A DNA stretch of 43,321 nt, taken from NCBI GenBank assembly GCA_011192155.1, contig DUEK01000049.1, positions 1 through 43,321 on the forward strand, written 5' to 3'. The notes under the pieces are model-generated. The model was not told where the DNA came from, did no database searches, and was given only the letters and a program-made list of their open reading frames with translations. This stretch comes from Thermoflexia bacterium (lineage in GTDB: Bacteria > Chloroflexota > Anaerolineae > B4-G1). This document shows, piece by piece, positions 1 through 43,321 of the stretch (within the stretch, counting starts at the first letter, position 1; every line of letters begins with the position of its first letter). The translations under genes were made by a program, and so were the position numbers.

Positions 1-30
1 AACCCAATTTGGGCAGATTCGCCGTCTGTC

Positions 31-83
31 AGTGAGAAACCAGGTTTTTTCTGAAAAAACCTGGTTTCTTTCCCCGACTTTTT
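31..83. repeat. Palindromic repeat, intergenic copy of the 33797-33845 family
   Basis: agaaaccaggtttttt-ctg-aaaaaacctggtttct, 16-bp perfect stem. Confidence 0.9.
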
Positions 84-148
84 GAAAAAGACACAAATAG
101 GCTGCGTCAGGATGCGAAATATAGGCTTAGGGTCTGCTCTCGTTACAA

Positions 149-1006
149 TCAACCCATCGTGGGGTAGAGGGCGATGCCGACAGTCCCCGGCCCGAGGTGA
201 GCGCCGATGACGGGGCTGACTCCGGTACGATGAATTACGGAAACGCCCAATCGTTTCTTTGCTTGTTCGGCGAGAGCGTCTCCTTCGTCGGGGACGTTCA
301 CGTCGAGCACGGCCACCTCCGCTACCGGCTTCCCGCCCAGTCGCTCCTCGGCGATTTCTAACATCTGCGTGACCGCCTTGCGCTTGGTGCGCACTTGGGC
401 CAGCGGTTCGACGCGCCCATCCTCCAGGTGCAACAGGGGCTTGATGTTCAGCATAGTGCCCATTAACCGCTTGGCCCCGCCGATACGCCCGCCCCGGTGA
501 AGATAATCGAGTGTGCCTACGGTGAACAGGATGTGCACCGTGTCACGCACCTGCTCGGCCGTAGCGACGACCTCATCCATAGATTTACCGGCTGCTGCCG
601 CTCTGGCAGCGGCTAGCGCGATGAACCCCAGGCTCATTGAGGTCCCGAGCGAATCCACGACCTGGATGTTGAGATCGGTCAGCTGCGCCCGTGCTGCCTG
701 GGCGTTGGGGACGGTGCCGCTGAGCTTTGAAGAGATAAAGATTCCCACAATACCCTCGGCCCCATCACTTGCCTGCCGGAAAAACTCGGTAAACTCCCCG
801 GCCGAGGGCTGCGAGGTAGTGGGAAAGGTCTTGGCGCCCTGAAGGCGGCGATAAAAGTCGGGTGGGTTTATGTCTACCCCGTCCCGAAAGCGCTCGTCAC
901 CCCAGATGAGCCACAGAGGGATCACCGGGATGTTCAAATCCCCCATAGCCTCTTGGGGGATGTAGGCCGTGCTGTCCGTCACTACTATGATCTTTTGATT
1001 GCTCAT
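149..1006 (-). CDS. DegV family protein (fatty-acid binding)
   Basis: ORF MSNQKIIVVTDSTAYIPQEAM...; DegV-like N-terminus VTDSTAxxP, FISSKLSGT motif, LDYLHRGGRIGGAKR. Confidence 0.95.
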   Translation of the reverse strand: MSNQKIIVVTDSTAYIPQEAMGDLNIPVIPLWLIWGDERFRDGVDINPPDFYRRLQGAKTFPTTSQPSAGEFTEFFRQASDGAEGIVGIFISSKLSGTVPNAQAARAQLTDLNIQVVDSLGTSMSLGFIALAAARAAAAGKSMDEVVATAEQVRDTVHILFTVGTLDYLHRGGRIGGAKRLMGTMLNIKPLLHLEDGRVEPLAQVRTKRKAVTQMLEIAEERLGGKPVAEVAVLDVNVPDEGDALAEQAKKRLGVSVIHRTGVSPVIGAHLGPGTVGIALYPTMG

Positions 1007-1101
1007 GATTGCCTCCCTTTTTGTGATGATTTTTACACCGACAACTATAACACTCTAATTACGGGAGGGATACGGAAATAAGCGGGGCGTGTTTCAGATG
1101 A

Positions 1102-1145
1102 GTAGCCGCGCTTTCCATAGCGCGCGGTATGGAAAGCGCGACTAC
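1102..1145. repeat. Inverted repeat gtagccgcgctttccata / tatggaaagcgcgactac (18-bp arms, one mismatch)
   Basis: Arms 1102-1119 and 1128-1145 read directly from sequence; lies between two minus-strand genes, may double as terminator. Confidence 0.85.
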
Positions 1146-1162
1146 CTCCAACTAGCAAGTCT

Positions 1163-1251
1163 CAGTAGATCCAAAATGTTACGACAACAAGACCTCGGAG
1201 GTCTCTCGAGAGCCTTCCGAGACCTCCGAGGTCTGAAATTTGGATCTACCG
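1163..1251. mobile_element. MITE-like palindromic element, 89 bp, candidate 5-bp flanking direct repeat agtct
   Basis: Ends cagtagatccaaa / tttggatctaccg (12 of 13 complementary); internal perfect IR gacctcggaggtctc / gagacctccgaggtc; flanks agtct at 1158-1162 and 1252-1256. Confidence 0.65.
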
Positions 1252-1860
1252 AGTCTTTATCACAGCGCCGCAGTAGATGCACTCGGCGGTGTGGGCGTCG
1301 TGCCACTCCACCTCGTCGGGGAGGAGCGGGGCGCCGCAGCCTGCGCAGTTAGCTGGCAGGGAGCCGCGCTTTTCGGTCACCTGAGGGACTTGGCGCCTTG
1401 CTTCGTCGAGTGAGAGCCCCATTGCTTCAAGCATCTGTGCGGTTTCTTGTTCCAATTGGTTGGCCTGCGCGTTGTATCCTTTCTCGCGCAACGCAGCCGT
1501 CATCTTGGAGAGAACGTAGGATGCGCGCCCGGCGCGGTCACTGCGGACGAGCAATCGCAGTCCGTTCTTGGCGCGCACCAGCGCAGCTTCTACGTCACCG
1601 GCAGCAAAGTGGGCGCGAGATGCCTGGAGCGACAGATTGGCGGCGCGAACGAGCAGGCCGCGCCGTTTGGCTCCTTCGGACAAGCGACCAAAGATTGTGG
1701 CGGCTTGGGTGAACTGTCCACCTTCCATCAAATTGTTGGCGCGGGTCAGCGCCCGGCGCGCCCTGGGCGCTAGTGGGCGGCGAGGTGGGGGAACGGCGGG
1801 GTGGGGCGGTGGTCGGCGGCGCAACAGCGGCCGGCGGAATGGATGTCTATGTGGCATAAA
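1246..1860 (-). CDS. Hypothetical protein, repeat-like alpha-helical region plus C-terminal zinc ribbon (CAGCGAPL...CIYCGAV)
   Basis: ORF; start MPHRHPFRR chosen over upstream MLCCHYHH; two CxxC pairs at the C-terminus; stop codon lies inside the repeat element. Confidence 0.7.
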   Translation of the reverse strand, partial: FMPHRHPFRRPLLRRRPPPHPAVPPPRRPLAPRARRALTRANNLMEGGQFTQAATIFGRLSEGAKRRGLLVRAANLSLQASRAHFAAGDVEAALVRAKNGLRLLVRSDRAGRASYVLSKMTAALREKGYNAQANQLEQETAQMLEAMGLSLDEARRQVPQVTEKRGSLPANCAGCGAPLLPDEVEWHDAHTAECIYCGAVIKTR

Positions 1861-1891
1861 CGGCCTCTTTTGAAAGCTGACGATGCTGCTG

Positions 1892-2509
1892 CTATGGTGA
1901 TAGTGGCAGCAGAGCATTGATCGCGATGGCTGCTATGCCCGCCACAATGGTGCGCAATCCGTAGCCGATGAGGCTGCGCTCGGATATGTGTCCCAGGAAC
2001 ATCCCCAGCCCGAACAATCCGAGCAACCCAACAACTATTGAGAGCGCGTAACTGACCATGATGTTGCCGATCAGCGGCGCGAAGAAGAAGGGAATAAGCA
2101 CAATCAGCGAAGAGACAAGGGGCGATATGCCATCTACCAGCGATACGACAATCACTGCCACGCGCGAGGCGCGCCCGATTTTGGTCTTGCTTAGGTTAGT
2201 CAGCGATATCCTTTCCAGTTCGGCCAGTTCGCGCCCGCGCTCGGCCGATTCGGCCAGGTAGGCGCCCCACAATCCGGAAACCCCTATTGAGACTGAGGTG
2301 GCGATACCGATGCGGATCACGGTGTTGGCGCTGTCGACGTCGCCCAGGTAATTGCCCATCAGCACGCCGATCATGGTCAACACACCGTCGAAAGAGTTGT
2401 TCGCCAGTGCGCGGCGGGCGATCTTGGAAAAACCGGCGATGCGCTCGTATTCGCGGATGTTGTTTATGCTTTGGGCCAGAGGCCCAGGGGAGTTGTTCGA
2501 ATCTGCCAC
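1892..2509 (-). CDS. VIT1/CCC1-like or TIGR00267-like integral membrane protein
   Basis: Multiple TM segments, GVLMGNYLGDVDSANTVIRIGIATSVSIGVSGLWGAYLAE; stop overlaps/abuts the DUF211 gene. Confidence 0.65.
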   Translation of the reverse strand: MADSNNSPGPLAQSINNIREYERIAGFSKIARRALANNSFDGVLTMIGVLMGNYLGDVDSANTVIRIGIATSVSIGVSGLWGAYLAESAERGRELAELERISLTNLSKTKIGRASRVAVIVVSLVDGISPLVSSLIVLIPFFFAPLIGNIMVSYALSIVVGLLGLFGLGMFLGHISERSLIGYGLRTIVAGIAAIAINALLPLSP

Positions 2510-2511
2510 GG

Positions 2512-2799
2512 TTAGTCTTGCGGCGTGATGACGTCCTCGATGAGCACCCGGCCGGCGGCCACTTCGTCAATAGAGTGAATCGAGCCGCCGTTCTCCTCAA
2601 TGACGTGCGTGATCTCGTTATAGCGCAGGTCTTGCCCTTCAATGGTGATCTTGGCGTTCTCCACGCGGCGATCAATCTCATAGATCGAGATGTTGGCTCC
2701 GTCAACGCCTTCCAGTTCGGCCACTAATTGCACCAGTTCCACAATGTTCGGGTCCAGGGGTTTCAACACGTCCAGCACCAAGCGTCGTAGGTTTCCCAT
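2512..2799 (-). CDS. DUF211 family protein
   Basis: MGNLRRLVLDVLKPLDPNIVELVQLVAELEGVDGANISIYEIDRRVENAKITIEG... resembles archaeal DUF211. Confidence 0.85.
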   Translation of the reverse strand: MGNLRRLVLDVLKPLDPNIVELVQLVAELEGVDGANISIYEIDRRVENAKITIEGQDLRYNEITHVIEENGGSIHSIDEVAAGRVLIEDVITPQD

Positions 2800-2808
2800 A
2801 GTTTCTTT

Positions 2809-3606
2809 TCATTCCTCCAATGGTATGAGCGCCCGCGCGAATATCAGGTAGCCGGTGTGGGCCACCATGCGGTCCATTGGCCGCAAGCGGGCGGGTATTG
2901 CCTTGTATTGCCGCAGTAACAGTTCTTCCACTTCGATCATGCCGAAACTGGACTCTTCTAGCGCGCCGATCAATTGGCTGACTTGGTTGGTGGTGGGCAA
3001 AATGCAGCCGAAGAAGCCGCCGCCGCTGAGAGCAGCGTGAGATTGGGCCAGGTAGTCCCAGGGATTACGCACATCCAGGAAGAGAGCGTCGGCGCCGCAC
3101 TCATCGAAGCCTGCGGAGATGTCTCGCAGTTTGAATTCCACAAAATCGGCCAATCCAAGTTGCTCCAGGTTGCTGCGGGCCAGTTGCTGCATCTTTGGGC
3201 GAACCTCGTAGGAGTAGACGCGGCCTGCGGGGCTGACCGCCTGGGCAAAGATCAGCGTGAGTCCGCCGCTGCCGCTGCCGGCTTCGACCACACGGCAACC
3301 AGGGGTGATGCGCATCTTTATCAGAATGTAGCCCGCGTCTTTGGGGTAGACAATTTGGGTGGTGCGTTTGAGTTTGCGCACGAGGTCGTCTGTGGAGGGC
3401 CTGAGCAATAGGAACGGATACCCCATGTGGGTGAATAGTTGCGTCCCCCAGGGGAACCCAATCAAATCGTCATGGGACACAGTGCCACGATGGGTGTGTA
3501 GCTGTGAACCTTCCTCCAGCCGGATGATGAACGATTTGCGGTCGCTGCCAACCAGCAGGGCCAGGTCATTATGTTGTGCGATCTGTACAGCTTTCTCGGC
3601 GATCAA
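2809..3606 (-). CDS. trmI: tRNA (adenine-58-N1)-methyltransferase TrmI-like
   Basis: Rossmann MTase VVEAGSGSGGLTLIFAQAV, N-terminal domain VGSDRKSFIIRLEEG, HRGTVSHDDLIG. Confidence 0.9.
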   Translation of the reverse strand: MIAEKAVQIAQHNDLALLVGSDRKSFIIRLEEGSQLHTHRGTVSHDDLIGFPWGTQLFTHMGYPFLLLRPSTDDLVRKLKRTTQIVYPKDAGYILIKMRITPGCRVVEAGSGSGGLTLIFAQAVSPAGRVYSYEVRPKMQQLARSNLEQLGLADFVEFKLRDISAGFDECGADALFLDVRNPWDYLAQSHAALSGGGFFGCILPTTNQVSQLIGALEESSFGMIEVEELLLRQYKAIPARLRPMDRMVAHTGYLIFARALIPLEE

Positions 3607-3893
3607 CTTGTCTCTAAAGTTTTGTGAAGGTTTTGTATCCAGTGTATTGCTCTTTTCAATTATAACGCACTCTCACCGTAGCGCAACTTTTGATTTTACC
3701 GCTCTAGCCCCTTGAGGTTTTCTGAAATCTCAAAAGGCTTGTCCAGCGCGAGAGCGCAAACCTGCCAAGTTTTTGCAGTTTGACTTGAAAGCAAGATAGT
3801 GGTACACTAACGCATAGCAGTGGTCTGCTATGACGTTGATGTTTGGGATTATGTGTAAATTTTCCGGTCTAGTACGATAAGGAGGAACACTGC

Positions 3894-4280
3894 ATGGCAC
3901 AGGAGAAAAAAGTAGTTGTCTGCGTTGAGGACGAGCTTGAGATGATTGACCTGGTCAAACTCATTCTTGGGCGTAAAGGCTTTGATCTCGTCGGCGCCGT
4001 CGGCGGCAGGGAAGGACTGGAGACGGTACGCGAGATCAAGCCGGATCTGGTGCTGTTGGACCTGATGATGCCGGATATGGATGGGTGGGAGGTCTATCAG
4101 CAGATGAAGGCTGACGATGAACTGAAGGACATTCCCGTCATCGTCGTCACAGCCAAGGCCCAGAGCATAGACAAGGTCCTGGGTCTCCACATCGCCAAAG
4201 TGGACGACTATGTGACAAAGCCGTTCGGCCCGCAAGAGCTATTGCAGAGCGTGAACAAAGTTTTGGGGCTTCAGATCTGA
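3894..4280 (+). CDS. Stand-alone response regulator receiver protein
   Basis: CheY-like: [31 protein letters not shown]. Confidence 0.95.
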
Positions 4281-4410
4281 GCCTAAAGGTTCGCATCGCT
4301 GCTCCTCAATAACCGCACACGTCGCCCTCGGTAGATGGCAGCCGAGGCAGGCGTGTGCCGGTTGTTTGGGCTGGCATAGGGGCAGTATTGGGTTTCGGGA
4401 GGAGGGAACG

Positions 4411-4896
4411 GTGGAACTTGTGGTAGCGTCGGTTGAGAAGCCGGAAGTCGTAAACCTTATTCTCGGCCAGTCGCACTTTATCAAGACAGTGGAAGACTTG
4501 CACGAGGCGTTGGTTGGAACCGTGCCCGGTATCAAGTTTGGGCTGGCTTTTTGCGAGGCTTCAGGCCCAGCGTTGGTACGCGCCAGTGGTACAGACGATG
4601 AGTTGACCGAACTGGCCCAGCGAAACGCGCTGGCGTTGAGTGCGGGTCACAGTTTCATCATATTTCTCGGCGAAGGTTTTTACCCCGTCAACGTACTGAA
4701 CGCAATCAAGATGGTGCCTGAGGTATGCCGCATCTTTTGCGCCACGGCTAACCCAGTCGAGGTCATCCTCGTCGAGACGGAGCGAGGACGCGGCATCCTG
4801 GGTGTGGTGGATGGCGTCAAGCCCCAGGGCATTGAGATGGAGGATGACGTCGTTCAGCGCAAGGATTTTCTCCGTATGATTGGCTACAAGCTGTGA
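4411..4896 (+). CDS. Adenosine-specific kinase (PF04008-like)
   Basis: GTG start with ggagg upstream; [33 protein letters not shown]...[13 protein letters not shown]. Confidence 0.85.
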
Positions 4897-5060
4897 GGTG
4901 TGAAACGTGAGACGTGATGTTCTTAGAGTTCACGCCTTATAAGCTTCCTCTTGCCGGTTATGATCTCTATTCCCTCACGTGATTGCTGGTTGCACGCGGA
5001 TGCTGAATGTTGTAGAGTTTGGCAAATCACTCCGGAATATCGAAATACTGTGTGAGTGAT

Positions 5061-5432
5061 ATGGATAGCATGATAACAACAGTATGGAACGAGACGCGGG
5101 GTGAACGGGTGCTAGGGCGTGCGCGTCGTTGCGCCAGTTTTCTCTGTCGCCTGCGGGGACTGACTTTCCGGCGCTCCCTGGATGACGACGAGGGGCTGTT
5201 GTTGGTGGGACGCCGGGAGAGCCGCGCCGACACTGCAATTCACATGTTCTTTGTCTTTTTTCCCATCGCCGCTGTATGGTTGGATCAGAGCGGGCGGGTG
5301 GTGGATGCGCAGTTGGCGCGACCTTTCCGTCCACTCTACGTCCCTCGCGCGCCAGCGCGCGATGTATTGGAAGGCCCTCCCGCTTTGCTGAAGCGGGCGC
5401 AAATAGGGGACCAATTAAGGTTTGGAGAGTGA
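5061..5432 (+). CDS. DUF192 family protein
   Basis: CRLRGLTFRRSLDDDEGLLLV...IHMFFVFFPIAAVWLDQSGRVVD. Confidence 0.8.
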   Translation: MDSMITTVWNETRGERVLGRARRCASFLCRLRGLTFRRSLDDDEGLLLVGRRESRADTAIHMFFVFFPIAAVWLDQSGRVVDAQLARPFRPLYVPRAPARDVLEGPPALLKRAQIGDQLRFGE

Positions 5433-5436
5433 TCGA

Positions 5437-6906
5437 GTGAATCGAAAGACCGCCTTTTTTTTGATCGTTCTGTTGTTGATCAGTGTTTCGGCGACGACGG
5501 CCCTGGCCCAATCGGACGGACCGTTACCACAAGATGTGGTGCACATTGTTCAGCGAGGCGAGACACTGTTCTCCATCGCTCAACGATACGGCTTGACAGT
5601 GGACGGCATCGCACACGCCAACGGTATCCCCGATCCCCGTCAGATTTACGTTGGACAACGGCTCATCATCCCCGGCGGAGAGAGGGGGGAGGGCGTGCAG
5701 GAAACGGCCCCCTACGTGGTTCAAGCGGGCGACACGCTGTCATCTATTGCCAGACGTTATCATACTACTTGGCAGTCGCTGGCCCAAATCAACAGAGTGC
5801 TTTCTCCCAACGGGCTTTACGTGGGGCAAGTCGTCCAAGCGCCAGTACTCGGCGCGCCTGTCGATGTGCTCGTTGTTGATAAAGAGGCGGCTGCCCGTCC
5901 GCCAGTGGGTGGAGGCACGCTCTACACCGTACGCTCCGATGATACACTGTTCCACGTTGCGTTACGCTATGGCGTCTCGCCGTGGACGTTGGCGTCCGCC
6001 AGCCGCCTCGCAAATCCAACCCTGATCTATCCGGGGCAAGAGCTAGTGATCCCCAACAGCGAGCCGGGTTTTTTGCCTGCTCCTTTTGCCTTTGTCGAGG
6101 TGCGGCCATTACCGGTGGCCCAGGGGATACCAATGGCCATTGTCGTGCATACGACGGAACCCGTTGCGCTGGAGGGAAGACTATTTGGGCAGGATGTACA
6201 CTTTGCTGAAGAAGGAGGCGTATACTACGGCTTGGTGGGCGTGCACGTGTTCACTGAACCCGGCCTGTACCAATTGGAATTGACTGCCATGGATGACGCA
6301 GGGCGCAGGACGGTGATTACAACAGGCATAATCGTGCAGGACGGACACTTTGGCTATGAGCGAATTGACATGCCTGACGGCCTCAATAACCTGCTCGACC
6401 CGGCCATAATCGCCGCGGAGCGCGAGCGACTCAACGCGTTGCGCTTTACGTTTACGCCAGAGCGACATTGGGAAACGCCGCTTCAACGCCCGTGCGTGGG
6501 TGCGATTTCCTCTTACTTTGGCACTCACCGGGCCTACGGCGACGGCCCCTACACCAGCTACCACAGCGGCGTAGACTTTCGAGCACCGACGGGGGTGCCG
6601 GTACATACGCCTGCCGGGGGCATTGTGGTGCTGGCCGAGCCACTGATTGTGCGAGGCAACGTCGTTGTGGTAGATCACGGTTGGGGCCTGCTGACGGGCT
6701 ATTGGCACCTTGCAGAGATCAATGTTCAGGTTGGTCAACAGATTGCGACGGGGGATATGATTGGCAAGGTGGGCAGTACAGGGTTATCCACGGGCGCACA
6801 CCTACATTGGGAGGTGTGGGTTGGCGGAGTCAGCGTGAACGGTGTGGAGTGGTTGGAAGAGTTCCAGCTTGAACCAGAGTCCGAGTGGCGAGCGGTTGGT
6901 GGTTAG
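5437..6906 (+). CDS. LysM-repeat M23 family metallopeptidase
   Basis: Signal peptide, three LysM motifs (VHIVQRGETLFSIAQRYG; YVVQAGDTLSSIARRYH; YTVRSDDTLFHVALRYG), M23 motifs HSGVDFRAPTG and HLHWEVWV. Confidence 0.95.
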   Translation: MNRKTAFFLIVLLLISVSATTALAQSDGPLPQDVVHIVQRGETLFSIAQRYGLTVDGIAHANGIPDPRQIYVGQRLIIPGGERGEGVQETAPYVVQAGDTLSSIARRYHTTWQSLAQINRVLSPNGLYVGQVVQAPVLGAPVDVLVVDKEAAARPPVGGGTLYTVRSDDTLFHVALRYGVSPWTLASASRLANPTLIYPGQELVIPNSEPGFLPAPFAFVEVRPLPVAQGIPMAIVVHTTEPVALEGRLFGQDVHFAEEGGVYYGLVGVHVFTEPGLYQLELTAMDDAGRRTVITTGIIVQDGHFGYERIDMPDGLNNLLDPAIIAAERERLNALRFTFTPERHWETPLQRPCVGAISSYFGTHRAYGDGPYTSYHSGVDFRAPTGVPVHTPAGGIVVLAEPLIVRGNVVVVDHGWGLLTGYWHLAEINVQVGQQIATGDMIGKVGSTGLSTGAHLHWEVWVGGVSVNGVEWLEEFQLEPESEWRAVGG

Positions 6907-6907
6907 C

Positions 6908-7201
6908 GGGCCAGAACCCTAACGTGTTCTTCTTTCGGCAACAGCAATTCCCGTTATGGGGGAAAAGTCAGGTCGTAGCGCGATTTCGCAATCACGCAGG
7001 GCGCTTTACGCGGAAAAATAGACGCGATTTGGAAATCGCGGCTACAAAACGGGAATTGCTGTTTCGGCAAGAAGCTGCTCAAGCGCGGGTTCTGGCCCCG
7101 TTTGCAGTTTGTTGGGAGTGGGCCAGAACCCTAACGTGTTCTTCTTTCGGCAAGAAGCTGCTCAAGCGCGGGTTCTGGCCCCGTTTGCAGTTTGTTGGGA
7201 G
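6908..7201. repeat. Two tandem copies of an identical 82-bp palindromic unit; copy 1 (6908-7118) interrupted, copy 2 (7120-7201) intact
   Basis: Copy 1 minus 6942-7070 equals copy 2 base for base; each unit bounded by IR gggccagaaccc / gggttctggccc. Confidence 0.95.
6942..7061. mobile_element. MITE-like 120-bp element with 14-bp perfect TIRs and 9-bp TSD tttcggcaa
   Basis: TIRs cagcaattcccgtt (6942-6955) / aacgggaattgctg (7048-7061); TSD 6933-6941 and 7062-7070; empty site in adjacent copy at 7145-7153. Confidence 0.92.
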
Positions 7202-7308
7202 CGCCCAAAATTCTTGCAGCTCCTGCCAATGTAAAGGGAAAGTAAAAGCAGTAGTTTGGCGGGTTTGAGCCTTTTCACAAGCTGTTCTTAGCAGCAGCCT
7301 CCCTTGAT

Positions 7309-7563
7309 CTATTGCTCTTTGATGAGCATCCACGCTTCTTTGGCGTATCTGGTTGGCACTTGGACGTGCACCTCTCCCAAGCCGTCCACCGTGATTCCTA
7401 TGACTGGGCCTGCGCTCTCATACCTCAGCAAGGCAGGGATGCCTGCATATTCCAACTTGGCCTGGATAACGTGAGCTTCTGGCAGCCCTTGCGCGATGTG
7501 AACCGTGGTCAGATCAGGGTGACGTGATCGCTCATTCTGTTTCCCGTCTCTTGTTTTTTGCAT
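7309..7563 (-). CDS. DUF2007-like putative signal transducing protein
   Basis: LPEAHVIQAKLEYAGIPALLRYESAG...VQVPTRYAKEAWMLI. Confidence 0.75.
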   Translation of the reverse strand: MQKTRDGKQNERSRHPDLTTVHIAQGLPEAHVIQAKLEYAGIPALLRYESAGPVIGITVDGLGEVHVQVPTRYAKEAWMLIKEQ

Positions 7564-7684
7564 TTTACCTCCTGTTCCTTGTTTCTTTAGTGTGCCTCAA
7601 CTAGGCGCATTTGTCAAACCGGCGCAAGCCTGGTATAATCGCCCCTGATACTTTGGCAACGAACCGCATCTAGGAGATATAACT

Positions 7685-9271
7685 TTGATCCAGCGAAAGA
7701 CTCAGAACCCAGACTATTGGGGCGATGAGTTTGTGATTACGCCCGACGATTTACAATACCTGAGCACGCTACTAGTCGAAGATGAGTTACCGCGTTCGGC
7801 AGCGGAATTAGGTCGTGTGTTGATTTTGTATCGCTGCCAACAGGAAGAGATGCTCATAGAGCGTGCCATGTCCAAAGGCATCCCCTATCAGCCCAAGCGC
7901 AGCTACAAGGAGGGGGAGGAAGTGGTCTTCCCAGCGATGGACTATCGGGTGGGGAAAGTCGTGGGAACACGTCCTGGCCGCAACCCTGAATACGGCGCGT
8001 TTCAGGTCATCCAGGTAGAGTTTGAGACGGGCAAGAAGCGAGAGTTTGCCTCCGAATTGACGGCCGAACACCCCCTCAATCACGAGCCGCAAGCCAGTGT
8101 CGTGGAGGATGCCGACCTGCACTCGCCAGAGGAATTGGTCGAAATGTATGGCGCGCAGGTCGTGGAGAAGCTGGAGCAGGGACTTGAATCTGAGCCTGAC
8201 TTTACTCGACTGGCCGGCAAGTGGTTCCCCAAGGACTTGTTGGTGGAGATACACGTTGGTCACCTGAACCTAGCAGAAGCTGTCCTTGATATGGCGAGTG
8301 GAGGGCCTTTGCCAACAGAAGACCTGCTGGGCGATCTGGAACTGCCGGAGGAGATTACGCCTCAGCTACGCATCTTTTCGCTGAACTATGCCCTGCAGGA
8401 GGACGAGCGATTTGACGAAGTCGGACCGGCGGGTGAAGTGCTTTGGTTCCTCCGCCGGTTGGAACCAGCAGCGGTGCAATCCGCTCCCCTCTATTTGCAA
8501 TACGAGCCTCTGGAGTACGACCCTGCGTTGCTGACCAGCGAGATGCAGGCATTGGAGCAGCAACTGGATGACGAGTGGTCGGACATAGATGGTGCTGACA
8601 AAGCGCCCGGCCCGATAATGGTCGTGTTGACCTATCCCCACTGGAAATCCGGCACGCTGCCTCTTTCGAAGCAGCTAGCGTGCTTGTTCCCGACTGGCCG
8701 CACGCGTCGTATTCGTTTCACGTTTGTCGATGGCGATACGGGCGAGGAGATGCCGGGCTGGGTCGTGCGTGAACGTCGCTACGTCTGTGGCCTGGAGGAA
8801 TGGTACGAGAAGCACGACGTACTCGTAGGGACTTGTCTCGAATTGGAGCGTGGTGAAAAGCCAGGAACGGTCATAGTCCGGCCACGCAGCCGCCGCCCCA
8901 GGCGAGAGTGGGTACGCGTTGCGTTACCGATCGGGGGACGGCTCACTTTTGAGACGCGTAAGCAACTCATTGCCTGTGATTACGATGAATTGATGATCGT
9001 GGTGGAGGAAAATCCCCAGGCGGTGGAAGAAATATGGAGTAGCGTGCGCGAGCAGGGGCTTCCGTTGAGCCACTTGATTTCCGAGATATTTCCAGAATTG
9101 GCCAAGCTGAGCCCTCAAGGGACTGTCCATGCTGCTGCGCTCTACAGTGCGGTTAACGTCATAACGCGCACCCCCCCGGGGCCATTGCTGGCTGAACTGG
9201 TCGTTGGCGATACCTACGCTCCGGTGGGCGATAATTACTGGGTCTTGCGCACAACATCCGATGGGTTTTAG
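7685..9271 (+). CDS. Hypothetical protein, 528 aa
   Basis: Long ORF with TTG start; no family recognised. Confidence 0.75.
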   Translation: MIQRKTQNPDYWGDEFVITPDDLQYLSTLLVEDELPRSAAELGRVLILYRCQQEEMLIERAMSKGIPYQPKRSYKEGEEVVFPAMDYRVGKVVGTRPGRNPEYGAFQVIQVEFETGKKREFASELTAEHPLNHEPQASVVEDADLHSPEELVEMYGAQVVEKLEQGLESEPDFTRLAGKWFPKDLLVEIHVGHLNLAEAVLDMASGGPLPTEDLLGDLELPEEITPQLRIFSLNYALQEDERFDEVGPAGEVLWFLRRLEPAAVQSAPLYLQYEPLEYDPALLTSEMQALEQQLDDEWSDIDGADKAPGPIMVVLTYPHWKSGTLPLSKQLACLFPTGRTRRIRFTFVDGDTGEEMPGWVVRERRYVCGLEEWYEKHDVLVGTCLELERGEKPGTVIVRPRSRRPRREWVRVALPIGGRLTFETRKQLIACDYDELMIVVEENPQAVEEIWSSVREQGLPLSHLISEIFPELAKLSPQGTVHAAALYSAVNVITRTPPGPLLAELVVGDTYAPVGDNYWVLRTTSDGF

Positions 9272-9277
9272 ATTTCA

Positions 9278-9730
9278 ATGAGTAAAATGACTGTTCCTCC
9301 TTTGTTGCCAGCACTGGTCAAGCCCACGCTTGATACGCCATTTCACATTGATTATGATTGGTGGGAGCGGAAGCAACTGCACATCGGCGTGGAACTGCAA
9401 TCCCACCTCTGTCAGGAGCATCGGGCTGTTTTCGACAAGGAACACTTTGACCTGGAAAAAATAGACTGGGTGGATGAAAAGACAGGTCAGGTCAAACAAG
9501 TGATTGGCCTGCAACACGTGCTGCAAGTTCATTGCAGCAAGCAGCCCGACTATATCCACGAAGGCCTGTCGTTGGTAGATACAGTTTTTCGCATCTTTTT
9601 GGCTAATGGCAACACGCCCCTGACTTGCCGGGAGTTGAGCAGCATCGTTGGCGGCCTTCCAAAGAGGATACTACGTACGCTATCAGGAACGAGTGTCTAC
9701 AAGGGCATCCGACCTGCGCCACAAGATTGA
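9278..9730 (+). CDS. Hypothetical protein, 150 aa, cotranscribed with upstream ORF
   Basis: ORF 6 bp downstream of previous stop; C-terminal helical segment LTCRELSSIVGGLPKRILRTL suggests a wHTH-like fold (weak). Confidence 0.7.
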   Translation: MSKMTVPPLLPALVKPTLDTPFHIDYDWWERKQLHIGVELQSHLCQEHRAVFDKEHFDLEKIDWVDEKTGQVKQVIGLQHVLQVHCSKQPDYIHEGLSLVDTVFRIFLANGNTPLTCRELSSIVGGLPKRILRTLSGTSVYKGIRPAPQD

Positions 9731-9761
9731 CCATCGCTTGTCCCACTATCCCTGATACTCG

Positions 9762-9783
9762 CGCCGCGACGACAGTCGCGGCG
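9762..9783 (+). terminator. Hairpin cgccgcgac-gaca-gtcgcggcg
   Basis: 9-bp perfect stem downstream of 9278-9730 followed by weak T-rich tail. Confidence 0.5.
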
Positions 9784-9875
9784 TTGTCATTTACCATCAC
9801 GTTTGCATCATCACGTCTGTTAAAGTGCGTGAGGCTTGACAGGGATGTTTCATTCGGTTAGAATACCACCGTCGC

Positions 9876-9949
9876 GCCCCAGTAGCTCAACTGGATAGAG
9901 CACCGGACTTCTAATCCGACGGTTGCAGGTTCAAGTCCTGCCTGGGGTG
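9876..9949 (+). tRNA. tRNA-Arg (anticodon TCT)
   Basis: GCCCCAG/CTGGGGT acceptor, GCTC..GAGC D-arm, CTTCTAA anticodon loop, GCAGG-TTCAAGT-CCTGC T-arm; no encoded CCA. Confidence 0.95.
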
Positions 9950-10026
9950 CTTGACATATGGATTGTTGCAAGGAGGGCGATGGGCGAAAAGGGCGGGATG
10001 ACCGAGGTCATGCCCAGAATGCGACA

Positions 10027-11061
10027 ATGAGCGCACCCGTACTTGTTACCGGTGCAACCGGTTTCCTGGGGCACACGCTGTGCCCCTATCTTGTTGAGCG
10101 TGGGTATCGGTTGCGGGCGCTCGTGCGTACTTCCAGCGCTTGGGAATTCTTATCCCCTCTGGGAGTGGAGTTGGCCTGGGGTGATGTCTGTGACGCCGAG
10201 ACCGTCCGCGCGGCTGCTGAAGGCTGTCGGATGGTGGTACATGCCGCGGGCAAATTCCGCTTCTGGGGACAGCGCGAGGACTTTTTCGCCGTCAACCTGG
10301 ATGGGACACGCAATGTGCTGGAGGCGGCGCGACAGGCTGGCACCGAGCGATTTATCTTTATATCCACCATTGCTGTCATCGGCGCACCCCGCGCCCAAGT
10401 GACGATAGACGAGACCTATCCTCCTACCCCGTGGGACGCCTATCAGCGCAGCAAGCTGGAGGCCGAACGGCTGACCTTGCGCTATCATCAAGAGCATGGA
10501 TTGCCCGCTCTCGTACTTCGGCCCGGCGCGTTCTATGGGCCAGGCAGTCGCTACGCCTTCAATCGTTTGTTCTTCGGGGATCTGCTAAAGGGCCTGCCGG
10601 TACAGATACACGGCGGACGCCGCATCACTTTTCCCGTATACATCCGTGACGTGGCCCAGGGCATCGCCCTGTCGCTCGAGCGGGGGCGGCCAGGTGAGAT
10701 ATACGATATCTGCGGCCCCAGCATGAGCCATCGGGAGGTCAACAGCATAGTGGATGGATTGCTGGGCTACCGCACCCGACGACTTGACGCGCCTTCCTGG
10801 GCCATGCTGACCCTGGCGCGGGCGTGGACCTGGCTTTCACGCTACACCGGCCGCGAGCCTTACTACCCTCTCAACCTGGCCCTCTACGTCTTTTATGACT
10901 GGAGGATATCTAGCGAGAAGGCTCAGCGTGAGTTAGGATTTGTTCCCACCCCGTTCGAAGAAGGCGCGCGAGCGACGTTGGCGTGGTATCGGGAGATTGG
11001 CGTAGGGCCAACCAACTGGCTGACGAGGTTAGTGGCGTCCATAACCCGGAGGGAACTATGA
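10027..11061 (+). CDS. NAD-dependent epimerase/dehydratase (extended SDR)
   Basis: VLVTGATGFLGHTL, YQRSKLEAE, FYGPGSRYAF; start MSAPVLV preferred. Confidence 0.9.
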   Translation: MSAPVLVTGATGFLGHTLCPYLVERGYRLRALVRTSSAWEFLSPLGVELAWGDVCDAETVRAAAEGCRMVVHAAGKFRFWGQREDFFAVNLDGTRNVLEAARQAGTERFIFISTIAVIGAPRAQVTIDETYPPTPWDAYQRSKLEAERLTLRYHQEHGLPALVLRPGAFYGPGSRYAFNRLFFGDLLKGLPVQIHGGRRITFPVYIRDVAQGIALSLERGRPGEIYDICGPSMSHREVNSIVDGLLGYRTRRLDAPSWAMLTLARAWTWLSRYTGREPYYPLNLALYVFYDWRISSEKAQRELGFVPTPFEEGARATLAWYREIGVGPTNWLTRLVASITRREL

Positions 11062-12731
11062 AGATCGTTAGCGTAAGCCAAATGCGCCTTATTGAGGCCG
11101 CTTCGGATGCGGCGGGCCACTCCTATGCGGCGATGATGGAGCAGGCCGGTCGAGCCGTGGCCGAGGCCATCACCGCGCGGCGAGATGTGCAGGATAAGCT
11201 AGCGCTCGTTTTGGTGGGGCCGGGCAATAACGGCGGCGATGGACTGGTGGCCGCGCGCTATCTGGCCGAGGCCGGTTCGCGTCCCGTATGTTACCTGCTC
11301 AAGCCCCGTGACCCCGCTCAAGACGAGAACTTTCGCCTAGTGCAAGAGCGGGGACTGATCATCGTGCTTGCTGATGAGGATGGAAACGAGGGTGAGAGAT
11401 GGCGCAAACTCCACCGCCTAGCGCGCGAGGCCGATGTGGTGGTAGACGCCCTGCTGGGCACCGGAGCGCGGCTTCCCTTGCGAGGCCCGTTGGCCGAGAC
11501 GCTGACTGTGGTTGGGCGGACGCTGGCGGCGCGCAAGAGAGACCCTCGCAGGCAGTTGACGTCGTTAGCCCACGCTTCCGCCCCTGCCGGGCGGGATTAT
11601 CCATTCAGTGTGGCCGTGGATGGCCCTAGCGGACTAGACTATGACGATGGTGCGTTGGACGCGGCTGCGCTCCCGGCCGATCTCACCGTGACCTTTGCCT
11701 ACCCCAAACCCGGTCACTTTCGCTTCCCCGGCGCTGGCTCCCTGGGCGAGTTGGTCGTCGCCGACATTGGCACCGACCCGGATCTGGCGACCGAAGTATC
11801 GCTGGAGGTCGTCACGCCAGAGATGGTGAGAGAATGGTTGCCGCTCCGCCCGCCAGACAGCCACAAGGGAACTTTTGGCAAAACGTTGATCGTGGCCGGA
11901 TCGGTCAACTATACCGGCGCGGCCTACCTCTCCGGCGCGGCGGCGACCCGGGCCGGGACCGGCCTGGCGACAATGGCGCTGCCGGCAGCTATCCACACTG
12001 CCGTCGCGGCTCGGCTAGCTGAGGCGACTTATCTCCTGCTGCCTCACGAACTGGGCGTCATTGCATCTAGCGCCGCCCGCGTGGTGGCCGAGAGAATAGA
12101 AGAATACGACGCCTTGCTTTTAGGGCCGGGCCTGGGATGCGAACGGGAAACCATAGCCTTTGTCGAGGCCCTGTTGGGCGGCGGAGGACGGAGACGTTTG
12201 GGTTTTGGGGGCGGCGAGGAGGACAAAGCTTTGCCATCTCCATTGCCTCCCCTGGTGGTGGACGCCGATGGATTGAACATCCTGGCCCAGATGGAGAATT
12301 GGCCGGAGCGGTTGCCGCCTGAAAGCGTCTTGACCCCACACCCCGGCGAGATGGCGCGGCTGATGAACTGCACCATCGGTGACGTGCAGGCCGACCGGGT
12401 GGCTGCGGCGCGGTCGCAATCCGCCGCCTGGGGCCAGGTGGTCGTGCTCAAGGGAGCGCACACCGTTGTCGCTGCGCCCGATGGTCGAATCGGAATCGAA
12501 CCTTTTGTCAATTCTGGGTTGGCTACAGCCGGGACAGGGGACGTTTTAGCGGGGACGATCGTAGCTCTACTGGCGCAGGAGTTGGGCGCGTTCGAGGCCG
12601 CTGCCGCTGGCGCTTACCTGCACGGATTGGCCGGAGAACTGGCGCGGGCAGAGTTGGGTGCGGCAGGGATGGTCGCTGGAGACGTGCTGGCCCGTTTGCC
12701 ACAGGCGTGGCGACACACAGTCGGCGCGTGA
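11058..12731 (+). CDS. nnr: Bifunctional NAD(P)H-hydrate epimerase / ADP-dependent NAD(P)H-hydrate dehydratase
   Basis: Epimerase GPGNNGGDGLVAAR; dehydratase HKGTFGKTLIVAGS, LTPHPGEMARL, GTGDVLAGTI; ATGA overlap with upstream gene. Confidence 0.95.
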   Translation: MKIVSVSQMRLIEAASDAAGHSYAAMMEQAGRAVAEAITARRDVQDKLALVLVGPGNNGGDGLVAARYLAEAGSRPVCYLLKPRDPAQDENFRLVQERGLIIVLADEDGNEGERWRKLHRLAREADVVVDALLGTGARLPLRGPLAETLTVVGRTLAARKRDPRRQLTSLAHASAPAGRDYPFSVAVDGPSGLDYDDGALDAAALPADLTVTFAYPKPGHFRFPGAGSLGELVVADIGTDPDLATEVSLEVVTPEMVREWLPLRPPDSHKGTFGKTLIVAGSVNYTGAAYLSGAAATRAGTGLATMALPAAIHTAVAARLAEATYLLLPHELGVIASSAARVVAERIEEYDALLLGPGLGCERETIAFVEALLGGGGRRRLGFGGGEEDKALPSPLPPLVVDADGLNILAQMENWPERLPPESVLTPHPGEMARLMNCTIGDVQADRVAAARSQSAAWGQVVVLKGAHTVVAAPDGRIGIEPFVNSGLATAGTGDVLAGTIVALLAQELGAFEAAAAGAYLHGLAGELARAELGAAGMVAGDVLARLPQAWRHTVGA

Positions 12732-12738
12732 TGCGATC

Positions 12739-13003
12739 AACTGCTGCTAAGAAACAGCTTTTTTGGAAAAACCCCCAAACCCGCCCTCGCTGTTTCGTAA
12801 CTACCCAGCCACTGCTTACAGCTCCCGTCCCAGGGGCGCCTTGTGCGGAGGATGGCTACTCAGAATACAGTGCTCTCGCCCACACCGCCCTCGGGGACGA
12901 GGGCTGAGAGCCTGAAACGTTCAAATTTGCGCTGGTCTGGGTAGTTACGCTGTTTCTTGTAAAATGAAGAACGTCGTAGGGGTTTGGGGCGCTGACCATC
13001 GGC
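12739..13003. repeat. Family-C palindromic repeat (intergenic copy), interrupted by a second element
   Basis: actgctg..aagaaacagcttttttggaaaaacccccaaaccc...gctgtttc[insert]ttgtaaaatgaagaacgtcgtaggggtttggggcgctgacc aligns with 40547-40643. Confidence 0.85.
12797..12948. mobile_element. MITE-like 152-bp element with 12-bp TIRs and 8-bp TSD gctgtttc
   Basis: TIRs gtaactacccag (12797-12808) / ctgggtagttac (12937-12948); TSD 12789-12796 and 12949-12956; no coding potential. Confidence 0.9.
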
Positions 13004-13023
13004 CCACGGGGCCAATGGTCAGC
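12991..13023. terminator. Bidirectional hairpin gctgaccatcggccc / gggccaatggtcagc
   Basis: 15-bp arms, one mismatch, between convergent nnr (+) and YtxH-like gene (-). Confidence 0.5.
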
Positions 13024-13037
13024 TGACGGATAATATG

Positions 13038-13406
13038 CTATGCGGCCGCGGCGGGCTCGGGTTCCGCTTTCTTCTGGCCCTTGACAGAGGAGGTAGCGGC
13101 CTTTTTTGTCGCTTCGACCGCCTCTGCCAATTGCTTCTGACCTTCTTCCAAAACGACCTTGCTCTGGCGTTGGAGTTCCTCGGTGCGGCGCTTGATGTCG
13201 GCGGCCACTGCCTCGGCCTTGGCCCGAGCTTCGCCCAGAGTATCCTCGGCCTTGCTCTGCAACTCGACGCCCCTCTGCCGAATCTGCTCGCGGGTTTCCT
13301 CTCCTGATTGTGGAGCCAGGAGCAGGGCGGCCGCTGCGCCAACCAGCCCGCCTACCAGAAAACCTGCAAAGAAGGACCCAATCTCACTACCACTATTGTT
13401 GCTCAT
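13038..13406 (-). CDS. YtxH domain-containing protein
   Basis: FFAGFLVGGLVGAAAALLLAPQSGEETREQIRQRG. Confidence 0.85.
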   Translation of the reverse strand: MSNNSGSEIGSFFAGFLVGGLVGAAAALLLAPQSGEETREQIRQRGVELQSKAEDTLGEARAKAEAVAADIKRRTEELQRQSKVVLEEGQKQLAEAVEATKKAATSSVKGQKKAEPEPAAAA

Positions 13407-13436
13407 TGACTTACCTCCCTCAATATACTAGTTGTT

Positions 13437-13994
13437 CTACTCTTCATTTTTGGGATCGCGTCCGCGACCACTTTCGCGCAATCCACCGATTTCGCGCGCG
13501 ATGCGCTGCAACCCGGACAAATAACCAGACCACTTTATCACCGGCGAGACGACGTTGTGGCTGACGAACTGGGTCGTCCCGCGCACGGTCGCCAGCGTCT
13601 CGTTGACCGCTTCCAACATCGGCTTGATCTCGTCCCGCAGCAACACGACCAGCGATTGTACTTGCAGCATCAGGATGATCAGCAACAGGCCGATGAGCAG
13701 CGTCTCGAACGCGACAAAGATGATGGCTGCATCTCGTAGCAACCCCACCACGATCGAGCCGGGGCTGGGGGGACCGCCGACTTGCGCGGCCTGATATGCG
13801 TCCATCGAAAGGAACACCAGCAATGCGATCAAGCTCAACAGCAACAGGCCGGCTACAACCAGGCCAGTGATCAACATCTTTCGCGCTCGTAGCTCTGCGG
13901 GCGATGGTTCAGCGGGCAGTTCAACGGTTGCTGATGGTTCCAATTTAGGCGACTCTTCTGCGGGCACGGAGGATTGAGCTTTCATAAAAGTCAT
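13437..13994 (-). CDS. Hypothetical membrane protein
   Basis: Two TM segments; start overlaps mnmA stop. Confidence 0.75.
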   Translation of the reverse strand: MTFMKAQSSVPAEESPKLEPSATVELPAEPSPAELRARKMLITGLVVAGLLLLSLIALLVFLSMDAYQAAQVGGPPSPGSIVVGLLRDAAIIFVAFETLLIGLLLIILMLQVQSLVVLLRDEIKPMLEAVNETLATVRGTTQFVSHNVVSPVIKWSGYLSGLQRIAREIGGLRESGRGRDPKNEE

Positions 13995-15085
13995 TATAGC
14001 ATAGATTCTTGGGCTTTACAAATGGCCCCTCCACCTAGCACAATTTCGCCGTCGTATAACACCAGAAACTGGCCTGGCGTGACGTCTCGCTGAGGTGAGG
14101 TGAAGCGCACGCTCGCTCGTCCGTGCGGCAGCGGCGTCACTGTGACATCGGTAGACCGCGCCTGGTAGCGGATCTGGGCCTCGGCGCGGAAGGTCGCCGT
14201 GGGAGGCTCTCCATTGATATAGTGCATCCCTGTGACGATACACTCATCCCGCCCTAGCTCGCTCGCCGGCCCAATGATGAGGGCATTCTCGCCCGGCTCG
14301 ATTGCGAGCACATAGAGCGGCTCCGGCGCCGCGATTCCCAATCCCTTGCGCTGTCCGATGGTGTAGGCGGGCAACCCCCGGTGCTGACCCAGCACACGCC
14401 CGGAGGTATCGCGGATGGGGCCGGGACGGAACAGGTGCGGGGCGCGCTGGGCCAGAAAGCGGCGGTAGTCGCCGTCGGCCAGGAAGCAGACGTCCTGGCT
14501 CTCTGGCTGCTCCGCCACAGGCAGGCCGCGTTGGCGAGCGATCTGGCGCACTTTCTCTTTGGTCAGATCGCCCAGGGGAAAGAGAACGTGGGCCAGTTGC
14601 TTTTGATTTAGTATGTGCAGAAAGTAAGATTGATCCTTCTTGGGATCGCGTCCGCGAAAAAGCCGGTAGCGATCCCCGATCTGCTGTACGCGGGCATAGT
14701 GTCCTGTAGCCATAAACGGCGCGCCATGTGCCAGTATTTGATCCAAGAGAAAGCCAAAGCGGATGACTCGGTTGCAGGGGATGCAGGGGTTGGGCGTGCG
14801 CGCGGCTCCGTACTCGGCGACAAAGTAATCCACCACCTGAGCCTCAAAGTCGGCCCTGGCGTCAATGAGAGAGAAGGGGATATCGAGTTGGTCGGCGACC
14901 TGCCGGGCGCGGGCCACCGCTTCGGGCGTACAGCAGGCATTGACGCGAGCCTCGTCTGGCCCAGGCTCGGCCCACAGCCGCAGCATCGCGCTGCTGATCT
15001 TGTACCCCCGCTCTACCAGGAGCGCGGCGGCGACGCTGCTATCCACACCGCCGCTGAGGGCGACGACGACGTGCTCTTTGTTCAT
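13994..15085 (-). CDS. mnmA: tRNA-specific 2-thiouridylase MnmA
   Basis: MNKEHVVVALSGGVDSSVAAALL, NPCIPCNR, KDQSYFL, SQDVCFL; start corrected from ORF track. Confidence 0.95.
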   Translation of the reverse strand: MNKEHVVVALSGGVDSSVAAALLVERGYKISSAMLRLWAEPGPDEARVNACCTPEAVARARQVADQLDIPFSLIDARADFEAQVVDYFVAEYGAARTPNPCIPCNRVIRFGFLLDQILAHGAPFMATGHYARVQQIGDRYRLFRGRDPKKDQSYFLHILNQKQLAHVLFPLGDLTKEKVRQIARQRGLPVAEQPESQDVCFLADGDYRRFLAQRAPHLFRPGPIRDTSGRVLGQHRGLPAYTIGQRKGLGIAAPEPLYVLAIEPGENALIIGPASELGRDECIVTGMHYINGEPPTATFRAEAQIRYQARSTDVTVTPLPHGRASVRFTSPQRDVTPGQFLVLYDGEIVLGGGAICKAQESML

Positions 15086-16263
15086 CTGCTGCACATTCGT
15101 CCGCGCGCCCGCAGCCGCTCGACGATGGGCGGCAACACCTCTAGCACGCGCGCCACGTCGCTCTCGTCGTTGGCGCGGCCCAGCGTGATGCGCAGGCTGC
15201 CGATGCCCCAGTCGCGCGGAATCCCCATCGCTGTTAGCACAAAGGATGGTTCCGCCTCTCCCTCGGCGCAAGCGGCGCCAGAACTGACCGCGATGCCTTC
15301 CAAGTCGAGGTCAAGCACCACCGACTCTCCCTCGACGCCACAAAAGGCAAAGCTGGCGTGGTGGGGCAAGCGGGTTGTGGGGTGGCCGGTCAGACGGCTC
15401 TCTGGGATGGCGTTCAGGATGCCTTTGATGAGTTGATCGCGCAGGCGACGCAGGCGGATTGTTTCGGCCACCCGCCCATCCTCTACCAATTGTAGTGCGG
15501 TCGCCAGCCCCACCGCCCCAGCGACGTTGGACGTACCAGGCCGTCGGCCGCGCTCGTGTCCACCGCCGGTGATGGCGGGTATGAGCGTGGTATTGCGCCG
15601 CACGTAGAGCAGGCCCACTCCCTTGGGGCCGTAGAACTTGTGGGCCGAAAGGGCCATCAGGTCCACGTTCATATTGTCCAGCTCCAGCGGAAGCCGTCCT
15701 GCGGCCTGCACCGCGTCGGTGTGGAAGAGTACGCCGCGCTCGCGGCAGATGCGCCCGATTTTGACCATCGGCTGCACCGTGCCGACCTCGTTGTTAGCCA
15801 TCATCACGCTCACCAGCACTGTGTCTGGGCGGATGGCGGCCGCCACGTCATCGGGGGCCACGCGCCCGCGCTCGTCCACTGGCACGCGCGTGATCTCGAA
15901 ATCAAACAGAGCGCGCAATTGGTCGGTCGTGTGCCCCACGGCGTGGTGCTCGATGGTGGTGGTGACGATATGGTTGCCGCGTCCACTCTGGCGGGCGGCC
16001 CATGCCGCGCCCCGCAGCGCCAGGTTGTCGGCCTCGGTGCCAGAAGCGGTAAAGACGATCTCGGAGGGGCGGCAGTTCAGCACATCGGCGACGGTTTGGC
16101 GCGCTTCTTCCAGCGCGCTGGCGGCGGCTTGACCGAACGTGTGGGCCGATTCGTTGTTGGCAAAGATTTCGTTCCAGTAGGGGGCCATCGCCTCGACCAC
16201 CCGTGGGTCTACGGGTGTGGTGGCAGAGTGGTCCAGGTAGATGTGGTGATTGGGTGTGTTCAT
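15082..16263 (-). CDS. Cysteine desulfurase (IscS/NifS class)
   Basis: YLDHSATTPVDPRV, GTEADNLAL, SAHKFYGPKGVGLLYVRR, SSGAACAEGE; 4-bp overlap with mnmA. Confidence 0.95.
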   Translation of the reverse strand: MNTPNHHIYLDHSATTPVDPRVVEAMAPYWNEIFANNESAHTFGQAAASALEEARQTVADVLNCRPSEIVFTASGTEADNLALRGAAWAARQSGRGNHIVTTTIEHHAVGHTTDQLRALFDFEITRVPVDERGRVAPDDVAAAIRPDTVLVSVMMANNEVGTVQPMVKIGRICRERGVLFHTDAVQAAGRLPLELDNMNVDLMALSAHKFYGPKGVGLLYVRRNTTLIPAITGGGHERGRRPGTSNVAGAVGLATALQLVEDGRVAETIRLRRLRDQLIKGILNAIPESRLTGHPTTRLPHHASFAFCGVEGESVVLDLDLEGIAVSSGAACAEGEAEPSFVLTAMGIPRDWGIGSLRITLGRANDESDVARVLEVLPPIVERLRARGRMCSR

Positions 16264-16343
16264 AGGTTGTCCTTTGTTTGATGGTTGAGGGGTATTGTAG
16301 CACGCGGTGGGGGAGGTGTCAATGGATTGGGGAGGGTGGGGCT

Positions 16344-16380
16344 AAAAAGAAACCGCCGTGACAATTCTTCGGCGGTTCAT
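16344..16380 (-). terminator. Rho-independent terminator downstream of tRNA-Arg(CCG)
   Basis: aaccgccg...cggcggtt stem followed on the minus strand by tttcttttt. Confidence 0.75.
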
Positions 16381-16382
16381 AG

Positions 16383-16454
16383 TACCCCCGCCGCGATTTG
16401 AACGCGGGCCACCGGCTTCGGAGGCCGGTGCTCTATCCACTGAGCTACGGGGGC
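16383..16454 (-). tRNA. tRNA-Arg (anticodon CCG)
   Basis: Reverse complement GCCCCCGTAGCTCAGTGGATAGAGCACCGGCCTCCGAAGCCGGTGGCCCGCGTTCAAATCGCGGCGGGGGTA. Confidence 0.95.
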
Positions 16455-16506
16455 ATACGCCTCTTATACCACACAAGGCGCAAAGGCGCAAATCAGAGCC
16501 GATTGC

Positions 16507-17100
16507 TCACAGCCGCAGTTCCAGTTGGATCTCGTCCCGCACTGGGATGTCAGCAAAGCCCGCTTCCACGCCGCCGTGATGCTCAACCAACCTGCCCGCA
16601 AGTATTCCCGTGATTGTGAACCCAACCCGCTGGTAGAGCGCCAGTGCAGGCAGATCATCGTTGCTCGTGGCGACGATGATGCGTGTTGCGCCCTCAGCAC
16701 GTGCAGCCTCGGCTACCGCTGCGATCAGTTTCCTCGCCACACCCCGGCCTTGCCACTGGGGCAGGACGTTGAGAGTTATCAAGGTATCTGCATCTCCTTT
16801 GCGGGCATAGCTGACCGCGCCGACGATTTCGCCTTCATCGCAGGCGACGTAGGCTGGCAGTGTGTCTACCTGGTAACTGTGGTCAAAGCACTCGATCTCT
16901 GTCTCGCCCCAAAAGTAGTAGGTCAACTCGGCGATTTGTCGGCGGTCGGCGGGAGTGGATGGTCGGATGGTGAGCGGCGGACGCGGCGCCTCTCCGCGTG
17001 GGCCGGTCACCTCCAATCGAGCATGGGTCAGGCACAAATAGTCCCCGTTACCACGGTCACGATAAAGGGCATTGGCATCGCAGTAAGCACACGAATTCAT
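16507..17100 (-). CDS. GNAT family N-acetyltransferase with small N-terminal Cys-rich segment
   Basis: LNVLPQWQGRGVARKLIAAVAEAARAEGATRIIVATSNDDLPALALYQRVGF; N-term CAYCDANALY...CLTH. Confidence 0.85.
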   Translation of the reverse strand: MNSCAYCDANALYRDRGNGDYLCLTHARLEVTGPRGEAPRPPLTIRPSTPADRRQIAELTYYFWGETEIECFDHSYQVDTLPAYVACDEGEIVGAVSYARKGDADTLITLNVLPQWQGRGVARKLIAAVAEAARAEGATRIIVATSNDDLPALALYQRVGFTITGILAGRLVEHHGGVEAGFADIPVRDEIQLELRL

Positions 17101-17305
17101 CTTTTGCTCCTTGCGTCAGATGGTGTTACAATTACGCTGTTCGGAGTGAGAGTGTCGGAAAAAGGTATCTGGCTGCATTGTCAGTTTACGATGATTCCCA
17201 TATTACTTGGGTTACGGCCCTGTTACAGTGAGGTTTCTCCTAGTGGGCAGCGTGTAGATTATACCCTCTTGTGACGGGGAGAGTAATCAAGGGGTAAACA
17301 AACCT

Positions 17306-18115
17306 GTGAGCGGCTACCCATTTGTAACTTGGCGATTGCTTCGCTCAGTTCCGGCTGGCGGGGCGATCAATATGGCGCTGGACGAGGCGATTTTGCGGGC
17401 GGTCGCGGCGGGACGTGTTTTGCCCACGCTGCGTCTCTATGCCTGGGAGCCGGCGTGCCTTTCGCTGGGCCGGGCGCAAAGCATTGCCGACGTAGACGCG
17501 GACGCTCTGCGGGCCGCGGGCTTGGGCCTGGTGCGCCGGTCTACCGGCGGTAAGGCCATCCTTCACGCAGACGAACTGACCTATAGCGTGGTCGCGCCGG
17601 AGGCGGAGCCTCGTGTGGCGGGGTCTATCGTGGAAAGCTATCGCCGCCTCAGCGCCGGGTTGGTGCGCGGGCTGGAGCAGTTGGGGGCCGCGGGGGTTGC
17701 AGCCGACCAGCGCTGGGGTGGGCGCCGCCTCGAAGGGCCGGTTTGCTTCGAGACGCCCTCCGATTATGAGGTTACGTTCGACGGGCGGAAGCTGGTGGGC
17801 AGCGCTCAGATGCGGTCTCTGGGAGTGGTGCTCCAGCATGGCGCGCTGCCCCTGTGCGGCGACGTTGCCCGAATTTGCCGCTTTTTGATCCCGCGCGCTG
17901 ACCCTGCCCGCGTACGCGCCCGCGCCATTACCATTGAGCAAGTCCTAGGGCGACAGGCCGCCTGGAGCGAGGCCGCCGCCGCGTTCGCGACGGGCTTTGC
18001 CGAATCGCTGAACCTTCACCTGAAGCCGGGCGCGTTGACCAAAGATGAAGTCGCCTGGGCGGAAGAGCTGCGAGTGAAGAAATACGCGACCCACGAGTGG
18101 ACATATAAAGTTTGA
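17306..18115 (+). CDS. Lipoate-protein ligase A family protein
   Basis: GGAINMALDEAIL, LSLGRAQ, LVRRSTGGKAILHADELTYSVV, GRKLVGSAQ. Confidence 0.9.
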   Translation: MSGYPFVTWRLLRSVPAGGAINMALDEAILRAVAAGRVLPTLRLYAWEPACLSLGRAQSIADVDADALRAAGLGLVRRSTGGKAILHADELTYSVVAPEAEPRVAGSIVESYRRLSAGLVRGLEQLGAAGVAADQRWGGRRLEGPVCFETPSDYEVTFDGRKLVGSAQMRSLGVVLQHGALPLCGDVARICRFLIPRADPARVRARAITIEQVLGRQAAWSEAAAAFATGFAESLNLHLKPGALTKDEVAWAEELRVKKYATHEWTYKV

Positions 18116-18164
18116 CTATCCTCCTTGCTGTGTTATACTGAACACATCCCAACTACGAATTACT

Positions 18165-18449
18165 ATGGTCATCGGCGCCTGTATTCTCGAACTGTATCTC
18201 CCCGGCAACGGCTCACTGAAGGGCAAGCGCAGTATCCTCAAGCCTCTTCTGGCCCGGCTGCGCCGTGAGTTCAACCTGGCTGCCGCCGAAGTGGGGAGCA
18301 ACGATTTCTGGCAGTCGGCGGAAATAGCCTTTGTCACCGTCGCCAACGACGCTGGCCGTGTTCACGCAATGCTCGAACGGACTGTGCACTGGATTGAGGC
18401 TCTCCGCCCCGAAGTACAGGTTGTGGACTGGGAGATTGAGATTCTGTGA
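18165..18449 (+). CDS. DUF503 family (YlxP-like) protein
   Basis: MVIGACILELYLPGNGSLKGKRSILKPLLARLRREFNLAAAEV. Confidence 0.9.
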   Translation: MVIGACILELYLPGNGSLKGKRSILKPLLARLRREFNLAAAEVGSNDFWQSAEIAFVTVANDAGRVHAMLERTVHWIEALRPEVQVVDWEIEIL

Positions 18450-18619
18450 GTGTTGTGATGAAAAGGGGAAAAATATAGACAGGGTGTCAAAAGAAATCGG
18501 CTGGTGCATAGGGTTGTGTATAGCAGTGTCAAGTGACAAATAGCCAGCCTAACTGCTCGTGGACTGTCCAACGACAATCCTTATCACAATATGGAGTGTT
18601 GCAAAGGAGAAAGTGAATA

Positions 18620-19432
18620 ATGGCAGACGCATTGGATTTACCTGATATGGATGAATTGGCACGTCAGATGGAAGATGCAATGAACGAAGCGCAAAAAGTG
18701 ATGCAAGATTTGCCCATGCAGACGGGTGATATGGAAAACGTTATGGGATCGCTTTCGGCGCTGGTGGGAGGAATGCCCACGCAGATGGGAGAACTAGGTG
18801 CAGCTATGACGGGGTTAGGAGAAAAGCATGAAGCGAACGTCGCATCATTGGCCGGGGAGCCAGACTGGTCAGTGGAAGCGAACATTCGAGTGGGAGAAAA
18901 GCTACACCTGGTTGTAAGCGCGGCGTTTGATTTGGAAAAGGTCAGGGAAGCGTGGAGCAGCACGCAAGGCGTGGGGTTCGAGTTGTTCGTGGAGGGAGCG
19001 GTCGCGGGGACCGCGGGAGAGATGGAAGCGGGCCTAATGGATCAAATTATGGGGCAATTGAAAAAGGGGCGCAGTATAGCTGTTGTGGAGGACGTGCAAG
19101 TACTCGCGTGCCGGATACAAGGGGCGCCTGGGGACGCCGCCGAGAAGCTACAGTTATCTCCCGAGGCCAACATTCCATTGATGATGGATGAGGGTGGACT
19201 GGGATTCGAGTTCGCGCCGCTGCTGACGATACGCAACAGATGGGAGAGCGCAAATATACCGACGTTTTCGCCGCTGGGGAAAGAAATCGTGGTCCAACTA
19301 GAACATTTTGAAAGTGGAGAAGCGTTCAAGCTCAAGTTTGAACCGACTGGGCAAGAAGACAATATGACGGTAGAGTTGAGTTTTCAGCCGTTAGCATTAC
19401 CCTTGACCACGGTGAACAAATCACATAATTAG
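18620..19432 (+). CDS. Hypothetical protein, 270 aa
   Basis: ORF with Met-rich N-terminus and upstream aaaggaga RBS; no family recognised. Confidence 0.75.
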   Translation: MADALDLPDMDELARQMEDAMNEAQKVMQDLPMQTGDMENVMGSLSALVGGMPTQMGELGAAMTGLGEKHEANVASLAGEPDWSVEANIRVGEKLHLVVSAAFDLEKVREAWSSTQGVGFELFVEGAVAGTAGEMEAGLMDQIMGQLKKGRSIAVVEDVQVLACRIQGAPGDAAEKLQLSPEANIPLMMDEGGLGFEFAPLLTIRNRWESANIPTFSPLGKEIVVQLEHFESGEAFKLKFEPTGQEDNMTVELSFQPLALPLTTVNKSHN

Positions 19433-19436
19433 AATG

Positions 19437-19722
19437 TAGCCGCAGATGAACGCAAATGAACACTGATAAATTGGGCAGAAGTAGAACGTGATTTACATGC
19501 AATACGGTTTAGATAAGCGGTTGGAGTGGAGCCTTCAGGCGGAAAAACCCGGCTAAAGCCTCGACTCCTGGCCTTAACTAAACCGTATTGTATTTACATG
19601 TATCCTCTCAAAAAGTGGAGGCGAGAGTAAGTTGGAATACCATTCCGACTTACATTGCCCCGGTTCATTGAAAAGGTGCTTTACATCCATCGGCGTTCAT
19701 TGGCGTGTATCTGCGGTTCTAG
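19437..19722. repeat. Nest of degenerate inverted repeats (outer arms ccgcagatgaacgcaaatgaac... / ...gttcattggcgtgtatctgcgg; inner hairpin 19627-19653)
   Basis: Outer arms about 21/26 complementary; inner hairpin gtaagttggaat-acc-attccgacttac with one mismatch. Confidence 0.75.
19500..19591. mobile_element. MITE-like element about 92 bp with 13-bp TIRs and 8-9 bp flanking repeat atttacat(g)
   Basis: TIRs caatacggtttag (19500-19512) / ctaaaccgtattg (19578-19590); atttacatg at 19491-19499 and 19592-19600. Confidence 0.85.
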
Positions 19723-19858
19723 TTATGCCTTTTCAAGACGTGTTCAAAACTGATGCTAGGTTGAGAGACCTGGCAGGCCAAAGGGTGGTTTGCGCAAGCG
19801 GCGTTGTCGGAATATAATCCAGGGGACTTGGCGCCCGACGAAAAGGAGATTTTTAACC

Positions 19859-20145
19859 GTGAACGCTCCCCTTCAACTGACCATGGCCATCACGCCGGCC
19901 CACCGCAACCAATACCTCTTTTCCGACCATTACCTGAACAACCTGCTCTGCCGTGACCCTCGCTGGGACGCAGCCCTGCCGGAGGCTGAGACGTTCCTGG
20001 CCTGGTGAACGTCTACCGCGCTCACAGCCCCGCCTACCGTGAACTGGTCGCCCGCATCGCGGCCACCGACTGGCTGATTGACCAGATCGTCTACAAGCTG
20101 TACGGTCTGACGGAGGAAGAGATCGCGATTGTGGAGGGGAAGTGA
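19859..20145 (+). pseudogene. Remnant of a type IIG-like restriction-modification/DNA methyltransferase gene (N- and C-terminal tails only)
   Basis: GTG start with aaaggaga RBS; NQYLFSDHYLNNLL then stop at 20006-20008; in another frame TDWLIDQIVYKLYGLTEEEIAIVEGK resembles C-termini of Eco57I-like enzymes. Confidence 0.6.
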
Positions 20146-20189
20146 GCGGCGCAAATCAAAACCAAACAGCGTACCGCGCCGCCGATGTA

Positions 20190-20861
20190 CTACGAACTTG
20201 GAAAGATGACGCCGGCCAGCGGTCGGCGTTGCTTCCCCTCCCGATCCTCGAACTCGACGCTTACCAGGTGAGGCTTGTCGAGAAAGGCGTGGATGGCCCG
20301 CTCCAGCCGCGCAAAGTCGCGGCGCAGTTCCCACGTGCGGTCAGGGTCGGCCCCGTTGTGCAAGACGACAAATATCCGGTTAGCGGCATGGAAGCGGCCC
20401 TGCTTCGACTGGTGGACGTATAGCCAACGGGCCAACTCCTCCGGGTGGGCGCGAGCGTAGGCGATGTCGTGCCCGAATCCGCGCGGCAGAGTCGTCAGCT
20501 TGAGGTCGAACCCCAACGGATGTCGTTTATCCGCATCATCCAGGTAAAAGTCCACTGTGTGGTGGAAGGGGTCAGGCTCGGGCCGGGTGCGCGGGTGGGC
20601 CAGGATGAGGTCGAGCGCGGCCTGGTGGGTGTGAAAGTTGTACCAGCGGCGGATGACGTAACTGCCAAAATCCCAAAGCGGCAGGTTCATCTTGGCGGCC
20701 ACGCGCCTCGTCTCACTGCGCAGCGCGTCCAGATCCTCAATCTGGTAGATAAAGCGGCTGGCGCGATCCCACGCATTTCCTTGCACCCGCCCCCACGGGG
20801 GCATGTGCTTGACCTTGAGCAGTTCGCGGCGCACGTTGGCCGGGTGTCGTTTATGCGCCAT
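20190..20861 (-). CDS. Putative type II restriction endonuclease (PD-(D/E)XK-like)
   Basis: HHTVDFYLDDADKRHPLGFDLKLTTLPRGFG contains D-(x)n-DxK; 11-bp overlap with upstream DNA methyltransferase. Confidence 0.55.
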   Translation of the reverse strand: MAHKRHPANVRRELLKVKHMPPWGRVQGNAWDRASRFIYQIEDLDALRSETRRVAAKMNLPLWDFGSYVIRRWYNFHTHQAALDLILAHPRTRPEPDPFHHTVDFYLDDADKRHPLGFDLKLTTLPRGFGHDIAYARAHPEELARWLYVHQSKQGRFHAANRIFVVLHNGADPDRTWELRRDFARLERAIHAFLDKPHLVSVEFEDREGKQRRPLAGVIFPSS

Positions 20862-21690
20862 TGGCCGGTTTTTGAAAGATGATGATGTATTCGTGCTTGA
20901 AAATGTAAAACCCCCACGTCAGCGCCCGATAGCGCCACAGGTTGCTGTCTTGTCCTTTTCCCCTTTCGTTGCCCGTGATGTTTTTGACCACGATGGCCTT
21001 TGTGCGAAATCCGGCCCGCTGCATGCGCTCCAGGCAATAAAAGCCCAGGGGAATCAATTCCCCTTTGGTGTACTTGTCGCCAATGACCAGCGCGGCAAAG
21101 CGGCCTGGCTCCAACAGACCAAAGCCGTGACGGGCGACGGTCTCGAACAGATTGAGAAAATTCTCCAGGTTGGACGAGTTAGAGAGATCGGCGGGATCGT
21201 CGGAAAAAGAGATAATGTCGTGGTAGGGTGGATGGAGCACTAGCAATTGGGCGTGCTCGGCGTCCATTGACGCGAGTGTTTTCCGCACGCGGGTTGCTGT
21301 TTCTTCATTGGTGGAATCGCCCTGGAGGATGTGGATACGGTCATCCAGCAGGGTGGGGGAGATTTTATCGCGCACGTACTCGACCAGGTCGGGCTTTAGC
21401 TCGACGCCGACCAGCCGCCGCTTTAGCCGCGCGGCCTCAATAGCCGAGGTCCCCGAACCGAGAAATAGATCGAGGATAATATCGTTTTCTTTCGTATAGC
21501 GCAGATAGGTCTGGGCAGCGATCTGGGGGATAAAGTTGCCGTGATAGTCTAGTTGATGGCCGCCGGTGCGGTCGCGGGATTCCATCAACCACAGCGAGTC
21601 GGTCAAAACGTGGTCGTACTCCCGCCAGCGGTTGAGGTCAATGTCGGAGTAGGGCGGAGTCTTGAGAGGTTTTTGGGGTTCGCTGGTCAT
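20851..21690 (-). CDS. DNA N4/N6 methyltransferase
   Basis: Motif I DLFLGSGTSAIEAARL, motif IV-like LHPPYHDI, LVGVELKPDLVEYVRDKI. Confidence 0.85.
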   Translation of the reverse strand: MTSEPQKPLKTPPYSDIDLNRWREYDHVLTDSLWLMESRDRTGGHQLDYHGNFIPQIAAQTYLRYTKENDIILDLFLGSGTSAIEAARLKRRLVGVELKPDLVEYVRDKISPTLLDDRIHILQGDSTNEETATRVRKTLASMDAEHAQLLVLHPPYHDIISFSDDPADLSNSSNLENFLNLFETVARHGFGLLEPGRFAALVIGDKYTKGELIPLGFYCLERMQRAGFRTKAIVVKNITGNERGKGQDSNLWRYRALTWGFYIFKHEYIIIFQKPANGA

Positions 21691-22583
21691 TTATGTTTCG
21701 GCGTCCCCATTTTCCATCCCAAAGTGCTGAGGGCGGTCGCCGCGGGGATGTACACGATTCCTGCTATGCAAGCCACAAACGGCCACGTCGAGGTGTTGGG
21801 CTGGGCGCTACTCAGAGCCGCCGCCCAGATGATGCTCCCAATCACTTGCCCCAGCCATCCACCCAGCCCAGTGATGCCCCCCGCGATTATTGCGTGAATC
21901 GCATCTGAGGATTGGTCGCCCTTGCCGGCCTGACGCGCGATCAGCATTCCGGTGACAAAAGCGACAGCCAGCGAGAGGAAGAACCCGCAGCATGATTGGG
22001 CCCCGCCACCGGCGACTATACCGTTCACCGCGCCCGCGATCAGGCCGGTGCGTACTGTGGAGACCCAATCCGCCGGCACGATTTGGTCAAGCGCCAAGGT
22101 GGAGGAGGGTGGCTTGATGAGAGTGGGGCGTCTCGTGGGCGTAAGCGGGATGGGCCGCCTTTGAACGATTGGCGCTGCGGCACTGGATAACTCGTCCAGT
22201 TGGCTCTGGGCCATGTAGGCGATGTCTTTGCTATCCGCCAGGTCGCGGGCCTGTTCGAGTTCCCAGCGGGCCTGGTCGAGCATTCCCTGGCGGATGGCCT
22301 CAAATCCTCGCGCGACGTGCTCGCGGGCCAGTTCATCATCTGAGGGTTGGTCGGGCGGCAGCTCTTTTGTTGCAATGATTTCAACTGCATCCTCGACGCT
22401 CTCGATTTTGGTAGCCTCTTTGGACTCTGGCGGGGCGGGTTGGATTTCGATCTCTAGCGGGTCGGGTATTTCGATGGTGGGAAAATCCGGCCACGCCGCC
22501 TGGCTGAGACTGAGGCTGAATCCGCACTGGTGACAACTGTTGGCGTCGGGCCCGTTTTCCGCGTTACAGATTGGGCATTTCAT
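21687..22583 (-). CDS. Zinc-ribbon membrane protein
   Basis: N-term CPICNAENGPDANSCHQCGFSL; C-terminal glycine-rich TM segments. Confidence 0.8.
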   Translation of the reverse strand: MKCPICNAENGPDANSCHQCGFSLSLSQAAWPDFPTIEIPDPLEIEIQPAPPESKEATKIESVEDAVEIIATKELPPDQPSDDELAREHVARGFEAIRQGMLDQARWELEQARDLADSKDIAYMAQSQLDELSSAAAPIVQRRPIPLTPTRRPTLIKPPSSTLALDQIVPADWVSTVRTGLIAGAVNGIVAGGGAQSCCGFFLSLAVAFVTGMLIARQAGKGDQSSDAIHAIIAGGITGLGGWLGQVIGSIIWAAALSSAQPNTSTWPFVACIAGIVYIPAATALSTLGWKMGTPKHK

Positions 22584-22791
22584 TACAGTGCTCCATGAGG
22601 GAATGGTTTATGCCAGGTTGGCGTAGCGCTTCTCTATGCCTGACATTGCGCCCATATTATACCCCAACTGTGGCGTGGAGGGCAAGTCGGAGCAGGCGAG
22701 GGCTGAAAGGCGCGACGCACTTCTGAAGCGCATCGCACCTCCTTTGGTCACAAACTACAAAAGCTCCCGTTTTTGTGGTACAATAACATCA

Positions 22792-23304
22792 ATGGACATT
22801 GCCTACCATCCCGAACTCGTTCACCCGACCGCTTACGTCGCGCCCAATGCGACTATCGTTGGTGAGGTACACATCGCTGCTGAGGCGAGCGTCTGGTTTG
22901 GTTGCGTGCTGCGGGCCGATAACGCGCCCATCGTCATCGGGGCGCGCACCAACGTCCAGGACCTGGTCGTGATTCACGTGGATGAAGGGCAGCCTTGCAC
23001 GTTGGGCGAGGGGGTCACTGTGGGCCACCGGGCGGTGTTGCACAGCGCGACTATCGAGGATGGCGCATTGGTGGGCATCGGAGCCATCGTGCTGAACGGC
23101 GCGGTCGTGGGCCGGGAGGCGCTGCTGGGGGCCAGCGCGTTGGTGACGGAAGGGATGGTTGTCCCGCCCCGGCACTTGGCGCTGGGCGCGCCGGCGCGGG
23201 CGGTGCGAGAACTTACCGTAGAGGAGATCGAACGCTTGCACAACGACGCCGCGCATTACGTCGCGCGGGCGCGAGCATTCCTGATAACAGGGAAAGGAGA
23301 ATAA
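22792..23304 (+). CDS. Gamma-carbonic anhydrase family protein (left-handed beta-helix hexapeptide repeats)
   Basis: VHPTAYVAPNATIVGEVHIAAEASVWFGCVLRADNAPIVIGARTNVQDLVVIHV. Confidence 0.95.
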   Translation: MDIAYHPELVHPTAYVAPNATIVGEVHIAAEASVWFGCVLRADNAPIVIGARTNVQDLVVIHVDEGQPCTLGEGVTVGHRAVLHSATIEDGALVGIGAIVLNGAVVGREALLGASALVTEGMVVPPRHLALGAPARAVRELTVEEIERLHNDAAHYVARARAFLITGKGE

Positions 23305-23306
23305 TC

Positions 23307-23774
23307 ATGTCAGTTACCGAGTTGTTGCAACGCAGCGAGTTGTTCGCCGAGCTTGGCCTTGAAAAGATCGAGCAAATCGCCGCCCTGGGCCGTGAGGTCG
23401 TCTATGACAGTGGCGACATCATCATCAGCGAGGGCGATCCTTCCGACGAGATATACGTCATTTGCAAGGGTATGGTCGAGGTGGAGGTTTCCACAAGTAT
23501 GCCAGGGCCTTCTCAACCGAGTTCCATTGTGCGATTGGGTCAGGGGCAAACGTTCGGCGAGATGGCGCTGGTGGATCGCGGGGCGCGTTCAGCGACGGTG
23601 CGCTGTGTGCAGGATGACACCGCGCTTCACGTCATCCCGCGTGAGGACTTTTGGGCCCTCTGTAACAAAGATACCCGTATTGGCTTTATCGTGATGCGCA
23701 ACATTGCCTTTGATCTCTCGTTCAAACTGCGCCACCGCAACTTGCAGATGGGGATGGCGGGAGGCGAGGCATGA
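23307..23774 (+). CDS. Cyclic nucleotide-binding domain protein
   Basis: LLQRSELFAELGLEKIEQIAALGREVVYDSGDIIISEGDPSDEIYVICKG...GQTFGEMALVDRGARSATV. Confidence 0.9.
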   Translation: MSVTELLQRSELFAELGLEKIEQIAALGREVVYDSGDIIISEGDPSDEIYVICKGMVEVEVSTSMPGPSQPSSIVRLGQGQTFGEMALVDRGARSATVRCVQDDTALHVIPREDFWALCNKDTRIGFIVMRNIAFDLSFKLRHRNLQMGMAGGEA

Positions 23775-23974
23775 TCTACAAAGTGAGCTATGTCGTCGTG
23801 GGCAAGCCGCACTTGGGCGCGATCGTCAACCTGGACGGGCCGCCGCGCGTCGGCGATCAGGTGAAGCTGGGCGATGAGCTGTGTGAAGTGATCGAGATCG
23901 TTGACCTGATCCCGCCGCGTGGGGACTTTGCCTTTCTACACGTCACCTGCCGGCCGGTGCAAGACGAATTATGA
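23771..23974 (+). CDS. Small conserved-looking protein
   Basis: 4-bp overlap with preceding CDS; 67 aa MIYKVSYVVVGKPHLGAIVNLDGPPRVGDQVKLGDELCEVIEI. Confidence 0.75.
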   Translation: MIYKVSYVVVGKPHLGAIVNLDGPPRVGDQVKLGDELCEVIEIVDLIPPRGDFAFLHVTCRPVQDEL

Positions 23975-23994
23975 GATTGTACTATTTGCTCGTG

Positions 23995-26100
23995 TCATCC
24001 TGACTGGGACTTGGGTTCATCGAGGTTGCCTGAAAGTTCCCCCGTTAACCGCTGGCGCACCGCCGGTAAGCAGTTGCTTCTGGCAAAGACTGTCACCCTG
24101 TCACTGTCTTGTATCGTCGTGTAGCCGTGGGCTACGTGTAGCTTGCGCCCTCGCCGCACGGAGACAATCAGACATTCATCGGGAAAGTCAATTTCGCTGA
24201 CTCGTTGTCCAATGATCGGCGATTGCGAGGGGATGTCTATATGTACGAATCCTACGCCGTCTAACTGGCCCAGGCGCAGTGTCTCGACCTGGAGTTGGTG
24301 GTGCGCGCGTTGAGCGATAGCGTGGTTGTAAGCGCGGATGATGTCGGATCGGCGCACTATACCCACCAACTGGCGCGATTCCTCTTGCGCGACCACTGGC
24401 AATCGCCCCACGTCGCGGGCGCCTAATCGGCGCAGCGCTTTCCACATCGGCTCGTAGGGGTAGGCCACCTGCAAGTCCTGGATGGTGGCGATGTCGGCCA
24501 CTGTTTTCTCCGCAATCGGTTCCCTCGCCAGTGCGCGTTCCAGATCTTGAATACCGACAATCCCAATCAACTCGCCGGCGTCGTCTACTACCGGGAACCC
24601 GTGGTGGTGTGTGCGGGCAAATTTGTTCTCCAATTTCTCCAATGGCATGTTTAGAGTGACCACGTCTATGTCGGTGGTCATAGCCTCGCCGACGGTCACG
24701 CTCTGCATCACGTCAATATCGTGCCCCTGCTGCAAGTGGACGCCGCGCCGACTCAGTTTGAGAGTATAGATAGATTCGCGGCTAATGACTCGTGAGACCA
24801 GGGTGCTCATTACCGTTGCCAGCATGAGCGGCAGCATGATGCGATATTCGCCCGTCATCTCGAACAGGATGAGGATGGCCGTGATCGGTGCGTGGGCGGC
24901 GCCGCTGAAAAAGGCGGACATCCCTACAAGCGCGTAAGCGCCGGGGGGCGCCGTGATGGTGGGAAACAGTTGGTTCGCTACTTGACCAAAGGCATTGCCC
25001 AGCATCGCGCCCATAAAGAGGGCGGGAGCAAAGACGCCGCCAGACCCGCCGGAGCCGAGGGTGATGATCGTGGCGAGTAGTTTGATCAACAAGAGTGCCA
25101 GTGTCACCTGGAGCGTCAGCCTGTTGAACAGCGCGTGGCCGATGCTGTCGTAGCCGACGCCAAAAGCGCGCGGATAGCCGTCAATCTTGAATGTGAGGAT
25201 GCCTACGACTCCCAACAAAAGGCCGCCGAGCACCGGCTTGAAGTATTCGGGGAAGTGTAACTTGTCCCACACGTCTTCCGACAGGTAGAGCAATCGAGTA
25301 AAGATGACGGCTGCCACCGCTGCCAGGGCGCCCATCAGGGCATATAATACCAATTCCCACGGGCTGACCAGCATGTAAGCGGGCACGATGAAAGCGCGCA
25401 GGTCTCCTTCAAAGGCGTGGGCAACGACGTCGGCGGTAACGGCCGAGATGACCACCGCGCCAAAGTAAACGGCGTGGAACTGGCCCAGGATGACCTCCAG
25501 GGCAAAGAGCGCGCCGGCGATGGGCGCGTTAAAAGTGGCGGCGATACCGCCGGCCGCGCCGCAAGCGACCAGGTTACGCACTCGTTCGTCGGAGAGATGG
25601 AGCGCCTGGCCGATCGTCGAACCCAATGCCGAACCGATCTGGGCGATTGGGCCTTCGCGTCCCACCGAGCCGCCGGTGCCAATGCAGATGGCTGACGCCA
25701 ATGATTTGATGACGGCTACTCGTGGCCGTATGCGCCCGCCGCGCAACGCCACAGCTTCCATTACCTCGGGCACGCCGTGCCCTTTGGCCTCACGGGCAAA
25801 GCGGTAGATGAGCGGCCCAAAGATCAATCCACCCACGGCCGGAATGATGAGCAGGTGGAACGGCGCAATGCCGGCCAGCAATCCACCCAATCCGTCATAG
25901 GCCAGCGATTGCATACCACTAATGAGCCGTCTAAAGACGACGGCGCCCAGGCCGGCCCCGACGCCTACCACCAGGGCCGTGAGCACGATGGTGGCCGACT
26001 CGGGCACAGTGTGCCGGTCGAGCCAGCGACGTAGATGCCGGCCCCACCGCGGGTTGAATGAGTTACCTCTATTGTGGAAGGATGATCGAGACAAAGACAC
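23995..26100 (-). CDS. ClC-type chloride channel/antiporter with CBS pair and C-terminal TrkA-C-like domain
   Basis: GSVGREGPIAQIGSALGS, GSGGSGGVFAPALFMGAMLG, two CBS motifs. Confidence 0.95.
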   Translation of the reverse strand: MSLSRSSFHNRGNSFNPRWGRHLRRWLDRHTVPESATIVLTALVVGVGAGLGAVVFRRLISGMQSLAYDGLGGLLAGIAPFHLLIIPAVGGLIFGPLIYRFAREAKGHGVPEVMEAVALRGGRIRPRVAVIKSLASAICIGTGGSVGREGPIAQIGSALGSTIGQALHLSDERVRNLVACGAAGGIAATFNAPIAGALFALEVILGQFHAVYFGAVVISAVTADVVAHAFEGDLRAFIVPAYMLVSPWELVLYALMGALAAVAAVIFTRLLYLSEDVWDKLHFPEYFKPVLGGLLLGVVGILTFKIDGYPRAFGVGYDSIGHALFNRLTLQVTLALLLIKLLATIITLGSGGSGGVFAPALFMGAMLGNAFGQVANQLFPTITAPPGAYALVGMSAFFSGAAHAPITAILILFEMTGEYRIMLPLMLATVMSTLVSRVISRESIYTLKLSRRGVHLQQGHDIDVMQSVTVGEAMTTDIDVVTLNMPLEKLENKFARTHHHGFPVVDDAGELIGIVGIQDLERALAREPIAEKTVADIATIQDLQVAYPYEPMWKALRRLGARDVGRLPVVAQEESRQLVGIVRRSDIIRAYNHAIAQRAHHQLQVETLRLGQLDGVGFVHIDIPSQSPIIGQRVSEIDFPDECLIVSVRRGRKLHVAHGYTTIQDSDRVTVFARSNCLPAVRQRLTGELSGNLDEPKSQSG

Positions 26101-26259
26101 GTGTGACTCCTTTTTAAAAAGTCTATTGTGTGAATGGCAATCGGCTCAAACTATACTGCTTTTGTGAAGAATTGGCAAGCGGGCGTGTGATCTGTGTGAC
26201 CAATTACGTTTCGTATTTCACGCTTTGTGTGTTATACTTTGTAAACTTGGTAAGTTTCT

Positions 26260-27999
26260 ATGCATATTCTAAAGCGCCTTTTGGGCTACACGGGATCCTA
26301 TTGGAAGTCTCTGGTTGTCACAGGCATCCTGCTGTTGCTCCACGCTGGCCTGAGCCTGCTCCCGCCCCTCGTTCAACGGGAGATTGTGGATCAGGTGATC
26401 ATTGCCCGCGATCTCTCCCGCCTGGGCGCGCTGATTACCATATTGGTCGCCGTCCACATCCTCTCGCGGCTGGCGAACGCGGGCGACCTGTACATCCGCC
26501 ACGCGCTAGGCGAGCGCTTTATTTTTGAGTTGCGCGTGCGCATCTACGATCACGTGCAGCGCCTCTCCCTCTCCTTCTTCGAGCGCACCTCCACCGGCGA
26601 GTTGATGTCGCGAGTGACCAACGACGTCAACGCGCTGGAGCAGTTTGTCACCCACGGCGTCGCTCTCACGACTGTGGCTCTGCTGCGGCTGCTGGGGGCA
26701 TCGGCGGTGCTGTTGCTGCTCGACTGGCGGCTGGCGCTGGTCGTGCTGATCCCGTTGCCGATTATGGCCGTCGGCCTGCGCTACTTTAACCGGCGCGTGC
26801 GTCCCGTTTACCGCCGCGTGCGCGACCGGCTGGGCGATATCAACGCCAGGTTACAGGACAGCCTGGCCGGAATCCGCGTCATTCAGGCCTTTGGGCAGGA
26901 GGAGGCGGAGGCGGCGCACTTTCGCGACACCAGCGAGCGTTACTACCGGGAAAGAGTGGATGGCGTCCGCGCCTGGGCCACTTTCTTCCCTGCTCTGCAC
27001 TTTGTGGGCACCCTGGGCGGAGTGCTGGCGCTCGGTTTTGGGGCGCGTATGGTCGTCGAGGGCCGGCTCTCGCTGGGGACGCTGGTAGCTTTTCTTTCCT
27101 ACGTAATTTCCTTCTACGATCCTCTGCAGCGGCTGACGGAGGTGGATAACGTTTTCCAGCAGGCCATCGCCTCCGGGGAGCGCATTTTCGAGATGCTGGA
27201 CGAGGCGCCAGAGATTCAGGATGCGCCGGGCGCGGTCGCGCTGGACGAGATTGAGGGAGACGTGCTGTTTGATGATGTGCACTTTCGCTATGGCGAGGGG
27301 GACGAAGTGCTACACGACGTCAAGTTCCGTATAGCTCCCGGCGAGGTAGTGGCGCTGGTCGGGCCGAGCGGGGCGGGCAAGACCAGCATCGCCAACCTGG
27401 TGTGTCGCTTTTATGATCCCATTCACGGCCGCATTCTGGTGGACGGGCGCGACCTGCGCGGGGTGCAGATCCGGTCGCTACGCAAGCAGGTGGCGGTGGT
27501 GCTGCAAGATACGTTTCTCTTTAACACCACTGTGCGCGAGAACCTGCGCTACGGCAAACCCGACGCCAGCGATGAGGAGATGGTCGCCGCCGCAAAGGCG
27601 GCCTACGCTCACGAGTTCATCAAGCAACTTCCCCAAGGGTACGATACCGAGATCGGCGAGCGTGGGGTTAAACTAAGCGGTGGGCAGAAGCAACGGCTGT
27701 CGCTGGCGAGGGCCATCCTGGCCGATCCGCGCATCCTGATCCTGGACGAGGCTACATCATCGGTGGACGCCGAGGCGGAATACTTGATCCAGCAGGCGTT
27801 GGAGGAGGTGATGAAGGGGCGCACGTCGCTCGTCATCGCCCACCGGCTGAGCACCATCCGCAACGCCGACAAGATTATCGCATTGGAGGAAGGCCGCATC
27901 CTCGAGGTGGGGGATCACAAAGAGTTGTTGGCGCGGGATGGGCTAAAAGCCCGCTCTACCAGCGGCAGTTGGAACTGGCGGCGAGTAGGGGGGTGTTGA
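26260..27999 (+). CDS. ABC transporter, fused permease-ATPase (multidrug/lipid exporter type)
   Basis: TM domain plus GPSGAGKTS, LSGGQKQRLSLARAILADPRILILDEATSSVD. Confidence 0.95.
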   Translation: MHILKRLLGYTGSYWKSLVVTGILLLLHAGLSLLPPLVQREIVDQVIIARDLSRLGALITILVAVHILSRLANAGDLYIRHALGERFIFELRVRIYDHVQRLSLSFFERTSTGELMSRVTNDVNALEQFVTHGVALTTVALLRLLGASAVLLLLDWRLALVVLIPLPIMAVGLRYFNRRVRPVYRRVRDRLGDINARLQDSLAGIRVIQAFGQEEAEAAHFRDTSERYYRERVDGVRAWATFFPALHFVGTLGGVLALGFGARMVVEGRLSLGTLVAFLSYVISFYDPLQRLTEVDNVFQQAIASGERIFEMLDEAPEIQDAPGAVALDEIEGDVLFDDVHFRYGEGDEVLHDVKFRIAPGEVVALVGPSGAGKTSIANLVCRFYDPIHGRILVDGRDLRGVQIRSLRKQVAVVLQDTFLFNTTVRENLRYGKPDASDEEMVAAAKAAYAHEFIKQLPQGYDTEIGERGVKLSGGQKQRLSLARAILADPRILILDEATSSVDAEAEYLIQQALEEVMKGRTSLVIAHRLSTIRNADKIIALEEGRILEVGDHKELLARDGLKARSTSGSWNWRRVGGC

Positions 28000-28060
28000 T
28001 GTGGGGTCTTTGGTCAGAGCCAGGGCAATGCTTTGTTTGGCTTTGAGATGGGTTTTGGTC

Positions 28061-28104
28061 AAACGACCAGTGAGTTGGAGAAACCCACCGGTCGTTTTCT
28101 TTTA
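28061..28104. terminator. Bidirectional-looking terminator downstream of ABC exporter
   Basis: aaacgaccagtg...caccggtcgttt stem followed by ttcttttattt. Confidence 0.65.
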
Positions 28105-28128
28105 TTTGGTTTTGAGCGGGCGTTGCTG

Positions 28129-28224
28129 CTAGGCGGTACGGGTGGAGCCGTCGCGCATGATGACGGTGTCTTCGGGGTGCAATTTCAGGTACTCGAACAG
28201 TTGTTGGTTGGGGGCAAGGGACAT
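28129..28224 (-). CDS. Candidate 31-aa microprotein MSLAPNQQLFEYLKLHPEDTVIMRDGSTRTA
   Basis: ATG at 28224-28222, stop 28129-28131, gaagga RBS-like sequence upstream; below the length cut-off of the ORF track. Confidence 0.45.
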   Translation of the reverse strand: MSLAPNQQLFEYLKLHPEDTVIMRDGSTRTA

Positions 28225-28321
28225 TCAGCATCCTTCGCTTATCAGGCATGCTTGATTGTAGCCCAGGTGAGAGATAGGGTCAAGTCAGCGCGGCTATGGG
28301 ACAGAGCAATTACGATATAAC

Positions 28322-28477
28322 ACATTGAGGCAAAAGTCGCACTGTTACGCAGAGATGCGCAGAGAAGACACAGAGATACAGCGTGAACGAAAGTTCACAC
28401 GAAAAGCGCTCTGAGCGCTCTCCGTGACTCCTCTGTGTGGCTCTGTATAACAAACGTGTCACTTTTGCCGTAATGCG
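28322..28477. repeat. Degenerate MITE-like inverted repeat
   Basis: Arms cattgaggcaaaagtcgcac..tgttacgcagag / ctctgtataacaaacgtgtcacttttgccgtaatg; internal cacagag / ctctgtg and agcgctctgagcgct. Confidence 0.65.
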
Positions 28478-28523
28478 TTTGATCATCACGCCTGCTACCG
28501 GTGGGGCATTCTTTGCCTTTTCG

Positions 28524-29750
28524 TTATTCCTCCCGCTCCAACACCCGCAGCCGCACCTGGGCCAGCGCGGCGTCGGCGGCCCACTGCCGCGCGCGGGCGC
28601 GGTCGCCGTTAAAGCTGAGGCGGCGACAGGTCTCTTTTCCCCGTATATTCACCGCCACGTAAACCAGGCCGTAGGGTCGCTCCGGGGTGCTATCCTCAGG
28701 AACGAGAATCGGCCCCACGCCCACGCCGATGTCGGCGGGGGATGTTTGCCGAATACTGCTTGCCATTGCGAGCGCGTCATCCTCGTGGGTCAGGCTGCTG
28801 TCTTTCCCTCTGCCAGATGCTTCTTTCTCCGAGCTAAAGATCATGCTGCGGCGGAACCAGCGCTCGCTCCCTTCCGGCTCGGTCAGCCGGGCGGCCACCA
28901 GCCCGCCGCTGCCCAATTCCACCGTGGCGATGGTCAGACCGCGCTCGACCAGTAAATCGGCCACCACCTGGGGCAGATCGCGTTCGTTCTCGCTGATGAC
29001 GTACCGGCCCAACTCGGTTCGCAACGCCGCCAGGTCCGCCTCCAAAAGTCGTTCTGCTTCCTCTGGCGTACTACTGGCAGCGACCACCTCAATGGTGATA
29101 GTGCCCCGATGGGGCAGCAGCCCCAGGAGCGGATTGCGCCCCCGCGCCATCAGCGGACGGATGCGCTCGTTGATGCCCGATTCCGGCAATCCATAGACCT
29201 TGAGCGCGGCCCGCCGGATGTGGCGGCCGTCTTCCACCAACTCTCGCAGCCGGGGCAGGATAAAGCCTTCCAACATGCCATCCATCTCGTAGGGGACGCC
29301 GGGGGTGACGAAAATGTGCTTTCCGTCCGCCGGCAGGTAGAACCCGGCGGCGGTGCCCCGGTCGTTGTGGATGATGGCGCTGCCGGCGGGTATCTGAGCC
29401 TGGATGCGGTTGCTCTCTGGCATCTCGCGCCCAAAGCGGGCGAATCGCTCCTGGATGCGGGCCAGCGCGTCTCCGTCCTCCACCAATTCCAGGCCAAAGT
29501 AGGCGGCGACGGCCTGACGGGTCAGGTCGTCCTCGGTTGGCCCCAGCCCGCCGCTGACGATGACGACATTGGCGGCTTCTAGCGCGACCCCCAGATATTT
29601 CTGGATGGTTTCCATTTCGTCGCCCGCGCTGAGGTGCAGGACGACGTCGGCGGGCAGGAGCGTCAGCCGGCGGGAGATGGCCTGGGAATTGGTGTCCAGG
29701 CGATAGCCGCAGGTCAGTTCGTCGCCGATGGCAAAGATAGCTGCCTTCAT
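28524..29750 (-). CDS. cinA: CinA family protein (competence/damage-inducible, nicotinamide-nucleotide amidohydrolase)
   Basis: AIFAIGDELTCGYRLDTNSQAISRRL, VIVSGGLGPTEDDLTRQAVA; start corrected. Confidence 0.93.
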   Translation of the reverse strand: MKAAIFAIGDELTCGYRLDTNSQAISRRLTLLPADVVLHLSAGDEMETIQKYLGVALEAANVVIVSGGLGPTEDDLTRQAVAAYFGLELVEDGDALARIQERFARFGREMPESNRIQAQIPAGSAIIHNDRGTAAGFYLPADGKHIFVTPGVPYEMDGMLEGFILPRLRELVEDGRHIRRAALKVYGLPESGINERIRPLMARGRNPLLGLLPHRGTITIEVVAASSTPEEAERLLEADLAALRTELGRYVISENERDLPQVVADLLVERGLTIATVELGSGGLVAARLTEPEGSERWFRRSMIFSSEKEASGRGKDSSLTHEDDALAMASSIRQTSPADIGVGVGPILVPEDSTPERPYGLVYVAVNIRGKETCRRLSFNGDRARARQWAADAALAQVRLRVLEREE

Positions 29751-31075
29751 TTCATTGCCTCCTGCGCCACTCGCCGCCCCATCTCCACTGCGTAATTGCT
29801 GCCCCGATCCCAGGGGTAAACCTGGCTCATGTTCGCCAGCCACAGCCCAGGGATGGGGGTCTTGAGCGCGGGAATGTTGTGCGAGTGGTCGAGTGTGGGC
29901 ACCGGCTGGGCGTACTTTTCGGTGAACATCCAACTGGCGCGTATCCAATCGAGGTCGAAATCGGGGTTGATCTTGAGCAGCCCCGGCAAATAGGTCTCTA
30001 ATAATTGTTCCTTGCTGTAATCAAAGTAAGGATGGTCGGGCGGCAGGTAGTCTCCGCAGTAGACCAGGTGGTCATCCCCATAGTGTTTCCGGCTGACGTA
30101 ATTGGTGTGCTCAACCAGCCCCATAAAGGGCAGTCCCTCCCCAGCCGGTACATTGATCCAATAGTGGCCCTCGGTCAGGCGATGTTTGAGGGCCAGGACG
30201 AGCACCAACGCGCCCATTGATTTGAGCTGGCTCAACTTGGCGGCATAGTCGGCGGGGAGGCTGGGGGACAGTCGCAGCATCTCTTGAGGGGAGCAGGTGG
30301 CGATGACCCGGTTGTGCTCAATGTCACCCGCCGCTGTCTTTAGCCGCAGGCGACCATCAATGGTGGGGAGGACGGATTGTACCGCTGTCTCCAATCGTAT
30401 TTCTCCGCCCTGTGCCTGCACCCGCTCGACCAGCAGGTCTGCAAAGCCCTGGAACCCGCCGGCAAAGTAGCCCAGGCGGGCGGTGCGCTTGTGCAACCTG
30501 GCCCACATCCAGGCCATATTTACGTCTTGATAGTTCTCCGCGCCGAATTTACTGATGAGGAGCGGTTTCCACCACAAGTCGTAGGCCCGCTCGCCGACCG
30601 CCCGGCGCAGCCACTCGTCGGCCGAGACGCGCTCCAATGGACGCCAGTTCTTGGTCAGAGTCAGATAAAGCGAGATCAGCCCAACCCGCAAGCGGTCTAT
30701 CAGCGGCGAGGGCGCGAACTGGAGCACGCGGATAGCGCGGTGCAGTTGCGATACCGGGATGAACTTGAGCGCGGGAACGGGGCTATCCAATGGGTAAACG
30801 CGCCCCTGGTGATAGATGGAGGTGGTGGGCCAGGGGAAGAAGAGCCGGTCGCGCGCGCCCAGTTCCTCGATCAGGTTGATGACGTCGGCGTCGGAGGCGA
30901 ACCAGTGATGGTAGAAGTGGTCGAGGGGCCATTCCCAGCGTTCGTCGCGAAAGCCGGCCGCCAGTCCTCCGGCCTGGGGGCGGGCCTCGTAGAGGGTGAC
31001 GGTGTGGTCTTGTTTGGTCAGATCGTAGGCGGCTGTGAGGCCGGTGATTCCTGCGCCGATGATGCCAATGTCCAT
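29747..31075 (-). CDS. NAD(P)/FAD-dependent oxidoreductase (amine oxidase/protoporphyrinogen oxidase-like)
   Basis: DIGIIGAGITGLTAAYDLTKQDHTVTLYEARPQAGGLA; 4-bp overlap with cinA. Confidence 0.92.
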   Translation of the reverse strand: MDIGIIGAGITGLTAAYDLTKQDHTVTLYEARPQAGGLAAGFRDERWEWPLDHFYHHWFASDADVINLIEELGARDRLFFPWPTTSIYHQGRVYPLDSPVPALKFIPVSQLHRAIRVLQFAPSPLIDRLRVGLISLYLTLTKNWRPLERVSADEWLRRAVGERAYDLWWKPLLISKFGAENYQDVNMAWMWARLHKRTARLGYFAGGFQGFADLLVERVQAQGGEIRLETAVQSVLPTIDGRLRLKTAAGDIEHNRVIATCSPQEMLRLSPSLPADYAAKLSQLKSMGALVLVLALKHRLTEGHYWINVPAGEGLPFMGLVEHTNYVSRKHYGDDHLVYCGDYLPPDHPYFDYSKEQLLETYLPGLLKINPDFDLDWIRASWMFTEKYAQPVPTLDHSHNIPALKTPIPGLWLANMSQVYPWDRGSNYAVEMGRRVAQEAMK

Positions 31076-31218
31076 AGATTCAGGCTCCTTGGTAGTTGCT
31101 AGTGTTAGGGGGCTATTTTACCATCGGAGGCAGGAGCGGGCAATTCAGAGAGAAGCGTGGGATACGTGCTCTTGCCAAGTGAATTGGAGGATGGTATAAT
31201 CTGCGCCGTAGCAAGTTT

Positions 31219-31308
31219 GGAGAGGTTGCATAGTCCGGCCTAATGCGCGCGCCTGGAGAGCGCGTGAGCAGAAATGCTCCGTGGGTTCGAATCCCACCCT
31301 CTCCGCCA
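31219..31308 (+). tRNA. tRNA-Ser (anticodon GGA), CCA encoded
   Basis: GGAGAGG/CCTCTCC acceptor, CTGGAGA anticodon loop, long variable arm, GGTTCGAATCC T-loop. Confidence 0.95.
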
Positions 31309-31351
31309 CAATTGGCGGCCCTGTGAGGGGCCGCCCTGTTTTTTGGGAGGG

Positions 31352-31852
31352 ATGTCGATGGAGATCACTATCCGCCGCGCCACGTCCGACGACGCCGAGG
31401 CCATTTCTGCCGTGTGGGAGGTTGTCTGCGCGGAGCGGGTTTATACTGCCATAAATCGGGCCTTTACGCCTCGGCAGGAGCGGGAGTACATAGCCACTCT
31501 CTCTGACCGCGAGGGAATCTTTGTGGCCGAGGTGAAAGGCCAGGTTGTTGGCTTCCAGTCTCTCGATCTTTGGGCCAAGTACACCGATTCTTTCGATCAC
31601 GTTGGCGTGATGGGTACCATCATCTTGCCAAAGTGGCGACGGGAAGGTGTCGGCCGCCGGTTGGCGGAGCACACGCTTGATTTCGCCCGCGCTAACGGCT
31701 ACGAGAAGATGGTCATCTATGTGCGGGGAGGTAATGCCAGGGGGCGGGCTTTCTATCGCAGTCTGGGCTTTGCGCCCAAGGGCGTACTGGCGCAACAGGT
31801 CAAGATAGATGGGCAGTACGAGGACGAGGTCTTTATGGAGTTGTTTTTGTGA
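31352..31852 (+). CDS. GNAT family N-acetyltransferase
   Basis: IILPKWRREGVGRRLAEHTLDFARANGYEKMVIYVRGGNARGRAFYRSLGF. Confidence 0.9.
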   Translation: MSMEITIRRATSDDAEAISAVWEVVCAERVYTAINRAFTPRQEREYIATLSDREGIFVAEVKGQVVGFQSLDLWAKYTDSFDHVGVMGTIILPKWRREGVGRRLAEHTLDFARANGYEKMVIYVRGGNARGRAFYRSLGFAPKGVLAQQVKIDGQYEDEVFMELFL

Positions 31853-32806
31853 TCAGCGGATGCGCAGGGGGGCAATGCCGCCGGCCTCAAAGCCGCAGGC
31901 CTGGTAGAACTCACGGGCGGCGGCGTCGCCCCGTGATGTATCCACCAGCAGGTGCGTGGCGCTGCGTTGGTCGGCCCGCTGTATGGCCGCCTCCAGCAGC
32001 GCCGCGCCGATTCCCTGACGCTGACATTTTGGGTCTACGGCCATATCGTCAATCAAAGCGCGCAGCCCGGAGAGAACGGGGACGAACGAGAGGGCGAGGA
32101 AGCCTACCGCCCGCCCGTCCACCTCGGCCACCAGCACGTCCAGCGCCAGGCTCTCGCGGAAGCGTTGCGCGGCCGCTCGCTTTGCCGGGTCGCTCAAACC
32201 TGCGTTTTGGGGGATCAAGGGCAGCAATTCCAGTATTCGCGCTTCATCTGCGGCGCGCGCCTCTCGGATGAGGATGTCGGGCGCGCCGGTGTGAGATTCG
32301 GGCGAGCGGCTGCGCGTCCAGCGCGCCAGTACCTGGCGGTGGGTACGAAAGGCCAATTGCTCCGGCAGATCGTCTGGGGGGAATACGCGCGCATCCTGGG
32401 CGTCATCTCCGGCCCGCAGTTCCCCGCCCACAGGGCGGGCGCGGTAAAAGATGATGAGGCCAGGCTGTACCGGCCCCTCCGGGAAGGAGTAGACGCCGAA
32501 TAATTCCAGCAGTTCGACCTCCAGCCCGGTCTCCTCTTGGCACTCTCGCACCGCTGCCTGCTCGACGCTTTCGTCGGCCTCAATGTATCCGGCCGGGAGC
32601 GCCCACCAGCCCACGAACGGCGGCTGGCCCCGTTGAACCAGGACGATACCGGTCTCCATCTCCACCAGCACGCCCGCGCCGGGCACCGGGTTGCGGTACA
32701 GGACAAAGCCGCAGGCGGGACAGGCCTGGCGAACCCTCCCCGCTATTTTGGCCTCTTCCGTTTCTGTCCCACAGCGGGGGCAGAAAGTGGTCGTTCTATT
32801 CTTCAT
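31853..32806 (-). CDS. NUDIX hydrolase fused to GNAT acetyltransferase, N-terminal zinc ribbon
   Basis: CPRCGTET..CPACGF; NUDIX box GYIEADESVEQAAVRECQEETGLEVEL; GNAT VDPKCQRQGIGAALLEAAI. Confidence 0.9.
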   Translation of the reverse strand: MKNRTTTFCPRCGTETEEAKIAGRVRQACPACGFVLYRNPVPGAGVLVEMETGIVLVQRGQPPFVGWWALPAGYIEADESVEQAAVRECQEETGLEVELLELFGVYSFPEGPVQPGLIIFYRARPVGGELRAGDDAQDARVFPPDDLPEQLAFRTHRQVLARWTRSRSPESHTGAPDILIREARAADEARILELLPLIPQNAGLSDPAKRAAAQRFRESLALDVLVAEVDGRAVGFLALSFVPVLSGLRALIDDMAVDPKCQRQGIGAALLEAAIQRADQRSATHLLVDTSRGDAAAREFYQACGFEAGGIAPLRIR

Positions 32807-33857
32807 TCTCTATCGTGGAATCCTGGTAGGGCTGCGAAATCAGTCGCGCCGCCATCTGCCGCCCGATCCACAGGCCCGCCAGCCCGACCATGATCAGCGC
32901 GGGCGCGCACAACCATTCCTGTGTGGTTCCCAGACCGATCCCACCTGCAACGAGCAGCAGGGCTATGCCCAGAATGAACCAGCGCTCTCGCAGGCGCAAG
33001 CGGCGCGCAATCGTGATCGCCGTTAGGCTCAGTATTCCGCCCAGGATGAGGGATGCCGCTGCCCAGGGCCCATTGCTGCGCGCCAACCAGAGGACGATGG
33101 GCGAGATTCGTTGCTGTTCTTGCGCCTGCACGCTGACGAATCCCTCTTGCCCCTGCCAGGCAAAGGTCTCGACGCGGTAGGGTTGCAGCAGCGGGCTGCC
33201 GGTCGCCGGGATGTCTTGCACGGTCTGGATGGCCGGTTGGCCTCCCCATTCTCCCACCGTCGTGCGAGGGCGCATCACGCCCGACAGTCTGCTACTGAAC
33301 GTCCCCAGGTTTGTCAGGTATGAATCTGGCTCGTAGGTGAATACGATCAGGTGGTCGGTGTAGTGCAGCGGCGTGACAAAGTCCCCTAGTTGGCTGTCTC
33401 CTTCCTCGGTGAAAATGAGCAATTCGGGAAAGCCGTCGCCGCTCAGATCGCGCAACTCGGCGCTGCCGTTGACGCCATCCAGTTGGCGGCTGTCGGTGAG
33501 GCTCCACGCTCCTCCGCGCTGGCTAAAGAGCATGGCGTAGGAATCGCCCAGGTATGATTGCTCTAGGGGGAGTTTGATGGTCAGGACTGCCAGCGCTTCT
33601 ACGAGGCCGTCGTCGTTGGCGTCCAGTTCGTAATAGCCGGCCGCTTCGTATCCGGCCTGGAGGAGGGGCTGGGCAAGCATGAGCGGCATCTGGTCAACCG
33701 CTGCGGCGGGGACGGGTCCCGGGGTTGCCTGGTTGCTGCATCCGACCAATAACAGGCTCAATACGACCACGACGGCGATTTCCGGTATTTTCGTCAATGA
33801 GAAACCAGGGTTTTTCCGAAAAACCCGGTTTCTTTTCCCGAATTTTGCTTTGTTCAT
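32796..33857 (-). CDS. Putative lipoprotein, membrane-anchored hypothetical
   Basis: VVVVLSLLLVGCSNQ lipobox; C-terminal TM segments. Confidence 0.75.
   Translation of the reverse strand: MNKAKFGKRNRVFRKNPGFSLTKIPEIAVVVVLSLLLVGCSNQATPGPVPAAAVDQMPLMLAQPLLQAGYEAAGYYELDANDDGLVEALAVLTIKLPLEQSYLGDSYAMLFSQRGGAWSLTDSRQLDGVNGSAELRDLSGDGFPELLIFTEEGDSQLGDFVTPLHYTDHLIVFTYEPDSYLTNLGTFSSRLSGVMRPRTTVGEWGGQPAIQTVQDIPATGSPLLQPYRVETFAWQGQEGFVSVQAQEQQRISPIVLWLARSNGPWAAASLILGGILSLTAITIARRLRLRERWFILGIALLLVAGGIGLGTTQEWLCAPALIMVGLAGLWIGRQMAARLISQPYQDSTIENEE
33797..33845. repeat. Palindromic repeat (gagaaaccagggtttttccgaaaaacccggtttcttttcccgaa), coding-embedded copy
   Basis: Related to 31-83 (agtgagaaaccaggttttttctgaaaaaacctggtttctttccccga). 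Confidence 0.85.
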
Positions 33858-33874
33858 CCCGCACGTCTCCCTGC

Positions 33875-35623
33875 TCACGCTGGCAGCAGCTCGGCCCGCA
33901 GCTTGGGCGCGTAGGCGTCAATGATCTGGGGGGTGATGGCGTTGGCCTGGATGACATTGGCATAGAGCGCGGCGCTGGGGCGCGGAGTGCGGGTCTGGGT
34001 CTCGGCGTCGAGCGCGATGAGACCAAAGCGCAGCGTCCACCCCTCAGCCCACTCAAAGTTGTCCGTCAGCGTCCAGTGATAGTAGCCCATCACAGGGTAG
34101 CAGAGTTGGATCGCGCGCCACATCTGATGCAGGTGGGTCAGGAGATAGCGCGGCCGCTGGTCGTCGTCATCGTCGGGGAGGCCATTCTCCGTGATATAGA
34201 TGGGCAGGTTGAGGCGCGCCAGGTGTTGAATGGAGCGGAACATGCCGTGGGGGTAGAACTCGCCGTAGCCGCCGTCGAGTAGTTCGGCGTCGTCGGCGTG
34301 CAGGCGGCGGCTAAAGAGCGTTTGGCGCTGCGCGCTATCAAAGGCGACCAGATCGCGGGTGTAATAGTTGAGTCCGATCCAATCGAGGGTGCGGCGCAGT
34401 TTCCAGGCCAGGCCAAAGCCCAGGGGCAGCATCCAGCGGCCTGTGGTCAGAGCGGTGAGGGGCGCTTGATTGTAGGCTCTGTCCGCCAGCCGGGCGACGC
34501 GCCGGTCCAGTGGCGAGCGCGGGTTGGCGGGGTCGAGGATGCGCACGTTGTGGGCCAGCCCCACGCGAGCGTTGGGTTGGATGGCGTGAATCTCTTTGTA
34601 GGCGGCGGCGTGGCCCAAGAGCAGATGGCGAATGACGCGCATCGCTGTTTTGAAATCAGACTGGCCGGGAGGAAAGTCTCCCTCCAGGTATCCCATATAG
34701 CCGTAGACGTTAGGCTCGTTGATAGTACACCACATATCGCAGTGCTGGCCCAACCGCTCGACGACGCGGCGGGTGAAGCGGGCAAAGAGCGCGACGGTCT
34801 CGGGGTTTTCCCATCCGCCCTGGTCGGCCAGCCAGCGGGGGTTGGTAAAGTGGTGGAGCGTGACCAGCGGCTCGATGTTGCGCGCCCGTAATTCTTGCAG
34901 CATGTGGCTGTAGCGCTCCAGGGCCGAGTCGTCGAATTCGCCAGGGCGCGGTTCGACGCGCGACCACTCAACCGAGAGACGCAGTGCGTTCACGCCTAAT
35001 GCGGCGGCGTGGCTAAAGTCGGTTTCGGTATTTTCCCACCAGTTACAGGCCAGGCCAGATTTGTGCCTCTCTTTGATGTGGCCCTCTTGTTGTTCCCAGG
35101 CCCACCAGTCGTTGCCGGTGTTGTTGCCCTCGACCTGGTGGGCGGCGGCGGCGACGCCCCATTTAAAGCCGGCGGGGAAGTGGAAGGTGGCTTGGGGCGT
35201 GGGGATTCTTTCTCCTGGTGAGGCAGCGTCGGTAGGACGTCCTACCTGTAGCGGTTCTACAGGTTGGATCTGAACCAGTGGTTCAATCTCTGCGGCGATC
35301 GCTTGCTTGAGAACGGACGTAGACGGCGGGCTTGCGACAGTCTTGACCGGGGTTTTTATGCCCGTGATCTCAATTCCTTCCTGGGCTGCCAGGGAGAGCG
35401 GTGTATCCTCTGGGCCGATTTCTTTCATCTCCGTCTGGGTCAGCAGGGGGAATAGTTCATCCTCTTCGTCTACATCTATTCCTTCCGCTTCCATATCTGC
35501 GAATGGGTCGTCACCCAGAATTTCGAGAGGTAGTTCCTCCTCTTCTTGGTCTATCCCTGCCATATCCAGGCCCTCAAGCGGGTCGTGGCCTAGTTTTTGG
35601 GGTTTCCGCTTGCTTTTAGCCAT
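33875..35623 (-). CDS. GH1 family beta-glucosidase-like protein with about 140-aa acidic/low-complexity N-terminal extension
   Basis: FPAGFKWGVAAAAHQVEG, acid/base TINEPN, nucleophile YITENG. Confidence 0.93.
   Translation of the reverse strand: MAKSKRKPQKLGHDPLEGLDMAGIDQEEEELPLEILGDDPFADMEAEGIDVDEEDELFPLLTQTEMKEIGPEDTPLSLAAQEGIEITGIKTPVKTVASPPSTSVLKQAIAAEIEPLVQIQPVEPLQVGRPTDAASPGERIPTPQATFHFPAGFKWGVAAAAHQVEGNNTGNDWWAWEQQEGHIKERHKSGLACNWWENTETDFSHAAALGVNALRLSVEWSRVEPRPGEFDDSALERYSHMLQELRARNIEPLVTLHHFTNPRWLADQGGWENPETVALFARFTRRVVERLGQHCDMWCTINEPNVYGYMGYLEGDFPPGQSDFKTAMRVIRHLLLGHAAAYKEIHAIQPNARVGLAHNVRILDPANPRSPLDRRVARLADRAYNQAPLTALTTGRWMLPLGFGLAWKLRRTLDWIGLNYYTRDLVAFDSAQRQTLFSRRLHADDAELLDGGYGEFYPHGMFRSIQHLARLNLPIYITENGLPDDDDDQRPRYLLTHLHQMWRAIQLCYPVMGYYHWTLTDNFEWAEGWTLRFGLIALDAETQTRTPRPSAALYANVIQANAITPQIIDAYAPKLRAELLPA
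35231..35263. repeat. Palindrome cluster inside GH1 linker (ggtaggacgtcctacc; acctgtag-cggtt-ctacaggt)
   Basis: Perfect 16-bp palindrome plus overlapping 8-bp-stem hairpin. Confidence 0.85.
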
Positions 35624-36371
35624 TGCGAAGAATCCTCTCTACCAGAAGCGTATAGTCGGCTGCGGCGTTGCTGCGGGGCGAGTACTCGTAGATGGTCTGG
35701 TGGTGACTGGGTGCTTCTACGAGTTTCAAGCTTTTCCGAATTGGGTTAGCCACCTTGTGGCCGAAATGGCGTCGCAATATGCTCAACACCTCGCGGTCCT
35801 GTTGTACCCGGGCGGAAAAGATGGTGGGCAAGACGCAGTAGAGCCGGGCGCGATTTCTGGGTACTTGGCTGATGTCTTTGAGCCTTTGAATCACCTGCCG
35901 GATGCCTACCATAGCCAGGTAACTCATCGAGACCGGCACGACAAGCTCGCGGATGTATCGCAGCCCGCTCTCGCTCAAGAGGCTGACCGAGGGTGAAAAA
36001 TCAATCAGGATGTAATCATACCTGTCGTCAATGCTGCCTAGTTTGTCGGCCAGGATGTGCCGGACTATGCCGTTATCTTGCATGCGCCACATATTTCCTT
36101 CCGCCTGGAGCAGGTTGCCATCGCTGGGGATGAGATCAAGATTTTCTCGCGCCTGGACGATGCAGTCATTCAGGTTGGCCTGATCTAGCAATACGTGAGC
36201 CAGGGAATTGGTATAGCTCACACCCAGATATGTTGCCAGGCTGCCCTGAGCGTCCAGGTCAATGCAAAGGGTGCGTTTCCCACGCACGGCCAGTCCGGCG
36301 CCCAGATTGACGACCGTGGTCGTTTTTCCTGTGCCACCTTTGTAGTTTAACACGCCGACGCGTCTGCTCAT
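35616..36371 (-). CDS. ParA/Soj family ATPase
   Basis: RRVGVLNYKGGTGKTTTVVNLGAGLA, LCIDLDAQGSLA; start corrected from ORF track. Confidence 0.93.
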   Translation of the reverse strand: MSRRVGVLNYKGGTGKTTTVVNLGAGLAVRGKRTLCIDLDAQGSLATYLGVSYTNSLAHVLLDQANLNDCIVQARENLDLIPSDGNLLQAEGNMWRMQDNGIVRHILADKLGSIDDRYDYILIDFSPSVSLLSESGLRYIRELVVPVSMSYLAMVGIRQVIQRLKDISQVPRNRARLYCVLPTIFSARVQQDREVLSILRRHFGHKVANPIRKSLKLVEAPSHHQTIYEYSPRSNAAADYTLLVERILRNG

Positions 36372-36574
36372 CTTGATTTCCCTCGGCTCGTCGTGTTGTA
36401 TTTCCAGGGCAGTGTCCTGGTATCCAGATGGGCCAATGTTATTGTAAAAAGTTGTTTGATCATTGTTATCCTCTCCCAGAAACAATTGTGTGTGTCGCAA
36501 TGCCCACCCCTGCTAGCATTTCTCCCCAGTTCTACATTATAGCGCAAAGTGAGAAAAATGCTATTGCCTACTTT

Positions 36575-36717
36575 TTGGTGATTACCCACATCTTACCACA
36601 GAGGCACGGAGGGTACAGAGAAAAACAAAAGTAGACTCTAAAACTCTGTGTTCTCCGTGTCTCTGTGGTGAAATTGTCGAGCCTGGAAAGGCGCTACAGA
36701 CATGTGGGTAATCACCA
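36575..36717. mobile_element. MITE-like 143-bp element with 16-bp perfect TIRs and 8-9 bp flanking repeat (g)cctacttt
   Basis: TIRs tggtgattacccacat (36576-36591) / atgtgggtaatcacca (36702-36717); gcctacttt at 36566-36574 and 36718-36726; internal about 25-bp stem ccacagaggcacggag... / ...ctccgtgtctctgtgg. Confidence 0.9.
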
Positions 36718-36959
36718 GCCTACTTTCCCTCTCTTTTCGCGACGTTGCCTTGTAAGGGATGTGGGCGACGTTGACTTTTGACAGTGAATGTGCTAAGATA
36801 GCGATGGTTTTGTCAATAGGTATTTATTTTTGCCCATTATATGATTTTGTTGTGTGTAATCATTGATTGTACTCGTTAATTCTACATCGCAAAGTCAATT
36901 GGCACAAGACTGGAATTTTAGTGCCAGTGCTACATTACAACCTGGGCGGAGTGCCTTTT

Positions 36960-36998
36960 GACAGGTGAGGGCCATTGCTGGCGCTCGCCTGTTTTCAT
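36960..36998 (+). promoter_or_regulatory. Terminator/attenuator-like hairpin in leader of PIN-TRAM gene
   Basis: acaggtgagggcc...ggcgctcgcctgt (11 of 13 paired) followed by tttt, about 50 nt upstream of GTG start. Confidence 0.4.
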
Positions 36999-37050
36999 TA
37001 TTCTCATTCAGGTTTTGCAGGTCAGGTCTCATTTATTAAAGGAGGTGCTT

Positions 37051-38100
37051 GTGAGTACGGAATTTATTTCTCGTATTATTGGTATGGTCGTGGGGGCTGT
37101 TGGTGGAGCCTTTGGGGGTATTTACATAGCAGACCGAGTGGCAGCCTCATCGCCATATCAATACGGGGTGCTTTTTTTGCTCGTCGGTGCGTTGGTTGGT
37201 CTGGTGTTGACGCCATACATAACAGTGTGGCCTTTCATGGCCTTGCGCAGGCGCATTCGCCAGGCGCCGGCCCAGCAAATCCTAGCCGTCGTGTTTGGCC
37301 TGATCGTTGGCTTGATCATCGCTGGCTTGGTCGCTTTTCCACTTTCGATGCTCCCGGAACCGTACAGTCAGATTTTACCCTTTGTCGCTGCCATACTCTT
37401 TGGCTATCTGGGAATCACGGTGATGATTACCCGCCAGCGCGATATTTTCAACATCGTTCGAGGACGGCTGTCGGGGGGAAGGGATGACCAAGGAGCCGAG
37501 GATGACTGGCATAGACCCGTGCTGTTGGATACCAGCGTCATCATTGACGGGCGCATTGCCGACATCAGCCGCACAGGCTTTATCGAGGGTGAAATGCTAG
37601 TCCCGCGCTTTGTGCTCAACGAGCTTCAACACGTCGCTGATTCTTCTGATAGCCTGCGCCGCAATCGGGGACGTCGGGGTTTGGAGATGCTGCGCCGGCT
37701 TCAGGATGAATCTATCACACCGGTGCGCATCACCGATATGGACGTCGAAGAGGTGCGTGAGGTGGACGACAAGCTGGTGGTGTTGGGGAAGCGGTTGCAC
37801 TGTCCCATTGTCACCAACGATTACAATCTCAACCGTGTGGCAGAGCTACAAGGTGTGAGAGTGCTCAACATCAACGAGTTGGCTAATGCCGTCAAGGCCC
37901 TCTTGCTCCCCGGCGAACCGTTGACCGTCAAGATCGTTCAGGTGGGGAAGGAGGTTGGCCAGGGAGTAGGATACCTGGATGATGGCACTATGGTTGTGGT
38001 GGCCGAGGGCAAGTCACACATCAACCAGAGAAAGGAAGTGATCGTGACCAAGGTACTGCAGACGGCGGCCGGTCGTATGCTTTTTGCTCGATTAGCATAG
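37051..38100 (+). CDS. PIN/TRAM domain membrane protein (YacL-like)
   Basis: TM N-terminus, VLLDTSVIIDGRIADISRTGFIEGEMLVPRFVLNELQHVADS, C-terminal TRAM; GTG start after ggaggtgctt. Confidence 0.93.
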   Translation: MSTEFISRIIGMVVGAVGGAFGGIYIADRVAASSPYQYGVLFLLVGALVGLVLTPYITVWPFMALRRRIRQAPAQQILAVVFGLIVGLIIAGLVAFPLSMLPEPYSQILPFVAAILFGYLGITVMITRQRDIFNIVRGRLSGGRDDQGAEDDWHRPVLLDTSVIIDGRIADISRTGFIEGEMLVPRFVLNELQHVADSSDSLRRNRGRRGLEMLRRLQDESITPVRITDMDVEEVREVDDKLVVLGKRLHCPIVTNDYNLNRVAELQGVRVLNINELANAVKALLLPGEPLTVKIVQVGKEVGQGVGYLDDGTMVVVAEGKSHINQRKEVIVTKVLQTAAGRMLFARLA

Positions 38101-38124
38101 TAGGGATCAACGGAGGATGACGCA

Positions 38125-39582
38125 ATGAGCTTGCAAGTTTTCAACTATTTGACCCGCGAGAAGGAAACCTTCAAATCACTAGAAAGGGATTGCGTTGGAA
38201 TGTACGTCTGCGGCCCGACGGTGTACGATCACGCTCACCTGGGCCATGCCAAGTTGTACGTGGCTATGGACGTCATCGTGCGCTACCTGCGTTATCTGAG
38301 TTATAAAGTACGCTATGTGCAGAATATCACCGACGTGGGTCATCTCCTGGATAGCGGCGAGGATCGCATCATGAAGGGCGCCAGACGGGAGCGGGTCGAG
38401 CCGATGGAGGTGGTAGAGACTTACACCCGCTCATACTTCGAGGATATGGACGCGCTCGGGGTGGTGCGCCCCAATATCTCTCCTCGCGCCAGCGCTCACA
38501 TCCCGGAGCAGATCGAGATGGTCAAGTCGCTATTGGAAAAGGGGTACGCCTACGAGACGCCAGAGGGCGACGTCTATTTCTCGGTGGAAAAGTTCCCCGA
38601 GTATGGCAAACTCTCTGGGCGCAAGGTCGACGAGTTGGAGCCAGGGGCGCGGGTGGTGGTGCGGGAGGAAAAGCGCCACCCGGCCGATTTTGCGTTGTGG
38701 AAACACGCCGAACCGGAGCACATTTTGCGCTGGCCTTCTCCCTGGGGGTGGGGCTATCCGGGCTGGCACGCCGAGTGCACGGCTATGGCCACAAAGTACC
38801 TGGGAGAGACGATTGACATTCACGGCGGCGGGTTGGAGAATATCTTTCCCCACAACGAATGTGAACTTGCCCAGTCGGAGGCTGTCAATGGCAAACAGTT
38901 CGCCCGCTATTGGATCTTGGCCGGTTCTCTGACCGTCAACGGAGTCAAGATGAGCAAGAGTCTGGGCAACTTTCTCACCATCAAGGAAGCGCTCAAGCTC
39001 TACACCCCGGAGGCGATTCGGTTCTTTATCCTATCGAGCCACTACCGGGGGCCAATGGACTATAGCCGAGACGCGATGATGGCCGCCCAGCGAGGGGTCG
39101 AGCGGTTGCATAACACTGTGCGCGCGTTGCGGGCGCGGGCACAGCACTCGGTGCCTTCAGGCACAGCCGATCTCTCTTACATTGCCGATATTGACCCTCA
39201 TCGCGACGCGTTCATAGAAGCGATGAACGATGATTTCAACACACCCAGAGCCATCGCCGCCCTTTTTGACTTTAACAAAGAAGTGAACGCTCTACTGGCT
39301 TCGGAGCAGCCGGCGAGCCGGGGCACGCTGGCGGTGATAGACCGTCTCTATCGTGAATTGGGCGGACGGGTGTTGGGCATCATCCCCGATGACCTCACTC
39401 AAGACATCGGCGGTGAATTGGTCGAGGGACTGATGGACGTCATTTTGGGCATTCGTCAGCAATATCGCGCGGCCAGTGATTGGGATCAGGCGGACCTGCT
39501 GCGCCGACAGTTGGCTGGGCTGGGCGTTGTGGTTGATGACCGGCCTGATGGGACGGCCTGGCGGTTGGAGCGTGCTGGATGA
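38125..39582 (+). CDS. cysS: Cysteinyl-tRNA synthetase
   Basis: [41 protein letters not shown]. Confidence 0.97.
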
Positions 39583-40328
39583 GGGAAGTTCTCTACGGCC
39601 GGAACGCGGTTCGTGAATCGCTGCGGGCCGGCCGGCGTCAAGCGTACAAACTATTGCTGGCCGAAGGCGTCCGACAAACGGACATCGTCGGCCAGATTGT
39701 TTCTTTGGCCGAGCAAACCGGGGCGGTGGTGCAGCGCGTTGAGCGGCGCGATCTGAACCGGCTGGGCGACATCCACCACCAAGGTGTGGCGTTGGAGACG
39801 AGCCGCTATCCCTACAGTTCACTCGACGATATCCTGACACTGGCCCGGTCGCGCGACGAGCTTCCCTTGCTGCTATTGCTTGATTTGTTGAAGGACCCCC
39901 AGAACGTGGGGAGCCTGGTGCGCACAGCTGAGGCCGTGGGCGTGCACGGGATGGTGATTCAGCGACGGCGAGCGGTGGGCATCACGCCGGCGGTGGTGCA
40001 TACCTCGGCCGGCGCTGTGGAGCACATGCTGGTGGCGCAGGTGACCAACCTGGTGCGCGCTATCGAGAGCCTCAAAGAGCGCGACGTATGGGTGGCCGGC
40101 CTGGAAGCAGTGCGCGACGCTCAACTTTATCACCAGACTGACCTAAACGGTGCGCTCGCGCTGGTGGTGGGCAGCGAGGGGCAAGGGCTGCGGCGATTGG
40201 TGCAGGAGCGGTGCGACTTTCTCTTGCAACTGCCCATACTGGGCCGGGTCACATCGCTCAACGCGAGTGTGGCGGGGTCGGTGGTGCTCTACGATGCGCT
40301 GCGGCAGCGCCAGAGTGAACAGGCATGA
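39579..40328 (+). CDS. rlmB: 23S rRNA (guanosine-2'-O)-methyltransferase RlmB-like (SpoU/TrmH family)
   Basis: LYGRNAVRESLRAGRR, LLDLLKDPQNVGSLVRTAEAVG, VVGSEGQGL, SLNASVAGSVVLYDAL. Confidence 0.92.
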   Translation: MREVLYGRNAVRESLRAGRRQAYKLLLAEGVRQTDIVGQIVSLAEQTGAVVQRVERRDLNRLGDIHHQGVALETSRYPYSSLDDILTLARSRDELPLLLLLDLLKDPQNVGSLVRTAEAVGVHGMVIQRRRAVGITPAVVHTSAGAVEHMLVAQVTNLVRAIESLKERDVWVAGLEAVRDAQLYHQTDLNGALALVVGSEGQGLRRLVQERCDFLLQLPILGRVTSLNASVAGSVVLYDALRQRQSEQA

Positions 40329-41422
40329 GCCTTGAACGCCGGTGGCCCGTTTTCATCGTCGGACTTGTGGTCAGTGTGGCCCTTCTGTGGTTCGCCCTCC
40401 GCGATTTGCACCTCGAGGAAATCTGGGCAGCGTTACGAGAGGCTAACTATTGGTGGCTCCTTCCCGGCGTGGCGGTCTACTTTGTATCCGTCTGGTTCCG
40501 TGCCTGGCGCTGGGGCTTTTTGTTGCGGGGCAGCAAAAGGGTCTCCACTGCTGAGAAACATCTTTTTGGAAAAACCCAAAACCCCGCCCGTGCTGTTTCT
40601 CGTAAAATGAAGATTGTCACAGGGGTTTTGGGCGCTAACCGGCTCTTTCCCGTCGTTGTCATTGGTTACATGGGCAACAACATCCTTCCCTTTCGCCTGG
40701 GTGAAGTCCTGCGGGCCTACGTCCTATGGCGCAAGGAGGGTATCAACGTCGGCGCCACCCTCACTACCGCTGTGCTAGAGCGGCTGTTCGACGGCCTGAC
40801 GATGGTGCTGTTCGTCCTCTTTGGCCTCTTGTTCATACCGCTCTCGGATTCCCTGAACCGCTTGGTGACCGTTGCCAGCGTGACCTTTTTTGGCGCGTTG
40901 GCAGTGTTTCTCTTCTTGGCTGCCCGGCCCAACCTGCTTCAGCGCGTTGCTTATTTTTTCATCGAACGATTGTCACCAGCGCGGTTTTGTTCCCCACTGA
41001 TGGAGTTGGTCGAGGGGATCGTGGCGGGGCTGGAGAGTTTGCGCAGCGGACGGGACGTTCTCGCGCTCTTTGGCGTGACGCTGTGGGTGTGGATTTTGGA
41101 GACGGCCAAGTATTGGCTGGTCAGTTTCGCCTTTCCAGACCTGCGCTTGTCCTACATCGGCATTGTGCTGATGGGCGGCGCGGTCAACTTGCTGACCGCA
41201 CTGCCTTCGCTCCCCGGCTACATTGGCACATTTGAGATGGGCATCAAGATTTTGGAAGGGATCGGCGCACCCTCATCCCTGGCGGGGAGCTATATTCTGC
41301 TGCTCCACGCTATCCTCTGGCTGCCGGTGACGCTTTTGGGATTGGTGTTTATGGCGCGTGAGGGAGTGCAGTGGGCGGAAGTCGCAAGTCAGGGGCTTGA
41401 TTCGGCGAGGCCCAGAAAGTAA
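40325..41422 (+). CDS. Lysylphosphatidylglycerol synthase TM-domain-like flippase family protein with in-frame repeat insertion
   Basis: WRWGFLLRG...[36 protein letters not shown]_synthase_TM hallmarks. Confidence 0.9.
40547..40643. repeat. Family-C palindromic repeat, in-frame coding copy
   Basis: Interleaved IRs gagaaaca (40553) / tgtttctc (40594) and cccaaaacccc (40575) / ggggttttggg (40622); homologous to 12739-13003 without its insert. Confidence 0.88.
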
Positions 41423-41973
41423 CGGTGGAATCGGTCGTCCTCCGTCAGTTCGGGATGGAAGGCGGTCGCCAGCAGATTTCCCTGCCGAACCGCCACCACT
41501 GTACCGTCCTCAAGTTGAGCCAGGGTTTCTACCCTCTCACCCACGCGCTCGATCAGTGGGGCGCGGATAAAGACGGCGTGGAAGAGCGAATCCCCCAACG
41601 CGGGAACGTCCAGATTGGCCTCAAAGCTATCCACCTGGCGACCAAAGGCGTTGCGGCGGACGGTCACGTCCATCAACTCCAGCAGGGGTTGGTCCGGCAT
41701 GCGATCACCCACTTTCTTCGCCATCAGAATCATCCCCGCACAGGTGCCCCAGAGCGGACAGCCCGACTCGGCAAAGGCGCGCATAGGCTCCATCAGTCCC
41801 CACTCCGAGGCCACCTTGCCGATTGTGGTGGACTCGCCGCCGGGGATGATTAGGCCATCCAACCCCTCTAAATGTTCCGGCAGCCGCACCTCGACCGTCT
41901 CCGCCTCCAGCCGGCGCAGCATCTTTTCGTGTTCGATAAAAGCCCCTTGCGCAGCCAGGACGCCAATTCTCAT
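41389..41973 (-). CDS. pdxT: Pyridoxal 5'-phosphate synthase glutaminase subunit PdxT
   Basis: [46 protein letters not shown]. Confidence 0.95.
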
Positions 41974-41981
41974 CTAACCCC

Positions 41982-42453
41982 CTACTCCAGCTTTAACCTC
42001 ATCTCATTGCTGTCCACAAATCCCAGTTCTTCGTATAGCGGTTTTCCCATCTCTGTCGTATGCAGCGACACGCGCTCAATTCCCCGTTCCGCCAGCCACG
42101 CCAGCATAGTCTGCATGATGCGGCGCGCGACGCCCAGCCGGCGATAGCGGGGGATAGGTGACCACGTTCATGATGTACCCTACCTGGCCCGACAGATTGC
42201 CGGGGCCAGGCGGGTGTTGATCGAACGCCACACTGCCGCTGCTCACTGCCTCACCTGCGGGCGTGACCGCCAGCCAGCCGTGGAACTCGCCGGCAGGGAT
42301 AGCTGAGGCAAAGTAAGCTGCGGCCGCGGCATCGCTGGTGTCCAACTGCGCCGGATCGCTGTACCCCATCGCCTCGAACATCATCCGCCGTAAGCGCACC
42401 AGGTCGGCAATGTCGGCGACGGCAGCCTGGCGGATGGTGATCTCGACTACCAC
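41982..42453 (-). pseudogene. GNAT family acetyltransferase interrupted by an apparent frameshift
   Basis: [17 protein letters not shown]...YIMNVVTYP; dropping one base in the G5 run 42149-42153 restores YPRYRRLGVARRIMQTMLAWLAERGIERVSLHTTEMGKPLYEELGFVDSNEMRLKLE*. Confidence 0.85.
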
Positions 42454-43321
42454 CCGCGCTTTGCCAGTCGTTCCGGTTCGGGAATATCGGCGACATGGAT
42501 GCCGACCATCGCTTCGCCCAGATTGCGGCTCACCTTGGCCAGGATTTCCGGGTTGTCGTAATGCGTGACCGCCTGGACGATGGCGTGAGCGCGCTTGGCG
42601 GGGTCGCCGGATTTAAAGATGCCGCTGCCCACAAAGACGCCATCCACACCCAACTGCATCATCAGCGCGGCGTCGGCCGGCGTGGCGACTCCGCCGGCGG
42701 CAAAGTTGACCACCGGCAGCCGGCCCAATTGCGCCGTCTCGACCACCAAATTGTAGGGCGCGCCGATCTCTTTGGCGTAGGCCATCATCTCCTCGGAAGC
42801 CATCGTCGTCAGACGGCGGATCTCTCCCAGCACAGAGCGAGCGTGACGCACCGCCTCGACGACGTCGCCGGTGCCGGCCTCCCCCTTGGTGCGGATCATG
42901 GCCGCCCCTTCGCCCAAGCGACGCAGCGCCTCCCCCAGATTGCGGCAGCCGCAGACAAAGGGGACGTTGAACTTGCGCTTGTCAATGTGATGCGCCTCGT
43001 CGGCCGGAGTGAGCACCTCGCTCTCGTCAATATAGTCCACCCCCAGCGATTCCAAAATCTGCGCTTCGACAAAGTGCCCGATACGGCACTTGGCCATCAC
43101 CGGAATAGAGACCGTCTCCATGATCTCGATTATTTTTTCCGGGGCGGACATGCGAACAACGCCGCCCTGGGCGCGGATGTCGGCCGGGACGCGCTCCAGG
43201 GCCATCACCGCGCAGGCCCCCGCCTCCTCAGCGATGCGGGCGTGCTCGGCGCTGACCACATCCATGATCACGCCGCCCTTGAGCATCTGCGCCAGGCCGC
43301 GCTTGACTTTATCTGTACCAA
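42447..43321 (-). CDS. pdxS: Pyridoxal 5'-phosphate synthase lyase subunit PdxS, N-terminus truncated by window end
   Basis: [49 protein letters not shown]; frame stays open to 43321. Confidence 0.96.

Follow-up and report, generated by a model that had tools for sequence, protein, structure and literature searches.

A 120-bp MITE carrying a GTAG-tagged REP pair, inserted in one of two tandem palindromic units in a Thermoflexia genome

The DNA analysed here (referred to as the window) is a stretch of 43,321 nucleotides from a Thermoflexia bacterium (contig DUEK01000049.1). Two bases 3′ of the TAG stop codon (6904–6906) of a LysM/M23 peptidase gene (5422–6906) begins the first of two copies of an 82-bp palindromic unit, both read on the forward strand. 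Copy 1 spans 6908–7118 and is interrupted; its left part (34 bp; 6908–6941) and right part (48 bp; 7071–7118) are 100% identical to 7120–7153 and 7154–7201, respectively, which together make up the uninterrupted copy 2 (7120–7201). A single base (t, 7119) separates the two copies, and four other full-length copies at 96–98% identity, along with several partial copies, are present in the genome. The unit folds into a 12-bp stem (GGGCCAGAACCC/GGGTTCTGGCCC) enclosing a smaller CTTCTT...AAGAAG hairpin (MFE of −32.4 kcal/mol), and the insertion point lies in the loop of the small hairpin.

The insert in copy 1 is 120 bp long (6942–7061, forward strand) and is bounded by perfect 14-bp terminal inverted repeats (TIRs; 14/14 positions), CAGCAATTCCCGTT on the left (6942–6955, forward strand) and AACGGGAATTGCTG on the right (7048–7061, reverse strand). 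It is flanked by an exact 9-bp target-site duplication (TSD), TTTCGGCAA, at 6933–6941 and 7062–7070 (both forward strand). The core of the insert (6975–7045) has the form GTAG-CCGCGATTTCGCAATCGCG ... CGCGATTTGGAAATCGCGG-CTAC and consists of two GTAG-tagged palindromes in inverted orientation: a left REP, GTAGCGCGATTTCGCAATCACG (6975–6996, forward strand; consensus GTAGCCGCGATTTCGCAATCGCG), and a right REP, CGCGATTTGGAAATCGCGGCTAC (7023–7045, reverse strand). This organization has been named REPIN or BIME (PMC3116915, PMC3733652). The element is too short to hold a transposase gene of its own, and the one open reading frame of at least 100 residues listed across it (6885–7268) has both termini in flanking DNA and simply reads through. 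A preliminary description of the locus had reported two identical palindromic units 1 bp apart with one interrupted, a 120-bp insert with perfect 14-bp TIRs and an exact 9-bp duplication, and all of this is confirmed to the base. The idea that the site contains its own empty-site control also holds. TTTCGGCAA occurs once in the uninterrupted copy and twice in the interrupted one.

The insert belongs to an abundant family. In the genome of the window (a 3.41-Mb MAG assembly in 178 contigs, 83% complete), the terminal 14-mer gave 83 + 87 matches with at most one mismatch, compared with 0 + 1 for the reversed control; these counts imply that the genome would hold about 80 elements. A DNA search of the genome with the element gave at least 42 matches, 40 of which are near full length (40 of 129 candidates scored), and the window copy has 97–98% identity to about 20 other full-length copies. 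Among the 36 distinct full-length copies that were read, the length is 121 bp in 32 and 120 bp in four; 13 match the 121-bp consensus exactly, and a target duplication of 8–9 bp flanks 27, with no clear TSD seen in the other nine. The 29 TSD sequences of 9 bp are all distinct and have no strong consensus. The abundance of the 14-mer relative to the control, together with 26–27 further copies that each have their own, differing 9-bp duplication, shows that the window element is not a chance arrangement. With TIRs at both ends, a TSD of fixed length and variable sequence, many near-identical dispersed copies and ends in common with an autonomous transposon family, albeit one found in other species, the 120-bp insert is one copy of a MITE, a non-autonomous DNA transposon.

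Three insertions of the family have paralogous empty sites: that in the window, that at locus L012 (empty at L167; 97% identity over 66 bp) and that at L003 (empty at L168/L174; 96%). The recent mobility suggested in the preliminary description therefore stands at the level of the family, given these three sites, the many exact 9-bp TSDs and the 13 of 36 copies that match the consensus. The window copy itself is not among the youngest, since it differs from the consensus at three positions (38 of the consensus is deleted, and 54 and 79 are substituted). Elsewhere in the genome, two MITEs (L011, 1407–1500; L022, 1622–1719) share an internal truncation point (CGCGCAGGGC), and each directly adjoins a complete MITE. 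An 874-bp TIR pair in L012 proved to be coincidental, one of its ends being imperfect.

No full-length element was found by DNA search in genomes of the same family; the end-pattern search gave 55 TIRs in one of the genomes (G003) in which the DNA search had given no full-length copy. An Rfam search gave a sub-threshold match only, and a literature search for the terminal sequence gave only unrelated matches among the matches listed. The family is an abundant and apparently undescribed MITE family of Anaerolineae, tied through its ends and TSD length to a family of DDE transposases (see below).

The position of the insert in a hairpin loop raises the question of whether the element prefers such loops, with the palindromic unit being a directed target. 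Two further copies lie in comparable surroundings, one (L012) within a free GTAG-REP pair and one (L009) in a diverged unit related to the 82-bp one. However, over 28 empty sites the local stem scores are not above background (mean of 3.68 versus 3.59; Mann–Whitney p of 0.65–0.70), and the TSD sequences lack a strong consensus, so that directed targeting of hairpins is unlikely. The L012 copy (1501–1621) is a consensus MITE with the TSD GCGAGGTAT, and its empty paralogue lies at approximately 16262–16327 of L167. The L009 copy is also contained in L070 (1501–1750), where its internal position in the diverged unit is nearly that seen in the window.

The two window units share features that bear on the order of events. 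In both, unit positions 38 and 75 are G (GAAGCTG, TTTGTTGGG), whereas A at 38 and C at 75 are found in five complete or almost complete units elsewhere in the genome. On the strength of these two shared private substitutions, the window units are each other's closest relatives and would have arisen by local tandem duplication. Outside the window, the full-length units have AGT before them and C after them, without a visible TSD, and a search of ten further genomes from the same family gave no 82-bp unit. A tandem duplication followed by the insertion, as the preliminary description had it, is supported by the shared substitutions and by the presence of one versus two copies of TTTCGGCAA. As a clock, 82 identical base pairs are weak. 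Two identical units, one of them interrupted, would likewise result if the element had entered a single 82-bp unit, the unit had been duplicated together with its insert and the insert and one TSD copy had then been lost exactly from unit 2. This sequence of events is quite unlikely, as it requires an additional, precise excision, whereas a duplication and one insertion account for the site in fewer steps. From the sequences compared, local duplication first and insertion second is therefore the best-supported history, and the site cleanly preserves a single transposition, with the interrupted and the empty target side by side.

The ends of the MITE lead to a candidate source of transposase. 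In a class-wide pattern search, the 14-mer was enriched in five genomes (55 matches in G003, 40 in G278, 12 in G126, 11 in G139 and seven in G074), with no control matches in any of them; the places read in the enriched genomes yielded further MITEs with the same ends. In another genome (G220, locus L081), an insertion sequence (IS) end, CAGCAATTCCCGTTATGGGGTG, the MITE counterpart of which is CAGCAATTCCCGTTATGGGGGA, lies some 190 bp past a DDE-like reading frame. Complete insertion sequences were traced by a protein search with this frame, followed by reading of the loci. That at L124 (G303) is 1,818 bp long, has the ends CAGCAATTCCCGGT/CAGCAATTCCCGTT and the TSD AATGTTACC, and encodes a 433-residue protein that matches PF01609 at E = 3.9e-7. 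Those at L125 (G294; 1,597 bp, TSD CTCAATGCA) and L139 (G107; 1,446 bp, CAGCAATTCTCAGT, TSD CTATTTGAC) are likewise complete, as are those at L138, L137 (8-bp TSD) and L135. Plasmids of Calothrix (L204; TSD GAAATATAC) and Saccharobesus (L206; TSD TAAATAAAG) provide examples with the same ends, and a Gloeothece homologue is annotated as an `ISNCY family transposase'. The cut-off for DDE_Tnp_1 (PF01609) is passed by the L124 and L125 proteins, and 11 aligned transposases have invariant D124 (in SLDG), D214 and E332/E334 (in RWKxENE), which are the putative catalytic DDE residues. The elements at L139, L137, L138, L131–L134 and L204 form a coherent, little-annotated IS group of Anaerolineae and cyanobacteria with CAGCAATTC ends and mostly 9-bp target duplications where these are detectable; their DDE transposases of 430–470 residues fall mostly below the Pfam and NCBIfam cut-offs.

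In the genome of the window, 83% complete, protein and profile searches found no intact partner transposase, and a Pfam search for ISAs1/IS4-type transposases (PF13808, PF01609) gave nothing at E ≤ 0.001. Two transposase fragments are present, both of a different branch (77–83% identical to L146), and no CAGCAATTCCCG-like end was found near either. Multi-copy insertion sequences are often lost from MAGs. Of the two items that the preliminary description proposed to search for, the TIRs are abundant in the genome itself, and the candidate transposase is found in other Anaerolineae and in cyanobacteria and not in intact form in this incomplete genome. The shared ends and the shared TSD length suggest that the MITE would be mobilized in trans by this DDE IS family.

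Free REPs of the type seen in the MITE core are also present in the genome (window 1102–1145, L173 11692 and L169 11797 are examples), with no match to the reversed patterns. The window example is an inverted GTAG-tagged pair (GTAGCCGCGCTTTCCATAGCGCG...GGTATGGAAAGCGCGACTAC) of the MITE-core type without a TIR shell. At L158 (G000:C33), a RAYT-like gene (1226–1925; Y1_Tnp, 1.1e-5) that is apparently broken by a frameshift has GTAG REPs on both sides (GTAGCCGCGGTTTCC.../GTAGCCGAGGTTTCC...), and the locus appears to be a decayed REPtron. The MITE is now the main carrier of its REP: of the 23 places in the sampled 443 kb that match the REP sequence of the MITE itself, 20 are within or next to TIRs. 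A second, unrelated family of near-identical 151-bp repeats in the genome has the TIR CTGGAGTCTGGC and the core GTTCGTAG...CTACGAAC, with no visible target duplication. Copies lie at L166 8465–8615, L170 11770–11920, L174 6051–6201 and 15918–16068, L175 16458–16608 and L177 19427–19577, and the L175 copy adjoins or lies within an older CAGCAATTCCCGTT MITE of the HGW-Chloroflexi-1 type.

The inverted GTAG REP pairs found free in the genome and beside the RAYT relic would also be expected if the REP pair were itself the mobile unit, moved by a RAYT (HUH tyrosine transposase), with the CAGCAATTCCCGTT ends being flanking DNA that was carried along. A REPIN ends at its REP tags and has no target duplication. 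The full copies here end exactly at the 14-bp TIR rather than at GTAG, and 9-bp duplications flank most of them; IS200/IS605-type transposition is not known to make a target duplication. The RAYT-like gene beside the REPs is, moreover, broken, and we regard movement of the pair by a RAYT as highly improbable. Misassembly of the tandem repeat or of the insert from unlinked repeat copies is more remote still: the genome is a MAG in many fragments and holds multiple copies of both parts, but the window MITE has its three differences from the consensus and the units their two private substitutions, the TSD is the unit's own sequence, 26–27 other insertions have the same anatomy, and a matching 9-bp duplication would not be produced by collapse or by a chimera.

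We therefore favour transposition of a non-autonomous DDE MITE, moved in trans into unit 1 of a pre-existing tandem with the REP pair as a passenger, and consider this account as a whole to be very probable. The two palindromic units would already have been in tandem when a DDE-family transposase, supplied in trans, mobilized the MITE from a donor site and inserted it across a 9-bp stagger in the loop of unit 1, and gap repair would have left TTTCGGCAA on both sides of it. As the tandem units would have preceded the insertion, unit 2 records the empty site. The GTAG-REP pair in the core would now be spread by the MITE as passenger palindromes, a role suggested by the likeness of the core to the REPs that flank the broken RAYT gene.

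MITEs with the same ends and GTAG...CTAC cores are present in other species of Anaerolineae (G003, G074 or HGW-Chloroflexi-1, G159, G126 or SuakinDeep_MAG45_1, and SpSt-1225), and the tag positions were measured in nine representative elements, eight of them from these five genomes. In all eight non-window elements GTAG is at nucleotide 24, and in six of the eight the last CTAC ends 43 nucleotides from the right end; the exceptions are one G074 copy (56) and one G126 copy (35, owing to an extra chance CTAC beyond that at 43). Other G074 and G126 copies that were read have longer right-hand spacers. The core lengths differ among the species, from 56 bp to about 130 bp (SpSt-1225), two genomes (G171 and G278) have shells with the same ends but no GTAG core, and the MITEs align well across species in the ends only. 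The corresponding tag positions in the window family are 34 and 16, and this difference suggests that its REP pair was probably captured separately. The apparently new feature is that the REP tags keep a near-constant position in a shared shell across genera in which the cores differ, and this near-constancy may reflect either exchange of cores or common descent. A modular element, in which DDE IS ends form a shell, GTAG-tagged REPIN `cartridges' are exchanged at the GTAG/CTAC tags and REPINs orphaned of their RAYT keep spreading by DDE transposition, is a possible but tentative reading. If REP cores have been captured repeatedly, a REPIN whose own transposase has decayed could keep spreading as a hitch-hiker in a DDE MITE.

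Like the DDE-IS-derived MITEs Nezha, NEMIS and MITEAba12, the window element is small and non-coding, has perfect TIRs and a TSD of fixed length, exists in tens of near-identical copies and shares its ends with an autonomous IS family; it differs in that no autonomous partner was found in its own (incomplete) genome and in having a GTAG-REP pair as its core. The ISNCY-annotated, DDE_Tnp_1-like insertion sequences with CAGCAATTC ends share its terminal sequence and 9-bp target duplication, but are 1.4–1.9 kb in length and encode a transposase of 430–470 residues, whereas the window element encodes none. The inverted GTAG-tagged pair recalls REPINs and GTAG REPs with their RAYTs (PMC3116915, PMC3733652), as may the RAYT-like relic of this genome, which has REPs of apparently that type on both sides. 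At most of the sampled places, however, a DDE-type TIR shell with its TSDs surrounds the pair, and the REP pair of this genome would thus move by a mechanism other than that of REPINs. A MITE containing a GTAG REP is not unheard of: in Coxiella burnetii, the similarly sized MITE QMITE2 (150–190 bp) has 7–11-bp direct repeats and includes a GTAG REP (PMC5896051; also PMC10969869). Compared with QMITE2, the window MITE has a 14-bp TIR, a 9-bp TSD, an inverted REP pair and the ends of a DDE IS family, and its related shells occur in several genera with differing REP sequences. The mechanism of transposition is itself not new; the REP-pair core and the well recorded insertion are the points of note.
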